Notes under the pieces: model-generated
What the model saw: only the letters and a program-made list of their open reading frames with translations
What the model was told of the DNA's origin: nothing
The model's database searches: none
Program-made: the position numbers and the translations under genes
Source: Nitrospira sp.
GTDB lineage: Bacteria; Nitrospirota; Nitrospiria; Nitrospirales; Nitrospiraceae
NCBI GenBank assembly: GCA_022226935.1
Contig: CP092081.1
Span: forward strand, 854,734-918,733
DNA: 64,000 nt
Direction of reading: 5' to 3'
Shown: one piece after another, positions 1 through 64,000 of the stretch
Layout: the number at the start of each line of letters is the position of its first letter
How positions within the stretch are numbered: the stretch's first letter is position 1

Positions 1-154
1 TTGATGATGGGCGGTGCCGACTTGCCTTGACAAATGCCGCGATGAAGGATCTCCTAAAAAAACCTCTACCGCTCGTACATTCAGAATTTCTCGTGTATGC
101 ACTCAACTGATGCCATGAAGAGTCTGAGGCTGCTTCGTTGGACGCTCATGGGGC

Positions 155-1049
155 ATGTTCGTGGCCCTTGCGATCGTTCTGTTGAGTGGGGGGCATACCG
201 CTCGATTTACGGACTCCCAAGGCCGGATCATTCCGCACAGCATCGCGGCGATGGAAAGAGTGCCCATTGGCGATCTGCACCAGAGCGTATGGTTTCGCGG
301 TATCTCTGGCTCCAATCCGGTATTGATCCTCTTGCATGGAGGTCCTGGCGCGAACGAGGCGCCGCTCTTCGGCTACGTTTAACGCCGTTCTTGAACGACA
401 TTCTGTGGTCGTCTATTGGGAGCAACGCGGCACCGGACGGTCATTATAGGTAGCTCAGTATCCGGAGAAGGTGGCGTCCTCTGTTGGGGCGGCGCAAATC
501 GCCAACATGTCTTCTTGGCGCCGACTGTCGTAGGACTTGCGCTTTCTGAAGTCCAGAAAAATGGGAACGCCAAAGCGCTCAACGAATGACGCAAAATCGG
601 ACCGCCTCCCTATGCGTCAGGTGATGATTTGCTCGCAGTTGAAACGTGGACGCAGCGGTTTGGAGGTGTGAACCATTGCGGACCTCTCAACTGGATGATT
701 GATCTGGACAGCGCTCGGCACCGATGAGGCGAATCTCATTGACCTCATGAAGCTCGGACAAGACAGCTGCTTTTCATTCGCGCACCTTGAAGGTGAGATT
801 GCACCGCTCGATTTGACGGAACACTACCGATCGTTCGCCGCCCCCGTTGTGTTCCTGCTTGGGCGGTACGACCGGCACATCCCTTCTGAGTTGGCAGAGC
901 AATACTTCAGCACGATCCACGGCCGTGCAAGCGGCTCGTATGGTTTGAACGGTCCGGGCATAACCCGCCATTCGAGGAGGCCGCAAAAGTTTAATGCGGT
1001 CATGATCGATGAAGTGGTGTCTCTAGTCACAGACGGATGCGCTCAGTGA
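155..1049 (+). pseudogene. Decayed alpha/beta hydrolase (proline iminopeptidase-like)
   Basis: Pieces of one serine hydrolase lie in order but in different frames. The first piece has a hydrophobic N-terminus and the oxyanion-hole motif VLILLHGGPG. Near position 382 the frame changes and the reading continues as ERHSVVVYWEQRGTGRS, which is typical of prolyl iminopeptidases. After a stop and a scrambled stretch (about 450-700), where I find no GxSxG nucleophile elbow, a third piece carries FLLGRYDRHIP, the acid region. A further shift near 940 puts the catalytic-His motif GHNPPFEE out of frame. Several independent lesions make this a true relic rather than a single sequencing error. The borders are approximate and no function is expected. 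Confidence 0.8.
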
Positions 1050-1139
1050 GGCGACCGGAACGTACGGGACTGAGTAAGGGGACCTATCCCGGGAGGAAGA
1101 GACAAATCAATGAGGCGAAGGAAGGAAGAGGTGAGGCAG

Positions 1140-1215
1140 TGGTGCGCCCGACAGGACTTGAACCTGTAACCTTCTGATCCGTAGTCAGATGCTCTATCCA
1201 TTGAGCTACGGGCGC
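1140..1215 (-). tRNA. tRNA-Arg (anticodon ACG)
   Basis: Read on the minus strand, a 7-bp acceptor stem (GCGCCCG with CGGGCGC) closes a full cloverleaf. The anticodon arm TCTGA/TCAGA carries loop CTACGGA, giving anticodon ACG. The T arm contains GGTTCAAGTCC. The discriminator A and the terminal CCA are encoded. ACG normally becomes ICG through TadA and reads CGU, CGC and CGA. It follows a promoter-like site and a strong leader hairpin. Confidence 0.97.
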
Positions 1216-1225
1216 TTCTTACACT

Positions 1226-1268
1226 TTTGAGCCCGCTCGAAGATATGTTTCTTCGGAGCGGGCTCAAA
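1226..1268 (-). other. Strong hairpin just upstream of tRNA-Arg
   Basis: TTTGAGCCCGCTC and GAGCGGGCTCAAA face each other around a short AT-rich loop, and the inner GAAGA/TCTTC extends the stem to about 18 bp with one bulged base. It lies 10 nt from the mature tRNA 5' end. If the promoter-like site at 1280-1309 is used, it would sit in the tRNA leader. No U-run follows on either strand, so a standard intrinsic terminator is not obvious. A processing signal or a weak terminator are both possible. Confidence 0.6.
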
Positions 1269-1279
1269 GGTACAGCGCC

Positions 1280-1309
1280 GTTATACAGGCTTGAGGGAAG
1301 ACCGGTCAA
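1280..1309 (-). promoter_or_regulatory. Candidate sigma-70 promoter for tRNA-Arg
   Basis: On the minus strand TTGACC is followed 18 nt later by TATAAC, a good -35/-10 pair pointing at tRNA-Arg. Transcription would begin near 1272 and run through the leader hairpin. The call rests on consensus match and position only. Confidence 0.45.
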
Positions 1310-1314
1310 GCCTG
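1286..1314 (-). terminator. Inverted repeat after the BACON/FN3 gene
   Basis: A perfect 9-bp inverted repeat, CAGGCTTGA and TCAAGCCTG with an 11-nt loop, begins 17 nt past the stop codon of the minus-strand BACON/FN3 gene. It overlaps the putative tRNA promoter. There is no T-tract, so a terminator role is tentative. Confidence 0.4.
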
Positions 1315-1330
1315 TCGAGCAGAGATATTG

Positions 1331-1963
1331 CTAAAACAGGCTCTTGCTCAATTCTCCAGACGGCGAGCTTTCGTTGCCGCTTTTGTCATAGGCTGTCACA
1401 ACGAAGAAATAAGTAGAGCCCAAGGGGAGCGTCAGCCTGGTCGACGTCACATTTCCTACGTCGAAGGTCTGCGTACGGGCACCGGAGCGTGTGCCGACAT
1501 AGACCCGATAGCCTTGCAGGTCCGCTTCCGTGTTGGCATTCCACATCACCGTGACCGTGCCGGTTGAGGTCCCGGACGGAGGCGGCGGCGGAGAGGTGGC
1601 GCTTCCCGTGGGGGACGGCGGTGGCGGCGTGGTGCTGCCGCTGGCAAGGACGGAAAGCGAGACGGGGATGCGCAGAGTTTGTGATCCATTGGGGCCGCTC
1701 TCCACGATATAGACGACACCGGTATAGCTGCCGACATTCATCGTCGAGGTGTTGACCGACACGGTGATCGGGTCAATCTCCGTCGTGATGGTCTGCGTGC
1801 TGCCGTAGGGTGGATTCAACGTCGTCCATGCCTGGTTGGCACTGATGCTGTACGTGCTTTGCTGCGTGCTGGATTTTTGCAAATTGAATATGCCTGTCGC
1901 CGTGTTGCCTTTCGCTACGGTCAGCGAAAGGGCAGGCGGAAAGGCCTGGAGCAAGGGCGTCAA
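1331..1963 (-). CDS. 3' part of a secreted BACON/FN3 protein, out of frame with its 5' part
   Basis: This frame continues the upstream repeat protein after a C10 tract. It holds a third Ig-like unit (about residues 8-107: ALSLTVAKG, a central W, a VGSYTGVVYI strand, closing IPVSLSV), a Pro-rich linker and a C-terminal fibronectin type III domain (MWNANTEADLQGYRVYVG to FFVVTAYDKSGNES). The nearest start is a TTG overlapping the TGA that ends the 5' part, without a Shine-Dalgarno site, so independent translation is unlikely. It is best read as the missing C-terminal third of the gene to its right, restored if the tract loses two bases or gains one. Confidence 0.75.
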   Translation of the reverse strand: MTPLLQAFPPALSLTVAKGNTATGIFNLQKSSTQQSTYSISANQAWTTLNPPYGSTQTITTEIDPITVSVNTSTMNVGSYTGVVYIVESGPNGSQTLRIPVSLSVLASGSTTPPPPSPTGSATSPPPPPSGTSTGTVTVMWNANTEADLQGYRVYVGTRSGARTQTFDVGNVTSTRLTLPLGSTYFFVVTAYDKSGNESSPSGELSKSLF

Positions 1964-3003
1964 CGAGCCGGTCGGCGCCGGGGGGGGGGCGTCGCCGCAG
2001 GCGGAGGAGGAGGGGTTGTCGAGGGTGGAGGCGGTGTCGTTGACGGCGGAGGCGGCGTCGTTGAGGGCGGCGGGGGTGGCGTGGCGCTCCCACTGGCAAG
2101 GACCGAGAGCGACACGGGGATCCGTAAGGTCTGCGACCCATTGGGGCCGCTCTCCACGATATAGACGACACCGGTATAGCTGCCGACATTCAAGGTCGAG
2201 GTGTTGACCGACACGGTGATGGGATCGATTTCAGTGGTAATGGTCTGCGTACTGCCGTAAGGCGGATTCAAGGTCGTCCATGCCTGGTTGGCACTGATGT
2301 AATAGCTGCTCGGTTGAGTACTGGACTTTTGCAGATTGAACACGCCGGTTGCCGTGTTGCCCTTCGCGGCGGTCAGCGAAAGGGCGGCCGGGAAAGCTTT
2401 GAGCATGGGCGACAACGATCCGGTGGGCGGCGGCGGAGGGGGTGTCGCTGCGGGCGGCGGCGGAGGCGTGGTTGACGGCGGCGGGGGAGGTGTCGTTGAA
2501 GGGGGAGGCGGCGGCGTGGTTGATGGCGGGGGCGGCGTCGTTCCGGCTGCCGTCACGGTGGTGGTGACGGGAATGCGCAAGAGGGTCGATATGCCAGGGC
2601 CCGATTCGCCAATGTAGACCACTCCGGAATAGGTGCCCACTCCGAGTCCCATCGCCGAGGTATTCACCGTGACGGTCAGGGAGTCTGTTTCAGTGGTAAT
2701 GGTCTGCGTGCTCCCATAGGCCGGGTTCAGCCAGATCCATCCTTGGTTGGTGCTAATGAGGTAGCTATGTTGCTCCGTGCTTGATTTCTTAAGGCTGACC
2801 GTTCCCGAGACGGTGCCTCCCTGCGCCACGGTGAATGAGAGGGCGCTGGGTGTGCTGACGATATTTTGCGCCAGCGCCTCAGCTCCTCCCACAATCAGAT
2901 CGCACAGCCACAACATCAGCATCAAGACCACAAGATGTCCCGCCGCAGGTCGCCGCATAATGCGTGGTGGATGCTGAATCGGTGTGAAATGCTGTGCCGT
3001 CAT
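1960..3003 (-). CDS. Secreted repeat protein with two BACON-like domains, truncated by a frameshift
   Basis: The start ATG is chosen because CTAAGGGAG lies just upstream; an earlier in-frame ATG (3051) has no such site. Residues 1-46 form a signal peptide with a long hydrophobic core ending ALAQ. Two Ig-like units of about 95 residues follow, resembling BACON domains (ALSFTVAQG, a conserved W, STQTITTE, GTYSGVVYI, IPV). They are separated and followed by TTPPPPPS-type linkers. After the second linker the frame runs into RRRPAR and stops, where the parallel linker would read PPPTGSL. Likely surface-exposed or periplasmic; ligand unknown. The product as sequenced lacks the third Ig unit and the FN3 domain. 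Confidence 0.75.
   Translation of the reverse strand: MTAQHFTPIQHPPRIMRRPAAGHLVVLMLMLWLCDLIVGGAEALAQNIVSTPSALSFTVAQGGTVSGTVSLKKSSTEQHSYLISTNQGWIWLNPAYGSTQTITTETDSLTVTVNTSAMGLGVGTYSGVVYIGESGPGISTLLRIPVTTTVTAAGTTPPPPSTTPPPPPSTTPPPPPSTTPPPPPAATPPPPPPTGSLSPMLKAFPAALSLTAAKGNTATGVFNLQKSSTQPSSYYISANQAWTTLNPPYGSTQTITTEIDPITVSVNTSTLNVGSYTGVVYIVESGPNGSQTLRIPVSLSVLASGSATPPPPPSTTPPPPSTTPPPPSTTPPPPPAATPPPRRRPAR
1980..1989 (-). repeat. C10 homopolymer at the frameshift point
   Basis: Ten cytosines in the coding sense encode part of a Pro linker. Translation through C10 gives PPPRRRPAR and a stop; C11 or C8 would rejoin the two halves of the BACON/FN3 gene. Tracts of this length slip during replication, so it may be a phase-variation switch or a read error. 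Confidence 0.7.
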
Positions 3004-3513
3004 GGTCAGTACTCCCTTAGGTGATCTTCCTGAAATGAAAAATGGAAACAATCGTCGGTGAGCAACAGGCGTGCCACAACAGATTGCTTCGGCGTTCTTC
3101 TTAATTGATTGTCGGGAATCGCTCAGCGGAGTTCGGTGAGAATCCCGTCAGGATATCTTTCAGCGCCGACCCTAACGGATCAAACGCGAATAGGCAAGCA
3201 AAAATTTCACTCGTCTCACGTATCTTGCGTGGACACAGCTCCCGTACAAATGCTCTAGGAAATTTTTTCCGCCTGTAGGGTCGTGGCACTTCGTCGTACA
3301 AAATCGGAACGTCGGTCTTGCGATGACGAATCCCTTTCGGTCCGCACACGGAAGTATTGGGAGAGGCGGATATAGATCCCACTAGGGCCGAGAAAGTTGT
3401 TGACCATGCACGACAGGTAGGGTATCAGTGGGCGCGCTGTTCCGGCCGGGATACGTAGTCTCGCGGTCATGCGAACAGATCTTCGGCCCGAATAGTAAGG
3501 GAGACCTTCACCT
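3004..3513. other. Divergent intergenic region without a supported gene
   Basis: The region separates the divergently read BACON/FN3 gene and the outer-membrane barrel gene. Short open frames here lack ribosome-binding sites and recognisable sequence. I see one promoter-like site, listed separately, and nothing else. Confidence 0.5.
3400..3428 (+). promoter_or_regulatory. Candidate promoter of the outer-membrane barrel gene
   Basis: TTGACC and TATCAG are separated by 17 nt and point at the barrel gene 85 nt downstream. The call rests on consensus match and position only. Confidence 0.4.
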
Positions 3514-4545
3514 ATGATCCCGTTGCGATGTCTGCTTGGTGCGGTGTGCGCATGCCTCCTGTTGCAAGACGTTGTTCCCGCCCTCGCGGAGGTCGGTCCT
3601 GCTCCGTCTTCTTCGATTGCCCGCATCGACATCGGGGTCACCGAGTGGTTCAGCCAGGGTGACACCGTTTGGAGCCATAATGCTTCTGGGTTGAATCCCG
3701 ACCTTGGCAATCCTAGTTCCAAACTGAAATACAAAGATACCGGTACCAACGTCACGGAGATCACCGGCCGGGTGCAACTGAAGAATAAAATCTTCCTGCG
3801 CGGGGCTTTCGGATATGGCTCTATCGGCGGAGGGCGTCTCACGGACGACGACTTTTTAAGCGCGCAGGGGGCCGCGGCTCAAGGCGCGACCGTGAGCGGC
3901 GAACACCGGTTCTCACGGACCTATAGCGATATCGGCGGAGACAATCTCTGGTACCTCAATGGTGATGTGGGCGTGACGGCGCATACGTTCCAAAATAACA
4001 AGGGGAGCCTGGGGGTGTTTGCGGGGGTGCAGTACTGGCGGGAGCGGCATGTGGCCACGGGGATCACGCAAGCGGAATGCACGACGCCTTCGGCTCCGAC
4101 TCCAGCGTTTCAGTGTGCTCCGGTCGGCACGGTCGGATTTCGCAACCAGGCCGTGATTACGAACACGGCCACGTGGTTTTCAGGGCGCATGGGGGGAGAG
4201 GTTGAGTATAAATTCGACTCGCGCCTCAGCGTCGAGGCCAAGGTGGCCCTGCTCGTGTCCTACCTGAACAATGAGGACGTGCATCACTTCAGAACCGATC
4301 TGGCTCAGGATCCGAGTTTCAGGATGACGGGACTTGGCGTGGGTACCAATTCGGACTTCAATGTGCGCATCAAAATTTGGGAACGGCTGTATTTGACAGG
4401 CGGCTATCGTGTCTGGTGGAACCGGGTCATTGCCGGCGATCAGTGGAAATTCTATGGCTCGGACGGATCCCAGAATACGGCCCCTCTGACCCAGTTTCAA
4501 ACGCTCAGGCATGGTCCCACGGTCGGCCTGACCTATTCGTTCTAA
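3514..4545 (+). CDS. Outer-membrane beta-barrel protein (omptin-like/porin-like), 343 aa
   Basis: The start is supported by TAAGGGAG 10 nt upstream. Residues 1-25 are a signal peptide ending PALA. The rest is rich in alternating polar and aromatic strands (for example KIFLRGAFGYGSIGGG, LYLTGGYRVWWNRV) and ends in Phe (LTYSF), the usual C-terminal signature recognised by the BAM machinery. Overall shape resembles 10-strand omptin-like barrels, but I do not see enough to claim protease residues. It stands alone, with its own promoter-like site, and is followed by a short palindrome (TGCCCGCGGGCA) at about 4552-4563. Confidence 0.65.
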   Translation: MIPLRCLLGAVCACLLLQDVVPALAEVGPAPSSSIARIDIGVTEWFSQGDTVWSHNASGLNPDLGNPSSKLKYKDTGTNVTEITGRVQLKNKIFLRGAFGYGSIGGGRLTDDDFLSAQGAAAQGATVSGEHRFSRTYSDIGGDNLWYLNGDVGVTAHTFQNNKGSLGVFAGVQYWRERHVATGITQAECTTPSAPTPAFQCAPVGTVGFRNQAVITNTATWFSGRMGGEVEYKFDSRLSVEAKVALLVSYLNNEDVHHFRTDLAQDPSFRMTGLGVGTNSDFNVRIKIWERLYLTGGYRVWWNRVIAGDQWKFYGSDGSQNTAPLTQFQTLRHGPTVGLTYSF

Positions 4546-4642
4546 CCGCAGTTGCCCGCGGGCAGTCCCTTGAAATGACGCCATTCCGATTCCGTGCGCG
4601 TCGTTCGTACGAATGAAAACAGGCACGTGAGAATGCTCTCTC

Positions 4643-4663
4643 GTTCACGAGATACGCTTCACG
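4643..4663. repeat. Short dispersed repeat, copy 1
   Basis: The core TTCACGAGATACGCTTCAC recurs, inverted and with one mismatch, at 29456-29476. It is intergenic, between the barrel gene and the convergent helicase gene. I recognise no function; it could be a REP-like element fragment. Confidence 0.5.
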
Positions 4664-4687
4664 CGTGATGATACTCGGCGGCAGCAA

Positions 4688-5755
4688 TCACCGTGAGCGG
4701 GAGGGGCCGGTCTCTTCTTCATATTCCATGAAGAGTCGTTTGGCTTCCGGGTGCAGGAGATGGGGCTGGCCGTAGGGGATGCCGGCGGTGCGAAACAGCG
4801 GCGTCAACTTTTCGTTCGGGTGCAGGTAGCCGGCTCGCAGCGGAACCGATCGCTTGGTGTGACGGATGAGCGAGCAAGGAGTCGGGCGTATCGCGGTCAG
4901 CCAATCCGCAATGTCCTGCGGATTGCCGATGGAGGCGGACAGGAGGAGGAGACGAGCCTGCGAGGGACAGAAAATCAACGTTTCTTCCCATACGACGCCG
5001 CGCTCCGGATCAGCCAGGTACTGTGATTCATCCATAATCACCAGACCCAATGTGTCCAGACGCACATCGATCTCCCCTCCGGCTGCGTCGTACAGCAGAT
5101 TCCGCAAGATTTCCGTGGTCATGATCAAGAGGGGCGCTTGGCTATGCTCCCGGCGGTCGCCGGTCAGAATGCCGACCTGACCGGGGCCGAACACGCGCGA
5201 GAACTCCGTGAATTTCGTGTTGGAGAGCGCCTTGAGCGGGGAGGTATAGATGACCGTGCGATTTTCCTGAATCGCCCGCTTCGTTGCCTCGATTGCGACA
5301 TAGGTTTTGCCGCTCCCGGTCGGCACGCTGACCACCACATCGGTCTCCGCGAGTTTCGCCAGCGCATCGACCTGCCAGGCATCCGGGATGAACGGTTGCG
5401 GCGGCGGTACCCCGATCCCTGACAACCATTCGTGGAGGGAGACGGGCGGCTCATGGTGGCTGTGGTCGTCAGTTTTGTGCGGGCGCGATGCGGCGGTGGG
5501 GGCTGGGCGAGGGCGCGCCTGGGCGGATCGTGTCTTTTCGATATGCGCCGGTTGCGGCCGGTGAGCCCGTTCCTCAATCAGAGTCTGCAGGTCGGACTCC
5601 AGGCCCGGTCTATTCTCAGCCGAAGCCTGGAGTAGCAGATCGACCAGCTTGCGTTTGCCGGAGCGGAAATGCCGGCTGATCCGCCCCCTCGCCAATCGAT
5701 GCAGCAGAGAGACCGGTTGTTGCATCAACAGCTGTTCGAGTTCGTGAGTGTTCAC
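4688..5755 (-). CDS. SKI2-like helicase, N-terminal (RecA1) half as a separate gene
   Basis: This 355-residue protein holds only the first motor domain. Residues 1-110 are a basic, low-complexity lead. W127/Q128 mark a Q-like motif, VPTGSGKT (144-151) is motif I, TSPLKALSNTKF is Ia, MTTEILRN is Ic, DESQ (242-245) replaces the usual DExH, and SAS (273-275) is motif III. It stops at the linker that normally leads to RecA2. The second motor domain is encoded by the gene immediately UPSTREAM in the same operon, and the two overlap by GTGA (GTG start, TGA stop). So the helicase is split and its halves are in reversed order. Activity presumably needs association of both products. Confidence 0.85.
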   Translation of the reverse strand: MNTHELEQLLMQQPVSLLHRLARGRISRHFRSGKRKLVDLLLQASAENRPGLESDLQTLIEERAHRPQPAHIEKTRSAQARPRPAPTAASRPHKTDDHSHHEPPVSLHEWLSGIGVPPPQPFIPDAWQVDALAKLAETDVVVSVPTGSGKTYVAIEATKRAIQENRTVIYTSPLKALSNTKFTEFSRVFGPGQVGILTGDRREHSQAPLLIMTTEILRNLLYDAAGGEIDVRLDTLGLVIMDESQYLADPERGVVWEETLIFCPSQARLLLLSASIGNPQDIADWLTAIRPTPCSLIRHTKRSVPLRAGYLHPNEKLTPLFRTAGIPYGQPHLLHPEAKRLFMEYEEETGPSRSR

Positions 5756-7614
5756 GGCAGTTCCTCCAAGACGCCCCGGCGCATCGCGGCGATGGCGTGA
5801 TCGGCGGATTCCGCCAGGGACGGATGGGTGGCTTTTAACGTCTTCAACTGAGACAGAAATTCGATGGTGCGCGCAAACAGCCGGAACATGTCGCCTTCAG
5901 CCATGGTCGTCAACCGGGCCAATCCGATCCACGTGAGCGTCTGATCGGACACCCAGCGTTCAGTCAGTGCCGCAACGTCGGCCCGCAGCATCGGCGGCGC
6001 CTCGTGGGGCGTCAAACTCTCGGCCAACTTCCGCACTTGAAAGAGTAGCGTGACGAGCCCGGCGCTTCCACGCGGAAACGAGCCGGGACGATCGTCGTCA
6101 TGGGCAATGCTGGCCATGACGGCGGCCAATAGCGGCGGATCGATGGCGCCAAAGGCTTCAGCCCGAATCAGTTCGGTAATCAGCAGCGAGTGATCGATAC
6201 GAATCAGCCGCGCCCACTCGCCGTCGGCGGTGAGTTGCGCGTTCGCGTTGAGGTACCCGAATCGTTCCAAAACGTCGATGCGCTCTTGGAACCGGTGCCA
6301 CAAACTCGTCTGGAGGGCTTGAATCGATTTGATATGGCGCTGAATTTCCTGGCGCACCCGTGAGGCGCGGGGAAAATCGCGCTGGCAAGCCTGGCGCGAG
6401 GGGCAGGTCGGACAGGCGAAGTCGCCCAAGGTTTGAATGATGGAACTGTCGATCGGGGCTTCTTCGTGCTGATGCGTCAGAATCGGAAGAATCGGCAGCC
6501 GCGGCGGGAGGTCCGTCAGATGATGCGTCAGTTGTTCCAGCGTCTGCGGCGTGCACCAGGGGTAAACCGAGGTTTCCTCGCAGTCGAAGGTACGGTCGAA
6601 GACCTGCGTCACGATGGAGGCCGGGCATTCGTTCAGCGAGCCGCCTTCCCGGAGGAGGGTGACCATCGGCGCATGTTGGCCTTTGCTGCGGTACTGGCGC
6701 AGGATGATCCCGCGTCCGCGGGTGACACCCACCACGCGTCCGGGCGTCAGGAAGTGCAGGCGCGCGGCGACATCGGGCGATTCCTGGCGGGCGAAGGGGC
6801 TGCGGGGTTTCTTGCGTTTGCGGGCCTGTTCGAAGACTTGCCACTGCGTAATCCAATCGGAACAGACGCGAGGTCCGAACGGCTCCATTTCGGCGCGCAG
6901 GCTGTCGAGTTTGGTTTCGAGCACCGCCGTGCGCTGGTTCAGTTGGAATTGCGCGAAGCTTTTGGCCAGGATCGATTGAATCTGTTCGCGCGGATGCGCC
7001 TTGAGCAGGTTCAAGACCATCGGGTAACTGATCACGAACTGGCTGTGAATCGCCTCCGGCTGCCCTGTGAGTCCCTTGGTCAGGACCGTAAGATCAATAT
7101 AGGGCGACGGGGTGATGACGGCGAACCCGACGAGGTCTTTGCCGCGGCGACCGGCGCGGCCGGCCAATTGTTGAATCTCGCTCGCGGTGAGATCGGTAAA
7201 ATCGCGCGCTTTACGGATGCTGGACTGCGTGACCACCACCGTACGAGCAGGAAAGTCCACGCCGGCTGCGAGCGTGGTCGTGGCAAAGACGGCATCCAGC
7301 GACCCCGTGCGCATCAATTCTTCTACCGCGATTTTCCAGGACGGTAAATGTCCGGCATGGTGCGCGGCCACACCGATGCGCTGGACCGTCTCGATCAACG
7401 GGTGTTCGGCAATGCTGGGAAACTGCTCGGTCACCTGCGCCAGCACGCGGGCAATCTGTTCTTGTTGGGCTTTCGGCAGGGTGACCTGACTGCGCTCGAA
7501 GGATTGCATCGCTTCGTCGCAGGCCCGTCTCGAGGTGAGAAAAATGATCGCAGGGGTGAGGTTTCGTTGGCGGAGGGTCGCGACGAGATCAACCGGATGG
7601 ATCGACGGCGGCAT
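5752..7614 (-). CDS. SKI2-like helicase, C-terminal (RecA2 plus accessory) half as a separate gene
   Basis: This 620-residue protein starts at the second motor domain: AIIFLTSRRACDEA (motif IV, about 22-35), AAHHAGHLP (83-91), ATTTLAAGVDFPARTVVV (motif V, 111-128), QLAGRAGRRG (motif VI, 149-158). A long accessory region follows, with a Cys cluster CPTCPSRQAC (401-410) that could bind metal, and a helical C-terminus like SKI2/Mtr4 relatives. There is no Walker A motif, so alone it cannot bind ATP normally. The first 26 bp overlap glgC, and the 3' end overlaps the RecA1-half gene by 4 bp, implying coupled translation of all three. Confidence 0.85.
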   Translation of the reverse strand: MPPSIHPVDLVATLRQRNLTPAIIFLTSRRACDEAMQSFERSQVTLPKAQQEQIARVLAQVTEQFPSIAEHPLIETVQRIGVAAHHAGHLPSWKIAVEELMRTGSLDAVFATTTLAAGVDFPARTVVVTQSSIRKARDFTDLTASEIQQLAGRAGRRGKDLVGFAVITPSPYIDLTVLTKGLTGQPEAIHSQFVISYPMVLNLLKAHPREQIQSILAKSFAQFQLNQRTAVLETKLDSLRAEMEPFGPRVCSDWITQWQVFEQARKRKKPRSPFARQESPDVAARLHFLTPGRVVGVTRGRGIILRQYRSKGQHAPMVTLLREGGSLNECPASIVTQVFDRTFDCEETSVYPWCTPQTLEQLTHHLTDLPPRLPILPILTHQHEEAPIDSSIIQTLGDFACPTCPSRQACQRDFPRASRVRQEIQRHIKSIQALQTSLWHRFQERIDVLERFGYLNANAQLTADGEWARLIRIDHSLLITELIRAEAFGAIDPPLLAAVMASIAHDDDRPGSFPRGSAGLVTLLFQVRKLAESLTPHEAPPMLRADVAALTERWVSDQTLTWIGLARLTTMAEGDMFRLFARTIEFLSQLKTLKATHPSLAESADHAIAAMRRGVLEELP

Positions 7615-8827
7615 GCAATTTCATTCCCTTTGAGATGACCACCACCCCGGAATCGGTGACTTTAAAGCGTTGACGATCCGCAGCCGGGTCGAACCCGATC
7701 ACGGTTTTGGGCGGAATCACGACATCCTTGTCGATGATGGCGCGACGGATGCGGGCATGTTCGCCGATGACGACGTTTTCCATCACGACCGACTCGCGCA
7801 CGTCGGCATGATCATGGACGCGTACGTGCGGCGACAGCACCGAGTTCTGCACGCGGCCGCCTGAAATGATGCAGCCCCCGCAGACGATCGAATCCAGGGC
7901 GACGCCCATCCGCCCGCCTTGAAAGTCCTGCGCGAAGACGAATTTGGCGGGTGGAAACTGTCCCTGATAGGTGCGGATGGGCCAATGCTGATCGTAGAGG
8001 TTGAACTGCGGATCGACCGACACCAGATCCATATTGGCTTCCCAGTAGGCATCCAGCGTGCCGATGTCCCGCCAATAGTTCACGGCTTTCTTGTTCTCGT
8101 CTTGAAATTTGAACGCGTAGACGCGGCATTCCTTGATCATGCGTGGAATAATGTTCTTGCCGAAATCGTGTTTGGTGCCTTCCTTGGCATCGCGGATCAG
8201 TTGCTCGCGTACCACATCCGTGCGGAAGAGATAGATGCCCATGGAGACGAAGGCCTGGGTCGGATCGCCGGGGATGTGCATCGGCTTGTCGGGCTTTTCG
8301 TCGAAGCTCAAAATGCGCCGGTCTTCATCCACCGCGATCACGCCGAACCGGTTGGCATCCGCAATCGGGGTTTCGATCGCGCCGACAATGGCATCAGCCT
8401 GTTTCTCGATCAGAAGGTTGTACATGTCGGCATAGTTCATTTTGTAGATGTGATCGCCGGCTAGCACGAGGAGAAACTCAGGATGATCGTTATCCATCAG
8501 GAAGAGGTTCTGGTACACCGCATCGGCGGTCCCGCGATACCACTCTTCGCTGATCCGCTGCTGCGGCGGGACCGATACGATGTATTCGCCGAGTTCGGGA
8601 TTGAGAATGTTCCATCCTGTCCGGATATGGCGGTCGAGAGAATGCGATTTGTATTGGATGAGCACGGCGATCTGGCGGAGCCCGGAGTTCAGGCAGTTGC
8701 TCAGCGTAAAATCGATGATGCGATATTTTCCGCCGAATGGGACCGCGGGTTTTGCGCGCTGGTCGGTGAGGGGATGGAGGCGTTCGCCTTTCCCGCCTGC
8801 CAGCACCATCGTGAAGATCTTAGCCAT
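7589..8827 (-). CDS. glgC: Glucose-1-phosphate adenylyltransferase (ADP-glucose pyrophosphorylase)
   Basis: It makes ADP-glucose and pyrophosphate from ATP and glucose-1-phosphate, the committed step of bacterial glycogen synthesis. The start at MAKIF gives 412 residues, the family's usual length. The nucleotide-binding loop AGGKGERLHPLT (10-21), PFGGKYRIIDF (30-40), EWYRGTADAV and the C-terminal left-handed-helix repeats (VVMENVVIGEHARIRRAIID) are all present. A longer frame upstream of this Met lacks similarity. It is the first gene of a tight operon with the split helicase; no other glycogen genes are in the window. Confidence 0.93.
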   Translation of the reverse strand: MAKIFTMVLAGGKGERLHPLTDQRAKPAVPFGGKYRIIDFTLSNCLNSGLRQIAVLIQYKSHSLDRHIRTGWNILNPELGEYIVSVPPQQRISEEWYRGTADAVYQNLFLMDNDHPEFLLVLAGDHIYKMNYADMYNLLIEKQADAIVGAIETPIADANRFGVIAVDEDRRILSFDEKPDKPMHIPGDPTQAFVSMGIYLFRTDVVREQLIRDAKEGTKHDFGKNIIPRMIKECRVYAFKFQDENKKAVNYWRDIGTLDAYWEANMDLVSVDPQFNLYDQHWPIRTYQGQFPPAKFVFAQDFQGGRMGVALDSIVCGGCIISGGRVQNSVLSPHVRVHDHADVRESVVMENVVIGEHARIRRAIIDKDVVIPPKTVIGFDPAADRQRFKVTDSGVVVISKGMKLHAAVDPSG

Positions 8828-8879
8828 AGACGTGCCGATTGTAGCAGGACGAAGGATGAATAGAAAGGACGCAGAATGA

Positions 8880-8908
8880 TTGACTTCAACTCCGACTCGG
8901 ATGATACT
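8880..8908 (+). promoter_or_regulatory. Candidate sigma-70 promoter for the coiled-coil/pot operon
   Basis: TTGACT and GATACT with a 17-nt spacer lie in the divergent gap between glgC and the next plus-strand gene, 53 nt before its ATG. Confidence 0.5.
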
Positions 8909-8961
8909 ACGATTCAACGTGCGTTCCCGACAGCGGGTCGGGCCGAAGAGAAGGAGCGGAC

Positions 8962-9240
8962 ATGAAGAAGCAGAATGCCCGTCCGGCGGTCATGAAACCA
9001 GCGATCGAGCCAGCCAATCCCATGATGGAAATGGTCTGGCGGCTGGAGCGATTGGAGCGACAAGTGCAGCGATTGTCCGAGCTCGTGCGCAATCACGCCG
9101 AAGATAACGATCGGCTCGTACGGATCGTGGCGGAAGACCGGGATGTGATCCGCCGCGAGCTGTTACGCAAACATGAACACCGGGTGCGCGTGCGGAAGCA
9201 TTTGCGCGACGTCAGTTCCAAAGTCGATTTGGAGCATTGA
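8962..9240 (+). CDS. Small coiled-coil protein of unknown function, 92 aa
   Basis: GAAGAGAAGGAGCGGAC precedes the ATG and supplies a ribosome site. Residues 20-60 are a clear heptad-rich coiled coil (LERLERQVQRLSELVRNHAED), followed by a very basic stretch (RRELLRKHEHRVRVRKH). There is no signal peptide or membrane segment. Its stop overlaps a possible TTG start of the downstream ABC ATPase, so it is probably co-transcribed with the polyamine transporter. I do not recognise a family. Confidence 0.6.
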   Translation: MKKQNARPAVMKPAIEPANPMMEMVWRLERLERQVQRLSELVRNHAEDNDRLVRIVAEDRDVIRRELLRKHEHRVRVRKHLRDVSSKVDLEH

Positions 9241-9278
9241 TCCGAGACCGTCGACGCGGCGGTCTGACCCAGCCCTCG

Positions 9279-10415
9279 ATGGCCACCTTTTCCACTTCTC
9301 CTGTCATCGCCTCCGATCAATCGCTTTCGTCGGCATCCCCGACGATCGACATTCGCGCCATCGTGCGGAACCATGGCTCGGTGGCGGCGGTGGATCACGT
9401 CAGTTTTCAGGTCCGGCGTGGCGAATTTTTTTCCATTCTCGGGCCGAGCGGCGCCGGAAAAACCTCAGTCTTGCGTATCGTGGCCGGTTTTGAAGATCCG
9501 GATGCCGGAGACGTGCTGATCGACGGCCGATCGATGCTCGACGTCCCGCCGAATCGCCGTCCCGTCAACCTGGTGTTTCAGTCTTACGCACTCTTTCCCC
9601 ATCTGACCGTGTTTGAGAATGTCGCCTTCGGCCTCAAAATGCGGCGGGTTCCTACTGCGCTCATCGATGAGCAGGTCAGGCAAACCTTGACGATGGTCAA
9701 GCTGGTCGGCAAGGAAGGCCGGAAGCCCGCGCAATTGTCTGGCGGCGAGCAGCAGCGTGTGGCCTTGGCCCGGGCGTTGGTCAATAAGCCTGCTGTGGTT
9801 CTGCTCGATGAACCGCTCGCAGCCCTCGATCAACAACTGCGGCAAGCCATGCAGGTGGAATTGAAGTCGATTCAGGAACAGGCAGGACTGACCTGCGTGT
9901 GCGTCACGCACCATCAGGAGGAGGCGATGATGATGTCCGATCGCATCGCCGTCATGCACCAGGGACGCATGTGGCAGGTGGGAACCCCCCGCGAGGTGTA
10001 CGAGAACCCGCGCACGCTCTTCGTCTCGCGATTTCTCGGGGTATCGAATGAACTCCCGGGGCGAGTGGGCGAAGCGATGGAAGACGCGCATCTCTTGCAA
10101 CCCGCGGATGATCGGGTGCCGGCATTTCCGGTGCGCATGGGGTCCGGGGCGTCACCCGGTCGTTCAGTCACCTGGTCGATTCGGCCGGAACGACTCCGGA
10201 TGTCACGGGAACGACCAGTTAACTCAGACTCGATGCTGACTGGGGTGATCGAGAAGGTGCTCTTTGCCGGCAGCGAGACGAAGTATCTCATTCGAGTGGG
10301 CCACGAGACGCTGTGGGAAGCCAGGACGACCGGTGCTGTCCAGTTGCCTTACGCTCCGGGGGATCCGGTCTTTCTGCATTGGGCCTTGGGTGACGGGCGA
10401 GTGTTTTTTGAGTGA
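9279..10415 (+). CDS. potA: ABC transporter ATP-binding protein, spermidine/putrescine type
   Basis: The cytoplasmic ATPase of a polyamine (or related small-solute) importer. Counting from the chosen ATG (378 aa): Walker A GPSGAGKT at 55-62, Q-loop Q101, signature LSGGEQQR at 153-160, Walker B VVLLDE at 173-178, then the H-loop in CVTHHQEE. The C-terminal third resembles a TOBE regulatory domain (TWSIRPERLR). A TTG 42 bases earlier could also start it, overlapping the previous stop. It overlaps the permease gene by 4 bp. Substrate is inferred from gene order A-B-C-D and the binding protein. Confidence 0.9.
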   Translation: MATFSTSPVIASDQSLSSASPTIDIRAIVRNHGSVAAVDHVSFQVRRGEFFSILGPSGAGKTSVLRIVAGFEDPDAGDVLIDGRSMLDVPPNRRPVNLVFQSYALFPHLTVFENVAFGLKMRRVPTALIDEQVRQTLTMVKLVGKEGRKPAQLSGGEQQRVALARALVNKPAVVLLDEPLAALDQQLRQAMQVELKSIQEQAGLTCVCVTHHQEEAMMMSDRIAVMHQGRMWQVGTPREVYENPRTLFVSRFLGVSNELPGRVGEAMEDAHLLQPADDRVPAFPVRMGSGASPGRSVTWSIRPERLRMSRERPVNSDSMLTGVIEKVLFAGSETKYLIRVGHETLWEARTTGAVQLPYAPGDPVFLHWALGDGRVFFE

Positions 10416-11305
10416 CCATGCCGTCTGACGATGTCTCCCACACATCCGTCGCGCAAGACTCCTGCCGATCTTGCTGGCTCGCCGCTCCCGGTCTGCTGTG
10501 GTTAGCCCTGTTCTTTCTCGTTCCACTGGGGTTGGTGTTTACTATCAGTTTTGCCTCGCGTGGAACCTATGGCGGCATCGTCTGGGAGTTTACGTGGGCG
10601 AACTATGTTGATCTGCTGCATCCGCTCTACGGGAAAATCCTCGCTCAGTCCTTGTGGTACGCGACTCTGACGACGGCGATTTGTTTCCTGCTGGGATTTC
10701 CGTTGGCCTACGTGATTGCGCGCAGTCCGGCACGCTGGCAGCCGGTGTTGCTGCTCCTGGTCATGCTGCCGTTCTGGACCAACTTTCTGGTGCGGACCTA
10801 TGCGTGGATGATCCTGTTGCGGCATGACGGTTTGACCAACAATGTCCTGCTCGCCCTCGGACTCATCACGGAGCCGCTGGAATTGTTGTATACCCCCACA
10901 GCGGTGGTGATCGGATTGGTGTACGGGTACCTCCCATTCATGGTGTTGCCATTGTACGTCGCGGTGGAACGCCTGGATCCTGTGCTAGTCGAAGCGGCCT
11001 GGGATCTCTATGCGTCCCGCTGGGCGGTTTTGACGCGCGTGGTGATGCCGCTCACGATGCCGGGGATCGTGGGCGGCTGTATCTTGGTATTCATTCCGTC
11101 GATCGGCTCGTTCATCACGCCGGATCTCTTGGGCGGCGCGCGCAGCATGATGATTGGGAACTTGATTCAGCATGAATATCTGGTGGTGCGCGACTGGCCG
11201 CTCGGCTCGGCCGTCTCCTTTGTCCTGATGGCGATCGTGATGGCGGCGGTGGTCTTGTATTACCGCCAAGCCAGCCGGGGAGACGGGCCATTGGAGGGGC
11301 GGTGA
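10412..11305 (+). CDS. potB: ABC transporter permease, PotB/PotH type
   Basis: Inner-membrane channel subunit with about six hydrophobic segments. The first follows a short polar N-terminus (PGLLWLALFFLVPLGLVFTI). The cytoplasmic EAA loop reads EAAWDLYASRWAVLTRVVMPLTMPGI, the docking site for the ATPase. The GTG start overlaps the potA stop; an in-frame ATG lies two codons later. The next permease gene overlaps its stop by GTGA, so translation is coupled. Confidence 0.9.
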   Translation: MTMPSDDVSHTSVAQDSCRSCWLAAPGLLWLALFFLVPLGLVFTISFASRGTYGGIVWEFTWANYVDLLHPLYGKILAQSLWYATLTTAICFLLGFPLAYVIARSPARWQPVLLLLVMLPFWTNFLVRTYAWMILLRHDGLTNNVLLALGLITEPLELLYTPTAVVIGLVYGYLPFMVLPLYVAVERLDPVLVEAAWDLYASRWAVLTRVVMPLTMPGIVGGCILVFIPSIGSFITPDLLGGARSMMIGNLIQHEYLVVRDWPLGSAVSFVLMAIVMAAVVLYYRQASRGDGPLEGR

Positions 11306-12075
11306 AGCCGCGATCGATGGGCGTGAATGCCGTCAGTCTCCTGGCGATGCTCTTTCTTTATGGACCCATTATCGTGCTGGTGCTGTACTCCTTTAACGCG
11401 GCTCATCTCTCAATGACCTGGCGAGGGGCGACCCTGAAATGGTATGCGGCGCTTTGGCATGACGAGGCCTTGCTCGCTGCGACCGCGAACAGCTTACTCA
11501 TCGCCCTGGTGTCGACTATTGGCGCCACCAGTCTCGGAGGGCTGCTGGCGCTTGGGATGGAGCAGATGCCGCGTCGTCGGCAACAGATCCTTGAAGGAGG
11601 TCTGGTCCTCCCGTTGGTCATTCCCGAAGTGATGATGGGCGTGGCGCTGATGCTGTTGTTTGTGACGGTCCACATGCCGCTCGGCCTCACGACGGTCATC
11701 CTCGGGCACATTGTGTTCAATATCCCGCTCGTGACGATCATGATCCGCACGCGACTGCGGAAACTCGACCCGATGTTGCGCGAAGCGGCGGCCGATCTCG
11801 GCGCCGACGCCTGGCAGGTGTTCCGGTACGTGACCCTGCCCTTACTGCGGCCGGCGATCTGGGGAGCAGTTCTCGTCGCCTTCACGGTCTCGCTCGATGA
11901 TTTTTTGGTGACCTTCTTCACCGCAGGTCCCGGCGCAACCACCTTGCCGTTGAAAGTCTATTCGATGATCAAATCCGGCGTGACGCCTGAAATCAACGCG
12001 CTGTCCGCGTTGCTGCTGGGGGTTTCGATGATGGGTGTCGCCGGGTCACTGTATCTGCAACGTCGCGAGGTCTGA
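11302..12075 (+). CDS. potC: ABC transporter permease, PotC/PotI type
   Basis: Second channel subunit, 257 residues with about six membrane segments. The EAA loop is REAAADLGADAWQVFRYVTLP, and the characteristic SLDDFLVTFF segment of PotC-type permeases is present. It starts at GTG overlapping the potB stop, and potD starts at the base after its TGA, so the four genes form one transcription unit. Confidence 0.9.
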   Translation: MKPRSMGVNAVSLLAMLFLYGPIIVLVLYSFNAAHLSMTWRGATLKWYAALWHDEALLAATANSLLIALVSTIGATSLGGLLALGMEQMPRRRQQILEGGLVLPLVIPEVMMGVALMLLFVTVHMPLGLTTVILGHIVFNIPLVTIMIRTRLRKLDPMLREAAADLGADAWQVFRYVTLPLLRPAIWGAVLVAFTVSLDDFLVTFFTAGPGATTLPLKVYSMIKSGVTPEINALSALLLGVSMMGVAGSLYLQRREV

Positions 12076-13146
12076 GTGCGGTCAGCGATTCGCAAGATGA
12101 GCCTGTGGTGTCTCGGTTTGGTCTGGCTCGCCGGATGGCTCACGGCTTGCGGGCAATGGTCCGGCGAGGACCGGGCCGAGTCGAGGCCCGTGTTGCACTA
12201 CTTCACCTGGTCCGACTATGTGGGGCCGGAGATTATCCAAGAATTCGAGCGGCGCGAGCAGGTGAAGGTGGTGATCGATACCTTCAGCAGCAACGAGGAA
12301 CTGCTGGCGAAACTGCAGAGCGGCGCCACCGGATACGACGTGGCGGTCCCTTCGGATTTCATGGTGGCAATCATGATCCAGCAGGGCCTGCTCAGCGAAC
12401 TGGATCAGGCAGCCTTGTCCAACACCGCGCAGCTGGAGCCGCATTTGCAAACCTTGCCGTTCGATCCCGAGCGCCGCTATTCCGTTCCCTATCTCTGGGG
12501 CACCGTGGGGATCGGGTACGATTCCGCCGCCATTCCGACGCCCCCGGACAGTTGGTCGATCCTCTGGGATACGCGGTACAAGGGCCGCATCAGCATGTTG
12601 AACGACCAGCGCGAGGTGTTCGGGGCAGTCTTGCGGTCGATGGGGCAATCGATGAACAGCGCGGACCCGCAGGTGATTGAGTCGGCGAAAGAGCAGTTGT
12701 TGCGACAAAAGCCGCTGGTGAAGACCTATACGAGCGATCACTACGATCAGTTGCTCGCCTCCGGGGAGGTCCTCCTGGCGCATGGATGGGGAGGGCCGGT
12801 GGCTCGGGCCATGGCCGATCGGCCGTCTATTCGGTATGTCGTGCCGAAGGAAGGCGCCACCATTTGGGCCGATTGTCTCGTGGTGCTCCGAACTGCGCCG
12901 CAGAGGCAACTCGCGATGCGATTCATCAACTATTTGATGGAGCCGGCGGTGGCGGCCCGCACGTCGGAGCGACTGCGCTTTGCCTCTGCCTCTCGGCTGG
13001 CCCGAGAACTGGTGGATGCCGCGACGCGAGACAATCCAGCCGTTTATCCACCCCTCGATCAATTGGCACGGTTGGAGTGGATGCGCGATGTGGGCAAGGG
13101 AATCCGGCTGTACGATCGGGCGTGGACCGAGCTGAAGATGCAATGA
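12076..13146 (+). CDS. potD: Spermidine/putrescine-binding lipoprotein
   Basis: Substrate-binding subunit of the importer. It has a lipoprotein signal with lipobox LTAC (Cys25), so it is likely membrane-anchored. The mature part has the PotD pattern: HYFTWSDYVGPEIIQEFE, YDVAVPSDFMV, VPYLWGTVGIGYD, and a C-terminal LEWMRDVG. Length (356 aa) is typical. The gene begins at GTG directly after the potC stop. Which polyamine it binds cannot be told from the sequence alone. Confidence 0.9.
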   Translation: MRSAIRKMSLWCLGLVWLAGWLTACGQWSGEDRAESRPVLHYFTWSDYVGPEIIQEFERREQVKVVIDTFSSNEELLAKLQSGATGYDVAVPSDFMVAIMIQQGLLSELDQAALSNTAQLEPHLQTLPFDPERRYSVPYLWGTVGIGYDSAAIPTPPDSWSILWDTRYKGRISMLNDQREVFGAVLRSMGQSMNSADPQVIESAKEQLLRQKPLVKTYTSDHYDQLLASGEVLLAHGWGGPVARAMADRPSIRYVVPKEGATIWADCLVVLRTAPQRQLAMRFINYLMEPAVAARTSERLRFASASRLARELVDAATRDNPAVYPPLDQLARLEWMRDVGKGIRLYDRAWTELKMQ

Positions 13147-13165
13147 ATCGGGCAATGGTCAATGT

Positions 13166-13193
13166 TTGAAATGCCGGGAAGAATCAGTATAAT
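13166..13193 (+). promoter_or_regulatory. Sigma-70-like promoter of the efflux operon
   Basis: TTGAAA, a 16-nt spacer and a perfect TATAAT lie 20 bases after the potD stop. Transcription would start near 13200. This places the longest open frame's first ATG (13162) inside the promoter, so the outer-membrane factor must start further downstream. Confidence 0.6.
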
Positions 13194-13281
13194 GCGTGCC
13201 CTGTCCTCGGTTGATCGATATTCCCGCGCCATGTGTGACGACATGCCCCATTACAGAAGCGGTTTCCCTGGTTGTGTCCGC

Positions 13282-14601
13282 GTGCGGAATCAATCGCGCC
13301 GGATGTGGTGCCTGATGGGGTTGCTGGGTCTCATCCTATTCGGAAGCGGATGGGCGCAGGCAGCCGAATCAACCCCGGGGGCCGCCTTGATCCCGGCCGG
13401 TTCATTTGCTCCTCCGGTCGTCCGGCTGAATCTGTCCGAAGCAATGGCTCTTTTTCTCAGACAGAATTTGGACCTGCTCATTGCCAAGTACGGCATCGAA
13501 TCCAGCAAAGGACAACAGATTACGGCGCGCCTCTTTCCGAATCCGGTGGCGCAGATCGGCACCGTGGCCTCATTTACGCAAGGTAATACGTTGGCGAACA
13601 GCGGCGCCCTCACGATGCAGGTGCAGCAACTCTTTGAATTGGCCGGCAAACGCGGGTATCGCATCGAAAGCGCCGGCTTCGGCGTGCAGTCGGCGGAAGC
13701 GGACTTTGAAGATGCCATCCGGCAGCTCGGGTTTACCATCAAGGACGCCTACTACCGCGTGCTGGTCGCGCAGCGCAGACTGGCATTGGCAGAGGAAAAC
13801 CGGGATCGCTTCGCGCGCATCCTCGACGTCAATACGATTCGCTTTAAGAAGGGGTACATTGCCGAGGTCGATCTGATCCGTATCCGGCTTCAGGTCGTCG
13901 ACTTCCAATCCCAGGTCATCGAATCGATTCAGGAAGGCGAATCGGCGCGAGCCGACCTGCGCCAGCTGCTTCGTCTCTCCCCGGCCTCCAAGCTGGAACT
14001 GACCACGGAGATGGACTACCGTCGGGTCGATCCGGACATGGGCAAACTGCGCTCGGTGGCCTTGGATGTGCGTCCCGATATCAAAAGCAGGCGGGCGCTC
14101 GTGGCGCAGCGTGAAGCGGATTTGAAACTGGCCAAGGCATTCCGGGTCCCGGATGTGACCATCGGCGCCGGGTATTCCATACAAGGACCGCGCGGACCTG
14201 ACAACCCCCAGATGGGCATTCTGAATCTTGGTGTGCCGTTGCCGCTCTTCAATCGCAATCAAGGTGGGATCGTTCAGGCCGAAGTCGGCGTGCAGTCGGC
14301 TCAGGCGGAATTGGATCGCACGGTCAATCAGGTGGAGAACCAGGTGGATGTGGCCTATCACAACCTCCTGCAGAGCCGACGGTTGGTCGAGGCGTATCTG
14401 GCGGGCGTCTTGGAAGATGCCCGTTCGACCTTTACCATCGTGGAGCGCGCGTATGAACGCGGAGGCGCCACGATTCTGGATCTCCTCGACGCTGCGCGCA
14501 CGTCCCGTACGATCCAACAGAATTTCATCGAAGCGCTGTTTTCCTATCAGCGGAATCTGTTTCAACTGGAAAGTTCTGTGGGGCAGGAGATTACGTCATG
14601 A
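13282..14601 (+). CDS. TolC/CzcC-family outer-membrane efflux protein
   Basis: Outer-membrane channel of the tripartite pump encoded with the next two genes. I chose the GTG because it gives a 27-residue signal peptide (basic start, hydrophobic WCLMGLLGLILFG, cleavage after WAQA). ATGs at 13231 and 13243 are alternatives; 13162 lies in the promoter. The mature protein has the two OEP repeats of long helices and strands: LNLSEAMALFLRQNLDLLIAKYG, then DVRPDIKSRRALVAQREADL, with NLGVPLPLFNRNQGG, a hallmark of CzcC/CusC-like factors. Its stop overlaps the start of the adaptor gene (ATGA). Confidence 0.88.
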   Translation: MRNQSRRMWCLMGLLGLILFGSGWAQAAESTPGAALIPAGSFAPPVVRLNLSEAMALFLRQNLDLLIAKYGIESSKGQQITARLFPNPVAQIGTVASFTQGNTLANSGALTMQVQQLFELAGKRGYRIESAGFGVQSAEADFEDAIRQLGFTIKDAYYRVLVAQRRLALAEENRDRFARILDVNTIRFKKGYIAEVDLIRIRLQVVDFQSQVIESIQEGESARADLRQLLRLSPASKLELTTEMDYRRVDPDMGKLRSVALDVRPDIKSRRALVAQREADLKLAKAFRVPDVTIGAGYSIQGPRGPDNPQMGILNLGVPLPLFNRNQGGIVQAEVGVQSAQAELDRTVNQVENQVDVAYHNLLQSRRLVEAYLAGVLEDARSTFTIVERAYERGGATILDLLDAARTSRTIQQNFIEALFSYQRNLFQLESSVGQEITS

Positions 14602-15746
14602 CTTCCGGCGCAATCCCGGCCATCGCCTTGGCCGTTGTGCTGTTTTTCTCCGCGTGCAGTCAAAAACAAGACTCCACGCCTTCCCCTCCTTCCGCCTCTT
14701 CTGAACCAGTCGCTGCCCCTGCCGCTCAGCCGTCCGCCGGCCAAATTGAAACGGCAGTCGTGGACTTCAAACCGGTCCAGCCGGAATTGGTGCTCGTTGG
14801 CAAGATAGCCTATGGCGAAGACCGCTATTCGAAGATTTCCTCCCCCTTGCAGGGACGGGTGGTGGAAGTGCGCGCCAAATTGGGTGACCGGGTGGAGGCA
14901 GGGGCGACACTGTTGGTTATCGATAGTTCCGATATTACCGCGGCCTATTCGGAGTTCGTGAAAGAGGCATCCGAGCTGGAATACTCGACGCGGGCTCAGG
15001 AACTGGCCAAGGAGCTCTACGCCACGAAGGCGTTGGCGCTGAAAGACCTGAAGCAGGCCGAAAACGATTTGATCAAGGCGCGGGCCGAATTCAGGCGGGC
15101 CAAGGAGCGGTTGTTGTCCTTGCGCATTCCCGCGTCCGAGCTGGAAAAGCCGCTCGCGCAACAGCGGATCACCTCACGCTTTGAGATGAAGAGCCCCTTG
15201 ACGGGAACGGTGGTGGAGCGGGCCGTGACGCCGGGGCAGTCCGTCGGAGGTGATGTCGGGCAGGTGCTCTTCACGGTCGCCGATCTGGACCGCCTGCAGG
15301 TCGTGGCGGATGTCTACGAACGGGATCTGGCCCTGGTGAAGGTCAGTCAGGTGGGCCGCATCAATGTGGAGGCCTATCCGGGGACCGATTTTGCATCCGT
15401 AGTCGCGTCCATCGGCGACGTGGTCGATCCCAACACTCGCACCATCAAGGTGCGCGCCTGGGTCGACAACCGGGATCAGCGGCTCAAGCCGGAGATGTTC
15501 GCGCGGCTCAGATTGGATATCGGAGATGCCACGCCGTTTCTGACTATTCCCAAGGAAGCGGTGGTTGAGATCGACGGGAAACATTTCGTCTATGTCGTGG
15601 AAGGAACGGATCATTACCTGAAGCATGAAGTGACCGTGTCGAATGTGTCCAGCGGGCAAGTCCGCATTCTGGAAGGTTTGACATCGGGCCAGCGCATCGT
15701 GACCAAAGGGGCAGTCCTGGTGAAAGGGCAGGAGGTGAAAGGATGA
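14598..15746 (+). CDS. RND efflux periplasmic adaptor (CzcB-like lipoprotein)
   Basis: Membrane-fusion subunit linking the inner-membrane pump to the outer-membrane factor. Lipobox FSAC (Cys20) predicts a lipoprotein. A biotinyl-lipoyl-like half (SSPLQGRVVEVRAKLGDRVEAG), a helical hairpin (about 120-180), the second lipoyl half (SPLTGTVVERAVTPGQSVGGD), then a beta-barrel and a membrane-proximal domain are in the expected order. At 382 residues it lacks the long N-terminal metal-binding extension of classical CzcB. It overlaps the TolC-like gene by 4 bp. Confidence 0.88.
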   Translation: MTSGAIPAIALAVVLFFSACSQKQDSTPSPPSASSEPVAAPAAQPSAGQIETAVVDFKPVQPELVLVGKIAYGEDRYSKISSPLQGRVVEVRAKLGDRVEAGATLLVIDSSDITAAYSEFVKEASELEYSTRAQELAKELYATKALALKDLKQAENDLIKARAEFRRAKERLLSLRIPASELEKPLAQQRITSRFEMKSPLTGTVVERAVTPGQSVGGDVGQVLFTVADLDRLQVVADVYERDLALVKVSQVGRINVEAYPGTDFASVVASIGDVVDPNTRTIKVRAWVDNRDQRLKPEMFARLRLDIGDATPFLTIPKEAVVEIDGKHFVYVVEGTDHYLKHEVTVSNVSSGQVRILEGLTSGQRIVTKGAVLVKGQEVKG

Positions 15747-15795
15747 TCAGGCCGATGATCATGCGCCGCCGTCGGCAAAGGCGTCTCGAAGCAGC

Positions 15796-18700
15796 ATGAT
15801 GGTTCGAATCGTCGAGCTGTCCCTGGTGCAGCGGTTTTTGATCTGTGCGCTCGGATTCACGCTCCTCTTCGGCGGGTTGTACGCCTTTCAACAACTCGAC
15901 ATCGTGGCCTATCCCGATCCCTCGCCGCCCATGGTGGAGGTGATTACCCAGTTTCCCGGTTGGTCCGCGGAAGAAATCGAGCGGCAAATCACGATTCCCA
16001 TCGAAGTCGCGCTCAACGGGATGCCCGGCCTCACCGATATCCGCTCGCTGTCGATTTTCGGATTGAGCGATATCAAAATCTATTTCGATTTCAACACCCA
16101 GTACTTCTTCGATCGCCAGGAAGTCGTCAACCGCCTCTCGACTCTCAGTCTCCCGCAAAATGTCCAACCGGCTTTGTCGCCCTGGTGGGCGATCGCCGAA
16201 ATCTACCGGTATCAATTGCAGGGAGACGGGAAAGCGAGCCTGACCGATTTGAAAACGATCCAGGATTGGCAATTGCGGCGGGAGTTCCGGCGTGTGCCCG
16301 GTATCATTGATGTGACGGCGTTCGGCGGCACGACGCAGGAATATCACGTCGATATCGACCCGGGGAAACTCATCAGCTACCAGGTCAGTCTCGCTCAGGT
16401 CATGGAAGCCTTGACCAACAGCAATGCCAATGTCGGCGGCAATTATCTGACCGTGGGCGCGCAAAATTACAATATCCGCGGCCTCGGACTGATCAACGGT
16501 CTGGCGGATATCGAGAACGTGATGGTCGCCGAAAAAGAAGGCACCCCGATTTTCGTCAAGACGCTGGGGACTGTGTCCGTCGGCCACCGCGTGCGCCTGG
16601 GCAAGGTCGGCATCGACGACAATGACGACGTGGTCGAAGGCGTCATTTTGCTCCAGCGCGGGTATAAGGCGCTGTCCGTATTGGAGCGCGTGCGGGAGAA
16701 AGTCGAGGAGTTGAATAAGTGGAAGCTGCCGGAAGGCGTCAAGATCAAGACGTTCTACGATCGGACGGCCCTGATCCATACGACGGTCGAGACCGTGACG
16801 GACATCCTGATCAGCGGCATGGTGCTCGTGTTTGTCATCCTCTTCGTGTTTCTCGGGCATTTACGCGCCTCCCTCATTGTGGCGCTGACCATTCCGATGT
16901 CCCTGCTGTTCACCTTTACGATGATGGTGATGATCGGGCAGTCCGCGAACCTGATTTCCCTGGGCGCTATCGATTTCGGCATCATCGTCGATGCGACGTT
17001 GGTCATGGTGGAAAGCATTTTCTTTCATCTGGGGCATGATCGGCGGCTGGGTCTGACCGTGCCGCAGCAGATCGTGCGCGCCGCCCGCCAGGTGGGGCAG
17101 CCGATCTTCTTTTCCACCGCCATCATCGTGGTGGCGTTCATTCCGCTGTTCACGATGACCGGTGTGCCGGGAAAAATCTTTGCGCCGATGTCGATCACCT
17201 ACGGATTCGCCCTGTTCGGCGCGTTGCTGATGGCGTTTACGCTGGCCCCTGTGCTGTGCTCACTGCTTCTGACCGGTGTGGTCACGGAGCAAGACACCCG
17301 GTTCGTCAGCACGATTCGCCGGATGTATCTCGCGGTCTTGCGGTGGGCCCTGGCCCACAATATGAAAGTCATCGGCGCCGCCTTGCTCCTGCTGGTGGCG
17401 GCATTCGGAGCCCTGCAGTTCATCGGCGGGGAATTTATGCCGGCCTTGGAGGAAGGCAACCTGTGGGTGCGCGCCACGATGCCGGTGGATATTTCATTCG
17501 ACGAAGCGGCCCGGTTGACCGGGGAGATCCGCCAGATGTTCAGGAAATCGCCGGAAGTCGTCACGATCGTGTCTCAACTGGGCAGACCCGACGACGGCAC
17601 CGATCCCACCAGTTTTTTCAACGCGGAATTTCTCGCCAATCTCAAGCCGCATAAGGACTGGCGGCCGGGGCTCACCAAAGATCAACTGGTGGAGGAAATC
17701 GAAGAACGTCTCAAAGTCATCCCCGGCATCATCTTCAACTTTTCGCAGGTCATCCAAGACAATGTGGAAGAGGCGATGTCGGGCGTGAAGGGGGAAAATT
17801 CCATCAAGCTGTTCGGCACCGACTTGAAAACGATGGAAGCGAAGGCGGAAGAAATCGAGTCGGTCATGAAACGTGTGCACGGGGTCAAGGACCTGGGCAT
17901 TTTTCGCCTGGTAGGTCAACCGAATCTCTTGATCCAAGTCGATCGTGAAGCCAGTGCGCGCTATGGGCTGCGCGTCTCCGATGTCAACGCGGTCGTGCAG
18001 GCGGCGGTGGGTGGGCAAGCGGTCACGCAGGTGTTCGAAGGCGAGCGATTGTTCGATCTGGTCGTCCGGTTTCTCCCGGAGTTTCGGCGGGATGCGGAGA
18101 CCATCGGCAATATTCTGGTCAATACGCCGAACGGCGCGCGGATTCCCTTGAAACAGGTGGCGACGATCAAAACTCAGACCGGGGCCTTCATCATCTATCG
18201 AGAGAATAATGAGCGGTATATTCCGATCAAGTTCAGCGTGCGCGAGCGCGATCTGGAAAGCACGGTGAAAGAGGCGCAAACGAAAATGGCTCAGGCCGTG
18301 TCGCTCCCGGAACGGTACCGGATCGAATGGGCAGGCCAGTACGATCAACTCACCGCGGAGCAACAGCGCCTGACGATGATTGTGCCGGTGAGCCTGGTGA
18401 TTATTCTGTTCCTTCTCTATACGACGTTCAATTCCCTGACCAATGCCTTGCTCGTCCTGGTCACCGTCCCCTTTGCGCTGATCGGGGGAATATTCTCGCT
18501 TGTCTTCACGGGGACGCACTTCAGCATTTCTGCCGCCGTGGGAGTGATTTCGACGCTGGGAGTAGCGATTCTCGGGGGAGTCCTGTTAATCTCCCGTATT
18601 GAGGATTTTCGGCGCAGCGGCTTGGAGTTGCGTGAGGCCATCCTGAAGGGCGCGGATGTTCAGATGCGTCCCATTCTGATGGCCACGTTGGCGGCGGCCA

Positions 18701-18900
18701 TTGGGTTGCTGCCCGCCGCATTGGCGACAGGAATCGGCTCGCAGGCACAGCAACCCCTGGCGCGGGTCGTGGTCGGAGGAATGTTGACCGCGGCAGCGCT
18801 CATTCTCGTGGTGTTGCCGGTGTTGTATGAAGTGGTTCATCGGCGCACGCCGCCGCAAAGACCGTCGGAAGCCGGACAGGAGCCGCCGGCCCCTTATTAA
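15796..18900 (+). CDS. Heavy-metal efflux RND transporter (CzcA/CusA family)
   Basis: Inner-membrane proton-driven pump of 1034 residues, the normal RND size, with a 4+8 arrangement of membrane segments around two large periplasmic loops. The TM4 motif reads DFGIIVDATLVMVE, with D393, D399 and E406 matching the spacing of D402, D408 and E415 in CzcA. That assigns it to the HME (metal) branch rather than the drug branch. AYPDPSPPMVEV and GGEFMPALEEGN are also HME-like. The metal is unknown; I did not find a clear CusA-type Met triad. ATG ATG offers two adjacent starts. Confidence 0.9.
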   Translation: MMVRIVELSLVQRFLICALGFTLLFGGLYAFQQLDIVAYPDPSPPMVEVITQFPGWSAEEIERQITIPIEVALNGMPGLTDIRSLSIFGLSDIKIYFDFNTQYFFDRQEVVNRLSTLSLPQNVQPALSPWWAIAEIYRYQLQGDGKASLTDLKTIQDWQLRREFRRVPGIIDVTAFGGTTQEYHVDIDPGKLISYQVSLAQVMEALTNSNANVGGNYLTVGAQNYNIRGLGLINGLADIENVMVAEKEGTPIFVKTLGTVSVGHRVRLGKVGIDDNDDVVEGVILLQRGYKALSVLERVREKVEELNKWKLPEGVKIKTFYDRTALIHTTVETVTDILISGMVLVFVILFVFLGHLRASLIVALTIPMSLLFTFTMMVMIGQSANLISLGAIDFGIIVDATLVMVESIFFHLGHDRRLGLTVPQQIVRAARQVGQPIFFSTAIIVVAFIPLFTMTGVPGKIFAPMSITYGFALFGALLMAFTLAPVLCSLLLTGVVTEQDTRFVSTIRRMYLAVLRWALAHNMKVIGAALLLLVAAFGALQFIGGEFMPALEEGNLWVRATMPVDISFDEAARLTGEIRQMFRKSPEVVTIVSQLGRPDDGTDPTSFFNAEFLANLKPHKDWRPGLTKDQLVEEIEERLKVIPGIIFNFSQVIQDNVEEAMSGVKGENSIKLFGTDLKTMEAKAEEIESVMKRVHGVKDLGIFRLVGQPNLLIQVDREASARYGLRVSDVNAVVQAAVGGQAVTQVFEGERLFDLVVRFLPEFRRDAETIGNILVNTPNGARIPLKQVATIKTQTGAFIIYRENNERYIPIKFSVRERDLESTVKEAQTKMAQAVSLPERYRIEWAGQYDQLTAEQQRLTMIVPVSLVIILFLLYTTFNSLTNALLVLVTVPFALIGGIFSLVFTGTHFSISAAVGVISTLGVAILGGVLLISRIEDFRRSGLELREAILKGADVQMRPILMATLAAAIGLLPAALATGIGSQAQQPLARVVVGGMLTAAALILVVLPVLYEVVHRRTPPQRPSEAGQEPPAPY

Positions 18901-18928
18901 TGACAACGTGTGTGAGAGGGATGTGATC

Positions 18929-19732
18929 ATGATCGGAGCGGGGCAGCAGAGAATACGTCAAACGGTGGTGTTGGGTCTCGTTCTCCTGAACCTCATGGGA
19001 ATGCGGCCTGAGTCGGGCTGGTCTGCCGCCATGGTCTGGCCGGTGCAAATGCCGTATGAGGCACCGCCCAAGTCGGAACCGGTTCCCGATGTCTCGGTGG
19101 CGCCCAATACCAAGGCGTTGACGCCGGAGGAACTTCAGCGGGCGGAGTCCCTCTTGCCGCTCCTGGAAGGAAAGCAGGAGTTCTGGGCCATGGGCGAATT
19201 TGTCCATTTGGGCGAGCCCGCATTACCGGTGCTGACCAAGGCGCTCACGATGCCCGGCCCCCGCATCCGGTACAATGCCATCGAGACGATGTCGATGATC
19301 AAAGCTCCGGCCGCGACGCCGGCCTTATTGGACGCGGCGAAATTGGCCACCGAAATTCCGCGTATCCGGGAGCATGCGTTACGGGTAGCCGTGCGACTCG
19401 ACCCTCAGCAGGCGCCCCCCGCCATCGAAGCGATGGCCAAAGATCCGAACTCGGTGATTCGAAAAGCGGCCGCGTTCGAAGCCCGGTATGTGCGGAAAAA
19501 AGAGGTGATCCAGCCGCTGATCGATCTGCTGGGAGACGAGGAAAAGTTTGTCGCCATGTCCGCCGTCCAATCGTTATGGACCTTGACCCGGCACGAGACA
19601 GAGTTCCACGATTGGGATGCCTCCAATAGGCAGGATCGCCAGAACTGGGCGCAGGAGTGGATCGAATGGTGGAATCAATCGAAGGAAACATTTGAAATTC
19701 CTGAGCCCAAAAGCCGCAAGCAGGCCGGTTGA
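18929..19732 (+). CDS. Secreted HEAT-repeat protein of unknown role
   Basis: The ATG is chosen over longer frames because GAGAGGG lies 8 nt upstream and the N-terminus then forms a signal peptide (QTVVLGLVLLNLMGMRPESGWSA). Residues 80-230 form about four HEAT-like helix pairs (PALPVLTKALTMPGPRIRY, IREHALRVAVRLDP, NSVIRKAAAFEARYV, VAMSAVQSLWTL). It ends with a Trp-rich segment and no catalytic motif. It sits 28 bp after the pump gene and may be co-transcribed, so a periplasmic scaffold is conceivable, but this is inference. Confidence 0.7.
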   Translation: MIGAGQQRIRQTVVLGLVLLNLMGMRPESGWSAAMVWPVQMPYEAPPKSEPVPDVSVAPNTKALTPEELQRAESLLPLLEGKQEFWAMGEFVHLGEPALPVLTKALTMPGPRIRYNAIETMSMIKAPAATPALLDAAKLATEIPRIREHALRVAVRLDPQQAPPAIEAMAKDPNSVIRKAAAFEARYVRKKEVIQPLIDLLGDEEKFVAMSAVQSLWTLTRHETEFHDWDASNRQDRQNWAQEWIEWWNQSKETFEIPEPKSRKQAG

Positions 19733-19844
19733 CATCGGAATGCACCAGGCGGTTGCACAGCCTCAAAAGGCCGTGGTAGGTACATAACCAGACAACAGGG
19801 GCGCGGCCGAAGGAGTCGCGCAGAGGCAGAGATAAGGGTGGAAC

Positions 19845-20375
19845 ATGGCCATATTGGCAATCAGTAAACTGGGGAATCCGATTCTTCGGCAGCAAGCGCA
19901 GTCGGTGTCTCCGAGCGAGATAAAAAAAGCGGCCTTTCAGCAGCTCATTGATGACATGTTCGAAACCATGTATGACGAACCGGGCATCGGCCTGGCCGCC
20001 CCGCAGGTGGGACGGTCGCAGCAACTCGTCGTGATGGATTGTCCAGGCGAAGGGGGTTTTCCGAAGACCGTGCTCATCAATCCGACGATTCGTTTCTACG
20101 GGCCAGAGCAGGCGGAGGGGTGGGAAGGTTGCCTCAGTGTGGACGGGTTACGGGGCAGAGTGACACGGCCGTCGACCGTGCGTGTGACCGGACTGGACCG
20201 TGACGGCAAACCGTTCGATTTTGAAGCCAGCGGGCTGTACGCCGTGTGTATCCAGCATGAGCTGGACCATCTCATCGGCAAGTTATTCATCGACCGCATG
20301 ACCGACTTCTCCACCCTGACCCAGATGGATGAATTTCAAAAGTATTGGCAGAAGGAACCGGCCAGTGTCATCTGA
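19845..20375 (+). CDS. def: Peptide deformylase
   Basis: Removes the N-formyl group from nascent proteins. All three metal/active-site motifs are present: GIGLAAPQ (47-54), EGCLS (94-98, ligand Cys96) and QHELDH (137-142, ligands His138 and His142, catalytic Glu139). Length (176 aa) is typical of type I enzymes. AAGGGTGG lies upstream of the ATG. The exporter gene follows after 24 bp. Confidence 0.96.
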   Translation: MAILAISKLGNPILRQQAQSVSPSEIKKAAFQQLIDDMFETMYDEPGIGLAAPQVGRSQQLVVMDCPGEGGFPKTVLINPTIRFYGPEQAEGWEGCLSVDGLRGRVTRPSTVRVTGLDRDGKPFDFEASGLYAVCIQHELDHLIGKLFIDRMTDFSTLTQMDEFQKYWQKEPASVI

Positions 20376-20399
20376 TCCGTCCCGGATCGCCGAGTCGTT

Positions 20400-22124
20400 G
20401 TGAACTCGCTCCTGCGCGTTCTGTCTTATCTCAAGCCGTTCCGGATGCTGGCGGTGGTGACCTTCGTCTGCGCGGGGCTCGCCACGGCGCTGGAATTGGT
20501 TCCGCCCTATCTCGTCAAAATCGTCATCGATGATGTGATCCAAGCCAAGCGGCCCGAGATGCTCATCTGGGTATTGGGCGCCCTGTTGGGGTCTTATGTT
20601 CTGCGGAACCTGATGAGTTCGATGCGGGTGCGATTCAACAATTTGCTGGAGCAGAAGGCCGTGCATACGCTGCGCATGCAGGTCTTCGGCGCGTTGCAAC
20701 GTTTATCGCTGAGTTATTTTGAAAATCGATCGACCGGCGAGATCATGACGCGGGTGACCAGCGATACCGAACATGTCGAACGCATCTTTGTCGATGGGCT
20801 CGAAGGGTTGCTGACCGCCTCCCTCACGTTGATCGGCATCACGGTCATGATGTTTGTGCTGAACTGGAAATTGGCGCTGCTGTCACTGCTGCCTATTCCG
20901 ATCCTGATCGTCTGTGCCGCCTGGTTCACGAAGCGCGTGCACAAGTACTATGCGGAGATCCGCAAAAGCGTGGCCGACCTCAATGCGTACCTGCAGGATG
21001 CTCTGTCGGGCATCAAGGAAACCATCGGCTTCAATCAGCATGACTATGAGCGGAAGCGCTTTGAAACCTTGAGCCAGACCTACAGCCAGAACAGTTTGCG
21101 GGCCATGTTTCTGTGGTCCTGGTATTGGCCGGGCATGGTATTTGTGGGCAGTACCGGCACAGTCCTCATTCTCTGGTATGGAGCGGAAGAAGTGATGGCT
21201 GGGAATTTAACGGTCGGCCAGTTGGTCATGTTCCTCTCGTATCTCGGGCTGTTTTATACGCCGATCAACGAAATCCATTCGCTGAACCATATGCTGCAAC
21301 ATGCTCTGGCGGCCAGCGAACGCGTGTTCGAAATCCTCGATACGAAAGCGGAGGTCGAAGATCGGCCGGGCGCGGTCCGGCCTGTCGACCGATTGAAGGG
21401 GGCGGTGGAATATCGGCAAGTGGTCTTCGGTTACCGGGCAGAAGGTACGGTCTTATCCGATGTGAATCTGACCGTACGGCCTGGTGAGCGGATTGCACTG
21501 GTGGGACCGAGCGGTGCTGGAAAAACGTCCTTGCTGAAGCTGCTGATGCGGTTTTACGATGTCCGTAGCGGCGCGGTGTTAGTGGATGGCTATGATGTCC
21601 GGGACCTGCCGGTGGCGTTTTTGAGGGGGCAGATCGGCCTGGTGCAGCAGGAGCCCTTTCTCTTTAACGGAACGGTGCGGCAGAATATTGTCTACAGCGA
21701 CCTGTCGGCCAGCCACGAACGCGTCGAAGCGGCAGCCCGCGCGGCGCGCGCGCACGACTTTATCATCCGGCTGCCGGATGGGTATGATAGTTGGATCGGT
21801 GAGCGGGGCGTCAAATTGTCGGTCGGACAGAAGCAGCGTGTCTCCATCGCCCGTGTGCTGTTGAAGGATCCGCCGATCGTGATCTTCGATGAGGCGACTT
21901 CCAATATCGACACGGAGACCGAGGTCAAAATCCGTGAAGCCCTGAACGATCTGACGAAGGGACGTACGACCTTCATCATCGCGCATCGCCTCGCGACGCT
22001 ACACGATGTGGACCGCATCATCGTCGTAGAACATGGGACCATTGTCGAAGAAGGCAATCACGACGCCCTCATGAAACGCGGCGGGGTCTATGCGGGGCTC
22101 TATGAAGCGCAGTTCAAGATTTAG
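20400..22124 (+). CDS. ABC exporter, MsbA/lipid-A or multidrug type (fused TM and ATPase)
   Basis: A 574-residue half-transporter. Residues 1-310 contain six membrane segments of the exporter fold. The ATPase follows, with Walker A GPSGAGKT (369-376), a signature LSVGQKQR (473-480; Val replaces the first Gly of the usual LSGGQ), Walker B IVIFDEATSNID and H-loop IIAHRL. It functions as a homodimer or heterodimer. General sequence (KLSYFENRSTGEIMTRV-like segment, FYTPINEIHSLNHMLQ) is closest to MsbA/Sav1866-type exporters; the substrate is not readable. It starts at GTG. One base separates its stop from a palindromic repeat. Confidence 0.88.
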   Translation: MNSLLRVLSYLKPFRMLAVVTFVCAGLATALELVPPYLVKIVIDDVIQAKRPEMLIWVLGALLGSYVLRNLMSSMRVRFNNLLEQKAVHTLRMQVFGALQRLSLSYFENRSTGEIMTRVTSDTEHVERIFVDGLEGLLTASLTLIGITVMMFVLNWKLALLSLLPIPILIVCAAWFTKRVHKYYAEIRKSVADLNAYLQDALSGIKETIGFNQHDYERKRFETLSQTYSQNSLRAMFLWSWYWPGMVFVGSTGTVLILWYGAEEVMAGNLTVGQLVMFLSYLGLFYTPINEIHSLNHMLQHALAASERVFEILDTKAEVEDRPGAVRPVDRLKGAVEYRQVVFGYRAEGTVLSDVNLTVRPGERIALVGPSGAGKTSLLKLLMRFYDVRSGAVLVDGYDVRDLPVAFLRGQIGLVQQEPFLFNGTVRQNIVYSDLSASHERVEAAARAARAHDFIIRLPDGYDSWIGERGVKLSVGQKQRVSIARVLLKDPPIVIFDEATSNIDTETEVKIREALNDLTKGRTTFIIAHRLATLHDVDRIIVVEHGTIVEEGNHDALMKRGGVYAGLYEAQFKI

Positions 22125-22125
22125 G

Positions 22126-22247
22126 AGGATGCTGAAAATGTCCGCCAGCGGCGTTCTCGCATCGCAAAATCGCTCAACGTACCGCAAGGGTATGCCTCGC
22201 TCTTTTGCATCGCTGCGGCCTTGCCGGACAGCCATTTTGAGCATCCT
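22126..22247. repeat. ~122-bp imperfect palindrome, copy A
   Basis: It begins AGGATGCTGAAAATG and ends CATTTTGAGCATCCT. The centre has a second inverted repeat, CGTACC with GGTATG around GCAAG, which keeps pairing through a G-U wobble. It lies one base after the exporter stop codon. Related copies B, C and D, and truncated E, are in this window. Confidence 0.9.
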
Positions 22248-22352
22248 TGGGATTAGAAAACGAGAATATCTGGAGTCAATATTCATTGGTCGACGAATGT
22301 TTACGCATTACGATGGTTGAGATGTTCATGATGATCCAAGGGGGCAAGAGAA

Positions 22353-22547
22353 ATGGTGCTGATATACGAAAATGATCCGCTCGACAATGAGGACGCTCGA
22401 GGGCGGTTTTATCACGTGTGCCGGGGGCGGATCGATCGGACGGAAATTATCTTGCCTCAAGGGCAATCGATATACGAGTGTGCGGTATGCGGGATTGATC
22501 TGGAGCCGGAAGATTTCTGGGTCGCCAGGCAAAAAGGATCGGTGTAG
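22353..22547 (+). CDS. Small protein with a CxxC pair, 64 aa
   Basis: Preceded by AAGGGGGCAAGAG. A compact acidic protein with YECAVCGIDLEPEDFW near the middle, resembling half of a zinc ribbon. There is no signal peptide. It is followed 42 bp later by a second small Cys-containing protein, suggesting a two-gene unit. Family unknown to me. Confidence 0.6.
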   Translation: MVLIYENDPLDNEDARGRFYHVCRGRIDRTEIILPQGQSIYECAVCGIDLEPEDFWVARQKGSV

Positions 22548-22589
22548 CGCGGTTGCGCGCATCGGATGACGATACAGAGGGAGTTCGTT

Positions 22590-22799
22590 ATGGCTGGAAG
22601 TATAGGCCGGAAGACGGTATCGGTCTCACGGGGGCTGATGATGCTGTGCGAGACCTGCTTCGATCAGGTGTATGCCGAGAAGCTGCCGGACGCGCGGAAT
22701 TTTATCGCCGACCACGAGGCGTTGTTCGACACGATTTGTATGGGCTGCACCGACATCAATCGCCCGCTGATCGACGATATGCTGGGTAGTTCAGAGTAG
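22590..22799 (+). CDS. Small protein with two CxxC pairs, 69 aa
   Basis: The start is set by AGAGGGAG 6 nt upstream; a longer frame from 22566 has no such site. It contains LCETCFDQV (about residues 19-27) and ICMGCTDIN (about 49-57), so four Cys that could hold one zinc. I do not recognise the family. It pairs with the preceding Cys-containing gene. Confidence 0.6.
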   Translation: MAGSIGRKTVSVSRGLMMLCETCFDQVYAEKLPDARNFIADHEALFDTICMGCTDINRPLIDDMLGSSE

Positions 22800-22901
22800 C
22801 TACCTCGGTGCTTCACGAAGCGCCCATCACACATCCTCGAACATATCGCTGCGCCTCGGAGGGATAGCCTCTAGCTTGGCCGTATCATCGCTGCGCAAAA
22901 G

Positions 22902-23231
22902 CTACTTGCACGTCTTTCCGTCGAAGTGCAGGCAGGTCGATTCGCCGGATTTCACCTTCCAGGTTTTCAGGAGCGGGGGCTGGCCTTCGCGCGTTTCCAC
23001 GACGATATCCACGAGTCCAGACTGCGGCAGTTTTTCGATGTGAGCCTTGGCTTCTTCCGGAACCTCCACCCAAAAGACCGCGCCCAGCGTCGAGATGAGT
23101 ATGCGGCTGTTTTCCACATCCACATTGATGATGGGGCTGTAGTAGCTCTTTTCGGCCGCAGAGGCACGGAGAGGATTGATGATGCCGGTTAGGCAGAGGA
23201 TGAATGCGACGATTAAAAGAATGGATCGCAT
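22902..23231 (-). CDS. Small exported protein of unknown function, 109 aa
   Basis: GAAGGGAG lies 6-7 nt before the chosen ATG. A signal peptide (MRSILLIVAFILCLTGIINPLRASA) leads into a small beta-rich domain (YYSPIINVDVENSRILISTLGAVFWVEVPEEA is the core region, about residues 30-60). Two Cys near the C-terminus (CLHFDGKTCK) may form a disulfide. Likely periplasmic. A longer frame upstream is out of keeping with the ribosome site. Confidence 0.65.
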   Translation of the reverse strand: MRSILLIVAFILCLTGIINPLRASAAEKSYYSPIINVDVENSRILISTLGAVFWVEVPEEAKAHIEKLPQSGLVDIVVETREGQPPLLKTWKVKSGESTCLHFDGKTCK

Positions 23232-23331
23232 CGAATGCTCCCTTCGATGACAAAGACAAAGCTGGATTATGGCACCGTTGCCGGTCGATTGGTAGAGGAA
23301 TTGCGGTGGAATGGTTCGAGCAGTGGAATGA

Positions 23332-23844
23332 TTAACTGATGTGGATGTCGGCGGGCCGGACTTGGCCGCCGGTGATCCAGTAGGTGCGAATATCGGCTGC
23401 GGGGGCATGCATGAGTGAAACCAGCAGATAGGCCGGAACAGGCAAGTTGATCCGTTGCCAGATTTCCTCGTAGTCCGTCGCGATTTTGATATCGGTGTGA
23501 GACGGCCGCGCCGGATCCTTCGGATGAGAATGATAGACGACTTGCAGGTCCAGACCGTTCTTGCGAATGTCTTTCTTCGCCGCGGAAAAGTCGCCCATAT
23601 CCATCACAAAGGCGATTTCCGCCCGTTCTTCAGGTGAGAGACGTTCCAGATGGGCGACCTTGTCGTCATCGAACGTAGAGAGTTTTTCCGCCCCTTCCAC
23701 CGCCACGATGTTCGTGATGCGGTAGAGGTGCGTGACGGTCTTGTTCTTTCCGGCCAACAGGCCGCAACATTCGAACGGCGCCAATTCGCGCGCATGGGCG
23801 ACGATTTGATCCAGGATGTGCTGCGGGATCGACAGATCAGGCAT
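23332..23844 (-). CDS. JAMM/MPN (Mov34-PAD1) zinc metallopeptidase, Mec-like
   Basis: The 170-residue protein has the complete JAMM motif: Glu25 (FECCGLL), then H105-S-H107, seven residues, S115, two residues, D118. Prokaryotic members such as Mec of Mycobacterium and QbsD of Pseudomonas hydrolyse bonds at the C-terminus of ThiS-like sulfur carriers, releasing cysteine or trimming extra residues. Here it is the last gene of a minus-strand run with two carriers and two E1 enzymes, one base after the moeB-like gene. Function in carrier processing is inferred from that context. Confidence 0.9.
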   Translation of the reverse strand: MPDLSIPQHILDQIVAHARELAPFECCGLLAGKNKTVTHLYRITNIVAVEGAEKLSTFDDDKVAHLERLSPEERAEIAFVMDMGDFSAAKKDIRKNGLDLQVVYHSHPKDPARPSHTDIKIATDYEEIWQRINLPVPAYLLVSLMHAPAADIRTYWITGGQVRPADIHIS

Positions 23845-23845
23845 G

Positions 23846-24649
23846 TCAGATGGTGCAGGCCACGCTGTAATCTCCGCCGAGATCCTTGATTGTCGGGGTG
23901 GCGCTGCACAGAGGGCAACGCGGATCTTTCGGGCGGGAGACCTTGCGGAATTTCATTTCCAATGCATCGTAGATCACCAGTTTATCTGCGATCGTTTCGC
24001 CGATGCCGAGAATTTCCTTGATGGCTTCCGATGCCTGGAGAATGCCCATGGTGCCGGCCAGCACGCCCAACACTCCCGCTTCCTGGCAGTTCGGAACAAG
24101 GCCAGCAGGAGGTGGCTCGGGGTAGAGGCAGCGGTAGCAGGGGAATCCGGCATGCGGCTTGATGCTCGTGAGCTGGCCTTCGAATCGGAACATGCTGGCC
24201 GAGATCAGCGTCTTCTTGGCGAAGAAGCAGGCATCGTTGACCAGAAAACGCGTGGTGAAATTATCGGATCCGTCCAGCACGATGTCGTAGTCAGATACCA
24301 GCCCGAGAATATTTTCGGTATCGACGTTCAGTTGATAGGTCTTGATCGTAATGTCGGGATTGATGGCCGACAGCATCCGTCGTCCTGATTCCACCTTGGG
24401 TACGCCGACGGTCGCAGTGGTATGCAGAATCTGCCGCTGGAGGTTGGACAAGTCCACGACATCGCCATCGACCAGACCGATCGTGCCGATGCCAGCTGCC
24501 GCCAAGTAGAGGGCCGCGGGCGATCCAAGGCCGCCGGCGCCGATCAACAGCACCTTGGCTTTTGCCAGTTTGACCTGCCCCTTGCCGCCCACTTCGTTGA
24601 GGATGATGTGCCGGCTGTAGCGCTGAATTTGCTGGTCGGTAAATTCCAT
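23846..24649 (-). CDS. moeB: MoeB/ThiF-family E1-like adenylyltransferase (copy 1)
   Basis: Adenylates the C-terminal Gly of a ubiquitin-fold sulfur carrier. The chosen start MEFTDQQ matches its paralogue and gives 267 residues. ATP site GAGGLG (37-42), the arginine-bearing NLQRQ (69-73), zinc Cys pairs C171/C174 and C245/C248, and the candidate catalytic Cys188 in NCQEAGVLG are all present. There is no rhodanese domain. An 86-bp gap with an inverted repeat separates it from the NIL gene upstream. The partner is probably the GG-ending carrier two genes upstream. Confidence 0.88.
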   Translation of the reverse strand: MEFTDQQIQRYSRHIILNEVGGKGQVKLAKAKVLLIGAGGLGSPAALYLAAAGIGTIGLVDGDVVDLSNLQRQILHTTATVGVPKVESGRRMLSAINPDITIKTYQLNVDTENILGLVSDYDIVLDGSDNFTTRFLVNDACFFAKKTLISASMFRFEGQLTSIKPHAGFPCYRCLYPEPPPAGLVPNCQEAGVLGVLAGTMGILQASEAIKEILGIGETIADKLVIYDALEMKFRKVSRPKDPRCPLCSATPTIKDLGGDYSVACTI

Positions 24650-24671
24650 TCGACTGGTCTCTCGTCGTTCG

Positions 24672-24702
24672 TCAGAGGAGAACCGGTTGAAGGCTTCCTC
24701 TG
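24672..24702. repeat. Inverted repeat between NIL and moeB-like genes
   Basis: TCAGAGGA and TCCTCTGA face each other over a 15-nt loop; flanking GTCGTTCGT and AACGAACG may extend it. It could form an intra-operon hairpin affecting mRNA processing or stability. Confidence 0.45.
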
Positions 24703-24735
24703 AGGCACGCGTCACAACGAACGCGTCACGCCTGG

Positions 24736-24975
24736 TTATTCCACCACATTCAATTCAATCGGGTCGACGACGCAACCTTTGGTCCGAATGCCGTCGATGG
24801 CCCGTTCGATCTCTTCCGTTTCGCCGGTGAGTTCGAGGTCCATCCATCCTGTGGTCTCGCGCACATCGGCGCGGCGCACATTGGTGACCACTCTGAATTC
24901 ATGGCCGATCTGGTAGATGATCGGTTCTTTGATCTTATTTTCAGGAAACCGAATGTGAAATCGTAGGCTGGTCAT
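24736..24975 (-). CDS. NIL-domain protein, 79 aa
   Basis: A stand-alone ferredoxin-like-fold NIL domain: SLRFHIRFPENKIKEPIIYQ at the start, then VVTNVRRADVRETTGWMDLELTG. NIL domains occur on methionine importers (MetN) and in archaeal/anaerobe homocysteine-forming systems. Here it follows the GG-ending carrier by two bases, so it likely takes part in the same sulfur transfer. No Cys is present, so it would have a binding rather than redox role. Confidence 0.8.
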   Translation of the reverse strand: MTSLRFHIRFPENKIKEPIIYQIGHEFRVVTNVRRADVRETTGWMDLELTGETEEIERAIDGIRTKGCVVDPIELNVVE

Positions 24976-24977
24976 GG

Positions 24978-25250
24978 TTATCCTCCGGCGATCGCGGGAA
25001 CGATCGATACTTCATCGCCATCTTTCAGCGAGGTCTCTTTCCCGTTCAGAAAGCGGATGTCTTCCTCATTGACGTAGATGTTGACGAAGCGCCGCAAGTC
25101 GCCCTTTTCATCGCAGAGCCGGTTTTTCAGGCCCGGATAGGTGGCGTCGAGCGATCCGATCATGTCCACAATGTTGGCTGCCGCGGATTCAACCTCACCC
25201 TGGCCCTTCGTGAGCGGACGCAAGGGCGTTGGAATACGAACCTTAATCAT
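24978..25250 (-). CDS. MoaD/ThiS-family sulfur carrier ending in Gly-Gly
   Basis: A 90-residue beta-grasp protein ending IVPAIAGG. The bare diglycine is the form that an E1 adenylates and converts to a thiocarboxylate. [14 protein letters not shown] and [10 protein letters not shown] are typical of MoaD/CysO-type carriers. Its ATG overlaps the stop of the threonine-synthase-like gene by 4 bp. It most resembles CysO-like carriers found next to PLP enzymes rather than molybdopterin MoaD; no moa or mog genes are nearby. Confidence 0.88.
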
Positions 25251-26497
25251 GATTCACCACCACTGTTCTTTCCCATTTTGAATGTTTTTTGGAAGTTCAC
25301 CAGGCTCGGCTGGATCCGGAACGGACGCCCCACGGCATCCACGACCGCTTCCTGGGTCTTGAGTCCATTACCCGTAATGTACGCGACCGTGACGTCGTTC
25401 TTCTTGATCAAACCCTGCTTGACGAGTTTGCACAACACGCCGATCGTCACACCGCCCGCCGTCTCGGCAAAAATACCTTCGGTCTGCGCCAGCAGCTTGA
25501 TGCCTTCTACGACTTCTTCGTCCGTCACCGCGTCCATCGCGCCTTTGCTTTCGGCGGTAGCTTTCAAGGCATAGTAGCCGTCCGCCGGGTTGCCGATGGC
25601 GAGGGATTTGGCAATAGTCTTCGGCTTCACCGGCTTGAAGAAGTCCCGGCCGGCTTTGAAGGCCGTGGCGATCGGGGAGCACCCTTCGGCCTGCGCGCCG
25701 TTGATCTTAGTGCGCACCTCATCGACTAGTCCCAGGGCTTTCATTTCGTGCAGGCCCTTCCAGATCTTGGTCAGCAGGGAGCCCGAGGCCATAGGAATCA
25801 CGGCTTGGTCTGGCGTGCGCCAGCCGAGTTGCTCGACCGTTTCGAAGGCCAACGTTTTCGACCCTTCGGCATAGTAGGGACGAATGTTGATGTTCACGAA
25901 CGCCCAGCCGTGTTCACCGGCGATCTCGCTGCAGAGCCGGTTCACATCGTCGTAGTTGCCTTCGACTTCGACCACGTTCGGCTTATAGATCAGGTTGCCG
26001 AGGACCTTGGCTGCTTCCAGATCGGCAGGGATGAAGACATAACACTTCATGCCCGCCGCGGCGGCATGGGCTGCGACGGAGTTGGCCAGATTGCCGGTGG
26101 AGGCGCAGGCCACCGTTTCGAAGCCGAGTTCACGCGCGCGCGTGAGGGCAACCGACACGACCCGATCTTTGAACGACAAGGTCGGATGATTGACCGTATC
26201 GTTCTTGATATAGAGCTCGTCGATACCCAGATGTGCGCCAAGATTTTTTGCCCGCACCAAGGGTGTCAGTCCCGCATGGGGTCCGATGATCGAGGTGCTT
26301 TCGACCGGTAACAGGTCGATGTAGCGCCACATGCTGTTCGGACCTTGCTCGATTTTCTTGCGCGAGATGGTGCTCTTGATCTCGTCGTAGTTGTATTTCA
26401 CTTCCAGCGGGCCGAAGCACATCTCACAGACATGGATGGCTTTGGGTGGATATTCCTTCCCACATTCCCGGCACACGAGCGCTTTCATTTTCGACAT
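25247..26497 (-). CDS. thrC: Threonine synthase (fold type II PLP enzyme)
   Basis: By family it converts O-phosphohomoserine to threonine. The N-terminal zinc-ribbon Cys (C9, C12, C24, C27), PLP Lys110 in HPTLSFKDR, and [15 protein letters not shown] support threonine synthase. The start is set by GAAGGTG upstream and gives 416 aa. It overlaps the sulfur-carrier gene, and lies 13 bp after moeB copy 2. The tight coupling to carrier genes leaves open that it, or a variant of it, accepts a thiocarboxylate and forms homocysteine. That is speculation; threonine synthesis is the default. Confidence 0.88.
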
Positions 26498-26510
26498 GGA
26501 GACACCTTCG

Positions 26511-27338
26511 CTACAAGTTACGTTGACCCGGAAGCGCACATGTCGGCCCACCGACGTCGCCGTCTTCAATCAGCTCCGTAATCGTGGGCCGCTCCCCGCA
26601 CAGGGGACAATCGGGGTTCCGCTTGATGCGGATTTCTCTAAACTGGGTGCGGCGCGCATCAAAATCCAACAGCCGATCGGTCAGCGGGCGGCCGATGCCC
26701 AGGATCAGCTTGAGTGCTTCAGTGGCTTGAATGGTACCGATAATCCCGGCCAACACGCCGATGACGCCTGCTTCCTGGCAGGAGGCAACCAGTCCTTCGG
26801 GCGGCGGCTTTTTGAAGACGCACCGATAACAGGCCGACTTTTTTGGAATGATGGTGGTCACGCGCCCGTCGAACCGGAGAATGCCGCCGTGCACCAGTGG
26901 CTTGCCGGCAAAATAACAGGCATCGTTGATCAGGAACTTCGTCGGAAAATTATCGACGCCGTCGATCACCACGTCGTAGCCGCTCATGATCTTGAGAGCG
27001 TTGCCTGCCGTGAGCCGCTCTTCGTACATCACCACATTCACGTCGGGATTCAGTGCCTGAATCTTCTCTTTGCCGGAGACGACTTTGGGGCGCCCCACGT
27101 CCGGTGTTTGGTGAATGACCTGACGTTGAAGATTGCTGAGATCTACCACATCGCTGTCGATCAGGCCGATCGTGCCGATGCCGGCGGCAGCCAGATAGAG
27201 GGCTGCCGGCGAACCAAGACCACCAGCGCCGACGATGAGGACCTTCCCCTGGATAATCTTCTTTTGACCCTTGCCGCCGACTTCGGGCAGGAGGATGTGG
27301 CGGCTGTAGCGGTTGATTTGTGTTTCTGTAAATTCCAT
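26511..27338 (-). CDS. moeB: MoeB/ThiF-family E1-like adenylyltransferase (copy 2)
   Basis: Paralogue of copy 1 with the same layout: GAGGLG (37-42), NLQRQ (69-73), C170/C173 and C244/C247 zinc pairs, and Cys187 in SCQEAGVIG. The two differ at many surface positions, as expected if each serves its own carrier. The C-terminus is longer (about 25 extra residues). It is upstream of thrC, separated from cysK by palindrome copy B. Confidence 0.88.
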   Translation of the reverse strand: MEFTETQINRYSRHILLPEVGGKGQKKIIQGKVLIVGAGGLGSPAALYLAAAGIGTIGLIDSDVVDLSNLQRQVIHQTPDVGRPKVVSGKEKIQALNPDVNVVMYEERLTAGNALKIMSGYDVVIDGVDNFPTKFLINDACYFAGKPLVHGGILRFDGRVTTIIPKKSACYRCVFKKPPPEGLVASCQEAGVIGVLAGIIGTIQATEALKLILGIGRPLTDRLLDFDARRTQFREIRIKRNPDCPLCGERPTITELIEDGDVGGPTCALPGQRNL

Positions 27339-27345
27339 CTTGTAT

Positions 27346-27467
27346 GGGATGCTGAAAATGGCCTTCGGCTGCGTTCTCGGCTCGACGAAATCCTCAACGT
27401 ACCCAGAGGGTACGCCTCCGGTTTCATCTCACCTGCGGCCTTGCCGAGAGACCATTTTGAGCATCCC
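27346..27467. repeat. ~122-bp imperfect palindrome, copy B
   Basis: Starts GGGATGCTGAAAATG and ends CATTTTGAGCATCCC. The outermost A-T pair of the other copies is G-C here, a pair-preserving change. The inner stem CGTACCC/GGGTACG closes loop AGA. It lies between the cysK stop and the moeB copy 2 start. Confidence 0.9.
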
Positions 27468-27489
27468 CCTCAATCATTTAATCCAGGAA

Positions 27490-28419
27490 TCAAATATTGA
27501 AGTACTTTTCGATGCTGATATACCGCTCGCCGGTGTCGCAGAGAATCGTCACGACGTTCTTGCCGGGGCCTAATTCCTCGGCGACCTTCTGGGCGGCGAA
27601 GACGTTGGCGCCGGCAGAAATACCGACCAGCAGCCCTTCTTTCTTCGCGAGCAATTTAGCCGTTTGATAGGCTTCATCGTCGGTCACGGTAATCACGCGG
27701 TCGAGCAGGGTACGGTTCAACACTTTGGGCACGAACCCCGCGCCGATGCCTTGAATCTTATGCGGTCCCGGATCTCCACCGGACAGCACGGGTGAGCCCG
27801 CCGGTTCCACCGCCACGATTTTCGCCGCCGGATTTCGCTCCCTGATCACTTCTCCGCAGCCGGTAATGGTTCCGCCGGTTCCGACGGCCGCCACGAACGC
27901 ATCGACCCGACCATCCAGCGCCTCCACAATTTCCGGACCGGTGGTTTTGCGGTGCATGGCCGGATTCGCCGGATTGGAGAATTGGTCGGGCATGTAGTAC
28001 GACGGATTCTGCGCGACGATGCTCTCCGCTTCTTTTATCGACCCTTTCATCCCTTCCCAGGCCGCCGTAAGAACCAGCTGCGCGCCATAGGACGACAATA
28101 GGCTCGCGCGTTCCATGCTCATACTTTCGGGCATGACCAGAATCAGTTTATACCCTCGCACCGCCGCCACTAGTGCCAGACCGATGCCGGTATTGCCGCT
28201 CGTCGGTTCGACAATGGTCCCGCCCGGTTTCAGTTTGCCCTGCCGCTCCGCCTCGTTGATCATGTTGAGGCAAATGCGATCCTTGATGCTTCCGCCTGGG
28301 TTGAACGATTCGACTTTTGCGTAGATCGTCGCCGACCCTGGCTTGGTCAACCGATTGAGCCGCACCAAAGGAGTGCCGCCGATCAACTCGGTGATATCTG
28401 CGTGGGCCTTCGCGGTCAC
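27490..28419 (-). CDS. cysK: Cysteine synthase (O-acetylserine sulfhydrylase family)
   Basis: PLP enzyme forming cysteine. PLP Lys46 lies in NPGGSIKDR, the substrate loop is TSGNTG (73-78), and GTGGT (180-184) holds the phosphate. Length (309 aa) is typical. It uses GTG, overlapping the stop of a ThiS-like carrier gene by 4 bp. Translational coupling to a carrier suggests it accepts protein thiocarboxylate instead of, or besides, free sulfide, as CysM does with CysO in Mycobacterium. CysK versus CysM subtype is not certain. Confidence 0.9.
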   Translation of the reverse strand: MTAKAHADITELIGGTPLVRLNRLTKPGSATIYAKVESFNPGGSIKDRICLNMINEAERQGKLKPGGTIVEPTSGNTGIGLALVAAVRGYKLILVMPESMSMERASLLSSYGAQLVLTAAWEGMKGSIKEAESIVAQNPSYYMPDQFSNPANPAMHRKTTGPEIVEALDGRVDAFVAAVGTGGTITGCGEVIRERNPAAKIVAVEPAGSPVLSGGDPGPHKIQGIGAGFVPKVLNRTLLDRVITVTDDEAYQTAKLLAKKEGLLVGISAGANVFAAQKVAEELGPGKNVVTILCDTGERYISIEKYFNI

Positions 28420-28616
28420 CGGCCACCACCCATGTAAAAGAGAAATTCCACATGATCGCCGTCTTTCAGCTGCGTGGTCTCAAGGTGGGTCCGTTCCAGC
28501 ATGGTGTCATTGACTTCAACCGCGACCATTTGCGGCTCGATGCTTTTGGCTTTCAACAGGTCCAGAACCGTGCCGCCTGCGATCTCTTCCGCCTTGCCAT
28601 TGATCGTCACCTGCAT
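28416..28616 (-). CDS. ThiS-like sulfur carrier with a GGGR C-terminus
   Basis: A 66-residue beta-grasp protein (MQVTINGKAEEIAGGTVLDLL, then MVAVEVNDTMLERTHLETTQL; ends FLFYMGGGR). Active ThiS ends in GG, but this one has an extra Arg after three Gly, so it would need trimming before adenylation. The island's JAMM protease is the obvious candidate. No thiG, thiH or other thiamine genes are nearby. It is the first gene of the minus-strand cluster. Confidence 0.85.
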   Translation of the reverse strand: MQVTINGKAEEIAGGTVLDLLKAKSIEPQMVAVEVNDTMLERTHLETTQLKDGDHVEFLFYMGGGR

Positions 28617-28645
28617 ATCTGCTCCTGAGAAGGTAAGAGTCCGAC

Positions 28646-28766
28646 AGGATGCTGAAAATGTCCGTCAGCGGCGTTTTCGCATCTCTCAGGTTCTCAACGT
28701 ACCGCAAGGGTACGCCTCGTCCCTTCGTTCGCTGCGGCCTTGCTGGACGGCCATTTTGAGCATCCT
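28646..28766. repeat. ~121-bp imperfect palindrome, copy C
   Basis: AGGATGCTGAAAATG to CATTTTGAGCATCCT with inner CGTACC/GGTACG. Flanking GAC and GTC extend the outer stem by three more pairs. It lies just upstream of the ThiS-like carrier gene, in its 5' region, unlike the other copies. Confidence 0.9.
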
Positions 28767-28957
28767 GTCAAAGGCGATTCCTGTTGCGCCTACGTGTAGG
28801 TGCTCAGTGTTTCGATGCGCTCACTGTGATTTGCAGCAAACTGCTAAAGAATTTCAAGAAGTTAGCAAACGCGTTCTTGTGTTGTCAAGGCAACGGACCC
28901 CCACCAGGTGCGATGAGGACGTTGCTGCGAGGTCGTGTGTAAGCGACGGCCGCTTTC

Positions 28958-28985
28958 TTGACTTTCACCATGCCTAGCTTACAGT
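28958..28985 (+). promoter_or_regulatory. Candidate promoter for the next small gene
   Basis: TTGACT, a 16-nt spacer and TACAGT, ending 24 bases before the ATG that follows GGAGGGTAGGGT. The remaining 190 bases back to copy C show nothing else I can name. Confidence 0.45.
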
Positions 28986-29009
28986 ATGCGCCGGTCTGGA
29001 GGGTAGGGT

Positions 29010-29390
29010 ATGTGGAAGAAAAATTTCTTATTCCGCGCGCATGAGGCGGCTCCGCTGAAAGAGTCGGAGAACGAGCTGTTCCATGACGACGCTGAACCGG
29101 CCCTGGATAGCGCCGGCCTGCAAATGGAAAAGTTTCTCTCCGTGTGGGTCCAAGGGGAAGGCGAAGACGAAAAGCCCACGATGTATACGAACATGTATGT
29201 GCGTACGGCTACGCTGGATTTCAAAACCCGCGCGGGCTTTCTCCAACCCCTGCAAGGACGCACGCATCAGATCAAGCAGATGTTGACGCCGGAGCAAAAG
29301 GGATTTTTACGCGAGTGGTTGTCCACGACCTCACCTCAAGCCTGGGAAGACTCCGACGATCATTTTCGAACCCTCTTTGATCTCGAGTGA
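29010..29390 (+). CDS. Conserved-looking small soluble protein of unknown function, 126 aa
   Basis: Good ribosome site (GGAGGGTAGGG) and a promoter-like site upstream. Acidic, no signal or membrane segment; two Trp near the C-terminus. The middle (VRTATLDFKTRAGFLQPLQG) looks like a small beta domain. I do not recognise a family. A truncated palindrome begins 10 bases after its stop. Confidence 0.6.
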   Translation: MWKKNFLFRAHEAAPLKESENELFHDDAEPALDSAGLQMEKFLSVWVQGEGEDEKPTMYTNMYVRTATLDFKTRAGFLQPLQGRTHQIKQMLTPEQKGFLREWLSTTSPQAWEDSDDHFRTLFDLE

Positions 29391-29400
29391 TCCGTTTTAG

Positions 29401-29430
29401 CAGGATGCTGAAAACCTCCGCCAGCGGCGT
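29401..29430. repeat. Truncated copy E of the palindromic element
   Basis: CAGGATGCTGAAAA and CCGCCAGCGGCGT match the left arm of copies A-D, then similarity stops. No right arm is found. It sits 10 bases after a stop codon. Confidence 0.75.
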
Positions 29431-29455
29431 CTCGATCGCTTGGCGATCCGTGAAT

Positions 29456-29522
29456 CGTGAAGCGTATCTCGCGAACATGCCGTGGCCCTGTCCTGGAACG
29501 AGAGACGAACGACGCTTCACGA
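29456..29522. repeat. Second short-repeat copy with internal inverted repeat
   Basis: The start is the inverse of the repeat at 4643-4663 (20 of 21 bases). CGTGAAGCG at its left is mirrored by CGCTTCACG at 29514-29522, so the stretch could fold into a stem. It follows directly on truncated element E, as if two repeat families had joined. Confidence 0.5.
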
Positions 29523-29637
29523 ACGACGAAGTGGAGGAACGTGTTGAGCCTCCTGCGGAAATCCATCTGTGTTTTATGTGTCAATTCATCGACGTTCACG
29601 TGCGTTCATCGAATTTCTTCTTCCAGCTAGATTACGC

Positions 29638-30183
29638 ATGAGTCCTCCGACCTGTCTTCTCTTCATTGCCATAGTGGTGGTCGGGTCTGTGTTGTTGCCG
29701 CAGGTACCTGTTTGTGCCTCCGCCACGATCGATGTCTACTATGCTCCGGAAGACCACCCCATCGACCGCGTGGTGGGGCTGTATACCCGGGCGACCAGAT
29801 ACATCTATGTGTCGGTGTATGGTTTGACGGCGCCGTCGGTGGTGAAGGCGTTGGTGGAGGCCAAACATCGCGGCGTCGATGTGCGAGTGATTACCGATCG
29901 CGAGCGTCTGAACGATCCGAAGCAGCATAGCGCCGTGAAGACGTTGCGACTCGCGGGGGTACCCGTCAGGATCAACCGGCATGAGGCCTTGATGCATCTC
30001 AAGCAGGTGGTGATCGACGATAGAATCAACACCTCTGGATCGGCGAACCACACGACCAGCGGCAACCGGTACAATGATGAGCGCCTCGATGTCATCACCG
30101 ATCCGCGGCTGACGGTCAGGGCTCGCGAGAAATTTTTGGCGATGTGGAATGACCACGAACGATTCGTCGTCTGGATGGAGTAA
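29638..30183 (+). CDS. Phospholipase D-family single-HKD nuclease, exported
   Basis: From the chosen ATG the protein has a signal peptide (CLLFIAIVVVGSVLLPQVPVCA) and one HKD motif: H120, K122, D127, followed by SGSAN at 133-137. Single-HKD proteins of this size (181 aa) resemble the Nuc endonuclease of Salmonella plasmids, which dimerises to form the active site. A periplasmic or secreted DNA nuclease or phosphodiesterase is likely. The start is uncertain because no strong ribosome site is visible. The monooxygenase gene follows after 9 bp. Confidence 0.8.
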   Translation: MSPPTCLLFIAIVVVGSVLLPQVPVCASATIDVYYAPEDHPIDRVVGLYTRATRYIYVSVYGLTAPSVVKALVEAKHRGVDVRVITDRERLNDPKQHSAVKTLRLAGVPVRINRHEALMHLKQVVIDDRINTSGSANHTTSGNRYNDERLDVITDPRLTVRAREKFLAMWNDHERFVVWME

Positions 30184-30192
30184 GGCTTAGGG

Positions 30193-31461
30193 ATGGGACA
30201 GGCCCGGATAGAGACGGATGTGGCGATTGTCGGCGCGGGGGGCGGCGGCGCTGTGCTGGCCTTGATGCTCGCGCAGCAAGGAGTGCGTTCTCTAGTGTTG
30301 GAACGGGCTGCCGGTCCGCCGCAAGGTCTGCGGGGGGAAATTCTGCAGCCGAACGGCCAGCGGGTGCTTGATCGTCTGGGGTTGCTCGACAAGTTGCCGG
30401 CGCATGCCGTGCGATCGGTGCATCGATTCAATTTCTGTCGATCGGGCGGCGAACGGCTTTGCACGGTCGACTACAGTGACCTTCCCGCTCCGTACAATCG
30501 CGCTGTGGTGACGCTGCCCAATGTCGCCCACCATGCCATCCTCGATGCGTTGGAGAAGCAGAATCCCGGCGGACTCTGGTACGATGCCACCTTTACCGGA
30601 CTTCGCTTCGACGGCAGCCGTGTCGTCGGCTTGCAGGCTACCCGTCATGGTGAGCCGGTCGAGGTGTCTTCGCGTCTGGTGGTCGGCGCGGACGGCGCGT
30701 TCTCCAAGGTTCGCGAGTCGCTCGGCATCACGGCGGACTTCTATCGCTATCCGGAGAGTTATCTGATCGCCATTCTCAAGGCTCCGCCGGGGTTTGATGA
30801 AGCGCGGTATCTGGTGGGCACGGGTGAGATTCTCGGATTATTTCCCGCCGCCGGCCAACAGGTCTATGCGTTTTATATGATTAAAGCCGGATCGTATGAC
30901 ACCGTGAAGGCTCAAGGACTTGAGACGTTGCGACGGGCTTGGGTCCGAATCGATTCCGGCATGGAATCCATCGTCTCAGGTTTGGTCGATTGGAATCAGA
31001 CTGGCTACATGCCGACCGGGCGCGTTCGCACCGATCGGTGGGTGGCGGATGGCGCCTTGCTTATCGGGGATGCGGCCCATGCCATGAACCCGCATGCGTC
31101 TCAGGGGCGGATGCAGGCGATGGTGGACGCGGTTGTCGTAGCAGACCTCATTCCCGGTTGGTTGAAGACAAACGATTTTTCTGCTGAAGCCTTGCGCGTA
31201 TTCGAGGTGGCGCGGCGACCACAGGTGATGATGTTGCAGCGGTTGGCCGACGAGCAATGCCGATTCTGGAATACGGGCAATCCGCTGCTGGCGTTTTTGC
31301 GGGACCGTGTGTTCCGGACGCTCGACCGCAATGCCAGACTGCGCTATCGTGTGCTCACGACGACTGCGGGACTACGAAGCCAACCGCCCTTTTCATTATT
31401 GGATCGGGTCATGGCTGCTGGATTCTTGCCCGATCCGCGCGCAGATCTAACAGGATGCTGA
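30193..31461 (+). CDS. FAD-dependent monooxygenase (UbiH/PHBH-like)
   Basis: Flavin hydroxylase fold of 422 residues: Rossmann GxGxxG as VGAGGGGAVLA (about 13-23), the DG motif GADGAFSKVRE, and GDAAHAMNPHASQG (from residue 292), which binds FAD. Substrate unknown; aromatic hydroxylation is the family norm. The last codons (ADLTGC) and the TGA stop lie inside palindrome copy D, so the natural C-terminus may have been replaced when the element inserted. Confidence 0.85.
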   Translation: MGQARIETDVAIVGAGGGGAVLALMLAQQGVRSLVLERAAGPPQGLRGEILQPNGQRVLDRLGLLDKLPAHAVRSVHRFNFCRSGGERLCTVDYSDLPAPYNRAVVTLPNVAHHAILDALEKQNPGGLWYDATFTGLRFDGSRVVGLQATRHGEPVEVSSRLVVGADGAFSKVRESLGITADFYRYPESYLIAILKAPPGFDEARYLVGTGEILGLFPAAGQQVYAFYMIKAGSYDTVKAQGLETLRRAWVRIDSGMESIVSGLVDWNQTGYMPTGRVRTDRWVADGALLIGDAAHAMNPHASQGRMQAMVDAVVVADLIPGWLKTNDFSAEALRVFEVARRPQVMMLQRLADEQCRFWNTGNPLLAFLRDRVFRTLDRNARLRYRVLTTTAGLRSQPPFSLLDRVMAAGFLPDPRADLTGC

Positions 31462-31573
31462 AAATGTCCGCCAGCTGCGTTCTCGCCTCGTTCAGACCCT
31501 CAACGTACCCCGAGGGTACGCCTCGGCCCTTTACTGGGCTGCGGCCTTGCTGGACGAACATTTTGAGCATCCT
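31452..31573. repeat. ~122-bp imperfect palindrome, copy D
   Basis: AGGATGCTGAAAATG to CATTTTGAGCATCCT, with a perfect 7-bp inner stem CGTACCC/GGGTACG and loop CGA. Flanking C and G extend the outer stem. It provides the stop codon of the monooxygenase gene. Confidence 0.9.
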
Positions 31574-31702
31574 GCGGGGAAGTTTTCGATGTGCTCCACG
31601 TGGGGGCTATTGATTGTCTATGTGCCACGAGAGCTTTCCGCAGCCTCGTAAGATCGGCAGAAAGAGAGTGAGCAGGATGAATTCCGTACCAAGACAGCAG
31701 AG

Positions 31703-32467
31703 GTGTTTGTGACTCAACCGACTGCGCTTGATATCCCCTCCGAGGTTCAGCAACTCCTGCAGCGATACGTCAAGGAAACGACGACTTTATTTGGTCAGCA
31801 GTTAGAAGGCATTCTCCTATATGGGAGCGCGGTGGGCGGGGAGTTTTTGCCGGGTCGTTCAAATCTCAATCTTCTGCTGGTGCTCTCCGGCTATGACCGG
31901 GAAGGGATGAAGCGATACGCCAAGGCTCACAAGCGCTGGAGCCGTGAGCAATTCGTCGTGCCGCTTCTGATCACTGAGGCTGAATTGACCAGACCTGGCA
32001 CCGTGTTTCCGCTCGAATACCTCGAAATTCAGGAACAACATCGCGTGCTCTGGGGACGAGATCCGTTCATCGGCCTGCATATCGACCGCACACATCTAGC
32101 CTATCAGGTGCAGCAGGGGATTCAGGGCAATCTGGTCCGGCTGCGGCAGCGGTTTGTCGAGGGCGGCGGGACGGAGGAAGCGACGACCATGTTATTGCCG
32201 CTGTCGTTGACGGCCTTATTGCCCTGTTTACGTGGTTTGCAGCGCTTGGCCGGACAGCCGGCGTTATTTCAGTCGGACGCGTTGCTGACGGCTGTTCGCA
32301 GCATGACGGGGCTCGATTTGGCAGGAGTCGGTGATGTCTTGGAATTGAAGCGTGGAATCATTTCACCCGGCCCCGTGGAGGTCCCGCGCTTATATGAGCG
32401 GTATGCCGGAAATCTTGAAGCATTGATCGCGTTGATCAGGCCGGACGGCACGGTGGCGCCACGATGA
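31703..32467 (+). CDS. Nucleotidyltransferase-like protein with altered active site
   Basis: The first half resembles a minimal nucleotidyltransferase (polymerase-beta) domain: EGILLYGSAVGGEFLPGRS is followed by NLNLLLVL. The usual metal-binding acidic pair (DxD/DxE) is Asn-Leu-Asn here, so catalysis as a nucleotidyltransferase is doubtful. The second half is helical, like substrate-binding domains of such proteins. Start is GTG at 31703 or 31709. The next gene overlaps its stop by 4 bp. It may be a binding or regulatory protein. Confidence 0.65.
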   Translation: MFVTQPTALDIPSEVQQLLQRYVKETTTLFGQQLEGILLYGSAVGGEFLPGRSNLNLLLVLSGYDREGMKRYAKAHKRWSREQFVVPLLITEAELTRPGTVFPLEYLEIQEQHRVLWGRDPFIGLHIDRTHLAYQVQQGIQGNLVRLRQRFVEGGGTEEATTMLLPLSLTALLPCLRGLQRLAGQPALFQSDALLTAVRSMTGLDLAGVGDVLELKRGIISPGPVEVPRLYERYAGNLEALIALIRPDGTVAPR

Positions 32468-33201
32468 AGAAGCGACCCATCGTCATAATCGGCCTCGTCG
32501 CAGGGCTCTGGATGGCGTGTTCACTGATGACGGCACAGTCGGCCCATGCGCGGGAACCGATTCCGAACTATGATCCTCAAGGGTATGTCAGCGACCATGC
32601 CGGCGTCATCGAAGCGGACTGGCGTGCCAGGATTCGATCCGTCTGCCAAGACCTTGAACGAAAGACCGGCGTGGAGATGGTCGTTGTGACCGTGCCGACG
32701 CTGAAGCCCTATCCCTCGGCGAACGATTATGCGATGGGCCTCTATCAAAAATGGGGCATCGGCTCCGCCCAGGATGAACATGGGGTGCTGATTCTGTTGG
32801 CTGTGCAGGAACGCCAGGCGGCCGTGACCATGGGGCGGCGCATGATCCCGGTGATGGGTGGGGAGGTGGTCGGCAAGGTCGGACATGAGTATCTCGACCC
32901 CGCGATTAAGAATGGGCATTTCGACGAAGGGCTCTACCGCACGGTGGTCGCCTTGGCGTCTGTGTCGCAGGAAATCCGTGTGAGCTCCACGAAGAAAACG
33001 CACTTTCGCGGACTAGGTTTCTGGATCACCGTCACCACGGCCAGCGGAGCCTTGTGGTTTCTCTGGTGGCTCAGCCGGCCTGATCTCCGGCATCCCTATG
33101 CGCGACTGCGACGCGGGCAATATTGGGGCAGCGGGCAGGGCGGGTTCGGCGGGAATTTCGGCGGTATGGGCGGTGGGATGAGCGGGGAGGGGTGGAAGTA
33201 G
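32464..33201 (+). CDS. TPM-domain (Psb32/TLP18.3-type) exported membrane protein
   Basis: Signal peptide (about residues 1-29, ending AHA), then a TPM domain (GYVSDHAGVIEADWRARI, VVVTVPTLKPYPSANDYA, WGIGSAQDEHGVLILLAV), a membrane segment near 183-202, and a Gly/Trp-rich tail. Family members are membrane-anchored phosphatase-like or repair-associated proteins whose role in bacteria is unclear. ATG overlaps the stop of the previous gene. Confidence 0.85.
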   Translation: MKKRPIVIIGLVAGLWMACSLMTAQSAHAREPIPNYDPQGYVSDHAGVIEADWRARIRSVCQDLERKTGVEMVVVTVPTLKPYPSANDYAMGLYQKWGIGSAQDEHGVLILLAVQERQAAVTMGRRMIPVMGGEVVGKVGHEYLDPAIKNGHFDEGLYRTVVALASVSQEIRVSSTKKTHFRGLGFWITVTTASGALWFLWWLSRPDLRHPYARLRRGQYWGSGQGGFGGNFGGMGGGMSGEGWK

Positions 33202-33620
33202 GGGAGAGGAGCCGGTTGGTCGTCCTCCTGCTCGCAGAACGCGCACTCTAAGAAGATGCTCGTCCGACGCGCGCAGCTGAGGACTGACCAGCCCGCCCCT
33301 CTTTTGTGAAGTGAAGAGGAGAGTGGGGCGCAGTTCACAATCAGAGTACAAGGGAAACAACGCCAACGGCAGAAATGGTTCCATTGTTTAGCCGTATTTC
33401 ATCCAGCTCTACTTTAGCCAAAAATACTGATGCATGACATCCCGCCTAGCCTTGTTTTTTGGTACTGTCCGATTTAAGATTCGCCTCCCCGAGAGGCCTT
33501 CATGCCACTTTGCGGGTTCCCTGCCACAAGTTTTCTTCTTTCACACGCTCTGATATTCACGAAGACTATTCGTTCGCGTCGTCTACTCACAAGAACTCCC
33601 ATAAGGTGAGGTGAATTGCC
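33202..33620. other. Intergenic region before the lipoprotein trio
   Basis: No supported gene. A ribosome site (AAGGTGAGGTGA) precedes the Sel1 gene. I see no convincing promoter or terminator. Base composition is visibly more AT-rich near 33400-33600 than around it. Confidence 0.4.
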
Positions 33621-36600
33621 ATGCCCAGTGGAAGAGTGATCGGTTTTTGTCGCCGCATAGTCAAATTGGTTCTTGTTTGCGCAGTTTTTTTGTTTTCCGG
33701 ATGCTTGGAAAGTGATGAGCCGATTACGATTCAGCCTGCCGACGTGGTGCAAATACCAGGGCTTGCCGGGGTGTGGCAGGAGAATTCCAAGGAGCAGCAG
33801 TTCCAGCAATTGGTTCTGCGCAAGGACCGACACTATGAGTACAACGGGATCAAAGTCAGAGAGAGGAATTCCGAAGGAGCCACGCTTTACGATCTTGTAT
33901 TTCTTCCCCTCCTGACCGGGGAGCCCGGTGTCGAGGGTTTCCTTGGAATCGCGTGGCATCTCGACAAGAAACAAACGGGTGAACTCAGATACACATACAT
34001 CGAGCTCCGTCGGATGAAAGGTCAGGTCTCCTGGCGATTTCCTGACTTGGTAGCTGATGAACATCTGAAAGAAGCCGCTACTGTGGCGGCAGGAAAACAG
34101 GGGATTTCTATTCTCAAAGCTGAATATACTGCGACGCTCAAAGGCTCGTTGACCTCCTCCTCGCTGAAAGCTCTCTTCAGCGATCCAATATTTCGCAAAG
34201 CTCTGAAGGGAGACTATCAAACTCTGGAGCCTATTTCCGATGCGGATAAGCAGGTGCTTATAGCCGCAGGGGTAGATCTTAGGAGTGGGGCGACGGCTGA
34301 GCCGACCGTTGCCGCTGCCATACCTTCTGACCTTGTTGCTGAGCTTCAGAAAAAGATCTCCTTGAATGGTCCTTTTGATCAGTCGCTCTTCGATCGGACG
34401 GCCGAGATCTTGCGGGCAAGCCATCAACAATCCCCGGCCATGCAGGAATTGCTGGCCAACACACGGGACTTCGTCGAGGGAAAGGTGAGGGCCTCGATGT
34501 TTGCCGCCTATTTGAAAGAAATGCTGCCATCCCTCACGGCGGATACCACGCGAGCTCGCGAAAACCTAAAATTGCTTCAGGATAAATCGGCAGGCGGTGA
34601 TCTATGGGCAAAGTTTTTCTTGGCACGCGCGCATTTCCATGCGGCAAACGAATCCAGGCAGGCTCAACAGGCCGAGCGGTTTGAAGGGTTGACGTTTCCT
34701 GTGAATACTCGACTTTATTGGGATGCTTACCAGCAGCTACTTCGCGACCCCACTTTTAATGGTAGCCTCGCAGAGAGTCAGCGACTCGCTGAGGAAGGAC
34801 TGCAAAGGAGTTTCTTCCCGTTGGTCAACGTTAAAGGAGTGTTGAAACTGCAGGGAGTCGGGACGGTAAGAGACGAAGTCGAGGGCATCCGGCTGATACG
34901 CCAGGCCGCCGAAGGCGGCTTTGCCTTAGCCATGAGCGGTCTTGCTTTTGCCTATACCAATGGACAGGGCGTGCCAAAAGATCCATCCGCAGCCAACATA
35001 TGGTGGCGAAAAGCGGCAGAGCTGGGTCACGTAGGCTCGATGTATGAGCTGGCAGTGTCCTATGCGCAGGGGCGTGGCGTGCAAAAAAATATGGAAGAAT
35101 CAGTTGGCTGGTTGCAAAAGGCGGCTGAATTGGGAAATCCAAATGCGATGACCAGTCTGGGCGACTTGTACGCGAGAGGACAGGGCGTGGCCAAGGATGA
35201 GACGGTAGCCATTCAGTGGTATCGCAAGGCGGCGGAATTGGGAGATGTGGACGCCATGTCGAACCTTGGCAAGAGGTATTGGGCAGGAGAAGGGGTGGTC
35301 AAGGATGAAACGATGGCCGTGCAGTGGTTCCGCCGCGGAGCGGAATTGGGCGATGCCAATGCTATGAATAAGCTCGGTGCGGCCTATGGTACCGGGCGGG
35401 GTGTCCAGAAGGACGAGATGGAGGCGGTGCAATGGTATCGCAAAGCAGCCGAGGCCGGCAATGTGACTGCGATGGTGAATCTCGGCAATCGACATCGCTT
35501 GGGCCACGGCCTACCCAAGGATGATGTGCGAGCCGTGCAGTGGTATCGGAAGGCTGCGGAAGTGGGTGATCAGAGAGGGATGCTCCAACTCGGATGGAGC
35601 TATGAGAAGGGGCAAGGGGTGCCCAAAGACGACGCGCAGGCCGTCGAATGGTATCGCAAGGCTGCAGAAGCAGGGAATCACGCGGCGATGTTCAATCTCG
35701 GTAACATGTATATCACTGGACGAGGCATTCCCAAGGATGAGGTTGCAGCGGTTCATTGGTATCGCAAGGCAGCCGAGCTGGGGGATGCCGATGCCATGTT
35801 GAACCTCGGCAATATGTATAGTTCTGGGAAAGGTATTACCAAGAATGAGGCGGTTGCAGTTGAGTGGTATCGCAAAGCGGCAGAGACGGGAAATTCAACC
35901 GCCATGTTCAACCTCGGAGTGGCGCACAGCCAGGGGCAAGGAGTAACCAAGGACGAGGTGCAAGCCGTGCAGTGGTATCAAAAAGCAGCCGAGGCAGGCA
36001 ACGTTGACGCCATGATGGTTCTTGGTTTCCGGTATGAGAAAGGGCAAGGAGTAGAAAAGAACGTGGCGCAGGCCGTGCAGTGGTATCGGAAAGCTGCGGA
36101 GAACGGTGATGCGCTTGCCATGGCCTCCCTTGGTTTGGCGTATGCAGAAGGTCACGGCGTGGAAAAAGATGAGGGAATGGCGGCACAATGGTTTCGAAAA
36201 GCGGCAGAGGCGGGCGATGTTACTGCGATGATGAGTCTCGGGCTCAGATATGACCTGGGCACAGGGGTGACAAAAGATGAGGCGCAGGCGGCCCAGTGGT
36301 ATCACAAGGCGGCGGAGGCAGGCAATTCAGACGCTATGAGATACCTCGGTCTGGCGTATGACAATGGACAAGGAGTGGCAAAGAATCAACCGGTGGCTGT
36401 GCAGTGGTATCGCAAAGCGGCGGAGGCGGGCGATGTAAAAGCGATGTTTAATCAGGGCGTGGCGTATGACGAGGGGCTGGGGGTGGCGAAGGACTCGATC
36501 GTGGCGGTGCAGTGGTATCGTAAGGCAGCGGAGGCGGGCGATGTAAAAGCGATGTTTAATCTTGGGGTGGCGTATCGCCAGGGCGAAGGGGTGGTGAAAG

Positions 36601-36791
36601 ATGATGTGCAAGCGACGCAGTGGTACCGCAAGGCGGCGGAGGCGGGGGATGTAGAAGCGATGTTTAATCTGGGGGTGGCGTATCGCAAGGGGCTTGGGGT
36701 GCAAAAGGATCGAGACCTTGCAATTCAGTGGTTTCGCAAGGCGGCGGATCTTGGAGATGAAGACGCTCGACGAATACTGAAAGGCCTGTAA
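33621..36791 (+). CDS. Large lipoprotein with 17 tandem Sel1 repeats, 1056 aa
   Basis: Lipobox FSGC (Cys28) marks an outer-membrane or periplasmic lipoprotein. Residues 29-420 are a non-repetitive N-terminal region. From about 425 to the end there are 17 full 36-residue Sel1 (TPR-like) units of the form GD..AM.NLG..Y..G.GV.KD...A..WYRKAAE, plus a short last unit. Such solenoids bind proteins or peptidoglycan-linked partners. Repeat units 15-17 are the most alike in DNA, pointing to recent duplication. It heads a run of three lipoprotein genes separated by 14 and 12 bp. Confidence 0.9.
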   Translation: MPSGRVIGFCRRIVKLVLVCAVFLFSGCLESDEPITIQPADVVQIPGLAGVWQENSKEQQFQQLVLRKDRHYEYNGIKVRERNSEGATLYDLVFLPLLTGEPGVEGFLGIAWHLDKKQTGELRYTYIELRRMKGQVSWRFPDLVADEHLKEAATVAAGKQGISILKAEYTATLKGSLTSSSLKALFSDPIFRKALKGDYQTLEPISDADKQVLIAAGVDLRSGATAEPTVAAAIPSDLVAELQKKISLNGPFDQSLFDRTAEILRASHQQSPAMQELLANTRDFVEGKVRASMFAAYLKEMLPSLTADTTRARENLKLLQDKSAGGDLWAKFFLARAHFHAANESRQAQQAERFEGLTFPVNTRLYWDAYQQLLRDPTFNGSLAESQRLAEEGLQRSFFPLVNVKGVLKLQGVGTVRDEVEGIRLIRQAAEGGFALAMSGLAFAYTNGQGVPKDPSAANIWWRKAAELGHVGSMYELAVSYAQGRGVQKNMEESVGWLQKAAELGNPNAMTSLGDLYARGQGVAKDETVAIQWYRKAAELGDVDAMSNLGKRYWAGEGVVKDETMAVQWFRRGAELGDANAMNKLGAAYGTGRGVQKDEMEAVQWYRKAAEAGNVTAMVNLGNRHRLGHGLPKDDVRAVQWYRKAAEVGDQRGMLQLGWSYEKGQGVPKDDAQAVEWYRKAAEAGNHAAMFNLGNMYITGRGIPKDEVAAVHWYRKAAELGDADAMLNLGNMYSSGKGITKNEAVAVEWYRKAAETGNSTAMFNLGVAHSQGQGVTKDEVQAVQWYQKAAEAGNVDAMMVLGFRYEKGQGVEKNVAQAVQWYRKAAENGDALAMASLGLAYAEGHGVEKDEGMAAQWFRKAAEAGDVTAMMSLGLRYDLGTGVTKDEAQAAQWYHKAAEAGNSDAMRYLGLAYDNGQGVAKNQPVAVQWYRKAAEAGDVKAMFNQGVAYDEGLGVAKDSIVAVQWYRKAAEAGDVKAMFNLGVAYRQGEGVVKDDVQATQWYRKAAEAGDVEAMFNLGVAYRKGLGVQKDRDLAIQWFRKAADLGDEDARRILKGL

Positions 36792-36805
36792 GGGGTTGTG
36801 CCAGC

Positions 36806-38491
36806 ATGTCCATTCTTTGGCGAATAGGCTTCATCAGCATCTGGATCGTAGGTTTAGCATCCTGCAGCGGTGGTCCGTCGGACCGGTTTTCTCGCCCACC
36901 CCTGTCGTTCAAGCAAGAACAGGAAATGGATGCTGTCGCTCGACACACTAAAGAAATCGAATCCGATCGAACAGGAGAGCCGTATGCGGCCTTCTATGAG
37001 CGCGGAAAATCCCAACGGAGCTTAGGCCGATACAAAGAGGCCATCGCAGATCTGAAAGAGGCGATCCGACTGAATCCTGAATTCGCCGACGCCTACGCGG
37101 AACTGTTCAACTGCTATGAGAGTACCCGGCAATTGTTCGATGCACGAGTTGCCCTCGGCTGGTCCAAATATTATCGACAACAATATGATCAGGCCATAAT
37201 GACCTTTGGCATGGCGATTCAGATGAATTCACGCGTGGCCGAACCTTGGTGGGGACGCGCCCGGTCGACAATTCGAAAGAGTCGGAATCCTAAGGACGCA
37301 CTCGACGACTTGAACAAGGCGATTGAACTCGATGGTCGATTGACCGCTGCCTATCTTGAACGAGGGAAAATTCACCGCACCTCCGGTCGTTTAGAGCTTG
37401 CGCTGGCCGATTTTGAGACGTTCATGAGGGCGACGCCGGATCATGTGGGTGGACTGTTTCAGCGGGGAGCCGTGCAGGCTGCGCTTGGGCACAGAGCAGA
37501 GGCATTGACCGATCTCGATCGTGTACTGGCGTCGCAGCCTCTGCACGAGGACGCGCTGATTCGACGTGCCTCTGTACACTTTGAAAACGGCAATCATGAA
37601 GCGGCATGGCGGGATGCTGACACGGTGCGCCGAATGGGTGCCGGCAATCCCGAAGGCCTTATCCTTCTCGGCAGACTGTCTTATCTGAAAGAGAACTTCA
37701 TTGAAGCTGTTTCATTTTATGATCGGGCTGTACGCACGTCGCCCGGGTTCTCTCAAGCGGCCATCAAAGTCTATGACGGAATCGTCGAGCGGGCGCCGCG
37801 CCTCGGTGCGGCATACCATGCGCGGGGCGTGGCCTATTACCAAGACAAGCGTCTGGAGTCGGCCATTAAGGACTTGTCGCTCGCCCTTGAATTGATGGGG
37901 GACCAACCTCAAGCCTTCTACGACCGAGGGGTGGCGTATCTGCGAAGCGGGAGATTCCAAGAAGCTGCCGCTGACTTCGAACGGGCGCTGAAGCATCGTG
38001 AACAGTTCGACACTACGATCCTGTCCGATCCTGGACAGTTTGTATCAGGCTCTGGCCATGATCGTCTTCTGGGTCATCAGTTTGGCGCGGCTCATCCCTC
38101 TGTCTTCATAAATCTTTCCTGGACATATTATTTTCTGGGCCGATATGGACAAGCGAGAGCTGCAATCGGGCGTGGTCTTCAGCAATATGATGACGCCGAT
38201 GCCAATTATCTCGCTGGACTGATTACCGCGCGACTTGGCGATATGGCCAATGCGGTGCATTTGGTGGAACGTGCAGCGCGGATTGAACCTCACAATTCGC
38301 TGTACGCGGAAACATTAACGAAGCTCACAAAAGAACGAGATCGTGCTGCGATTGAGAGTTGGTTGGGAGAGATGGTCACATTAGGGGCGATAGGGCTCAT
38401 CGGTGCTGGGTACAACGATTACCTGTGTGACCTGGATGAGGATTGTAGCTGGAGGCGTAGTAAGGAGAGAGAAAGAAAGCAAGGCAGATAA
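36806..38491 (+). CDS. TPR-repeat lipoprotein, 561 aa
   Basis: Lipobox LASC (Cys20). Residues 50-500 are a series of TPR helix pairs (SLGRYKEAIADLKEAIRLNP, YDQAIMTFGMAIQMNS, PKDALDDLNKAIELDG, RLESAIKDLSLALELMG, RFQEAAADFERALK). The tail has a hydrophobic stretch and a Cys pair (YLCDLDEDC). Probably an envelope scaffold working with its two lipoprotein neighbours. Confidence 0.88.
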   Translation: MSILWRIGFISIWIVGLASCSGGPSDRFSRPPLSFKQEQEMDAVARHTKEIESDRTGEPYAAFYERGKSQRSLGRYKEAIADLKEAIRLNPEFADAYAELFNCYESTRQLFDARVALGWSKYYRQQYDQAIMTFGMAIQMNSRVAEPWWGRARSTIRKSRNPKDALDDLNKAIELDGRLTAAYLERGKIHRTSGRLELALADFETFMRATPDHVGGLFQRGAVQAALGHRAEALTDLDRVLASQPLHEDALIRRASVHFENGNHEAAWRDADTVRRMGAGNPEGLILLGRLSYLKENFIEAVSFYDRAVRTSPGFSQAAIKVYDGIVERAPRLGAAYHARGVAYYQDKRLESAIKDLSLALELMGDQPQAFYDRGVAYLRSGRFQEAAADFERALKHREQFDTTILSDPGQFVSGSGHDRLLGHQFGAAHPSVFINLSWTYYFLGRYGQARAAIGRGLQQYDDADANYLAGLITARLGDMANAVHLVERAARIEPHNSLYAETLTKLTKERDRAAIESWLGEMVTLGAIGLIGAGYNDYLCDLDEDCSWRRSKERERKQGR

Positions 38492-38503
38492 GAGGAGGAT
38501 GAG

Positions 38504-39079
38504 TTGGAACCTGCCTTCGGGACAGTGAGTCTTCGCCCAGTCCTCACGGTTATTGTCTGGCTTGTCTGCGCCCTGTTTGCATCCGGCTGCGTGTCGACGT
38601 CGAGGACCTTGACCGGTGCCAATCTGGTCGTGAAGACGCCGATGGTCTCATGGGCAGAGGAGCAGATTTTAAAAACTCGAGGGGTGTTCTTGTACCGATT
38701 GATTCCCAGCAATGAAGTGAACCCTCGGATACATCGAGCGGCATTTCTTCAACAACGAAGCAGGCTTATTGCTGTAGCGGTCGAAAGCGCACCCGTTGCC
38801 TGGGGCAAATACGATAGTGGTAAAGTTCACTTTGCTCTTTCCTCGGAATTTGAGCCAAGTACCCATTGTTTTGCCGTCGTCTCGGCGAGCGGATATTTGG
38901 TAGCCACTGCGGCATTCGGCTCGGACGATAAGCGCTATTTTATCGGCTTATACCCCTATAGCAAAACGCTTGCTTCTCGTAACAGTGAGTATGCGAAGAT
39001 CCGTAACCTCGAATGTGCGGGAACCTTTGAAGATTTTGAGAGTAAACATACGCAGCTGTACGCGATCGGTACGCCTTAG
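38504..39079 (+). CDS. Lipoprotein of unknown function, 191 aa
   Basis: AGGAGG lies 5 nt before a TTG start. The N-terminus has a lipobox ASGC (Cys29). The mature part is beta-rich with no recognised motif. Third gene of the lipoprotein run; the 12-bp spacing implies co-transcription. Confidence 0.7.
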   Translation: MEPAFGTVSLRPVLTVIVWLVCALFASGCVSTSRTLTGANLVVKTPMVSWAEEQILKTRGVFLYRLIPSNEVNPRIHRAAFLQQRSRLIAVAVESAPVAWGKYDSGKVHFALSSEFEPSTHCFAVVSASGYLVATAAFGSDDKRYFIGLYPYSKTLASRNSEYAKIRNLECAGTFEDFESKHTQLYAIGTP

Positions 39080-39099
39080 ACATTGGGAAGCAGGCCTTC

Positions 39100-39486
39100 T
39101 TACCCCTGCAGTTGCGCCATCATCGCCGCTGGGTTCCAGTAGCCCCACATGGTGTGGATTTTTCCTTCCTGGTTGATCTCGAATACATCGATGCCTTCCA
39201 CGAGCACGTCGCGACCGGTTTTCCCTCGCCCGCGGCCGGTGAATTTCACCGCCACGCGATTGTCACAGACGAAAACATGATCCGCCGTCAGCTCGATCGT
39301 TTGGAACAGGTCGAGCACGCCGCGGATGAATTGGCCCAGCGCCGCATGCCCCTGTAGCGGTGTCGGTGCTCCTGGTTCGTAGCTTATGGCCTCCTTCTCA
39401 AAACAGCTGACCCAGGACTCCGCATCCTTCTTCCCGATGGCCGAAAAGTATTGCCGAACGGCTGCCTGAGTCGTCTCATCTGCCAT
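39100..39486 (-). CDS. SnoaL/NTF2-like fold protein
   Basis: ACAGGAGGACTGAC precedes the ATG. The 128-residue protein reads as a cone-shaped NTF2-like domain: AAVRQYFSAIGKKDAESWVSC, PLQGHAALGQFIRGVL, HVFVCDNRVAVKFTGRGR, EGIDVFEINQEGKIHTMWGYW. Members are small-molecule binding proteins or isomerases. A convergent neighbour (the lipoprotein gene) ends 20 bp away. Confidence 0.82.
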   Translation of the reverse strand: MADETTQAAVRQYFSAIGKKDAESWVSCFEKEAISYEPGAPTPLQGHAALGQFIRGVLDLFQTIELTADHVFVCDNRVAVKFTGRGRGKTGRDVLVEGIDVFEINQEGKIHTMWGYWNPAAMMAQLQG

Positions 39487-39686
39487 GTCAGTCCTCCTGT
39501 GATTTCATGAATCGGTGTCTGCCACATCGGCCGACTCTTCGACCGCTGTCCATACTACGAAGCGATTCGATCTTCGGATTGATCGCGAGGGTGGGGTGGT
39601 CGGGGGCGTTCGTTGAGGTGCTGGCCGAGTGAGTGGCTTCTTCTGCATTGGGAGGAGAAGGGTGTGCCGTGATGGACGGCCTGGCT

Positions 39687-40244
39687 CTACTCCATGATCC
39701 AGAGTGCGACGCCGGTGAGCTCTCGTGAGAGACGATCAGTAGCGTTGCTGCTGAAGAGGTGCGCGGCATCCGGTTGGCCGCGCTTCGTGAGTACAAGGGT
39801 GCCGTAACCGCCGGCTCGTACTTCATCGAGAATGGTGTCGACGAGATCGCCCGCGTATCCCAATTTGAGAGTCACCCGCTCGGTGGGAAACCCTGTCTCG
39901 TTGAGTCGATCGAGAGCCCTCTCGAGAATGGGATACTCTAGGGTCTCCTCCGTCTGCATCCATTCTTGTTGGTCTTTTCGAAGTTGCTCGCCGAGCTGAC
40001 GCTCCATGTCGGGATTTTCCGAGCCTCCATGTTCCATCAACTCCCGAGGCATGGGGTTCAACACATGAAACAGGGTGATGGTCACTGCGGGCGTCTCGCG
40101 GAGCAGTGCTCCCACGTAATGAAGGGCACGAGTGGTGGCGTTCGAATCGTCGACGGCAATGAGGAGGTTCTTGGGAGAGAGGCTGCGGTTCGAAGTGGAG
40201 CCCGGTGCGAAGACGGATTGATCGCGCGAACCAGGTGTGGTCAT
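39687..40244 (-). CDS. Universal stress protein (UspA family)
   Basis: Single Usp domain: NLLIAVDDSNATTRALHYV, ITLFHVLNP, TLKLGYAGDLVDTILDEVRAGGYGTLVLTKRG. The ATP-binding G-2x-G-9x-G(S/T) pattern is not clear near the C-terminus (FSSNATDRLSRELTG), so ATP binding is uncertain. GGAGGGTGCC precedes the ATG. Probably a stress-induced cytoplasmic protein. Confidence 0.85.
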   Translation of the reverse strand: MTTPGSRDQSVFAPGSTSNRSLSPKNLLIAVDDSNATTRALHYVGALLRETPAVTITLFHVLNPMPRELMEHGGSENPDMERQLGEQLRKDQQEWMQTEETLEYPILERALDRLNETGFPTERVTLKLGYAGDLVDTILDEVRAGGYGTLVLTKRGQPDAAHLFSSNATDRLSRELTGVALWIME

Positions 40245-40351
40245 GATGGCACCCTCCTGCTAAAGCCTATGCCTCTCGCGCAAACAAATCAATCGCGAGA
40301 GGCGCCGGGCTGGAGAGCGTCGCGGTTTCTGTCGGGATCAATCGCCGGTAT

Positions 40352-40381
40352 CCCATGAAGCCGATCACTCGGCTTCATGGG
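40352..40381 (-). terminator. Perfect 13-bp hairpin downstream of the 198-aa gene
   Basis: CCCATGAAGCCGA and TCGGCTTCATGGG with loop TCAC, 20 bases past the stop of the minus-strand gene at 40401. It lacks a U-run, so termination may need Rho or the hairpin may protect the mRNA 3' end. Confidence 0.6.
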
Positions 40382-40400
40382 GCGGCAATGGCGGTTGAAA

Positions 40401-40997
40401 TCAGGACTTCTTCTTGGCTCTGCGTGTTTTGACAACCTTGGTCGACTTTCCACGAGAGACGACACCAACGGGCAGGACGCGATTGCGTATCAGGTAGGAG
40501 GCGATTTCAGGAGCCCGGTTGCCGGCTGGTCCCGCCGGGTTGCTATCCGCATAGGAGCTCGGCGGATTATGCTTGAACAGCCAGAGCTGTACCACGCTCA
40601 TGGGCGTCATCGGCGTAGGGACGCCCGTTCCGCGAAACTTCATCATGCCCTGCGATTGAACCAGAACCGATCCGCTGGCGACTGATGGGTACAGCGCGGC
40701 GCCGCCCATCAATTCAATGAGCGTTTCCATTGCGACGTGATTGCTCTGAGGAAAGGGCACGGTTTGCGTGAGGCCGAATTTCGTAATGCCGGCATGTTGA
40801 TGCAGCAGGCCGATTTCCTGTCCGGTCGCATAGCGAAATCCGTAGGTAGTGGTGTAGCCGCCGGCGCCGCCCAAGACGTCCAGGTAGGACAGATTGGCGG
40901 TTGCGTTCAGACTGAGCCATTCGAGATTCGTGTCCGTGTCGAGCGTGATCAAATGATCGCCGGTGCCGGGAACAAGATTCTGTTGAACGAGAGCCAT
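40401..40997 (-). CDS. Unknown protein with a repeat found in PEP-CTERM surface proteins, 198 aa
   Basis: GGCAGGAGGTACC precedes the ATG. The region LITLDTDTNLEWLSLNATANLSYLDV followed by YGFRYATGQEIGLLHQHAGI resembles a domain common in exosortase-sorted proteins. This one has neither signal peptide nor PEP-CTERM tail and ends in a basic KTRRAKKKS. Cytoplasmic or non-classically exported; function unknown. Confidence 0.65.
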   Translation of the reverse strand: MALVQQNLVPGTGDHLITLDTDTNLEWLSLNATANLSYLDVLGGAGGYTTTYGFRYATGQEIGLLHQHAGITKFGLTQTVPFPQSNHVAMETLIELMGGAALYPSVASGSVLVQSQGMMKFRGTGVPTPMTPMSVVQLWLFKHNPPSSYADSNPAGPAGNRAPEIASYLIRNRVLPVGVVSRGKSTKVVKTRRAKKKS

Positions 40998-41317
40998 CTA
41001 GGTACCTCCTGCCGGTGGTTGGAAAACGGAGCATTGCCATTGTGCAATCATCAAATCGGTATGCCATTCACGTGCCAGGTCGGATTCGTGTGACGCCACG
41101 TGAGAGGATCCCTTGAACTCTGATGATAGTATGAAGTAGCCGTATCGCACTGACCTCCCGGTAGACTGTATGGCGAAGGCACGGGTATCGAACCGGAACG
41201 TATCAGGAGGGATACAGTGGGGATCTATTCGGATACGGTCCGGAGTCGGCACGAAAGACAGGAACCGGTACGCAGGCGTAATCAATCCATGCATACTGGT
41301 CGATCGTATCGGCGGGA
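40998..41317. other. Intergenic region, no gene seen
   Basis: It lies between two minus-strand genes. Apart from the ribosome site of the 198-aa gene (AGGAGGT) I find no supported promoter, terminator or reading frame. Confidence 0.4.
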
Positions 41318-41752
41318 CTATCCTCTGCGTGGAACGGGCCTGCCTTCCTCCAAGTCTTGAAGGTCAGACCAGGCCGTGATGTCGGTGCGAGAGGGATCCA
41401 CCGCATCGCGGTACTTTGCGAATTTCGCCGCACTTTCTGGCGAACTCGGGCCGCGCTCAAGCAACTTTCTATTCCATTCCTCGAGTTCAGCTGTGGCATG
41501 AGGGGTGGCGGTGCGTCGTAACCATTCCGTCACCCCTTCATCGGTCACATTGGCCTTCACGGCAGCCGTGAATTGCTCGGCCGTGATGCCGGCATAGTCC
41601 AGGAGCCGTTCATCCATCGGGCAAGGATAGATGTACTCCCCTTCAGTGCCGGCCAACACCGCGCGGCACTTGTCGATCATTCGTGCCAGGTGGACATAGC
41701 CGCCCAGCCTCGTTTTCATGCTGCGCGGAAGGGCCGTGCGTAAATCCATCAC
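41318..41752 (-). CDS. DUF5069-like protein, 144 aa
   Basis: It matches the pattern of the DUF5069 family: MKTRLGGYVHLARMIDKCRAVLAG, YIYPCPMDERLLDYAGI, VTEWLRRTATPH. Function unknown. GTG at 41752 overlaps the stop of the upstream gene; the ATG three bases on is equally possible. It forms a two-gene unit with the DUF3386-like gene. Confidence 0.7.
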   Translation of the reverse strand: MMDLRTALPRSMKTRLGGYVHLARMIDKCRAVLAGTEGEYIYPCPMDERLLDYAGITAEQFTAAVKANVTDEGVTEWLRRTATPHATAELEEWNRKLLERGPSSPESAAKFAKYRDAVDPSRTDITAWSDLQDLEEGRPVPRRG

Positions 41753-42426
41753 GCCAACAATTTGTGGTTGGTGAATGTCAAGGTTCGAACGAGGACCGCG
41801 CCGTGTTCAGACGAGATGATGCGCCGTGCCGCTGGAAGATCAGACGCACCGACACGTACATGCGTATCCGTGAAACTCTCGACATTGCGCAGTGTGCCGT
41901 CCTTCGGCGCAAAATAATACACGGTGTACTTCGTCGTCAGTTGTTTCTGCTCCTGCGTCGTGCTGCTCTCTTCCACATTGATCGTGAAGGCCACGTGCGG
42001 CATCTTCCGGTTGATTTGAGTGATCCGGTTATCCTTGATGCGATAGAAGGACTGCATGCCGTCGCCATGAATGTCGAGCCGGCGGCCCAGCGGATGCTCC
42101 TCGCCGGCTTCCATCGTGAGGCGGTGTTTTCCATCTGATTCCTCGAACTTGCGGGGAGCGCGGTGCACGGCGATCATGCTGATCTGCTCCTGCGCCCATT
42201 TCTGAATCGCTTCATCGGGGAGGTGGACGGACACCTCTCGCGGCCCCTTGACCGTGACGGTTCCGGACACAACCTGCCCATTGGTGTTGACGCTGAGGTC
42301 GGCCGAAAACCCTCGAAAATCCGGTTGCCAGCGGGCCGTGCTGTCAAAGGCGCGCTGGAGAAGGGCACGTGCCTGGGGATCATCGGCAACGGTCGGTTGT
42401 GTATCAGCAGCGGCAGCATGTTCCAT
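41749..42426 (-). CDS. DUF3386-like protein, 225 aa
   Basis: The ATG at MEHAAAAD is chosen because AAAGGAG lies 7 nt upstream; a longer frame begins at 42486. The body (DPQARALLQRAFDSTARW, FRGFSADLSVNTNGQVVSGTVTV, YYFAPKDGTLRNVESFTDTH) resembles the DUF3386 family of cyanobacteria. No signal peptide; role unknown. Translationally coupled to the DUF5069-like gene. Confidence 0.7.
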   Translation of the reverse strand: MEHAAAADTQPTVADDPQARALLQRAFDSTARWQPDFRGFSADLSVNTNGQVVSGTVTVKGPREVSVHLPDEAIQKWAQEQISMIAVHRAPRKFEESDGKHRLTMEAGEEHPLGRRLDIHGDGMQSFYRIKDNRITQINRKMPHVAFTINVEESSTTQEQKQLTTKYTVYYFAPKDGTLRNVESFTDTHVRVGASDLPAARRIISSEHGAVLVRTLTFTNHKLLA

Positions 42427-42668
42427 CGGAGACTCCTTTGTGTCGTAGTGGGATAAAAAATAATTATAGAGATCTTGATCGTTCATCTACAACCGTGAAG
42501 GCCGTGATCTACCGAAGAATCCCGTTTTGCTGGTTGTCAAAATTTCTCTCATGTGGCCAAGGTTTGTGTAGTACTGGCTAGGCCGAATCTGTTACACTAC
42601 GGGGCATTTCATCCGGCAATTTGGCGAATGTGTGACTTGAGTTTCGGGCATTCCTTGAAAGGAGCGCT

Positions 42669-43016
42669 ATGGAGCGGCGAGCGGCGTCTCATACTGAAGA
42701 AGAAGAAATGAACCAGCGGCGACGGCTGTTGGGGTTGGCGCGCAAGGGCGATCCCAAAGCCATCAGCAAGTTGTTCGAATTGTACCAAGTGCGTGTGTTG
42801 AACGGCGATATGCTAAGTAAGCTCAATAAATCCTACTACAAGGCAGCGGCTGCGCAGGAGCAAAAGGCCGCCCATACTCCGGCTAAGTCCGCGAAGAGTT
42901 CGCAAGCGACCCACGGCAGCGCCAAAGGGAGTGCCAAGAAGAGTGCAGCGCCGGCTGCTCCGGCGACCAAAGCGAAATCTACGAAAGCCGCCGCCCCGAA
43001 AAAACGAGCGAAATAA
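42669..43016 (+). CDS. Small protein with a histone-H1-like Lys/Ala tail, 115 aa
   Basis: GAAAGGAGCGCT precedes the ATG. Residues 1-60 form a small helical domain (RRRLLGLARKGDPKAISKLFELYQV). Residues 65-115 are almost wholly Ala, Lys, Ser, Pro and Thr, resembling the C-terminal tails of H1-like and other DNA-compacting proteins. A nucleic-acid-binding role is inferred. Confidence 0.7.
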   Translation: MERRAASHTEEEEMNQRRRLLGLARKGDPKAISKLFELYQVRVLNGDMLSKLNKSYYKAAAAQEQKAAHTPAKSAKSSQATHGSAKGSAKKSAAPAAPATKAKSTKAAAPKKRAK

Positions 43017-43072
43017 CCTGCGTCTGCGTCGAGATGGTCGGCGCAGACCGCCGGCCCACCTCTCGATTCCTG

Positions 43073-43366
43073 TTACTGAACACCCACCCGTAATCCTCCG
43101 GCCGCAAGTTTGGTTCCGATTTCTTCCGCCAACTTTCTGGCTCCTGAGTAGACCGTGGCCTGGCCTTCATGGTCGATGCGCCATGCCAATTCGAAGGCCC
43201 GGGAGGAATTCATCCCTGGGATACATTTACAAAAGAGAGCGATCACCTGCTGATAGGTGTGGCATTCGCAATTGAACACGATCACGCGGGCTTCCAGATC
43301 GTCGCCCGTGCCCACGTCGGTCGTGTCGAGGGCCTCGGGGGTCATGACAGGGGTAAGGGTGCTCAT
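43073..43366 (-). CDS. ClpS-like adaptor, divergent
   Basis: Residues 25-97 follow the ClpS fold: ARVIVFNCECHTYQQVIALF, SRAFELAWRIDHEGQATVYSG, ARKLAEEIGTKL. ClpS delivers N-degron substrates to ClpAP. The E. coli Asn34-Asp35-Asp36 that bind the N-terminal amine appear here as Asn-Cys-Glu, while the later His is kept. Recognition may differ. No clpA or clpC is in the window. The ATG at MSTLTPV is preferred over an upstream start. Confidence 0.75.
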   Translation of the reverse strand: MSTLTPVMTPEALDTTDVGTGDDLEARVIVFNCECHTYQQVIALFCKCIPGMNSSRAFELAWRIDHEGQATVYSGARKLAEEIGTKLAAGGLRVGVQ

Positions 43367-43493
43367 GTGATCGTCTCGTTCGCGGCCGAGTGTATCAGGT
43401 GACACGGGGTTGAGTGCAACAGGTTGTCAGTTTGTCCCGCCCCTCGCTGCAGCAGACCTCGAACAAGCATCCCACTCTGTCTCCCTGACGTCG

Positions 43494-44186
43494 TCATAGG
43501 GACGGGTGCCCCTGTGATGGGGCGACATACTCGTTGGGCAGGTCGATGCCTTTTCGCGCTATGGTGTGGCTCAGTAGTCGATAGTGCGTCCTGGAATCCG
43601 TGACCGGGACCAACCCATGCGCGCGGGCCAGGCGGAAGGTGTAGACCTGAGCCGCGGCAGTTTTCAGGAGGGCAAGGCCATATTCAAATTGGTAAGCGTC
43701 CTCCAGGGTCGAGGACGAACGGGCCCATTGTTGCACCAGCGCGACGGTACAGGATTCCGCAGCGCGTTGCGGTTCGAGAAGGCGAAGCAAGGCGGCTGGG
43801 CCCGGCACGAGAGTGGATCCAATTCGCATGGCATGGGTCAGATCAAACAGGCCCCGCTGAAACCGTCGATCCTCCTGCAATCCGGCATGGAACAGCTGTC
43901 TCCACTGGGGATCGGCAAAATCACGATCAATCTCGGCTATGGCGGCGCCATCCAGTGGGCCGCTGACCGGATAGCCTTGTACGAGGCGACCGCTCTTGAC
44001 GAGGTCCGGGTGCGTATCTCCCATTCGATCCTGGTAGGCCGTCGTCCCCATGAATGGCGTGAGACGAAGCGCCATATAGTCACGAAAGTGAATGGATCCA
44101 TAGTGCGCCAGCAGGTACTCCAGCGTGTCTGGAGCGCAGAGGTGAAACGGATAGAATAGGGCATAACGAACGGGCAAGGAAATCAT
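43494..44186 (-). CDS. Unknown protein, 230 aa
   Basis: An open frame with consistent codon use, rich in Leu, Arg and aromatics: CAPDTLEYLLAHYGSIHFRDYM, and an all-helical look (LEDAYQFEYGLALLKTAAAQVY). No signal peptide, membrane segment or motif I recognise. The gap to the next gene holds nothing obvious. Confidence 0.55.
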   Translation of the reverse strand: MISLPVRYALFYPFHLCAPDTLEYLLAHYGSIHFRDYMALRLTPFMGTTAYQDRMGDTHPDLVKSGRLVQGYPVSGPLDGAAIAEIDRDFADPQWRQLFHAGLQEDRRFQRGLFDLTHAMRIGSTLVPGPAALLRLLEPQRAAESCTVALVQQWARSSSTLEDAYQFEYGLALLKTAAAQVYTFRLARAHGLVPVTDSRTHYRLLSHTIARKGIDLPNEYVAPSQGHPSL

Positions 44187-44274
44187 CGATACGTCGTCTT
44201 CAGTGAGGGGATGGCGACTCGGAGAGGGTTCCTGCGAAAACGCAGATCGCGGCGATGAATCGTATAGAGACAGA

Positions 44275-44472
44275 TTACCAGCTATCCATGTCGATGACTT
44301 CGGTCGCGTCCCACAAATTCTTCAACTCAGCTTCTGCGATCGCCTTTTCTCGATCCGCTTCCGTGTCTTCTCCGAATCGTTTGGGCTGAGCTGTTTCTGG
44401 ATCGGCGGCGGATGCAGTAGATTCGACCGGCTGGCGCCGGCGGCGTTTGCTGGGATCCATATTGACGGGCAT
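44275..44472 (-). CDS. Small acidic protein of unknown function, 65 aa
   Basis: AAAAGGAGGCTTC gives a strong ribosome site. Basic first quarter (KRRRRQ), acidic remainder ending VIDMDSW. Probably unstructured. No family recognised. Confidence 0.55.
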   Translation of the reverse strand: MPVNMDPSKRRRRQPVESTASAADPETAQPKRFGEDTEADREKAIAEAELKNLWDATEVIDMDSW

Positions 44473-44546
44473 GGGAAGAAGCCTCCTTTTTCATCTTCAG
44501 TCTCCCCTCTGTCGGGGACGGAAGTCAATGGGAGCAGCGAGACTCG

Positions 44547-45698
44547 CTATGCATTGAGGCTCGTCATCAGCGAAACCGCCACCGTATCGGCATACCGTCT
44601 GCCTCTTGTGGTGAGGCGAACCAGGTCCCCCTGACGTTCGAGCAAGTCGTCCGCCAGTAATTTGTCTACTTCCCTCGAGAGCTCAGGAAATAGCAGGGCT
44701 CCTGTCTGTTTTAACGAAATGCCATCAACGAGGCGCAGCCCAAAGATCAGCCGTTCGCAACTGTCATCCGCCTGCGTGAGCTGATCGGATTCCGCTACCG
44801 GGAGGCGGGCGTTCCTGAGGGCTGCCTTGTAGGCTGTCAGATCGCTCACATTGCCGAATCGCCGACCTCCGATATAGGACTGCGCGCTGGGACCGACGCC
44901 AAGGTAATGCCCGCCGGTCCAGTGAAGACGGTTGTGTCGGCTGGCAAATCCAGGTCGGCAATAGTTAGAAATTTCGTAGCGCGCATAGCCGGCCCCATTG
45001 AGGATGTCTTCGGCCAAGTCTTCCATCCGGTTTTGGCGGTCCTCGTCAGGAGCGGGGACGAGGCCGCGCTGAATAGCTGACTTGAGATGAGTGCCTTCCT
45101 CGATGGTTAAGGCATAACAAGACAGGTGTTCTGGAGCCAGTTCAATGGTCCGCCGTAACGAGGTGGCCCAACTCTCCAGCGTTTGGCCCGGGAGCCCGTA
45201 CATGAGATCCAAATTGATGTTGGTGAAACCGGCTTCGCGTGCGACCGCTATGATGTGGATTGTGCTGGCGGGAGTTCCTGGTCGTCCGACGCGATCCAAC
45301 TCCGTTTGGTCCATCGATTCGGCCCCAAAGCTCAGGCGAGTACATCCAGCCTGCCTGAGTTGCGCCAGGCTGTCCCGTGAGACCGATCCCGGGTGGGCTT
45401 CAATGGTGACCTCGGCGTCCGGAGCCAGTCCGAACGTCTGCTTGCTCGTTGCCAGGATTGTCGTCAGTTGCTCGGAGGTAAGCGTAGTCGGCGTCCCGCC
45501 GCCGAAATAGATGGAATCGAGGGGGGCCGGTCCCAATACACCGCTCTCGCCATATAAACGCAATTCCGTCAACAGCGCAGTGACAAACTCGTCTGCGGCG
45601 CGCGCGTGATGAATCTCCAGGTAGAACGCGCAGAAATGGCAACGCTGATGACAGAAGGGAATGTGGATGTAGAGACCCTGAGCGGTAGCCAGAGACAT
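44547..45698 (-). CDS. hemW: HemW-like radical SAM protein (heme chaperone)
   Basis: Radical SAM motif C16-x3-C20-x2-C23 (FCHQRCHFC) in a barrel of 383 residues, with GGGTPTTL, EAHPGSVS, SFGAESMD, DLMYGLPGQT, and a C-terminal winged-helix-like part. It lacks the fourth Cys (CxC) of HemN, pointing to HemW. HemW binds heme and inserts it into target proteins, and is often misannotated as coproporphyrinogen oxidase. Confidence 0.9.
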   Translation of the reverse strand: MSLATAQGLYIHIPFCHQRCHFCAFYLEIHHARAADEFVTALLTELRLYGESGVLGPAPLDSIYFGGGTPTTLTSEQLTTILATSKQTFGLAPDAEVTIEAHPGSVSRDSLAQLRQAGCTRLSFGAESMDQTELDRVGRPGTPASTIHIIAVAREAGFTNINLDLMYGLPGQTLESWATSLRRTIELAPEHLSCYALTIEEGTHLKSAIQRGLVPAPDEDRQNRMEDLAEDILNGAGYARYEISNYCRPGFASRHNRLHWTGGHYLGVGPSAQSYIGGRRFGNVSDLTAYKAALRNARLPVAESDQLTQADDSCERLIFGLRLVDGISLKQTGALLFPELSREVDKLLADDLLERQGDLVRLTTRGRRYADTVAVSLMTSLNA

Positions 45699-45713
45699 AG
45701 CTGGTCTGCGTGC

Positions 45714-45968
45714 CTATGGAGTTGGTGAAAAATCGCGGATCATGGCCACTTCAATTTCTTCGGTCGGCGATTTCCCCCGATTTCGGACATGCGATTTCCA
45801 GGCTGGGTATTCCCGTAGCGTGTCGAATAGGTTCTTGATCAGGACCGGCTTGATCTGCAGTTCCCACTCACGCAGCCAGGCTTGCTCGTCGTGCGGGCCG
45901 TCGTAGTCGTCGGGGAATTGCGCTTCCAGGCTGATGCGAAAGACGAATGATTTATCTTCTGACCACAT
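45714..45968 (-). CDS. Small protein of unknown function, 84 aa
   Basis: GACAGGAGTCC precedes the ATG. The mid part has many acidic and aromatic residues (FPDDYDGPHDEQAWLREWELQ). 15 bp before hemW in the same direction, so probably co-transcribed. Confidence 0.6.
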   Translation of the reverse strand: MWSEDKSFVFRISLEAQFPDDYDGPHDEQAWLREWELQIKPVLIKNLFDTLREYPAWKSHVRNRGKSPTEEIEVAMIRDFSPTP

Positions 45969-46048
45969 GTGTGGACTCCTGTCGGGTGATGATTGCGAAA
46001 GTGAATGGGCCTTACTTATAATATTTTAAAATTCTAGGAGTACAGCCC

Positions 46049-46276
46049 ATGCCCATCTTCGAATACGTCTGCCAGGAATGCAACCACCGCTTCGAGCTCA
46101 TTGTGCAGGGACAGACCGTGCCGGCCTGTCCTTCCTGCAAAGGGACGGCCTTGAATAAACAATTTTCTGCGTTCGGGGTGGGCGCAACCGGCGGGTGGCC
46201 GGTGGTCTCCAATTCCGGCGGCGGATGCGGCTCCTGTGGAGATCCGCGGGGTCCCGGTGCCTGCTCCATGAATTAG
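46049..46276 (+). CDS. FmdB-family zinc-ribbon regulatory protein
   Basis: MPIFEYVCQECNHRFELIV, then PACPSCKG, form the family's single zinc ribbon (two CxxC pairs, Cys8, 11, 27, 30). The tail is a Gly/Cys-rich GGGCGSCGDPRG. Such proteins are found in most bacteria; role in formamidase regulation is known only for a few. Confidence 0.85.
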   Translation: MPIFEYVCQECNHRFELIVQGQTVPACPSCKGTALNKQFSAFGVGATGGWPVVSNSGGGCGSCGDPRGPGACSMN

Positions 46277-46303
46277 CACGACGCCACGTCATTCGAGTCA
46301 TTC

Positions 46304-46624
46304 ATGATGAACGATCAAGAAGAACAATTGCGTCGCGCGATCGGCACGCTGCTCCAGTCAGACCCGTTGATCAAATTGCTGCAGGAAGTCCGGCTGGGTC
46401 GGATGAAAGCGACGGATGCCGGATTACGGGCGGTCGTTGAATCCTGGATCGGGACCTACGCGCAGGTGTTGAAGTCCCAATCTTTCAATGCCGAGCTGCT
46501 GGCTCGACTCGACCCTGTGCCCCGGCTTCAAGTGCTGGTGGATGCCGGTGTGTTGTCGTGGGAACATCCTGCCACATGCGAGCTCAGGGACGTATTTCGT
46601 AGTCTGCCGGTTCCTGCTGCCTGA
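46304..46624 (+). CDS. Small helical protein of unknown function, 106 aa
   Basis: Two adjacent ATG starts. Helical pattern throughout (LRRAIGTLLQSDPLIKLLQEV), no signal. 27 bp after the FmdB-like gene and 19 bp before the next exported protein, suggesting one unit. Confidence 0.6.
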   Translation: MMNDQEEQLRRAIGTLLQSDPLIKLLQEVRLGRMKATDAGLRAVVESWIGTYAQVLKSQSFNAELLARLDPVPRLQVLVDAGVLSWEHPATCELRDVFRSLPVPAA

Positions 46625-46643
46625 TTTGAGGAGTGCTTTCCAC

Positions 46644-47309
46644 GTGCGGACCCTCCTTGCCATGGCCTTGCTGGTGCTGGCCTGGTCGATGCCCGCTACA
46701 GGTCTGGCTGAAATACCTTCTCCGCTGCCTCCGTTGCATAAGACCCTGTCTGCGGCGCTGGCAACCCTTCCTCCTGAGAACCATCTTCTTCTCGATCGTG
46801 AACCGATCGAACAGTTTCTTGTCGCGCTGGACGGGTCGCCTCCGGATTGGGCTCAGGTCTACGGTCACGGGCATTATGATCCCGGTCACGACGAACGACT
46901 GTTTGCTTTGAACCGTGAGCGTGATGCCCAACGCGAAGGCAAGGAACCCTTGCAATGGTTGGTGACCGTGGTTTGGCTTGGCGAACTGTCACGGTTTGAC
47001 GAAGAAGAGGGAGGATTCCGCGTTGCGCTGGGGCCAAAGTTCACCAGGACGTCGTGGGGCGAGGTGCGTTTCAAACATGAAGATCTTCCGGCGACACTGA
47101 TCGCCTCGGCGGGTGAGGCGACCGCCGATCTCAAGGTCAGGATGCAGCGGGGCGAGCGGATCGACATTGACGTGGTGCTGTGCGGGCGGCTGGTTCCAGA
47201 CGAATCTCTCGTTTACGACTTCTCCCACGACGTCGAAGGGCTCGGTCTCATCATGCCGGTCGTGCGTATCGAAGCCGTGGCGTTTGTTTTGGCGGACGGC
47301 TCGCATTGA
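46644..47309 (+). CDS. Exported protein of unknown function, 221 aa
   Basis: GTG start preceded by GAGGAG; an ATG seven codons further is an alternative. A signal peptide (LLAMALLVLAWSMPATGLA) leads to a mixed alpha/beta domain (YGHGHYDPGHDERLFALNRERDA). No family recognised. Probably periplasmic. Confidence 0.65.
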   Translation: MRTLLAMALLVLAWSMPATGLAEIPSPLPPLHKTLSAALATLPPENHLLLDREPIEQFLVALDGSPPDWAQVYGHGHYDPGHDERLFALNRERDAQREGKEPLQWLVTVVWLGELSRFDEEEGGFRVALGPKFTRTSWGEVRFKHEDLPATLIASAGEATADLKVRMQRGERIDIDVVLCGRLVPDESLVYDFSHDVEGLGLIMPVVRIEAVAFVLADGSH

Positions 47310-47348
47310 TGCCGGGAGAATTGTCCGATACTGAAAAGGCCTGAAAGG

Positions 47349-47993
47349 CTAGGGCATCCGTTTCAGGTGGGGATAGGCTTGATGCATGCAGGATTCACAG
47401 ACGGCCTCCTTGACTGTGAAGCGCGCCAGCCGGCGTAAGTAGTCCTCGATCCGCTGCCAGTAGGATCCGTCAGTTTTCACGCGCTTACACTTGGCGCAAA
47501 TGTGCACGGTGCCATGAAGCGTGGTCATTTGCTCGAAGGCATGGTCGAGTTCCTTCGTCCGTTCAAGCAGTTCCTGTTCCCGTAATTTCCGCGCGTCAAT
47601 TTCCTGTTTCAGGCTCAGCGCCGTGGCGGCTCGCGCCAGCAACTCGACTGGAATCACAGGCTTGCGAATATAGTCCGTGGCGCCGGCCGTATAGGCGGCC
47701 TGGATATCTTTCTCCGCTGTGTGAGCGGTAATAATGATGATGGGCAAGCCCTGAAGCTGTTCCTCCATCCTGATTTTCTCGCAGGCCTCCAATCCAGAGA
47801 TCCCGGGCATTTCGAGGTCCATGAGGACCAGATCGATCCCGTTTCCGGGCTTTCCACGCTTGCCGATCCCTAAGAGGGTGAGTCCTTCTTGTGCCGTCGC
47901 GACCGGAAGGAGCGGGCCGAATCCGGCACGGTGAAGGATCCCGTGGAGGAGGTCTCGTTCCTCCTGAAAGTCGTCGATGATGAGAATGCTCAT
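47349..47993 (-). CDS. Response regulator with C-terminal Cys-rich domain
   Basis: Receiver domain with phospho-acceptor D59 (LMDLEMPG) and K111, then a coiled coil (LKQEIDARKLREQELLERTK) and a Cys domain (ICAKCKRVKTDGSYWQRIEDY, C166/C169; CESCMHQAYP, C199/C202). That domain also ends many sensor kinases and is thought to bind metal. No output DNA-binding domain. It lies next to a REC-HPt gene, so the two may form part of a phosphorelay. Confidence 0.88.
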   Translation of the reverse strand: MSILIIDDFQEERDLLHGILHRAGFGPLLPVATAQEGLTLLGIGKRGKPGNGIDLVLMDLEMPGISGLEACEKIRMEEQLQGLPIIIITAHTAEKDIQAAYTAGATDYIRKPVIPVELLARAATALSLKQEIDARKLREQELLERTKELDHAFEQMTTLHGTVHICAKCKRVKTDGSYWQRIEDYLRRLARFTVKEAVCESCMHQAYPHLKRMP

Positions 47994-48030
47994 GGCCGCA
48001 GTCTTTCTCTACCGCGTCTCGTGAATTCGT

Positions 48031-48780
48031 TTAAACGGCCTGACTCGCTTGAGCAAGCCGCGCAGCCAGCTGATCGATCGTCCGGCGCATCGCGGCCAGA
48101 TCTTGATCTCTCGCCGCCTGTTCCAATTGTGCTCCTGCCAGACCGATGTCGGGAAGTCCATACGATCCCGCCAGGCCTTTGATGCGGTGTCCCATGATAC
48201 GGATGAACTCGAAGTCTCCTCGCTCGATGGCGTCTTGCATTCTGCCCAGATCCTGTCGGCGATTGTCGAGGAAGAGGGGACGGCGTCGCGCGATTTCTTC
48301 GTCGATGAGGGCTGCGATGCCCGCGGGCGAATTGTTTTGTGTCGGGGCGCGTTCCTGTGAGGAGATTCCGCCAAACTTCTGCAACGCCTCGAGAAGCTGT
48401 GCTTTAGCAATGGGCTTGGCTAGGCACTCTGTGCACCCTGCCGCTTGGCCCTGCTCCTTTGCTTCGATGAATGCATCCGCGGTCAAGGCCAGAATAGGTA
48501 CCGGCGCATGTTGATGAGATGATTCCCAGGCACGCATCAAGCGCGCGGCGGTAAACCCATCCATCACTGGCATCTGCTGATCGAGAAGCACGAGGTCAAA
48601 CTGCCGGGTCTGAAACATCGCGACTGCTTCTTCTCCGTTTCCTACGACGTCGACCTGACAGGGGAGTCCTTGTAGGTACAATCGGATCAGGGCTTGAGAT
48701 TCACGCGAGTCATCGGCCAGCAAGACTCGAAATATCGGTCTAGATCCGGTATCTGGGGCGAGAGAAAGTTGCGATACCAT
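48031..48780 (-). CDS. Receiver-HPt phosphorelay protein
   Basis: From the ATG (249 aa; a TTG seven codons earlier is possible): receiver with D67 (VLLDQQMPVMDG) and K122, then a C-terminal HPt domain with H198 in GHRIKGLAGSYG. HPt domains relay phosphate from hybrid kinases to a final receiver. No histidine kinase is adjacent. Confidence 0.88.
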   Translation of the reverse strand: MVSQLSLAPDTGSRPIFRVLLADDSRESQALIRLYLQGLPCQVDVVGNGEEAVAMFQTRQFDLVLLDQQMPVMDGFTAARLMRAWESSHQHAPVPILALTADAFIEAKEQGQAAGCTECLAKPIAKAQLLEALQKFGGISSQERAPTQNNSPAGIAALIDEEIARRRPLFLDNRRQDLGRMQDAIERGDFEFIRIMGHRIKGLAGSYGLPDIGLAGAQLEQAARDQDLAAMRRTIDQLAARLAQASQAV

Positions 48781-48934
48781 AGCGGAAGCTCGACGGATCA
48801 ATCTGATGCGGGATAACGTGACAGTACTTAGAAGTAGTATAGCCGTTGAAGCCGAGACGACCTAGAATCTCTTGAAAATCCGGCAGGTGGAAGAAGTTGG
48901 GTTCTGGGGCTCAGGCAAGCAGAACGGGCTTGGA

Positions 48935-49831
48935 CTAATAGCTATCCCTGGCGCACCGAAATCCAGTCCCGGAAGGGCGGCTGTCCATCGTCCCCCAATC
49001 GCGATCGGACGTGCGCAGGCTGATCGCCGGTTTGAGCCAGGATCCGCCGCGCATAGATTTAATCGCGCCTCGCTCAGGGCCTTGGGGATTCGTGAGCGAC
49101 GCGGAGCGGTAATGGTTGGGGTTATACCAGTCCTGCACCCATTCGGCAGCATTGCCAGCCATATCTAGCGCCCCATAAGGACTGGCTCCGGCGGGAAAGC
49201 TGCCGACCGGCAGCGTGAGGATTTCACCCTTCAGGCCCTTTGCTTTGGACACTTCTGCGCCTAGGCCTTTGATCCAAAACGCGTCCCATTCCGTGCTATC
49301 CGCAAACTCTACGGTTTTCCCAGCCCAGTAGCTTGCACTGTTTGCCTTGTCGACGCTCCATCCGTTGCCCCATGGGTAGGTCCGTCCGTCGGTCCCCCTG
49401 GCGGCCTTTTCCCATTCGGCTTCCGTCGGCAACCGTTTGCTCGCCCAGCGGCAGAATGCGACGGCATCCAGCCAGCTCACGTTCACGACCGGATGCTGTT
49501 CGATGCCGGGAAGTGGCCGGTTCTGTTCCCAGAGGGTCAAGCGATCGGCAGCATTGGCGGGTGCCTGATAGTGCGTGGCCTCGACGAATTGCAGATAGGC
49601 GGCGTTGGTGACTTCGTACCGATCGATCCAGAATGCGCCGAGATAGACCAGACGCATGGGCTGCTCATCCGGGAGGCCGCCCTTGTCTGCGGAGGCTCCC
49701 ATGGTGAATTCACCGGCTGGAACCAGCACCATGTCGTGAGGTGACATGGATGCCCAGGCAGCCTGAGACACACTCAGGATGACGAGGACGCACAACGGCA
49801 ACAACCAAAGGATGGCCTCTCGCCTTTTCAT
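48935..49831 (-). CDS. SUMF1/FGE-sulfatase-type exported protein
   Basis: A signal peptide (AILWLLPLCVLVILSVSQAAWA) is followed by the FGE-like fold: MVLVPAGEFTMGASADKGG, FWIDRYEVTNAAYLQFVEAT, PVVNVSWLDAVAFCRWASKRLPTEAEWEKAARG, GNAAEWVQDWY, RGGSWL, GFRCARD. The true formylglycine enzyme has two active Cys; I see only isolated Cys, so it may not be catalytic. ATG overlaps the upstream gene's stop (ATGA), so it is coupled to a heme-oxygenase-like gene. Confidence 0.88.
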   Translation of the reverse strand: MKRREAILWLLPLCVLVILSVSQAAWASMSPHDMVLVPAGEFTMGASADKGGLPDEQPMRLVYLGAFWIDRYEVTNAAYLQFVEATHYQAPANAADRLTLWEQNRPLPGIEQHPVVNVSWLDAVAFCRWASKRLPTEAEWEKAARGTDGRTYPWGNGWSVDKANSASYWAGKTVEFADSTEWDAFWIKGLGAEVSKAKGLKGEILTLPVGSFPAGASPYGALDMAGNAAEWVQDWYNPNHYRSASLTNPQGPERGAIKSMRGGSWLKPAISLRTSDRDWGTMDSRPSGTGFRCARDSY

Positions 49832-50580
49832 GGCTTGGCCAATTTGCAGGCTTTGGCAATGCCGTCGCGGTAGGCCATCCACAGGGTCAGACCTTGTTTG
49901 ACGCAGGCCAGCACAGCGTTCTGCTGGCTTCTGCTTTCGGCATAGTTGACGACCATCGTGTACGCGTCCTGCCGATGCCCCGCCTCCACCTTCTGGTGCG
50001 CGCGTATGAGATCCATATGCTGTCGCTCGATCTTGTGATGCCGGATGAGCGGATGGGCGTCGATGTAGGCCTCGATCTCTGCCTCGGTTTTTGGCTTGGA
50101 CGGTTCCTGAATTTCCTGACGGTCTTTGATGCTGCCCTCCACAAAAATCGCGAGCGCGGCGGCGCCGACCACCCAGTCGCGGCTGGCCGTCACCTTTTCC
50201 AACCACCGTCGGTAGCGGAGGCTGGCGGGAAGGAGCGTGGCTCGTAAAAAGACCCGGCTGTCGAATCCCAGTCCGCGCATCATTTCATTGAAGAGCTCGG
50301 GATGAGACCGCCCGAAGGACAGGCCACCGGTATCTTCTTCGTAAATATTTTCGGCCAACATCCGCCGGACGTCCGGAGGCGGGTTTTGCCCATGCACTCG
50401 AGCCAGCAGGACAGGAAAGTCCCGCACGTAGACCAGGTATTCCTGCTGGTAGTGGAGCTTCAGCTGAGCCTTGGTGATGCCGGGTCCCATGATGATCGGC
50501 CAGGCCCAATGGTGCTTACGATCCATGATGGACAACAGCCGCTCGAGAAATTGCGTACGGGTCAATCTCTTCTGTGCCAT
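49828..50580 (-). CDS. Heme-oxygenase-like (PqqC/TENA-type) protein, possible diiron oxidase
   Basis: Helical 250-residue protein. Candidate metal ligands in the heme-oxygenase-like diiron order: Glu81/82 (IYEEDTGG), His93 (SHPELF), Glu148 (FVEGS), and His181-x3-Glu185-x2-His188. The diiron members CADD, SznF and UndA use this fold; here Glu replaces the usual Asp of the last motif. The substrate is unknown. It may be iron-dependent and work with the coupled SUMF protein. Confidence 0.75.
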   Translation of the reverse strand: MAQKRLTRTQFLERLLSIMDRKHHWAWPIIMGPGITKAQLKLHYQQEYLVYVRDFPVLLARVHGQNPPPDVRRMLAENIYEEDTGGLSFGRSHPELFNEMMRGLGFDSRVFLRATLLPASLRYRRWLEKVTASRDWVVGAAALAIFVEGSIKDRQEIQEPSKPKTEAEIEAYIDAHPLIRHHKIERQHMDLIRAHQKVEAGHRQDAYTMVVNYAESRSQQNAVLACVKQGLTLWMAYRDGIAKACKLAKP

Positions 50581-50627
50581 GCCTTGCCTTCCTTCGTTCC
50601 TACTGGCTACAATCAGCCACCGGTCAG

Positions 50628-50912
50628 ATGAAGCCTATCACCATTCAGGATTCCGACGAGATTCTCAACTTCCTTGCCGAGGTGGCCCTGCATGGAAAGG
50701 GGTTTACCACGGACTGCTTGCTGGACTATGTGCTGGAAGAAGGGTTTACGGAGCCGATTTACCTCAACGCGTCCGGCGAAGACCCGGACGCCTTTTACAA
50801 GAATCAGCCGCAGGCTTGGGCCATTTACCAAGTTCGTGAATGGAAACGCGTTCTGACCGTATCCGGCGGGCCAGGAAAGGAACGGCGCGTCCAGATCACC
50901 GAGACCCCGTAA
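50628..50912 (+). CDS. Small protein of unknown function, 94 aa
   Basis: The ATG is picked at MKPITIQ, where the protein becomes compact and acidic. Contains VALHGKGFTTDCLLDYVLEEGF and ends in a basic strand. No signal or motif. Divergent from the heme-oxygenase-like gene, 47 bp apart. Confidence 0.55.
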   Translation: MKPITIQDSDEILNFLAEVALHGKGFTTDCLLDYVLEEGFTEPIYLNASGEDPDAFYKNQPQAWAIYQVREWKRVLTVSGGPGKERRVQITETP

Positions 50913-51135
50913 GTTGTCCGTTGTCCCCCTTCGGCAACGGCACCAACGCCGATCTCTGCGCAGTCATTGCTCCATATCCAAGGCCAGCTTCTGCTTCCGG
51001 ACCTTGTGCCCTTCCGTGAGTGTATTGGCCATCCGAAGGAATTGCAACGAATCACGTGCTGTTCGCAGCCGGAGACGCCGGGTCCTGGATATCCCGGCTC
51101 GGTACATGTGTAACGGTGCCTGGCGAGAGGCGATT

Positions 51136-51405
51136 GTGACATTACGGAATCATCCTAAGAATCTTCAGCCTCTGGTGAGCCTCTGCGAACCGGCAGATGT
51201 GGGTGAACTGGCGCTGATTCGGAGCCTGCTCGACGGCAATGGCATTCCCTACGCCGTTCAGCATGAACACATCGGCGCACTCTATCCCGGAGTTGCGCTC
51301 CTGGGAAGCCGCGTCATGGTTGCAGAATGTGACAGGCAACGGGCGGAAATTCTGTTGAGCCGCTTGGCCCTGCAGGTTCGTGAGGCAACCAGCGAAGCTG
51401 AGTGA
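51136..51405 (+). CDS. DUF2007-like protein, 89 aa
   Basis: GTG start after GAGAGG 5 nt upstream. VSLCEPADVGELALIRSLLDGNGI and ALLGSRVMVAECDRQRAEILL fit the DUF2007 (putative signal-transducing) fold. The open frame is longer at the 5' end, but that part has no recognisable sequence. Role unknown. Confidence 0.7.
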   Translation: MTLRNHPKNLQPLVSLCEPADVGELALIRSLLDGNGIPYAVQHEHIGALYPGVALLGSRVMVAECDRQRAEILLSRLALQVREATSEAE

Positions 51406-51451
51406 GACGGGGAGAGGAGGGGGTCCGGCCGGAGGCATCGATATCCGGCGA

Positions 51452-51904
51452 CTACGGGTGGCCCTTCGGTTTGACCGGTTCCGGGGTGGTCGGCAACGGC
51501 AGGCGCACGTCGGATCCTGAAAAATGGCCGCCGATCAGCTTGCCTTCTTCAAAGTAGAGATACCGGTGTTTCACGACCGCCGGGCTTTCCCAATCTTCAA
51601 AGATCCATTCTTCGCGCCGGAGCCCATCGCTGGTATGGGTCACATTCATCGTGTTCGGCGACCCCCACGAATCCAAGACCTGCTTGCGATCCATGCCCAC
51701 CATCACCCGGTGGCTTTCGATATGTTTGGAGAAATCGGGGTCCAACCAGCCAGGCACGAAGCGAAACGCGATCAGGGCGACTACGAACAGCACGAGAAAC
51801 GAATTGATGATGATCCTGACCGGCCGTTGACGGATAAACGGTGTTGGCTCCGCGGTCGGGGGCAAAGAAGAAACGGGGTCTGCCGAAGTCGTCTGATCGG
51901 TCAC
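51452..51904 (-). CDS. Membrane-anchored SmpA/OmlA-like (BamE-fold) protein, 150 aa
   Basis: A Pro/Thr-rich N-terminus, one membrane segment (IIINSFLVLFVVALIAF), then VMVGMDRKQVLDSWGSPN, EEWIFEDW and HRYLYFEEGKLIGG, which match the SmpA/OmlA fold. It lacks a lipobox, unlike BamE itself. Function unknown. Confidence 0.72.
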   Translation of the reverse strand: MTDQTTSADPVSSLPPTAEPTPFIRQRPVRIIINSFLVLFVVALIAFRFVPGWLDPDFSKHIESHRVMVGMDRKQVLDSWGSPNTMNVTHTSDGLRREEWIFEDWESPAVVKHRYLYFEEGKLIGGHFSGSDVRLPLPTTPEPVKPKGHP

Positions 51905-52034
51905 AAAGATCCTTCCGTCAACGAATGTGCGAATGCAAGTGCTCGCTGCATGCTAAACAATAGGTTTTCGGTCCGTCAAGGGAGGGGGAGTTTGGACCTG
52001 CTATGCTTAACGGAGTATGGTAGGAGGGCGGAGG

Positions 52035-52691
52035 ATGGGACGCAGAGGCTGGAGACGGAACGAGGCCTGGGTATGGGCGAGCGCGCTGGGGTTCTGTTGC
52101 CTGGGTTATGCCGGAATTGGGGCCGAGGCAGGCTCTCTCTATGTCTATACGGATGCCCAGGGCCAAGCCGTCTTGACCGACAATCTCGATCAGGTACCGG
52201 CTGCCTATCGGGGCCGGGTGCGAACCATGACCGGCACAGACTCTCCGGCTCCCGCGCTTGTGCCGGCACCGGCCGTCACCGAGGGCAAAAAGCTTCCTTC
52301 TTCGGGGCTGATCAGCGATTTCCTTAGCGCCGTTGCGGCGAAAGTCGGTTCGCGGACAATCAAGGGGTTGACGGCCTATCAGACCGCCGTCGTGATTGTG
52401 GCCGGGGTGTCTTCCTTGGTTCTCCTGACACTGATGTTTTTGAGCGGTAATCCCGCCATCAGGATTCTCTGCAAGTTTCTTCTGGTATTGGTGGGTGTCG
52501 CGGCTCTCTACCAGGTCATCGCGATCGATGCTCCCTCTCTGGAGGCGCTTGCGGGACCTCCTCAACAGAGCACTGGTCAGCCGGTAGACAATATGTTGGG
52601 GCGGATGCGGAGCCAGACCGAGCAGAGTTATCGCGCGCAAGACGAACGCACGGCTCGCCAGTTGGAGCCAGCCGAACAACCCACTCCCTGA
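52035..52691 (+). CDS. DUF4124-containing membrane protein, 218 aa
   Basis: The start is set by GGAGGGCGGAGG just upstream. Signal-like N-terminus, then a DUF4124 motif SLYVYTDAQGQAVLTDNLDQVP, a linker, and two membrane segments (AVVIVAGVSSLVLLTLMFL and IRILCKFLLVLVGVAALYQV). The tail is charged. Role unknown. Confidence 0.72.
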   Translation: MGRRGWRRNEAWVWASALGFCCLGYAGIGAEAGSLYVYTDAQGQAVLTDNLDQVPAAYRGRVRTMTGTDSPAPALVPAPAVTEGKKLPSSGLISDFLSAVAAKVGSRTIKGLTAYQTAVVIVAGVSSLVLLTLMFLSGNPAIRILCKFLLVLVGVAALYQVIAIDAPSLEALAGPPQQSTGQPVDNMLGRMRSQTEQSYRAQDERTARQLEPAEQPTP

Positions 52692-52697
52692 CATGTC

Positions 52698-53477
52698 CTA
52701 CTCGGCATAAGTCGGCACCGGAATCTTTTTCACAGCGGGCGCGGGTGGTGGCTGCTGGGAGAAGGCCTTGGAGTAGGGATTCAGGACCGGTTCGTGGGTG
52801 TTGCGCTGGCGCAGTTTGACCAGCGGCAGGCTTTGGGTACTGATTTCCAGGCGGTCGATCGGCGCTTTCGGAGTCAACGGATCCGGCAGACCCTGTAAGG
52901 CGAACATCTGGAAGGCGAGTGACCAGTCGAGTGCATCCTTTCCTTTCTCCCGCACAATGAACCGCGCATCAGCCGACGGGCCTCCTGAAAAAAACAGCAA
53001 CATGATGTTGGAGCGGAACACCGGCGCAGAGGGGTCCTCCGGTGGTTTAAATTCCGGAACGAGTTGAGGGATCCTGCTCAAGGCCACAGGCGGAGAGAAC
53101 TCGATATCGACGAGACGGACAAACAGCGGCCGCTGCTCGTTATGATCGTTAGGGTCGAAGGTAAAACTGAAGGAATATCGGACATCGATGCCGTCACGCT
53201 TGAAGGTGTAGACATCTTCGCCGTTTTCAGGAGACACGACTTTCTTGAAGTATTGCTCCCAGTCGCTGATGGGGTAATAGGTGAAGACGCGCAAAGCGGA
53301 TTTGCGGTCCCGGACGGCTTGGGGCAGGCCGAGTTTGTCGTGGAGTTCGGTTTGAGTCAGTCCGAGATAGCCATCCTCAAAATAGGGTCCGGCCCATAGC
53401 GAAGGGCATTCCGGTCCGAGGAGGCTGATAAAGAGGAGACAGCAAATAATGAGGCGGGTAACTGTCTGATGCGCCAT
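52698..53477 (-). CDS. Exported protein of unknown function, 259 aa
   Basis: Signal peptide (RLIICCLLFISLLGPECPSLWA), then a long mostly beta domain (GYLGLTQTELHDKLGLPQAV near the start resembles the SmpA-type loop). Ends in a Pro-rich tail. No family identified. Divergent from metH. Confidence 0.65.
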   Translation of the reverse strand: MAHQTVTRLIICCLLFISLLGPECPSLWAGPYFEDGYLGLTQTELHDKLGLPQAVRDRKSALRVFTYYPISDWEQYFKKVVSPENGEDVYTFKRDGIDVRYSFSFTFDPNDHNEQRPLFVRLVDIEFSPPVALSRIPQLVPEFKPPEDPSAPVFRSNIMLLFFSGGPSADARFIVREKGKDALDWSLAFQMFALQGLPDPLTPKAPIDRLEISTQSLPLVKLRQRNTHEPVLNPYSKAFSQQPPPAPAVKKIPVPTYAE

Positions 53478-53562
53478 ACAATCGACTCAGGCTCGGCCCA
53501 GACACTGTCTGGCATCGTATCGGCCGGGATAGTCATTGTCAAGGCGGAGAGCCCGTCATGGC

Positions 53563-53592
53563 TTGCTGAAAAAAGTCCGTTCCCGATATGAT
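53563..53592 (+). promoter_or_regulatory. Candidate metH promoter
   Basis: TTGCTG and TATGAT with an 18-nt spacer, 73 bases before the metH ATG. The short leader shows no cobalamin or SAM riboswitch. Confidence 0.35.
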
Positions 53593-53664
53593 GCCCGCTC
53601 AACTGCAGTCATCGCCGTCGTCGCCGCATATCTGAAACCCGGTGACAGAAAGACATAGGTAGTC

Positions 53665-56600
53665 ATGCCGGTACACGACATTCAAGACCTGCTCCGTGAA
53701 CGTATCCTGATCCTCGATGGTGCCATGGGGACTATGATCCAGCGCCATAAATTGGACGAAGCCGCGTTTCGCGGGGAGCGGTTCAAGGAGTGGAAAAAAG
53801 ACCTCAAGGGACACAACGACCTGCTGAACGTCACCCAACCGAGTGTCATTGAGGCAATCCACCGGCAGTATCTCGAAGCCGGGGCGGACATTGTCGAAAC
53901 CAATACATTCAACTCTCAATCCGTGTCACTGGCCGACTACGGGATGGAGGATCTTGGCTATGAGCTGTCCAAAGCCGGAGCGGAATGTGCCAAGGGGGCG
54001 GTCGCTCAAGTCGTGGCGGCGCAGCCTGCGCGGCGCTGTTTCGTGGCGGGCGCGATCGGGCCGACCACGAAGACCTCGTCGGTTTCGACAGACTCCAATG
54101 ATGCCGCAGCACGCGGGACCACCTATCCGGAATTAGTGCAGGCCTATGGCGAGCAGGTACGCGGTCTGCTGGACGGCGGCGTCGACCTGCTGCTTGTCGA
54201 AACGATTTTTGACACGCTGAACGCCAAGGCGGCGTTTTTTGCGATTCAGCAACTGTTCGCGGAAGGCGCCCGGCAGGTGCCGATCATGGCGTCGGTGACA
54301 TTCATCCAGGCCGGGAGCAATCGCGGCTTCTCGGGGCAGACGGTCGAAGGGTTCTGGAATTCCATTTCGCATGTGCCGCTGCTGAGTGTCGGCATGAATT
54401 GCGCACTGGGGCCGAAGGAAATGCGGCCCTTGATCGAAGAACTGTCGCAGCTCGCGCCGATTTTTGTCAGCAGCCATCCGAATGCCGGCTTGCCCAATCC
54501 TTTGTTGCCCACGGGCTTTCCTGAAACTCCGGAGTCGCTGGCCCCTCAGTTGCGTGAATGGGCGCAGAACGGGTGGCTCAATATTGTAGGCGGCTGTTGC
54601 GGCACCACGCCCGACCACATTCACAATATTGCAGAGGCAGTGCGCGGGGTGTCACCCCGTCGGCCAGCCAAGGTGGAGCCCTTTTTGCGCCTCAGCGGCC
54701 TCGAAGCGCTGACCGTGCGGCCGGAATCGAACTTTGTGAACGTCGGCGAGCGGACCAACATTACGGGGTCACCGGCCTTTTCCAAACTGATTCTGGCCGG
54801 CGACTACGACAAGGCCCTGACCGTGGCGCGACAACAAGTCGAGGGCGGGGCGCAAATCATCGATATCAACATGGACGAAGGCCTGTTGGATTCCAAGGCG
54901 GCGATGCAGAAGTTCTTGCGTCTCCTGGCGGCCGAGTCTGACGTCGCGCGTGTGCCGATCATGGTGGATAGCTCCAAGTGGGAGGTCATCGAAGAGGGGC
55001 TCCGCAACATTCAAGGCAAAGGCATCGTCAATTCCATCAGCTTGAAAGAAGGCGAGACCAAGTTTCTGGAGCAAGCGCGGCTCATCCGGCGATATGGCGC
55101 GGCCATCGTCGTCATGGCATTCGACGAGCGTGGACAAGCCGACTCGGTCGCGCGGCGCATCGAGATCTGCGAGCGCTCCTATCGTCTGTTGACGGAGCAG
55201 GTTGGTATGCCGCCGCAGGACATTATTTTCGATCCGAATATTCTTACGGTTGCGACTGGACTGGAAGAACACAACAATTATGCCGTCGATTTCATCGACG
55301 CGACACGCTGGATCAAGACTCATCTCCCGCTGGCCAAGGTCAGCGGCGGCGTTAGCAATATCTCCTTTTCATTCCGCGGCAACAATGTAGTCCGAGAGGC
55401 GATGCATGCCGCGTTTCTCTACCATGCGATTCAAGCTGGCCTGGATATGGGCATCGTCAATGCCGGGCAGCTGGCCGTGTATGAAGAAATTCCTAAGGAT
55501 TTGCTCGCGCTGGTGGAGGACGTGCTGTTGAATCGCCGCCCCGATGCGACCGAACGGTTGGTGACGTTTGCGGACACGGTCAAGCAAAAGGGCAAAGCGG
55601 TAGTGAAAGACGATGAGTGGCGTCAGCGGCCGGTGGAAGAGCGCCTAGCCCATGCCCTGGTGAAAGGGCTGACGGACTATATCGATCAGGATGTGGAGGA
55701 GGCTCGGCAGAAATCCGCGCGGCCGCTCGACGTGATTGAAGGGCCATTGATGGCCGGCATGAACATCGTCGGCGATCTCTTTGGGTCGGGAAAAATGTTT
55801 CTACCGCAAGTGGTGAAAAGCGCCCGGGTCATGAAGAAGGCTGTGGCCTACCTCATGCCGTTCATGGAGGCGGAAAAACAGCGATTGGGCACCTCGCGCG
55901 CCAATGGCAAGGTGTTGCTTGCGACCGTCAAAGGCGACGTGCACGATATCGGCAAGAACATTGTCGGGGTGGTGTTGGGCTGCAACAACTACGAGGTGAT
56001 CGATCTTGGCGTGATGGTGTCCTGCGAAAAGATCCTGGCGACGGCTCGGGAACAACAGGTGGACATGGTGGGCCTGAGTGGATTGATCACGCCATCATTG
56101 GATGAAATGGTGCATGTGGCCAAGGAGATGACGCGGCAGGGGTTCACGGTGCCGTTACTTATCGGCGGCGCGACGACGAGCAAAGCCCATACAGCCGTGA
56201 AAATTGCGCCGTCCTACAGCAATACGACGGTGCATGTGCTGGACGCCTCGCGCGCCGTCGGGGTGGTGGGAAGCCTGATCAACAAGCAGCAGGAGCAGGA
56301 ATTTTCCGCATCCATTCGCGAGGATTACGATCGTATCCGCCAGGCGCATCAAGATCGAGGGAGCAAATCACTCCGCACCTTGGAGTCTGCGCGGGCACAT
56401 CGGATGCCGACCGAGTGGGCTTCCGCCGATATTCCCACGCCGTCATTCACCGGAGTGCGTCAGATCGATCGTATGCCGTTGCGCGAATTGGTGCCCTTCA
56501 TCGATTGGACACCGTTCTTTCACACGTGGGAATTGCGCGGCCGGTATCCCGACATTTTGGAAGACGCCACTGTCGGCCCGAAGGCCAAGGAACTGCTGGC

Positions 56601-57348
56601 CGATGCGCAGGCGTTGCTGGAGGAGATCATCCACGGCGAATTACTGACGGCGCGTGGCGTCTATGGATTTTTCCCGGCTAATAGCGTCGGCGATGATATT
56701 GAGTTGTATCGGAATGGCGATCGCCGGGATGTCCTCACCACCTTCCATACGCTCCGGCAACAGACGGAGAAACCGGCCGATCAGTGCAACCTGGCGCTGG
56801 CGGACTATGTTGCGCCGAAGGCGTCCGGACGCGGCGATTATGTGGGAGCCTTTGTGGTGACGGCAGGCATCGGCGTGGAAGCGCTCTGTGCGAAGTATGA
56901 GAAGGACCACGACGACTACAACTCCATCATGGTGAAGGCGCTGGCAGATCGACTGGCCGAAGCATTCGCCGAATGGCTGCACAAGCAGGTTCGCCTGGAA
57001 TGGGGATATGGGAAAGCCGAGGCACTCACCAACGACGATATGATCCGCGAGCGGTACCGCGGCATTCGTCCGGCGCCGGGATACCCCGCTTGTCCCGATC
57101 ACACGGAGAAGCGACTCCTGTTCGATCTGCTGCAGGCGGAATCGCAATCGGGTGTAACGTTGACGGAGTCCTATGCCATGTTACCGGCGGCAGCCGTCAG
57201 CGGCCTCTACTTTGCGCATCCGGCAGCGAAGTATTTTGCGGTGGGGAAAATCAACCGCGATCAAGTGGAAGATTATGCGGCGCGCAAGAAGCTTTCCGTA
57301 GGCGAAGTCGAGCGGTGGTTGGCGCCGAATCTGAACTACGACGCGTAG
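53665..57348 (+). CDS. metH: Cobalamin-dependent methionine synthase
   Basis: Transfers a methyl group from methyltetrahydrofolate to homocysteine through cobalamin. All four modules are in order over 1227 residues. Homocysteine-binding barrel with zinc Cys C311/C312 (VGGCCGT), pterin-binding barrel ([10 protein letters not shown]), the B12 cap and domain with axial His760 in [11 protein letters not shown], and the C-terminal AdoMet activation domain ([20 protein letters not shown]). Spacing matches E. coli (C310/C311, H759). It needs B12; no B12 genes are in the window. It would use homocysteine from the sulfur-carrier island if that pathway exists. Confidence 0.97.
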
Positions 57349-57354
57349 TAGCGA

Positions 57355-57852
57355 TCAATTTTTGACGGCTTCGAGTGGTGCGGGCAAGATCGGGGAGGCG
57401 GGGACGCCGGTGGAGAGGTTGGCAAGCGCGGCTTTGATTGAATGATACCGTTTTTCCGCCCAGGTATTGAACTCGTCTGAATTTTCAAACACCAGCTCCC
57501 AGGCTTTGGCGGCATCCAACAGCAAGAGTTGATGCGGCTGATTGGCACCCGGGAAATACACCACCAGTACGGCCGAATTCCCGGTGAGACTGATGTCCGT
57601 GAACACGTGGATCATGGCTGCCGCCGGCAGCGGCAGATCGCGTGTGGCCGCCGCCACGAGCGGCTGGTACAGCCGTTGGAGCAAGTGCGTCGTATCCTCG
57701 TACGGGCAGGTCGTGCGCAGGAGCCTCGGGTTGGGTTTGTCTCCGAACAGGTTATCGGTCAGGTAGGTGGCGGCTTCCCACGTCGGCATCATGCCGGACG
57801 AGGCCAGATTCTCGCACAGATAGGCGATCCAGTTTCGTGATGGGCGGGTCAT
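57355..57852 (-). CDS. Unknown protein, 165 aa
   Basis: Helical and partly beta, no signal peptide (NWIAYLCENLASSGMMPTWE, AAMIHVFTDISLTGNSAVLVVYF). Its ATG overlaps the stop of the HD-GYP gene (ATGA), so it is likely co-expressed with that regulator. Convergent with metH, 6 bp apart. Confidence 0.6.
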   Translation of the reverse strand: MTRPSRNWIAYLCENLASSGMMPTWEAATYLTDNLFGDKPNPRLLRTTCPYEDTTHLLQRLYQPLVAAATRDLPLPAAAMIHVFTDISLTGNSAVLVVYFPGANQPHQLLLLDAAKAWELVFENSDEFNTWAEKRYHSIKAALANLSTGVPASPILPAPLEAVKN

Positions 57853-59027
57853 ACGGCCTCCCCCTGGTCATGAGTGATGGCACGATGCCGGGAGGAGGAC
57901 AGCCAGGTCGGGTCCGCAAATTGATCGAAGATGCGTTTGATGTCGGCCATGGAATCGAAAAAGATATCGAGGAGGTCGGGATCGAAATGTTTGCCCCGTT
58001 CCTTCAGCATGAGCTCCTTCGCATGGTCGAAATCATACGCCGGCTTGTACACCCGCTGAGTCGTGAGGGCGTCGAAATTATCTGCGATCGCGACGATCCT
58101 GCCCTCCAGCGGAATCTCCTCACCCTTGATCCCGCGCGGATAGCCCGTGCCGTCGTACCGTTCATGATGCGTCCACGCGATGAGCGCGGCGACTTTCAGC
58201 AGGTCTGAGTCGGAGCCGGCCAGAATTCGATAGCCGATTTCCGTATGCTGCGTAATGACTTTGAATTCTTCGGGGGTGAATTTGCCGGGCTTGAGTAGCA
58301 CATGGTCCGGGGTGCCGATTTTGCCGATATCGTGCATGGGGCTGGCGGTGCGAATGAGATCGCAGCGATCGGGCGATACTCCGTACCGGCGCGCCAGCAG
58401 CTCGCAGTAATGGCTCATCCGTTGGATATGTTGCGCGGTCGAGCTGTCGCGATATTCAGCGGCGATGGCGAGGCGTTGAATGGTTTCCTCGCGCGAGAGC
58501 CGTAGTTCTTTCTCGCTCCGTTCCAGCCATTCCAGCGCCTGTTGCAGGGCAATCGTCCTGGTTCGGACGACTTCTTCGAGATTTTCCCGATGCATGGCGT
58601 TTTCGATTTCCAGCTTGCGCCGCCGCAACGCATTGGCCACGTTGATCAAGACTTCGTTGGTCTCGAAGGGCTTAATGATGTAGCCGAAGGCGCCCATGTC
58701 CAGGGCGGCGTTGGCCAAGACGGGGCTGTCGAGTCCGGTGATCATGATGACGGCCGTGTTGGGATATTGGGTCAAAATATGGCGAATGAGGTCCATCCCC
58801 GATTCGCCGGGCATGTTCACGTCGCACAACACCATGGCGTAGGACCCGGTCTCCATCCGTTGACGGGCTTCGCGAGCTTCGCCGGCGAGGGTCACCCGGT
58901 AGCCATGCGGCTCGAGCAAGTAGCCCAATAGGCGGCGAATGGGTTCTTCGTCGTCCACAATCAGGATATGGCGGTTTTCGAGAATGGATTGTTGCGTGGT
59001 CACTTCACTGACGCTGGGGATGCTCAT
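57849..59027 (-). CDS. HD-GYP response regulator (c-di-GMP phosphodiesterase)
   Basis: Receiver with D69 (VLCDVNMPG) and K119, a coiled-coil linker (about 140-180), then an HD-GYP domain with HD at H232/D233 (MHDIGKIG), K236 and GYP at 295-297 (YDGTGYPRG). The complete set of residues predicts an active c-di-GMP phosphodiesterase switched by phosphorylation. No partner kinase is adjacent. Confidence 0.92.
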   Translation of the reverse strand: MSIPSVSEVTTQQSILENRHILIVDDEEPIRRLLGYLLEPHGYRVTLAGEAREARQRMETGSYAMVLCDVNMPGESGMDLIRHILTQYPNTAVIMITGLDSPVLANAALDMGAFGYIIKPFETNEVLINVANALRRRKLEIENAMHRENLEEVVRTRTIALQQALEWLERSEKELRLSREETIQRLAIAAEYRDSSTAQHIQRMSHYCELLARRYGVSPDRCDLIRTASPMHDIGKIGTPDHVLLKPGKFTPEEFKVITQHTEIGYRILAGSDSDLLKVAALIAWTHHERYDGTGYPRGIKGEEIPLEGRIVAIADNFDALTTQRVYKPAYDFDHAKELMLKERGKHFDPDLLDIFFDSMADIKRIFDQFADPTWLSSSRHRAITHDQGEAV

Positions 59028-59412
59028 ACGGCTCGCTCGCGGGTTAAGTTCAAAGTAATGCGGAATCAGGAATAGAATCAGTATCGGTTTTTAGGAACGA
59101 AGTCTGAAGTGCTGGTGCTGCGTTCTGAATGTGCACCTTTTGTGCCAATACCGCCTCCTTGCCTCGCTCTGCGTAAGGCTGATAATTGCCCAACAATGTG
59201 CAAGCTAATCCGGCTACGGACAGAATCCTACAGACGACTGCGGTCGTCGATACGGGCTTGGCCGTCAAGTCTGACGCCGGTCAGATGGCTGACGCCTGGA
59301 ATGTGTCGTTTTCGGACATCGAGTCAGCCATTGGCTGAATTATACAGAGGCACTTGCTGAACGCCAGTTGAAACGCAGTTTGAGAACACCAGTTCCGCTC
59401 GATCGGCCGGAT
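59028..59412. other. Intergenic region, no gene seen
   Basis: Divergent space between the HD-GYP gene and rph. Short frames on both strands lack ribosome sites and recognisable sequence. Apart from the rph promoter that follows, nothing is apparent. Confidence 0.4.
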
Positions 59413-59441
59413 TTGCTCTTTGACGAGGCGTTCACTATAAT
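59413..59441 (+). promoter_or_regulatory. Candidate promoter of rph-rdgB-tRNA-Pro
   Basis: A perfect TATAAT with a weak -35 (TTGCTC) 17 nt upstream, 40 bases before the rph ATG, which follows GGAAGGAG. Confidence 0.5.
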
Positions 59442-59481
59442 CCGCTGCTTTGAATTACCGTGCAGGAAGGAGCGCGACTGA

Positions 59482-60225
59482 ATGACGATCGGGGCCGGGT
59501 TGGGGCGAATTGATGGGCGGCGACGGGATCAAATCCGCCCCGTCAAAGTGACGCGCAATTTTACGAAACATGCCGAAGGATCCGTCCTGATCGAAATGGG
59601 CGACACGAAGGTGATTTGCACCGCGTCTGTCGAAGAAAAAGTGCCGCCTTTTCTCAAAGGCAAGGGAACCGGATGGGTCACGGCCGAATATGCCATGTTG
59701 CCGCGGGCGACACATGATCGTTCGCCGCGTGAATCAGTCAAGGGCAAACAGGGCGGCCGCACGCTGGAGATTCAACGCCTGGTGGGGAGGGCTCTCCGAG
59801 CCGTCATCGATACCGGACGTTTGGGTGAACGGACCATCTGGATCGATTGCGATGTCATTCAAGCCGACGGCGGGACCCGCACCGCTTCCATCACCGGATC
59901 GTTCATTGCTCTGGCGGATGCCATCACCGTCTTGAAAAAGAAAGACCTGCTCAAGGTCAATCCGTTGACCGACTACCTGGCGGCCATCAGCATCGGGAAA
60001 GTGGGCGGGCAAGTGATGGTGGACTTGGCCTACGAGGAAGACTCACATGCCGAGGTCGATTTGAATCTTGTGATGACCGGCGCCGGGCAATACGTCGAAG
60101 TGCAGGGGACGGCCGAACGGACTCCCTTCAACAAAAAAGATATGGATGAATTTCTCGATCTGGGATGGAGCGCCATCCGCGAGCTGGTAGATTTGCAGAA
60201 GTCGCTGATCGGCTCGTTGAGCTAA
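59482..60225 (+). CDS. rph: Ribonuclease PH
   Basis: Phosphorolytic exoribonuclease that trims tRNA 3' ends. Near-complete family pattern over 247 residues: [81 protein letters not shown]. It forms hexamers. rdgB begins two bases after its stop, and a tRNA-Pro gene follows rdgB, so the enzyme is encoded with a substrate. Confidence 0.96.
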
Positions 60226-60227
60226 CC

Positions 60228-60829
60228 ATGCAGATTGTGCTGGCCACGAGGAATCAGCATAAAAAGCAGGAGCTTGTCGCGCTGCTGGGCGGATTGGATA
60301 TCACGATTCGGACCCTCGATGATTTTCCTGAGGCACCGGAAGTGGTGGAAGACGGTGAGACCTGCGAAGCCAATGCGATGAAGAAGGCCGTGGAGATCAC
60401 CCGCTTTACGGGATTACCGGCAGTCGCGGACGATACGGGGCTGGAGGTCGACGCGCTTGATGGACGACCGGGAGCGTTTGCCGCACGATATGCCGGGGAG
60501 CATGCGACCTACGAAGACAATTGCCGGAAGTTATTGCATGAGCTCAGGGGAATCCCTCCTGCGCAACGGGGGGCTCGTTTTGTGACCGTTGCAGCCATCG
60601 CGTTTCCCGGCGGCAAGACCCTGTCGGCCAAGGGCGTGTTAGAAGGGGGCATTGCCGAGTCGATCGCGGGGTCCAACGGGTTCGGGTATGATCCGGTCTT
60701 TATTCTGCCGGAGTATGGTCAGACCTTGGGACAATTGCCGCCGGAGGTCAAAAATCGAATCAGCCATCGGGCCCGCGCCTTTGCGCAAGCGAAGACGTTG
60801 CTGCAACAAGCGATGGCGAAGCACTCAGT

Positions 60830-60839
<10 letters not shown>
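60228..60839 (+). CDS. rdgB: dITP/XTP pyrophosphatase (RdgB/HAM1 family)
   Basis: Hydrolyses non-canonical purine nucleotides. MQIVLATRNQHKKQELVALL, PAVADDTGLEVDALDGRPG, FGYDPVFILPE and ISHRARAFA are the family's conserved segments. The length (203 aa) is usual. The last codons and the TAG stop lie within the first 10 bases of tRNA-Pro, so processing of that tRNA would cut the 3' end of this message. Confidence 0.96.
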
Positions 60840-60908
<69 letters not shown>

Positions 60909-60921
60909 TTTCTTCTCTCTC

Positions 60922-60938
60922 ACCGGATCCTGGCCGGT
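60922..60938 (+). terminator. Weak hairpin after tRNA-Pro
   Basis: ACCGG and CCGGT around a 7-nt loop, followed by TCTT. Short stem, so only a tentative terminator for the rph unit. Confidence 0.3.
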
Positions 60939-61007
60939 TCTTCCGCCTTCCAACTTCATCAGTCTGACGTTGCCACCTGATGGGCTTCCGTATGACTGCC
61001 TTCGGCT

Positions 61008-62393
61008 TTAGCCAAAAGTGACTGGCTGATGCCGCCGCTGAAGCGTCATGCGGATGCCGTTCTTCGGCCGCAAGGTCACCATCACTTCAGGCTCGACGGA
61101 TTCCTGCGCCAGTTGCGGATCGTAGCGTTGGCCGATCAGTGCCAAAAGCAGAGGGCCTTCCACTGCCGCAAAGTGCGTGCCCACGCAGGCGCGCGGTCCT
61201 ACCCCGAAGGGAAGGTAGGCGCAGCGGGCAGGGGGCCGTGTCCCATCCAACCAGCGCTCCGGCAGAAACCGTTCCGGGTCGGCCCAAAATGCCGGATGCC
61301 GGTGCAGGTTGTACAGGCCGACGAGCACGATGGCGTTGGCCGGGAGGGAGAATCCGCCGAGCGTCGTCTCTGTCAGAGTCTTCCTTTGGATGGCCGGGAC
61401 CGGCGGGTAGAGGCGGAGCGATTCATCGAAGATCGCACGCGTGTACGGCAGGTGTTGCAGATCGTCCGCAGTGGGGGTCCGACCGTGAAGAACCCGGTCT
61501 ACCTCCGTGTGGAACCGTGTCCTCACCTCGGGATGGGTGGCGAGCAAATACCATGTCCAGGCGAGCGCATTGGCGGTGGTTTCATGTCCGGCCGCAAAGA
61601 TCGTCAGCGCTTCATCCCGGAGTTCCTGATCGCTCAATCCTATGCCGGTCTCCTCATCCCGAGCTTGGAGTAGCAGGTTGAGAAGGTCGTCGTGCTGCGC
61701 CCCGCTCTGCCGCCGGGCCGCGACTAATTCGTAGATCAGCGTATCCATGAATCGCAGGGCGCGACCAAATTCACGGTTGCGGGCGGTCGGGATCCAGGCC
61801 GGCAGGTGCACCGGGTTATGAAATGAGTCGAACGCATATTTCAGACTCACGCGCAGCGAATGGCTGATCTGGTCCATGTGCTGCGCGACACTGGTGTGAA
61901 ACATCGTTTGGGAGATGACTTCCAGCGTCAATTGCATCATTTCGGCGGCGATATCTATCGACCGCTCACCATGAGCTTTCCAACCGGCGAGCCGTTGCTC
62001 TCCTACCTGCGCCATTCGATTCGCCATCGCTGTCATGCGAGAGCGGTGAAACACAGGCTGGATGATGCGTCGGTGCCGCTTCCATACCTCGCCGGAGCTG
62101 GTTACCAACCCGTTACCCAATACCAGCGCGAGCCCGGTGGGACGACGTTGCTCGTACACTTTTCCAAAACGTTCGGATTGCGACAGCAGCACCTCTTCGG
62201 CCAACGCGGGATGGCTGAACAGATGGACGGTCTTGGGGCCCAGCCGAAAGCGCAGCGCATCGCCATACCGGCACCACCATTCCGACATCGTGCGCAGCGG
62301 CCGATGCTTGAAGGCGCGGAGATGGCCGAGCCAGGGCAGGCCTCCGGGCACATCAATCAGCGTGAGCGACGCGTGCGATTCGACATCCTGCAT
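61008..62393 (-). CDS. Cytochrome P450
   Basis: 461-residue heme monooxygenase with I-helix AGHETT (oxygen activation), the ExxR motif in DESLRLYPPVP, PERF-like PERFLPERW, and heme-ligand loop LPFGVGPRACVG with Cys403. No membrane anchor, so a soluble bacterial type. A redox partner is not encoded nearby. General resemblance is to P450s acting on fatty acids or terpenoids, but the substrate is not deducible. Confidence 0.94.
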   Translation of the reverse strand: MQDVESHASLTLIDVPGGLPWLGHLRAFKHRPLRTMSEWWCRYGDALRFRLGPKTVHLFSHPALAEEVLLSQSERFGKVYEQRRPTGLALVLGNGLVTSSGEVWKRHRRIIQPVFHRSRMTAMANRMAQVGEQRLAGWKAHGERSIDIAAEMMQLTLEVISQTMFHTSVAQHMDQISHSLRVSLKYAFDSFHNPVHLPAWIPTARNREFGRALRFMDTLIYELVAARRQSGAQHDDLLNLLLQARDEETGIGLSDQELRDEALTIFAAGHETTANALAWTWYLLATHPEVRTRFHTEVDRVLHGRTPTADDLQHLPYTRAIFDESLRLYPPVPAIQRKTLTETTLGGFSLPANAIVLVGLYNLHRHPAFWADPERFLPERWLDGTRPPARCAYLPFGVGPRACVGTHFAAVEGPLLLALIGQRYDPQLAQESVEPEVMVTLRPKNGIRMTLQRRHQPVTFG

Positions 62394-62606
62394 GAGTGAG
62401 AGAAGGCGCCGGCTATGGCAGGTGCGGAGGAAGGAATTCCGCGCCTAGTTTTCCTTCGCGATGGGTAAGGGTTCGTTGCAGCAACACACCTCTAATCAAC
62501 CGGGGCATAGTACAAACTTCGTGTTGGGAATGGTAGGGCCGATGGGACCTGGACGACGGAGAACTGGTCTTGGCTCAAGGTCGCTTCATGATGATTCGTC
62601 GAACTA

Positions 62607-63443
62607 TCACTCGTAACTCAAGAAACCCTGGTTGATGTCGGATATGGTGCGACCGCTTCGACGAAAGACGCCGACGCCTTCGCGGTCACCTGGGAGATTC
62701 GTGTTTCCTTCGATGGTGACTAGGCGATCGTCGCGAAAGTCTTCCACGAGACCCATATGACCACGACCTCCTCCGGTGTTGATCACAAAAACAAGCCCTG
62801 GTTTCAAAAGCGAGAGATCGTCCAGGATTTGCCCGGCCAGCAAACGGGTGATGCCGGCCTGTCCGGCTTTCTTCCAATGATCCAACACGCCTGCCGTGCG
62901 AATGGCGGGATTGGCGGTTCCCAGCTGAATTGCCGCTTGGCTGAAGGACCAGTAGATGAAGGCGGCACACCAGGCGTAACTTCCGGTCGAAGGATCGATA
63001 CCCACTGCGTTCAGATACTCATCCACTTTGAGACCGCGGTTTGAACCGGGCGGGTCTTCCATTACGCCGACCTGTGACGAGGCAACGCTGAGGGTGGCTT
63101 TCATCAAAGCTGAAATGGGGTTGTGTACGATCCAGGGGACCCTGTGCGCTCCGAAAAGCGCGGCCCAGGTGAGTGGCCCGACCACGCCGTCGATTTTGAG
63201 CGATTGCCCCTGCCCATCGACTGAGCGTGCTTGGAGGAGCCGCACGGCTTCCCCTGTCGCGCGGTCGAAGACGCCGCTTGTGGCGATCGGCCCACATCCG
63301 ACCTGATTCAATCGCTGCTGGAGGACTCGAATGGTCGACGGGGCTTTGACCCCCACCTTGAGGGCGTAGCCGGGATAATCAAGAACAGGGTCCTTCGCCC
63401 GGGCTCGTCGAGTGGGCGAAACGGCACGTGCGCGTGGCGACAT
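62607..63443 (-). CDS. Peptidoglycan-binding/CHAP-domain hydrolase without signal peptide
   Basis: N-terminal peptidoglycan-binding repeats (STIRVLQQRLNQVGCGPIATSGVFDRATGEAVRLLQ, about 37-72; GVVGPLTWAALFG, 86-98). A C-terminal CHAP-like amidase/endopeptidase domain follows, with Cys159 (YAWCAAFIYW), His229 (GRGHMGLVED) and Glu245/Asn247. The N-terminus is basic, not a signal peptide, so export would need another route. No phage genes are adjacent. Confidence 0.82.
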   Translation of the reverse strand: MSPRARAVSPTRRARAKDPVLDYPGYALKVGVKAPSTIRVLQQRLNQVGCGPIATSGVFDRATGEAVRLLQARSVDGQGQSLKIDGVVGPLTWAALFGAHRVPWIVHNPISALMKATLSVASSQVGVMEDPPGSNRGLKVDEYLNAVGIDPSTGSYAWCAAFIYWSFSQAAIQLGTANPAIRTAGVLDHWKKAGQAGITRLLAGQILDDLSLLKPGLVFVINTGGGRGHMGLVEDFRDDRLVTIEGNTNLPGDREGVGVFRRSGRTISDINQGFLSYE

Positions 63444-63716
63444 GGTGGTCTCCTGGATGAAGGTCGAACGAGGGTTTGATCATTTCCACCAGTGGGAAGG
63501 CGTGGCGATCATCTCCTGAGGGTAGGCATTATACGGCAGTCGAGGCGATTTGGCGCAGGGAGATCGAGTCCTTGGGTTCAAAGGTGACGGACATCAACCG
63601 TCATACGGCTAGGGCGGGTATCGTTCCAGAAAGACGAGGGGGAAAGAAGCGTTGTATTCACAGGGATGGGATCGGCCCACCGGATGAGACCCGGATAATG
63701 TGCCTGGTGGCTGCGC

Positions 63717-64000
63717 TTATTGTTTGCGCAAATACTGCCGCACTCGTTCTACAATCGCGCGATCGTGGTCGACCATTTGCAAATCCTGCGTTTCGTCGGG
63801 GAGAAACCAGCCCATTGCCTGTCCTTCTCCTAATTCCAGTGGCTGCTCCTCGTACCGTTCAACGAAGACATACTTTGTATTCTCGTCCTCGCCCTCTCTA
63901 AAGACTTGTGTCATGAGAAAGTGCGGGTCCTGCACGTGATATGACAATTCCTCGATCACCTCGCGCTTGAGTGCGTCAGAGGGCCGTTCTCCTGGTTCTA
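63717..64000 (-). CDS. NUDIX hydrolase, 5' part beyond the window
   Basis: The end of a NUDIX box is visible (EPGERPSDALKREVIEEL: Glu, seven residues, REVIEEL). A conserved-looking tail follows (FVERYEEQPLELGEGQAMGWF, DHDRAIVERVRQYLRK). It would hydrolyse a nucleoside diphosphate derivative or similar. The first Gly of the box and the N-terminus lie past position 64000. Confidence 0.85.
   Translation of the reverse strand, partial: EPGERPSDALKREVIEELSYHVQDPHFLMTQVFREGEDENTKYVFVERYEEQPLELGEGQAMGWFLPDETQDLQMVDHDRAIVERVRQYLRKQ

Follow-up and report, generated by a model that had tools for sequence, protein, structure and literature searches.

Coding tracts of G or C of the length considered here are known to switch in other bacteria, such as those in bapC of Bordetella pertussis (PMC1891110), in mga of Group A Streptococcus (C8; PMC10330708) and in bifidobacterial pilus genes (PMC9187656). 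The tracts of bapC (G10/G11) and tcfA in B. pertussis are the closest in kind, being of the same type and length and lying within the coding sequence, where a change of one base toggles between a truncated and a full-length protein (PMC1891110), as it would at the present locus. Bordetella tracts of this length vary within about 23 to 30 generations, and G10-G11 tracts change inside a single culture (PMC1891110). In mga, the deletion of one C from a coding poly-C tract (C8 to C7) likewise shifts the frame, but the gene encodes a regulator and the change is reversible, with reversion demonstrated (PMC10330708). In contrast to bapC and tcfA, where mixed tract lengths were recorded within cultures and between strains, the locus described here is known from one assembled sequence, and its tract is not conserved. 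A further comparison is offered by the singleton frameshifted genes of GeneTack, in which, as here, the break occurs in one genome and both halves match intact relatives; such homology-validated singletons are chiefly sequencing errors or recent indels (PMC3711429). This last class best fits the evidence presented below, and no essential difference separates it from the present gene. The literature on Nitrospira yielded nothing direct on BACON domains or phase variation.

The locus lies in a stretch of 64,000 nt, hereafter the window, from Nitrospira sp. (GCA_022226935.1, CP092081.1, positions 854,734-918,733 of the forward strand). A run of ten G on the plus strand, C10 on the minus strand, lies within a Pro-rich linker, where two frames of a single minus-strand gene meet (Table 1). 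Nearly all named relatives of this gene come from Nitrospira. Its domains are ordered as signal peptide, BACON-like unit 1, linker, unit 2, linker, the break, unit 3 and FN3. The upstream ORF extends to 3051 at its longest start, the conserved ATG being at 3003, and after the tract it reads TPPPRRRPAR before the TGA at 1962-1960. The downstream frame is already open before the tract, reads APPPAPTGSLTPLLQ and continues through the third unit and the FN3 domain to 1331. Copies of a 300-nt repeat are spaced 452 nt apart, one base short of a multiple of 3, as predicted by the loss of one base. Tract, frames and domain layout thus bear out the original prediction of one BACON/FN3 repeat protein split at C10.

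Table 1. Features at the frame break (positions within the window).
Feature	Position	Strand	Basis
C10 run that breaks the frame, within the linker preceding BACON-like unit 3	1980..1989	-	Sequence; sole break here among 24 genus genes
Upstream frame: signal peptide, BACON-like units 1 and 2, Pro-rich linkers, RRRPAR-stop	1960..3003	-	ORF list, Pfam
Downstream frame: linker end, BACON-like unit 3, PPPP linker, FN3, stop	1331..1989	-	ORF, Pfam, AlphaFold2, Foldseek
TTGA: upstream stop overlapping TTG (Leu of conserved GSLTP); unlikely start	1960..1963	-	Sequence
Pro-rich linker of 21-24-nt repeats (PPPPSTT units) just before C10	1990..2082	-	Tandem Repeats Finder

The gene product belongs to a family of secreted proteins with BACON-like Ig and FN3 domains. 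The upstream part matches Pfam BACON_2 with E=3.4e-08, the third unit does so weakly (E=5.6e-04), and an intact orthologue scores 37.5 bits (cut-off 25). The fn3 match in the last segment (E=3.9e-05, 24.2 bits) falls just below the cut-off of 25, while a paralogue reaches 30.3 bits. An AlphaFold2 model of unit 3 and FN3 (mean pLDDT 74) consists of two beta-sandwiches with a disordered linker between them, and Foldseek matched it to HYDIN/CEP192-type Ig and FN3 folds. The gene product has an evident signal peptide, and no anchor was identified in it; it is predicted to be a secreted protein in which Pro-rich linkers connect three BACON-like Ig units and a C-terminal FN3. Other Nitrospira BACON/ASH-like Ig repeat proteins with a C-terminal FN3 are alike in domain order, Pro-rich linkers and signal peptide, including an intact three-unit paralogue in the same genome (G000:C1:2405187-2406788, a 638-aa frame); unlike the present gene, all those found are unbroken at the C10 site. 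The same genome also carries a one-unit paralogue (281983-282579). Species differ in how many BACON-like units they carry, from two to about five, and adjacent units are nearly or fully identical as protein in some genomes (L054, L069, L073; window 1607-2358), which suggests repeat expansion and homogenisation.

The family is present in all 29 genomes of the genus, and orthologues could be compared at the break in 23 other Nitrospira species with a readable linker before the last unit, together with a copy from a sister genus (G042). A single open frame crosses the site in 23 of 23 congeneric orthologues and in the sister-genus copy. The orthologues of these 23 species carry two to five units, always with the same FN3 at the end. 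At this site their linkers contain C runs of at most 8, because their Pro codons include CCG, CCT and CCA, which break up the runs. Furthermore, the spacing from Thr to the motif [TSAV][GS]SL is normally six codons (18 nt) in the relatives and 17 nt here, a difference pointing to C11 as the likeliest intact parent state. It had been proposed that either C11 or C8 would restore the joined frame; the arithmetic is correct for both, and the conserved linker length fits C11 and disfavours C8. Two apparent breaks among the relatives were dismissed: a second seemingly split orthologue (G028, L067) contains a 100-N assembly gap, and a TGA in the sister-genus copy precedes the start codon.

The part of the gene after the break retains 210 open codons with no decay. 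Nei-Gojobori counting over 211 codons gave a dN/dS of 0.030 against G024, 0.027 against G017 and 0.039 against G010, with dS of about 1 or more, values that match those between pairs of intact genes (0.028-0.054). Neither relaxed selection nor further lesions were found after the break, and an old pseudogene is ruled out by these ratios. The segment, which could not be translated with C10, has thus been kept functional and selected as protein until very recently. Purifying selection of this strength speaks for a frame break that is very recent, reversible or an error.

The original prediction had read the tract as a site of possible phase variation, and the treatment of long C runs in the family does not bear this out. 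When the Pro codons of each gene were shuffled among its own Pro positions in 24 family genes, C runs of at least 9 proved about 11-fold rarer than expected (1 seen, the present tract counted as C11, against 11.5) and runs of at least 8 about threefold rarer (13 against 40.7); the 24 genes are related and hence not 24 independent tests, although their dS is close to saturation. The family therefore apparently avoids long, slippage-prone C runs, which speaks against a maintained contingency tract, as does the absence of the tract from all orthologues: with at most 8 C in the 23 orthologous linkers and long runs depleted, selection has not kept the tract in the relatives. In the whole 4.23-Mb genome, 3 C/G runs of at least 10 occur against about 25 expected by arithmetic for independent bases at 58% GC. 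The C10 run itself is no statistical surprise within an array of Pro codons; the unusual part is the frame break. An in-frame C11 also lies in a paralogue of G006 (L170, 2555-2565), in the linker that joins its third unit to FN3, so such runs arise in the family from time to time; slippage there would disrupt a gene of this kind at a second location.

The quality of the assembly bears directly on whether the missing base is real. The 4.23-Mb genome forms a single scaffold whose joins are each exactly 100 N long. One of these (L146, 9660-9759; G000:C1:1247660-1247759) interrupts a clpC-like reading frame, with unrelated sequence beyond the clpC-like start; it is a scaffold join, so that the "single contig" does not amount to a closed genome. 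Frameshift burden was judged against a syntenic short-read-type assembly (G017). Throughout the 64-kb window the other well-conserved genes are unbroken relative to that assembly, except at one site where 29 extra nt near 29434 break the frame of a gene (29120-30180) that is whole there. In about 263 kb more, the flagged frame changes numbered nine in one direction and five in the other, mostly at gene starts, and none of those inspected fell on a long homopolymer. The run-length spectra of C/G and A/T are equal in the two genomes. The two other C/G runs of at least 10, a C11 at G000:C1:1187745 and a C10 at 3356980, lie in intact ORFs, which on reading the sequence we take to be heparinase-like and FabH-like genes, and no second broken poly-C gene was identified among the ten runs of at least 9 in the genome. 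Since the genome as a whole showed neither homopolymer compression nor surplus frameshifts at homopolymers, a genome-wide homopolymer error is unsupported and there is no general assembly fault, yet a single local miscall at C10 may have occurred. Isolated miscalls are common in tracts this long, and Taq yields 9, 10 and 11 bases from a G10 tract (PMC1891110).

The explanation that we consider probable is a lineage-specific C11 run from which one C was lost, through either a recent unselected slip or a miscall. An 11-C run, a slippage-prone sequence, would have been created in the last linker as its Pro codons drifted synonymously (CCC CCC CCC CCG). The assembled allele, one C shorter, would encode a product truncated after unit 2, without unit 3 and FN3. 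The missing C would reflect slippage in the sequenced population, which we infer as the cause if the loss is cellular, or a miscall of the tract by one base. If the loss took place in cells, these are predicted to export a protein that consists of units 1 and 2 with the tail RRRPAR, and reversion is plausible by analogy with tract variation in Bordetella. The data cannot tell a slip that is very recent and probably unselected from a miscall by one base; the two are about equally probable, and neither alone reaches an even chance. Against the miscall stand the lack of a raised frameshift burden, the matching homopolymer spectra and the intact ORFs at the other C/G runs of at least 10; against the unselected slip, the presence of the C10 allele as consensus needs drift, a bottleneck or a benefit.

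A selected contingency locus, in which the tract would slip back and forth between C11, encoding the full-length product, and C10, the off or short state, and so vary a putatively exposed protein, is unlikely in our assessment. The tract does lie within the coding part of a gene for a secreted repeat protein, at a frame junction where a change of one base would alter expression, the part after it is still under selection, and the bacterial switches cited above have coding tracts of comparable length; however, no orthologue conserves the tract, the family is depleted in long C runs, and no second broken poly-C gene was identified among the ten runs of at least 9 in the genome. Equally unlikely is the variant in which a real C10/C11 switch newly arose in this species, toggling the last Ig unit and FN3 against a family background that avoids such runs. 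The positive evidence for a possible selected switch is the tract itself. Less probable still is a real and fixed split, leaving a truncated protein of units 1 and 2 or a young pseudogene whose function is covered by the intact 638-aa paralogue. Two-unit orthologues are indeed common, but they always retain FN3, and a downstream frame of 210 open codons with a dN/dS of about 0.03 and no decay argues against this reading.

Recoding on C10, by -1 ribosomal frameshifting or transcriptional slippage that yields some full-length protein, is about as improbable, or slightly more so. The tRNA-Pro is prone to a +1 shift at CCC-C, but here such a shift leads to the third frame rather than the right one. 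The tract does include C CCC CCC, and homopolymers of at least 8 can cause polymerase slippage (PMC3711429); nevertheless, recoding would be expected to use a conserved site, and all the relatives are in frame without one. The last alternative, two separate genes coupled through the TTGA overlap, has almost no probability left. The overlap of stop and TTG that had been noted is real, but its reading as a start does not stand up: the TTG is an internal Leu codon of the conserved GSLTP in the relatives, no Shine-Dalgarno sequence was seen before the TTG at 1963, and the second product would carry no signal peptide. Moreover, all 24 relatives have a single gene, which rules out two joined genes.

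The preferred reading, a C11 run that lost one base by a slip or a miscall, makes the locus a case of how a fresh or false frame break, with selection intact after the break and an unconserved tract, can be told from a maintained switch. It also draws attention to the avoidance of long C runs in the Pro-rich linkers of the family. If the switch were real, it would represent an uncommon homopolymer phase variation in an environmental nitrifier, a free-living nitrite oxidiser, and it could bear on aggregation or phage exposure.

Two further features of the window were recorded. Between 97 and 1049, fragments resembling an alpha/beta-hydrolase were recognised by eye in several frames, without a Pfam match; they are absent at the syntenic place in G017 and adjoin a tRNA-Arg (1140-1215), and this is perhaps a decayed insertion beside the tRNA gene. 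At 4688-7614 on the minus strand, an SF2 helicase is encoded by two overlapping genes whose order is permuted, with Helicase_C and DSHCT (5752-7614) ahead of the DEAD part (4688-5755), and the region is syntenic and open in G017.

Follow-up and report, generated by a model that had tools for sequence, protein, structure and literature searches.

An eight-gene cluster in Nitrospira suggests cysteine and homocysteine synthesis from carrier protein thiocarboxylates

Wolinella succinogenes is said to possess the HcyS-HcyD-HcyF system, reported by Krishnamoorthy and Begley in 2011, in which a carrier thiocarboxylate serves for homocysteine synthesis and a JAMM protease trims the carrier; the partner of HcyS is reportedly an O-acetylhomoserine sulfhydrylase belonging to family PF01053. 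A further system, MetM/MetO of Streptomyces albulus, was reportedly described by Hasebe et al. in 2024 (doi 10.1128/aem.01247-24). Papers identified by PMC number are cited here from excerpts. In Streptomyces, MetM/MetO reportedly produces homocysteine from O-phosphohomoserine and a carrier thiocarboxylate (Hasebe et al. 2024, via PMC12172450). Operons 4b-4e of Iyer et al. 2006 group a carrier, an E1 and a JAB with a cysteine synthase or TusA/SirA; the JAB was proposed to free fused ThiS/MoaD, and in the excerpts of that paper no JAB was seen in thiamine or Moco operons (PMC1779556). Finally, the NIL domain takes part in homocysteine synthesis in the DUF39-NIL/ferredoxin pathway (PMC5764234).

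Here, we analyzed a stretch of 64,000 nucleotides from a Nitrospira genome (contig CP092081.1, positions 854,734 to 918,733), hereafter the window, which contains a minus-strand run in the order carrier-cysK-E1-'thrC'-carrier-NIL-E1-JAMM (Table 1). The original prediction had described these eight genes and their families from the letters alone, and it was borne out: all eight ORFs are open, Pfam and NCBIfam agree, and the 4-bp overlaps between carrier and cysK and between 'thrC' and carrier are both exact. The 'thrC' gene probably starts at ATG 26497 (416 aa) rather than at TTG 26569, so that it no longer appears to overlap E1a; for E1b, the length of its relatives points to an internal ATG near 24649 as the probable start. 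The run contains no TusA or rhodanese gene. A SAM riboswitch was also considered for the window and rejected, nothing being detected at Rfam gathering scores.

Table 1. Features of the cluster, in window coordinates
Feature	Coordinates	Strand	Evidence
CysO-like carrier (small, ThiS-family), 66 aa	28416..28616	-	PF02597 and TIGR01683 passed
Cysteine synthase, CysK/OASS type, 309 aa, GTG start	27490..28419	-	TIGR01139 cysK, 458 bits (cut-off 351 bits)
Interspersed-repeat copy in the 151-bp cysK/E1a gap	27337..27467	+	Repeat families D1, D2
E1a, MoeB/ThiF-type activating enzyme, 275 aa	26511..27338	-	PF00899, 289 bits; no rhodanese match
MetM-like PLP enzyme (annotated type: threonine synthase), probably 416 aa	25247..26497 (ORF open to 26569)	-	TIGR00260; clade apart from ThrC
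MetO-like carrier, 90 aa, ends exactly PAIAGG	24978..25250	-	PF02597
Stand-alone NIL-domain protein, 79 aa	24736..24975	-	PF09383, 51 bits
E1b, MoeB/ThiF-type, 289-aa ORF (probable start near 24649)	23846..24715	-	PF00899, 268 bits; no rhodanese match
JAMM metalloprotease, 170 aa, intact E...HSH...S..D	23332..23844	-	PF14464, 69 bits

We propose that the operon serves sulfur amino-acid synthesis via protein thiocarboxylates, a reading well supported by gene context, and that it probably makes both cysteine and homocysteine by the following steps, whose reactions, sulfur donor and E1-carrier pairings we infer. E1b would adenylate the C-terminal glycine of MetO, a persulfide donor would convert the adenylated carrier to MetO-COSH, and the MetM-like PLP enzyme would use MetO-COSH to displace the phosphate of O-phosphohomoserine, yielding homocysteine. 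In the same way, E1a would activate the CysO-like carrier to its thiocarboxylate, which would give its sulfur to CysK acting on O-acetylserine to form cysteine. The JAMM protease is predicted to remove the residues that follow the diglycine in precursor carriers, leaving the glycine free for activation, and may also free the amino acid from the carrier adduct, as Mec+ does. The NIL protein may bind or regulate the carrier/E1 step. The original prediction had likewise proposed protein-thiocarboxylate amino-acid synthesis, and gene context upholds that part of it; its view that the set is uncharacterized did not stand for the methionine half, and the Wolinella system that it named is not the closest relative.

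The window 'thrC' passes the threonine synthase model TIGR00260, but it is not the threonine synthase of the cell. A separate canonical thrC lies elsewhere in the genome, in a run aminotransferase-hom-thrC-phosphomutase-like-lysC, and rules out the window gene as sole threonine synthase; the neighbors of the true gene are hom, a homoserine-kinase-like gene and lysC. MetM-like and canonical ThrC rows form separate clades with a support of 100/100, in a tree rebuilt without the haloarchaeal, Chlorohelix and L221 rows because their long branches had made their placement unreliable in the first one. Fixed active-site differences also distinguish six MetM rows from five ThrC rows. In the same clade, a Nonomuraea homologue with 50.9% identity to the window enzyme has a SAM riboswitch directly upstream (RF00162, 68.7 bits) and a carrier 24 bp downstream, which is the layout reported for S. 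albulus MetM/MetO (PMC12172450). It was taken as a stand-in for Streptomyces MetM, since none of the latter appeared among the best 80 loci of the named-genome scan; the 80 loci belonged either to Nitrospirota or to MAGs with close relatives, among them one titled Nitrosospira and one Nitrospinota. No SAM riboswitch was found in the seven Nitrospirota metM loci scanned (L063, L068, L074, L099, L150, L172 and L173), and the riboswitch does not define MetM/MetO, since the Microcystis homologue also lacks one (PMC12172450). The methionine half of the cluster is of the MetM/MetO kind published in 2024, and the set with thrC, which the original prediction had regarded as not characterized, is in its threonine synthase and carrier half a described one.

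The eight-gene order is kept across Nitrospirales. Comparing gene order across Nitrospirota, as the original prediction had suggested, revealed the full string in 74 of the 122 distinct MetM loci (131 given, minus 9 duplicates). A carrier directly follows the MetM-like gene in 116/116 loci with room to see it, and the two overlap by 4 bp in 77 of them; together with the recurrence of the full string, this shows that the 4-bp overlaps are not due to chance. NIL is present in 114/115 MetM loci and JAMM in 70/71, cysK lies upstream of MetM in 78/78, and all 78 of the 78 loci with room have an E1 downstream of MetO. Fusions of NIL also occur, with the carrier in L069 and L176 and with E1b in L064. 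The true thrC comes after metM-metO-NIL in deeper lineages, where 19 of 30 loci have a canonical thrC behind NIL. A second threonine synthase, placed beside carriers and E1s serving some unrelated sulfur transfer, could also account for a gene that passes the threonine synthase model, the more so as the Microcystis MetM homologue yields threonine in vitro, being there mainly a threonine synthase and not fully a MetM in cells (PMC12172450). This is nevertheless improbable given the canonical thrC, the separate clade with its changed residues, the invariant downstream carrier and the result of the PF01053 and DUF39 searches, in which no other homocysteine enzyme was found.

These searches gave, for the genome of the window, no full-length PF01053 enzyme (MetB/C/Y/Z): nothing matched at E<=1e-60, and the partial matches that did appear reached 39 bits at most; an HcyS-type route was rejected on this ground. 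No DUF39 enzyme was found in this genome, nor anything over the cut-off for MetX. Among 395 Nitrospirota, the MetM-like gene occurs in 343. DUF39 occurs in seven, and the MetM-like gene in 0/7 of these; the DUF39 route was rejected, being absent here and confined in the phylum sample to MetM-less genomes. Two hand counts speak against the proposed scheme: a PF01053 enzyme is also present in 81 of the 343 MetM-bearing genomes, and 23 of the 395 genomes lack the MetM, PF01053 and DUF39 routes. Neither MetM nor PF01053 is found in G011, G016 and G033. Further points against it are the behavior of the Microcystis homologue, the lack of a SAM riboswitch in the window and of a TusA or rhodanese gene in the run, and the tail-free end of the window MetO. 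Because current models annotate the MetM-like enzyme as a threonine synthase, annotation would show a methionine gap in genomes of this kind.

For the cysteine half (a carrier with an OASS-type CysK), the resemblance to CysO-CysM-Mec+ is less certain. With the cysM model TIGR01138, CysK scores 296.8 bits, below the cut-off of 394.2, and does not count as CysM-type; its nearest structures are CysK/OASS. Its OASS type weighs against the proposed scheme, in which such a CysK would use a carrier. Only MetM/MetO might use a carrier thiocarboxylate, with CysK working on free sulfide and the CysO-like carrier serving another acceptor, and we consider this rather unlikely. It would suit an enzyme that passes the cysK model, a neighboring carrier that is ThiS-like, and the presence of a serine acetyltransferase-like gene, which passes the EpsC model but not the cysE one. 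It agrees poorly with the 4-bp overlap of carrier and cysK and with the recurrence of this pair, which the genome carries twice, once in the window and once in a further set, and which most Nitrospirales loci read also have. Elsewhere, a cysteine synthase, an M67 protease and a carrier are grouped on an Aliarcobacter plasmid, and carrier-E1-JAB-cysteine synthase operons occur in several phyla (Iyer et al. 2006, PMC1779556).

To return to the proposed scheme, three E1 genes in the genome pass the ThiF cut-off (a fourth match, at 20 bits, falls below it) and, with six carriers present, one or more of these E1s must act on several carriers. E1a shares 81% identity with its counterpart in the second carrier-cysK set and 57% with E1b; the moa, thi and TtuA-like stretches that were read contain none of the three genes. 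Such sharing, together with the mycobacterial MoeZR that serves both MoaD and CysO (PMC3227635), would also suit a cluster that supplied E1s and carriers generally to molybdopterin and thiamine synthesis and tRNA thiolation and stood beside PLP enzymes by accident. This is highly improbable: E1 sharing is compatible with thiocarboxylate-based amino-acid synthesis, the moaD, thiS and TtuB-like carriers each have a gene elsewhere, next to their respective partners, and the window carriers adjoin PLP enzymes throughout the loci and are not beside moaC/moaE or thiG. The original prediction that molybdopterin and thiamine genes are not nearby was correct, moaD (with moaC and moaE) and thiS (with thiG and thiE) being located elsewhere, and the window carriers were rejected as MoaD or ThiS for this reason. 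ThiG, ThiE and MoaC were recognized near those carriers by Pfam, and MoaE by models below cut-off.

The JAMM motif E...HxH...S..D is kept in 15/15 aligned relatives, and apart from RadC nothing else in the genome matches PF14464. The matches of JAMM to the desampylase model and of MetO to the SAMP1 model might evoke protein modification of the ubiquitin-like kind, in which JAMM would act as deconjugase. Both fall below the curated cut-offs (55 vs 130 bits and 55.8 vs 60 bits), none of the eight genes matches an E2 or E3 family, and the cluster partners are biosynthetic, all of which makes such a system very hard to credit.

Of 78 PF02597 places found, 76 were read (leaving aside two weak ones located within long frames) and 74 carriers retained, L282 and L290 being dropped as false since they have no diglycine. 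Residues behind the diglycine are present in most Nitrospirota carriers read and in five of the six carriers of the window's genome, MoaD and ThiS included, so that the carriers resemble precursors on which the operon's JAMM protease would act. Further forms are carrier-NIL and MoaD-MoaE fusions. The CysO-like carrier ends YMGGG-R, and the aligned end of its nearest structure, 2k5p, is MGGG-K; the nearest structure of the MetO-like carrier is 3dwg_C, which we take to be CysO. MoaD and ThiS of E. coli have exact GG ends. ThiS ends exactly at GGG in G086, G119, G144, G241, G043 and G053, and in the first four of these the MetO or MetO-like carriers are tailed despite the tail-free ThiS. The window MetO has no tail, so that JAMM is unnecessary for its maturation. 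The idea that carrier tails follow the presence of JAMM was set aside, as the genome-wide JAMM search covered the genome G000 only. Tentatively, most Nitrospirota sulfur carriers may be precursors with residues, sometimes a whole NIL or MoaE domain, behind the diglycine, which the JAMM of the methionine operon would mature in every case (MoaD, ThiS and TtuB-like included), gating cysteine, methionine, molybdopterin, thiamine and tRNA sulfur in the manner of ubiquitin-precursor processing, while homocysteine and threonine synthesis would compete for O-phosphohomoserine.

The proposed scheme offers an answer, drawn from sequence, to the question of how homocysteine, and with it methionine, may be made in Nitrospira and in most of the sampled genomes of its phylum, bacteria that seem to lack the textbook enzymes. 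Judging from the carrier tails, processing of precursors in the ubiquitin style may be a routine part of a bacterial sulfur economy. Among the matches listed in the open-licence literature, we found no description of this cluster in Nitrospira and none of general MoaD/ThiS tails, the term ThiS also matching 'this'. Comparing with known systems, the window shares with the DUF39 pathway (PMC5764234, excerpts) the proposed use of a NIL domain in homocysteine synthesis; its genome differs by having no DUF39 and a stand-alone NIL, and 7/7 DUF39-bearing Nitrospirota have no MetM-like gene. The operons of Iyer et al. 2006 differ in that threonine synthase and NIL have 0 occurrences in the excerpts of that paper, which do not describe carrier tails (PMC1779556). 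The two relatives named by the original prediction fared differently. HcyS-HcyD-HcyF resembles the window in its carrier thiocarboxylate for homocysteine and in carrier trimming by JAMM, proposed for the window, but it reportedly relies on a PF01053 sulfhydrylase, none being full-length in the window's genome, and is not the closest relative. CysO-CysM-Mec+ of Mycobacterium tuberculosis holds in part: carrier, cysteine synthase, E1 and JAMM occur together, with carrier and synthase side by side (PMC3227635), and 3dwg_C is the structure nearest to the window MetO, whereas the window has an OASS-type CysK instead of CysM, a ThiS-like carrier and an E1 with no rhodanese match. With MetM/MetO of S. 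albulus, the window shares a ThrC-fold enzyme with a GG-ended carrier immediately 3', and its gene clusters with the actinobacterial homologue of the same layout; it differs by having no SAM riboswitch and by adding NIL, a dedicated E1, JAMM and the cysteine module. New here are the joined layout, the links to NIL and threonine, and the residues after the diglycine in most carriers; the route described in 2024 would extend to Nitrospira and most of the sampled phylum, tied to threonine synthesis at one branch point.

A single minus-strand run of a JAMM protease, two E1 enzymes, two carriers, a NIL-domain protein, a threonine-synthase-like enzyme ('thrC') and cysteine synthase had been noted, and we confirmed it by family assignments and by the exact 4-bp overlaps of two gene pairs, the probable starts deviating slightly from the longest open reading frames. 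The source genome is one contig of 4.23 Mb, with a stated completeness of 99.4%. Comparison across Nitrospirota showed that the gene order is kept. The same run was found in the 20 Nitrospirales loci examined, except that the first carrier was uncalled in three (L074-L076, of which L076 begins within cysK) and that NIL was concealed within a longer open frame in two (L064 and L069). In a larger set of 122 distinct loci (131 less 9 duplicates), the MetM-like gene ('thrC') is followed by a carrier in 116/116 loci with room for it and by NIL in 114/115, with a spacing between MetM and MetO of -4 bp in 77 loci. An E1 follows in 78/78 and JAMM in 70/71, and cysK lies upstream in 78/78, these three counts being almost wholly from Nitrospirales because the deeper loci had flanks of 1.5 kb only. 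An interspersed repeat of 82 nt in register occurs four times in and around the operon, its copies being 70-85% alike.

Coordinates of the operon and related features
Feature	Position	Strand or source	Description
Eight-gene run	window 28616 down to 23332	minus	66-aa ThiS-family carrier, cysK, E1a, threonine-synthase-like gene, 90-aa carrier, NIL, E1b, JAMM
Repeat copies	window 22124-22205, 27344-27425, 28644-28725, 31450-31531		27344-27425 between cysK and E1a; 28644-28725 immediately upstream of first carrier
Second carrier-cysK-E1 set	L019 (G000:C1:2739000-2754000)	window genome	next to sulfate-transport-like genes
Tailed MoaD, ThiS and TtuB-like carriers	L002, L003, L006	window genome (G000)	C-terminal residues behind diglycine
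Cas7 gene (Pfam) and apparent CRISPR repeats (by eye)	L017:1-5100	window genome (G000)	adjoining moa genes
SAM riboswitch RF00162	L174:5903-6044	Nonomuraea	68.7 bits (gathering score 44.4)
ThrC-like and PF01053 matches	G158:C17:41625-44126 and G165:C42:12151-14703		side by side
TusA sulfurtransferase gene	L220:5721-5966 and L225:7590-7871	two deep Nitrospirota	within metM run; candidate sulfur donor

Sequence comparisons indicate that the 'thrC' of the window is not the threonine synthase of the cell. The genome has six PF00291 genes, one of which (352 aa) lies within an aminotransferase-hom-thrC-phosphomutase-like-lysC run where family models identified homoserine dehydrogenase, threonine synthase, aspartate kinase and a class I/II aminotransferase; the phosphomutase-like gene passed the apgM model and reached 337 bits for 'proposed homoserine kinase', below the cut-off of 446. 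A tree separated 14 MetM-like from 12 ThrC rows with a split support of 100/100, and an earlier 35-row tree gave the same split (19 versus 13, plus three long outlying rows). Six MetM rows differ consistently from five ThrC rows in, among other places, a CxxC...CxxC segment near the N-terminus and the residues that align with T88, S155 and R160 of the Thermus threonine synthase, which presumably bind the phosphate of the substrate.

A search by tblastn against a plasmid collection provided a homologue with 50.9% identity in Nonomuraea gerenzanensis, where a SAM riboswitch lies about 14 bp 5' of the probable start codon (ATG) and a carrier of 91 aa with the C-terminus AVAGG begins 24 bp past the stop. 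This 11.85-Mb record (L174, NZ_LT559118.1) is filed as a plasmid; its size looks chromosomal. In the 2024 work of Hasebe and colleagues, MetM from Streptomyces albulus reportedly takes sulfur from the MetO thiocarboxylate to make homocysteine. PMC12172450 describes this MetM as a homocysteine synthase acting on O-phosphohomoserine (OPHS) and, citing Hasebe et al. 2024, places upstream of metM a SAM riboswitch, which the Nonomuraea homologue shares. In the same text, a carrier resembling S. albulus MetO adjoins a Microcystis MetM homologue that was mainly a threonine synthase in vitro and incomplete as MetM in cells, a behavior that counts against the MetM reading of the window gene. The original prediction of amino-acid synthesis from protein thiocarboxylates was right in kind; its methionine half is of an already known type and its cysteine half is less certain.

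Searches for PF01053, MetX and DUF39 revealed no alternative route to homocysteine in the window genome. PF01053 gave only partial matches of at most 39 bits, none at E<=1e-60, true members scoring 440-469 bits in 4 of the 41 genomes of relatives; MetX exceeded its cut-off in 0/41 genomes (best 25 bits), a strict cut-off since 0/14 control genomes passed either; and DUF39 gave no match. A MetM-like gene above 700 bits is present in 37 of the 41 relatives, the match in G009 being a 26-residue fragment only. Three nearly complete but fragmented assemblies (G011, G016 and G033) are without a MetM-like gene or a full-length PF01053 enzyme. Across 395 Nitrospirota genomes, the MetM-like gene (E<=1e-100) occurs in 343, PF01053 in 103 and DUF39 in 7; by hand count, it accompanies PF01053 in 81 of those 103 genomes, and neither of the two occurs in the seven with DUF39. 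An alternative route (PF01053 or DUF39) is present in 29 of 52 MetM-less versus 81 of 343 MetM-bearing genomes, a contrast whose Fisher p of 8e-6 is indicative only, as the genomes are related; MetM is the only one of the three in 262 genomes, and 23 genomes lack them all. In G158 and G165, the latter without a MetM-like gene, neighboring ThrC-like and PF01053 matches share equal-length open frames (852 and 856 aa) and possibly form one fused protein.

For the cysteine half, the link between carrier and cysteine synthase recurs, and we infer that CysK would use the carrier instead of free sulfide. The window CysK passed the cysK model, cysM remaining below cut-off, and OASS-type cysteine synthases and their relatives make up the best 60 structures listed. 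Its partner carrier is ThiS-like; the structure nearest to MetO is 3dwg_C, which we take to be CysO of the CysM-CysO complex. Near the second cysteine set of the genome are a family 2A encapsulin shell (model passed), a serine acetyltransferase-like gene and a cysteine desulfurase cargo protein at 795 bits, just under the cut-off of 800. The annotation of Aliarcobacter cibarius plasmid pACIB (L212) brings together cysteine synthase, M67 protease, carrier, encapsulin 2A and desulfurase; two transposases lie among those genes.

The window genome has three E1s for six carriers. As E1a shares 81% identity with its counterpart in the second cysteine set and 57% with E1b, we provisionally pair E1a with the cysteine carrier and E1b with MetO; the MoaD, ThiS and TtuB-like carriers must also be served by at least one of the three. 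Mycobacterial MoeZR is common to MoaD and CysO, according to PMC3227635.

Residues follow the diglycine in five of the six carriers (NS in MoaD, AE in ThiS, A in the TtuB-like one, R in both CysO-like ones), MetO having none; in E. coli, GG is the very end of both MoaD and ThiS. The GG is kept in 121/121 uncut MetO sequences, of which 46 stop there and 75 extend further, their tails being 1 to 89 residues long and of 51 different kinds. In L069 and L176 the MetO frame continues through GG into NIL as a MetO-GG-NIL fusion (L172 is a further record of the same contig as L069), and in L064 the partner to which NIL is fused is E1b. Among 83 uncut CysO-like carriers, the glycines are followed by a different residue in 82 and by an extra glycine in one. 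A survey of 21 genomes, 20 with carriers (74 retained), found tails in 11/12 MoaD, including two in-frame MoaD-MoaE fusions (G045 and G268, both domains confirmed by Pfam for G268), 14/20 ThiS, 6/9 TtuB-like, 12/12 CysO-like, 9/15 MetO adjoining MetM, 3/3 MetO-like away from MetM and 1/3 other carriers, the classes being set by neighboring genes or, for three ThiS and one TtuB-like carrier without such a neighbor, by their ends. All three carriers end exactly in the DUF39 genomes G043 and G053. Variable tails behind an invariant GG are consistent with proteolytic removal, and JAMM would trim them behind the diglycine; its motif E...HSH...S..D is intact in 15/15 aligned sequences, and PF14464 matched only JAMM and RadC in the window genome. 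Iyer et al. 2006 (PMC1779556) had already suggested that fused ThiS/MoaD could be released by JAB, and noted that JAB was absent from thiamine and Moco operons.

Finally, among 36 chosen genomes searched, a MetO-like carrier comes after the MetM-like gene in all 30 bearing it, a TusA gene intervening once (L225), and canonical thrC comes after NIL in 19 of these 30 loci. The order in the deep locus L220 is aminotransferase, hom, TusA, E1, JAMM, metM, metO, NIL, thrC, phosphomutase-like gene, a gap and an aspartate-kinase-like gene. These arrangements suit a scheme in which O-phosphohomoserine would be drawn on by both the MetM-like enzyme and ThrC, and TusA would be a sulfur donor in the deep metM runs. 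Section 12 of Iyer et al. 2006 (PMC1779556) describes E1 operons that lack rhodanese and always contain a SirA/TusA protein. The run of the window has no TusA. Compared with the known systems, the variant features of this operon are its joined cysteine and homocysteine modules, the NIL protein, the link to threonine and the precursor-like carriers.
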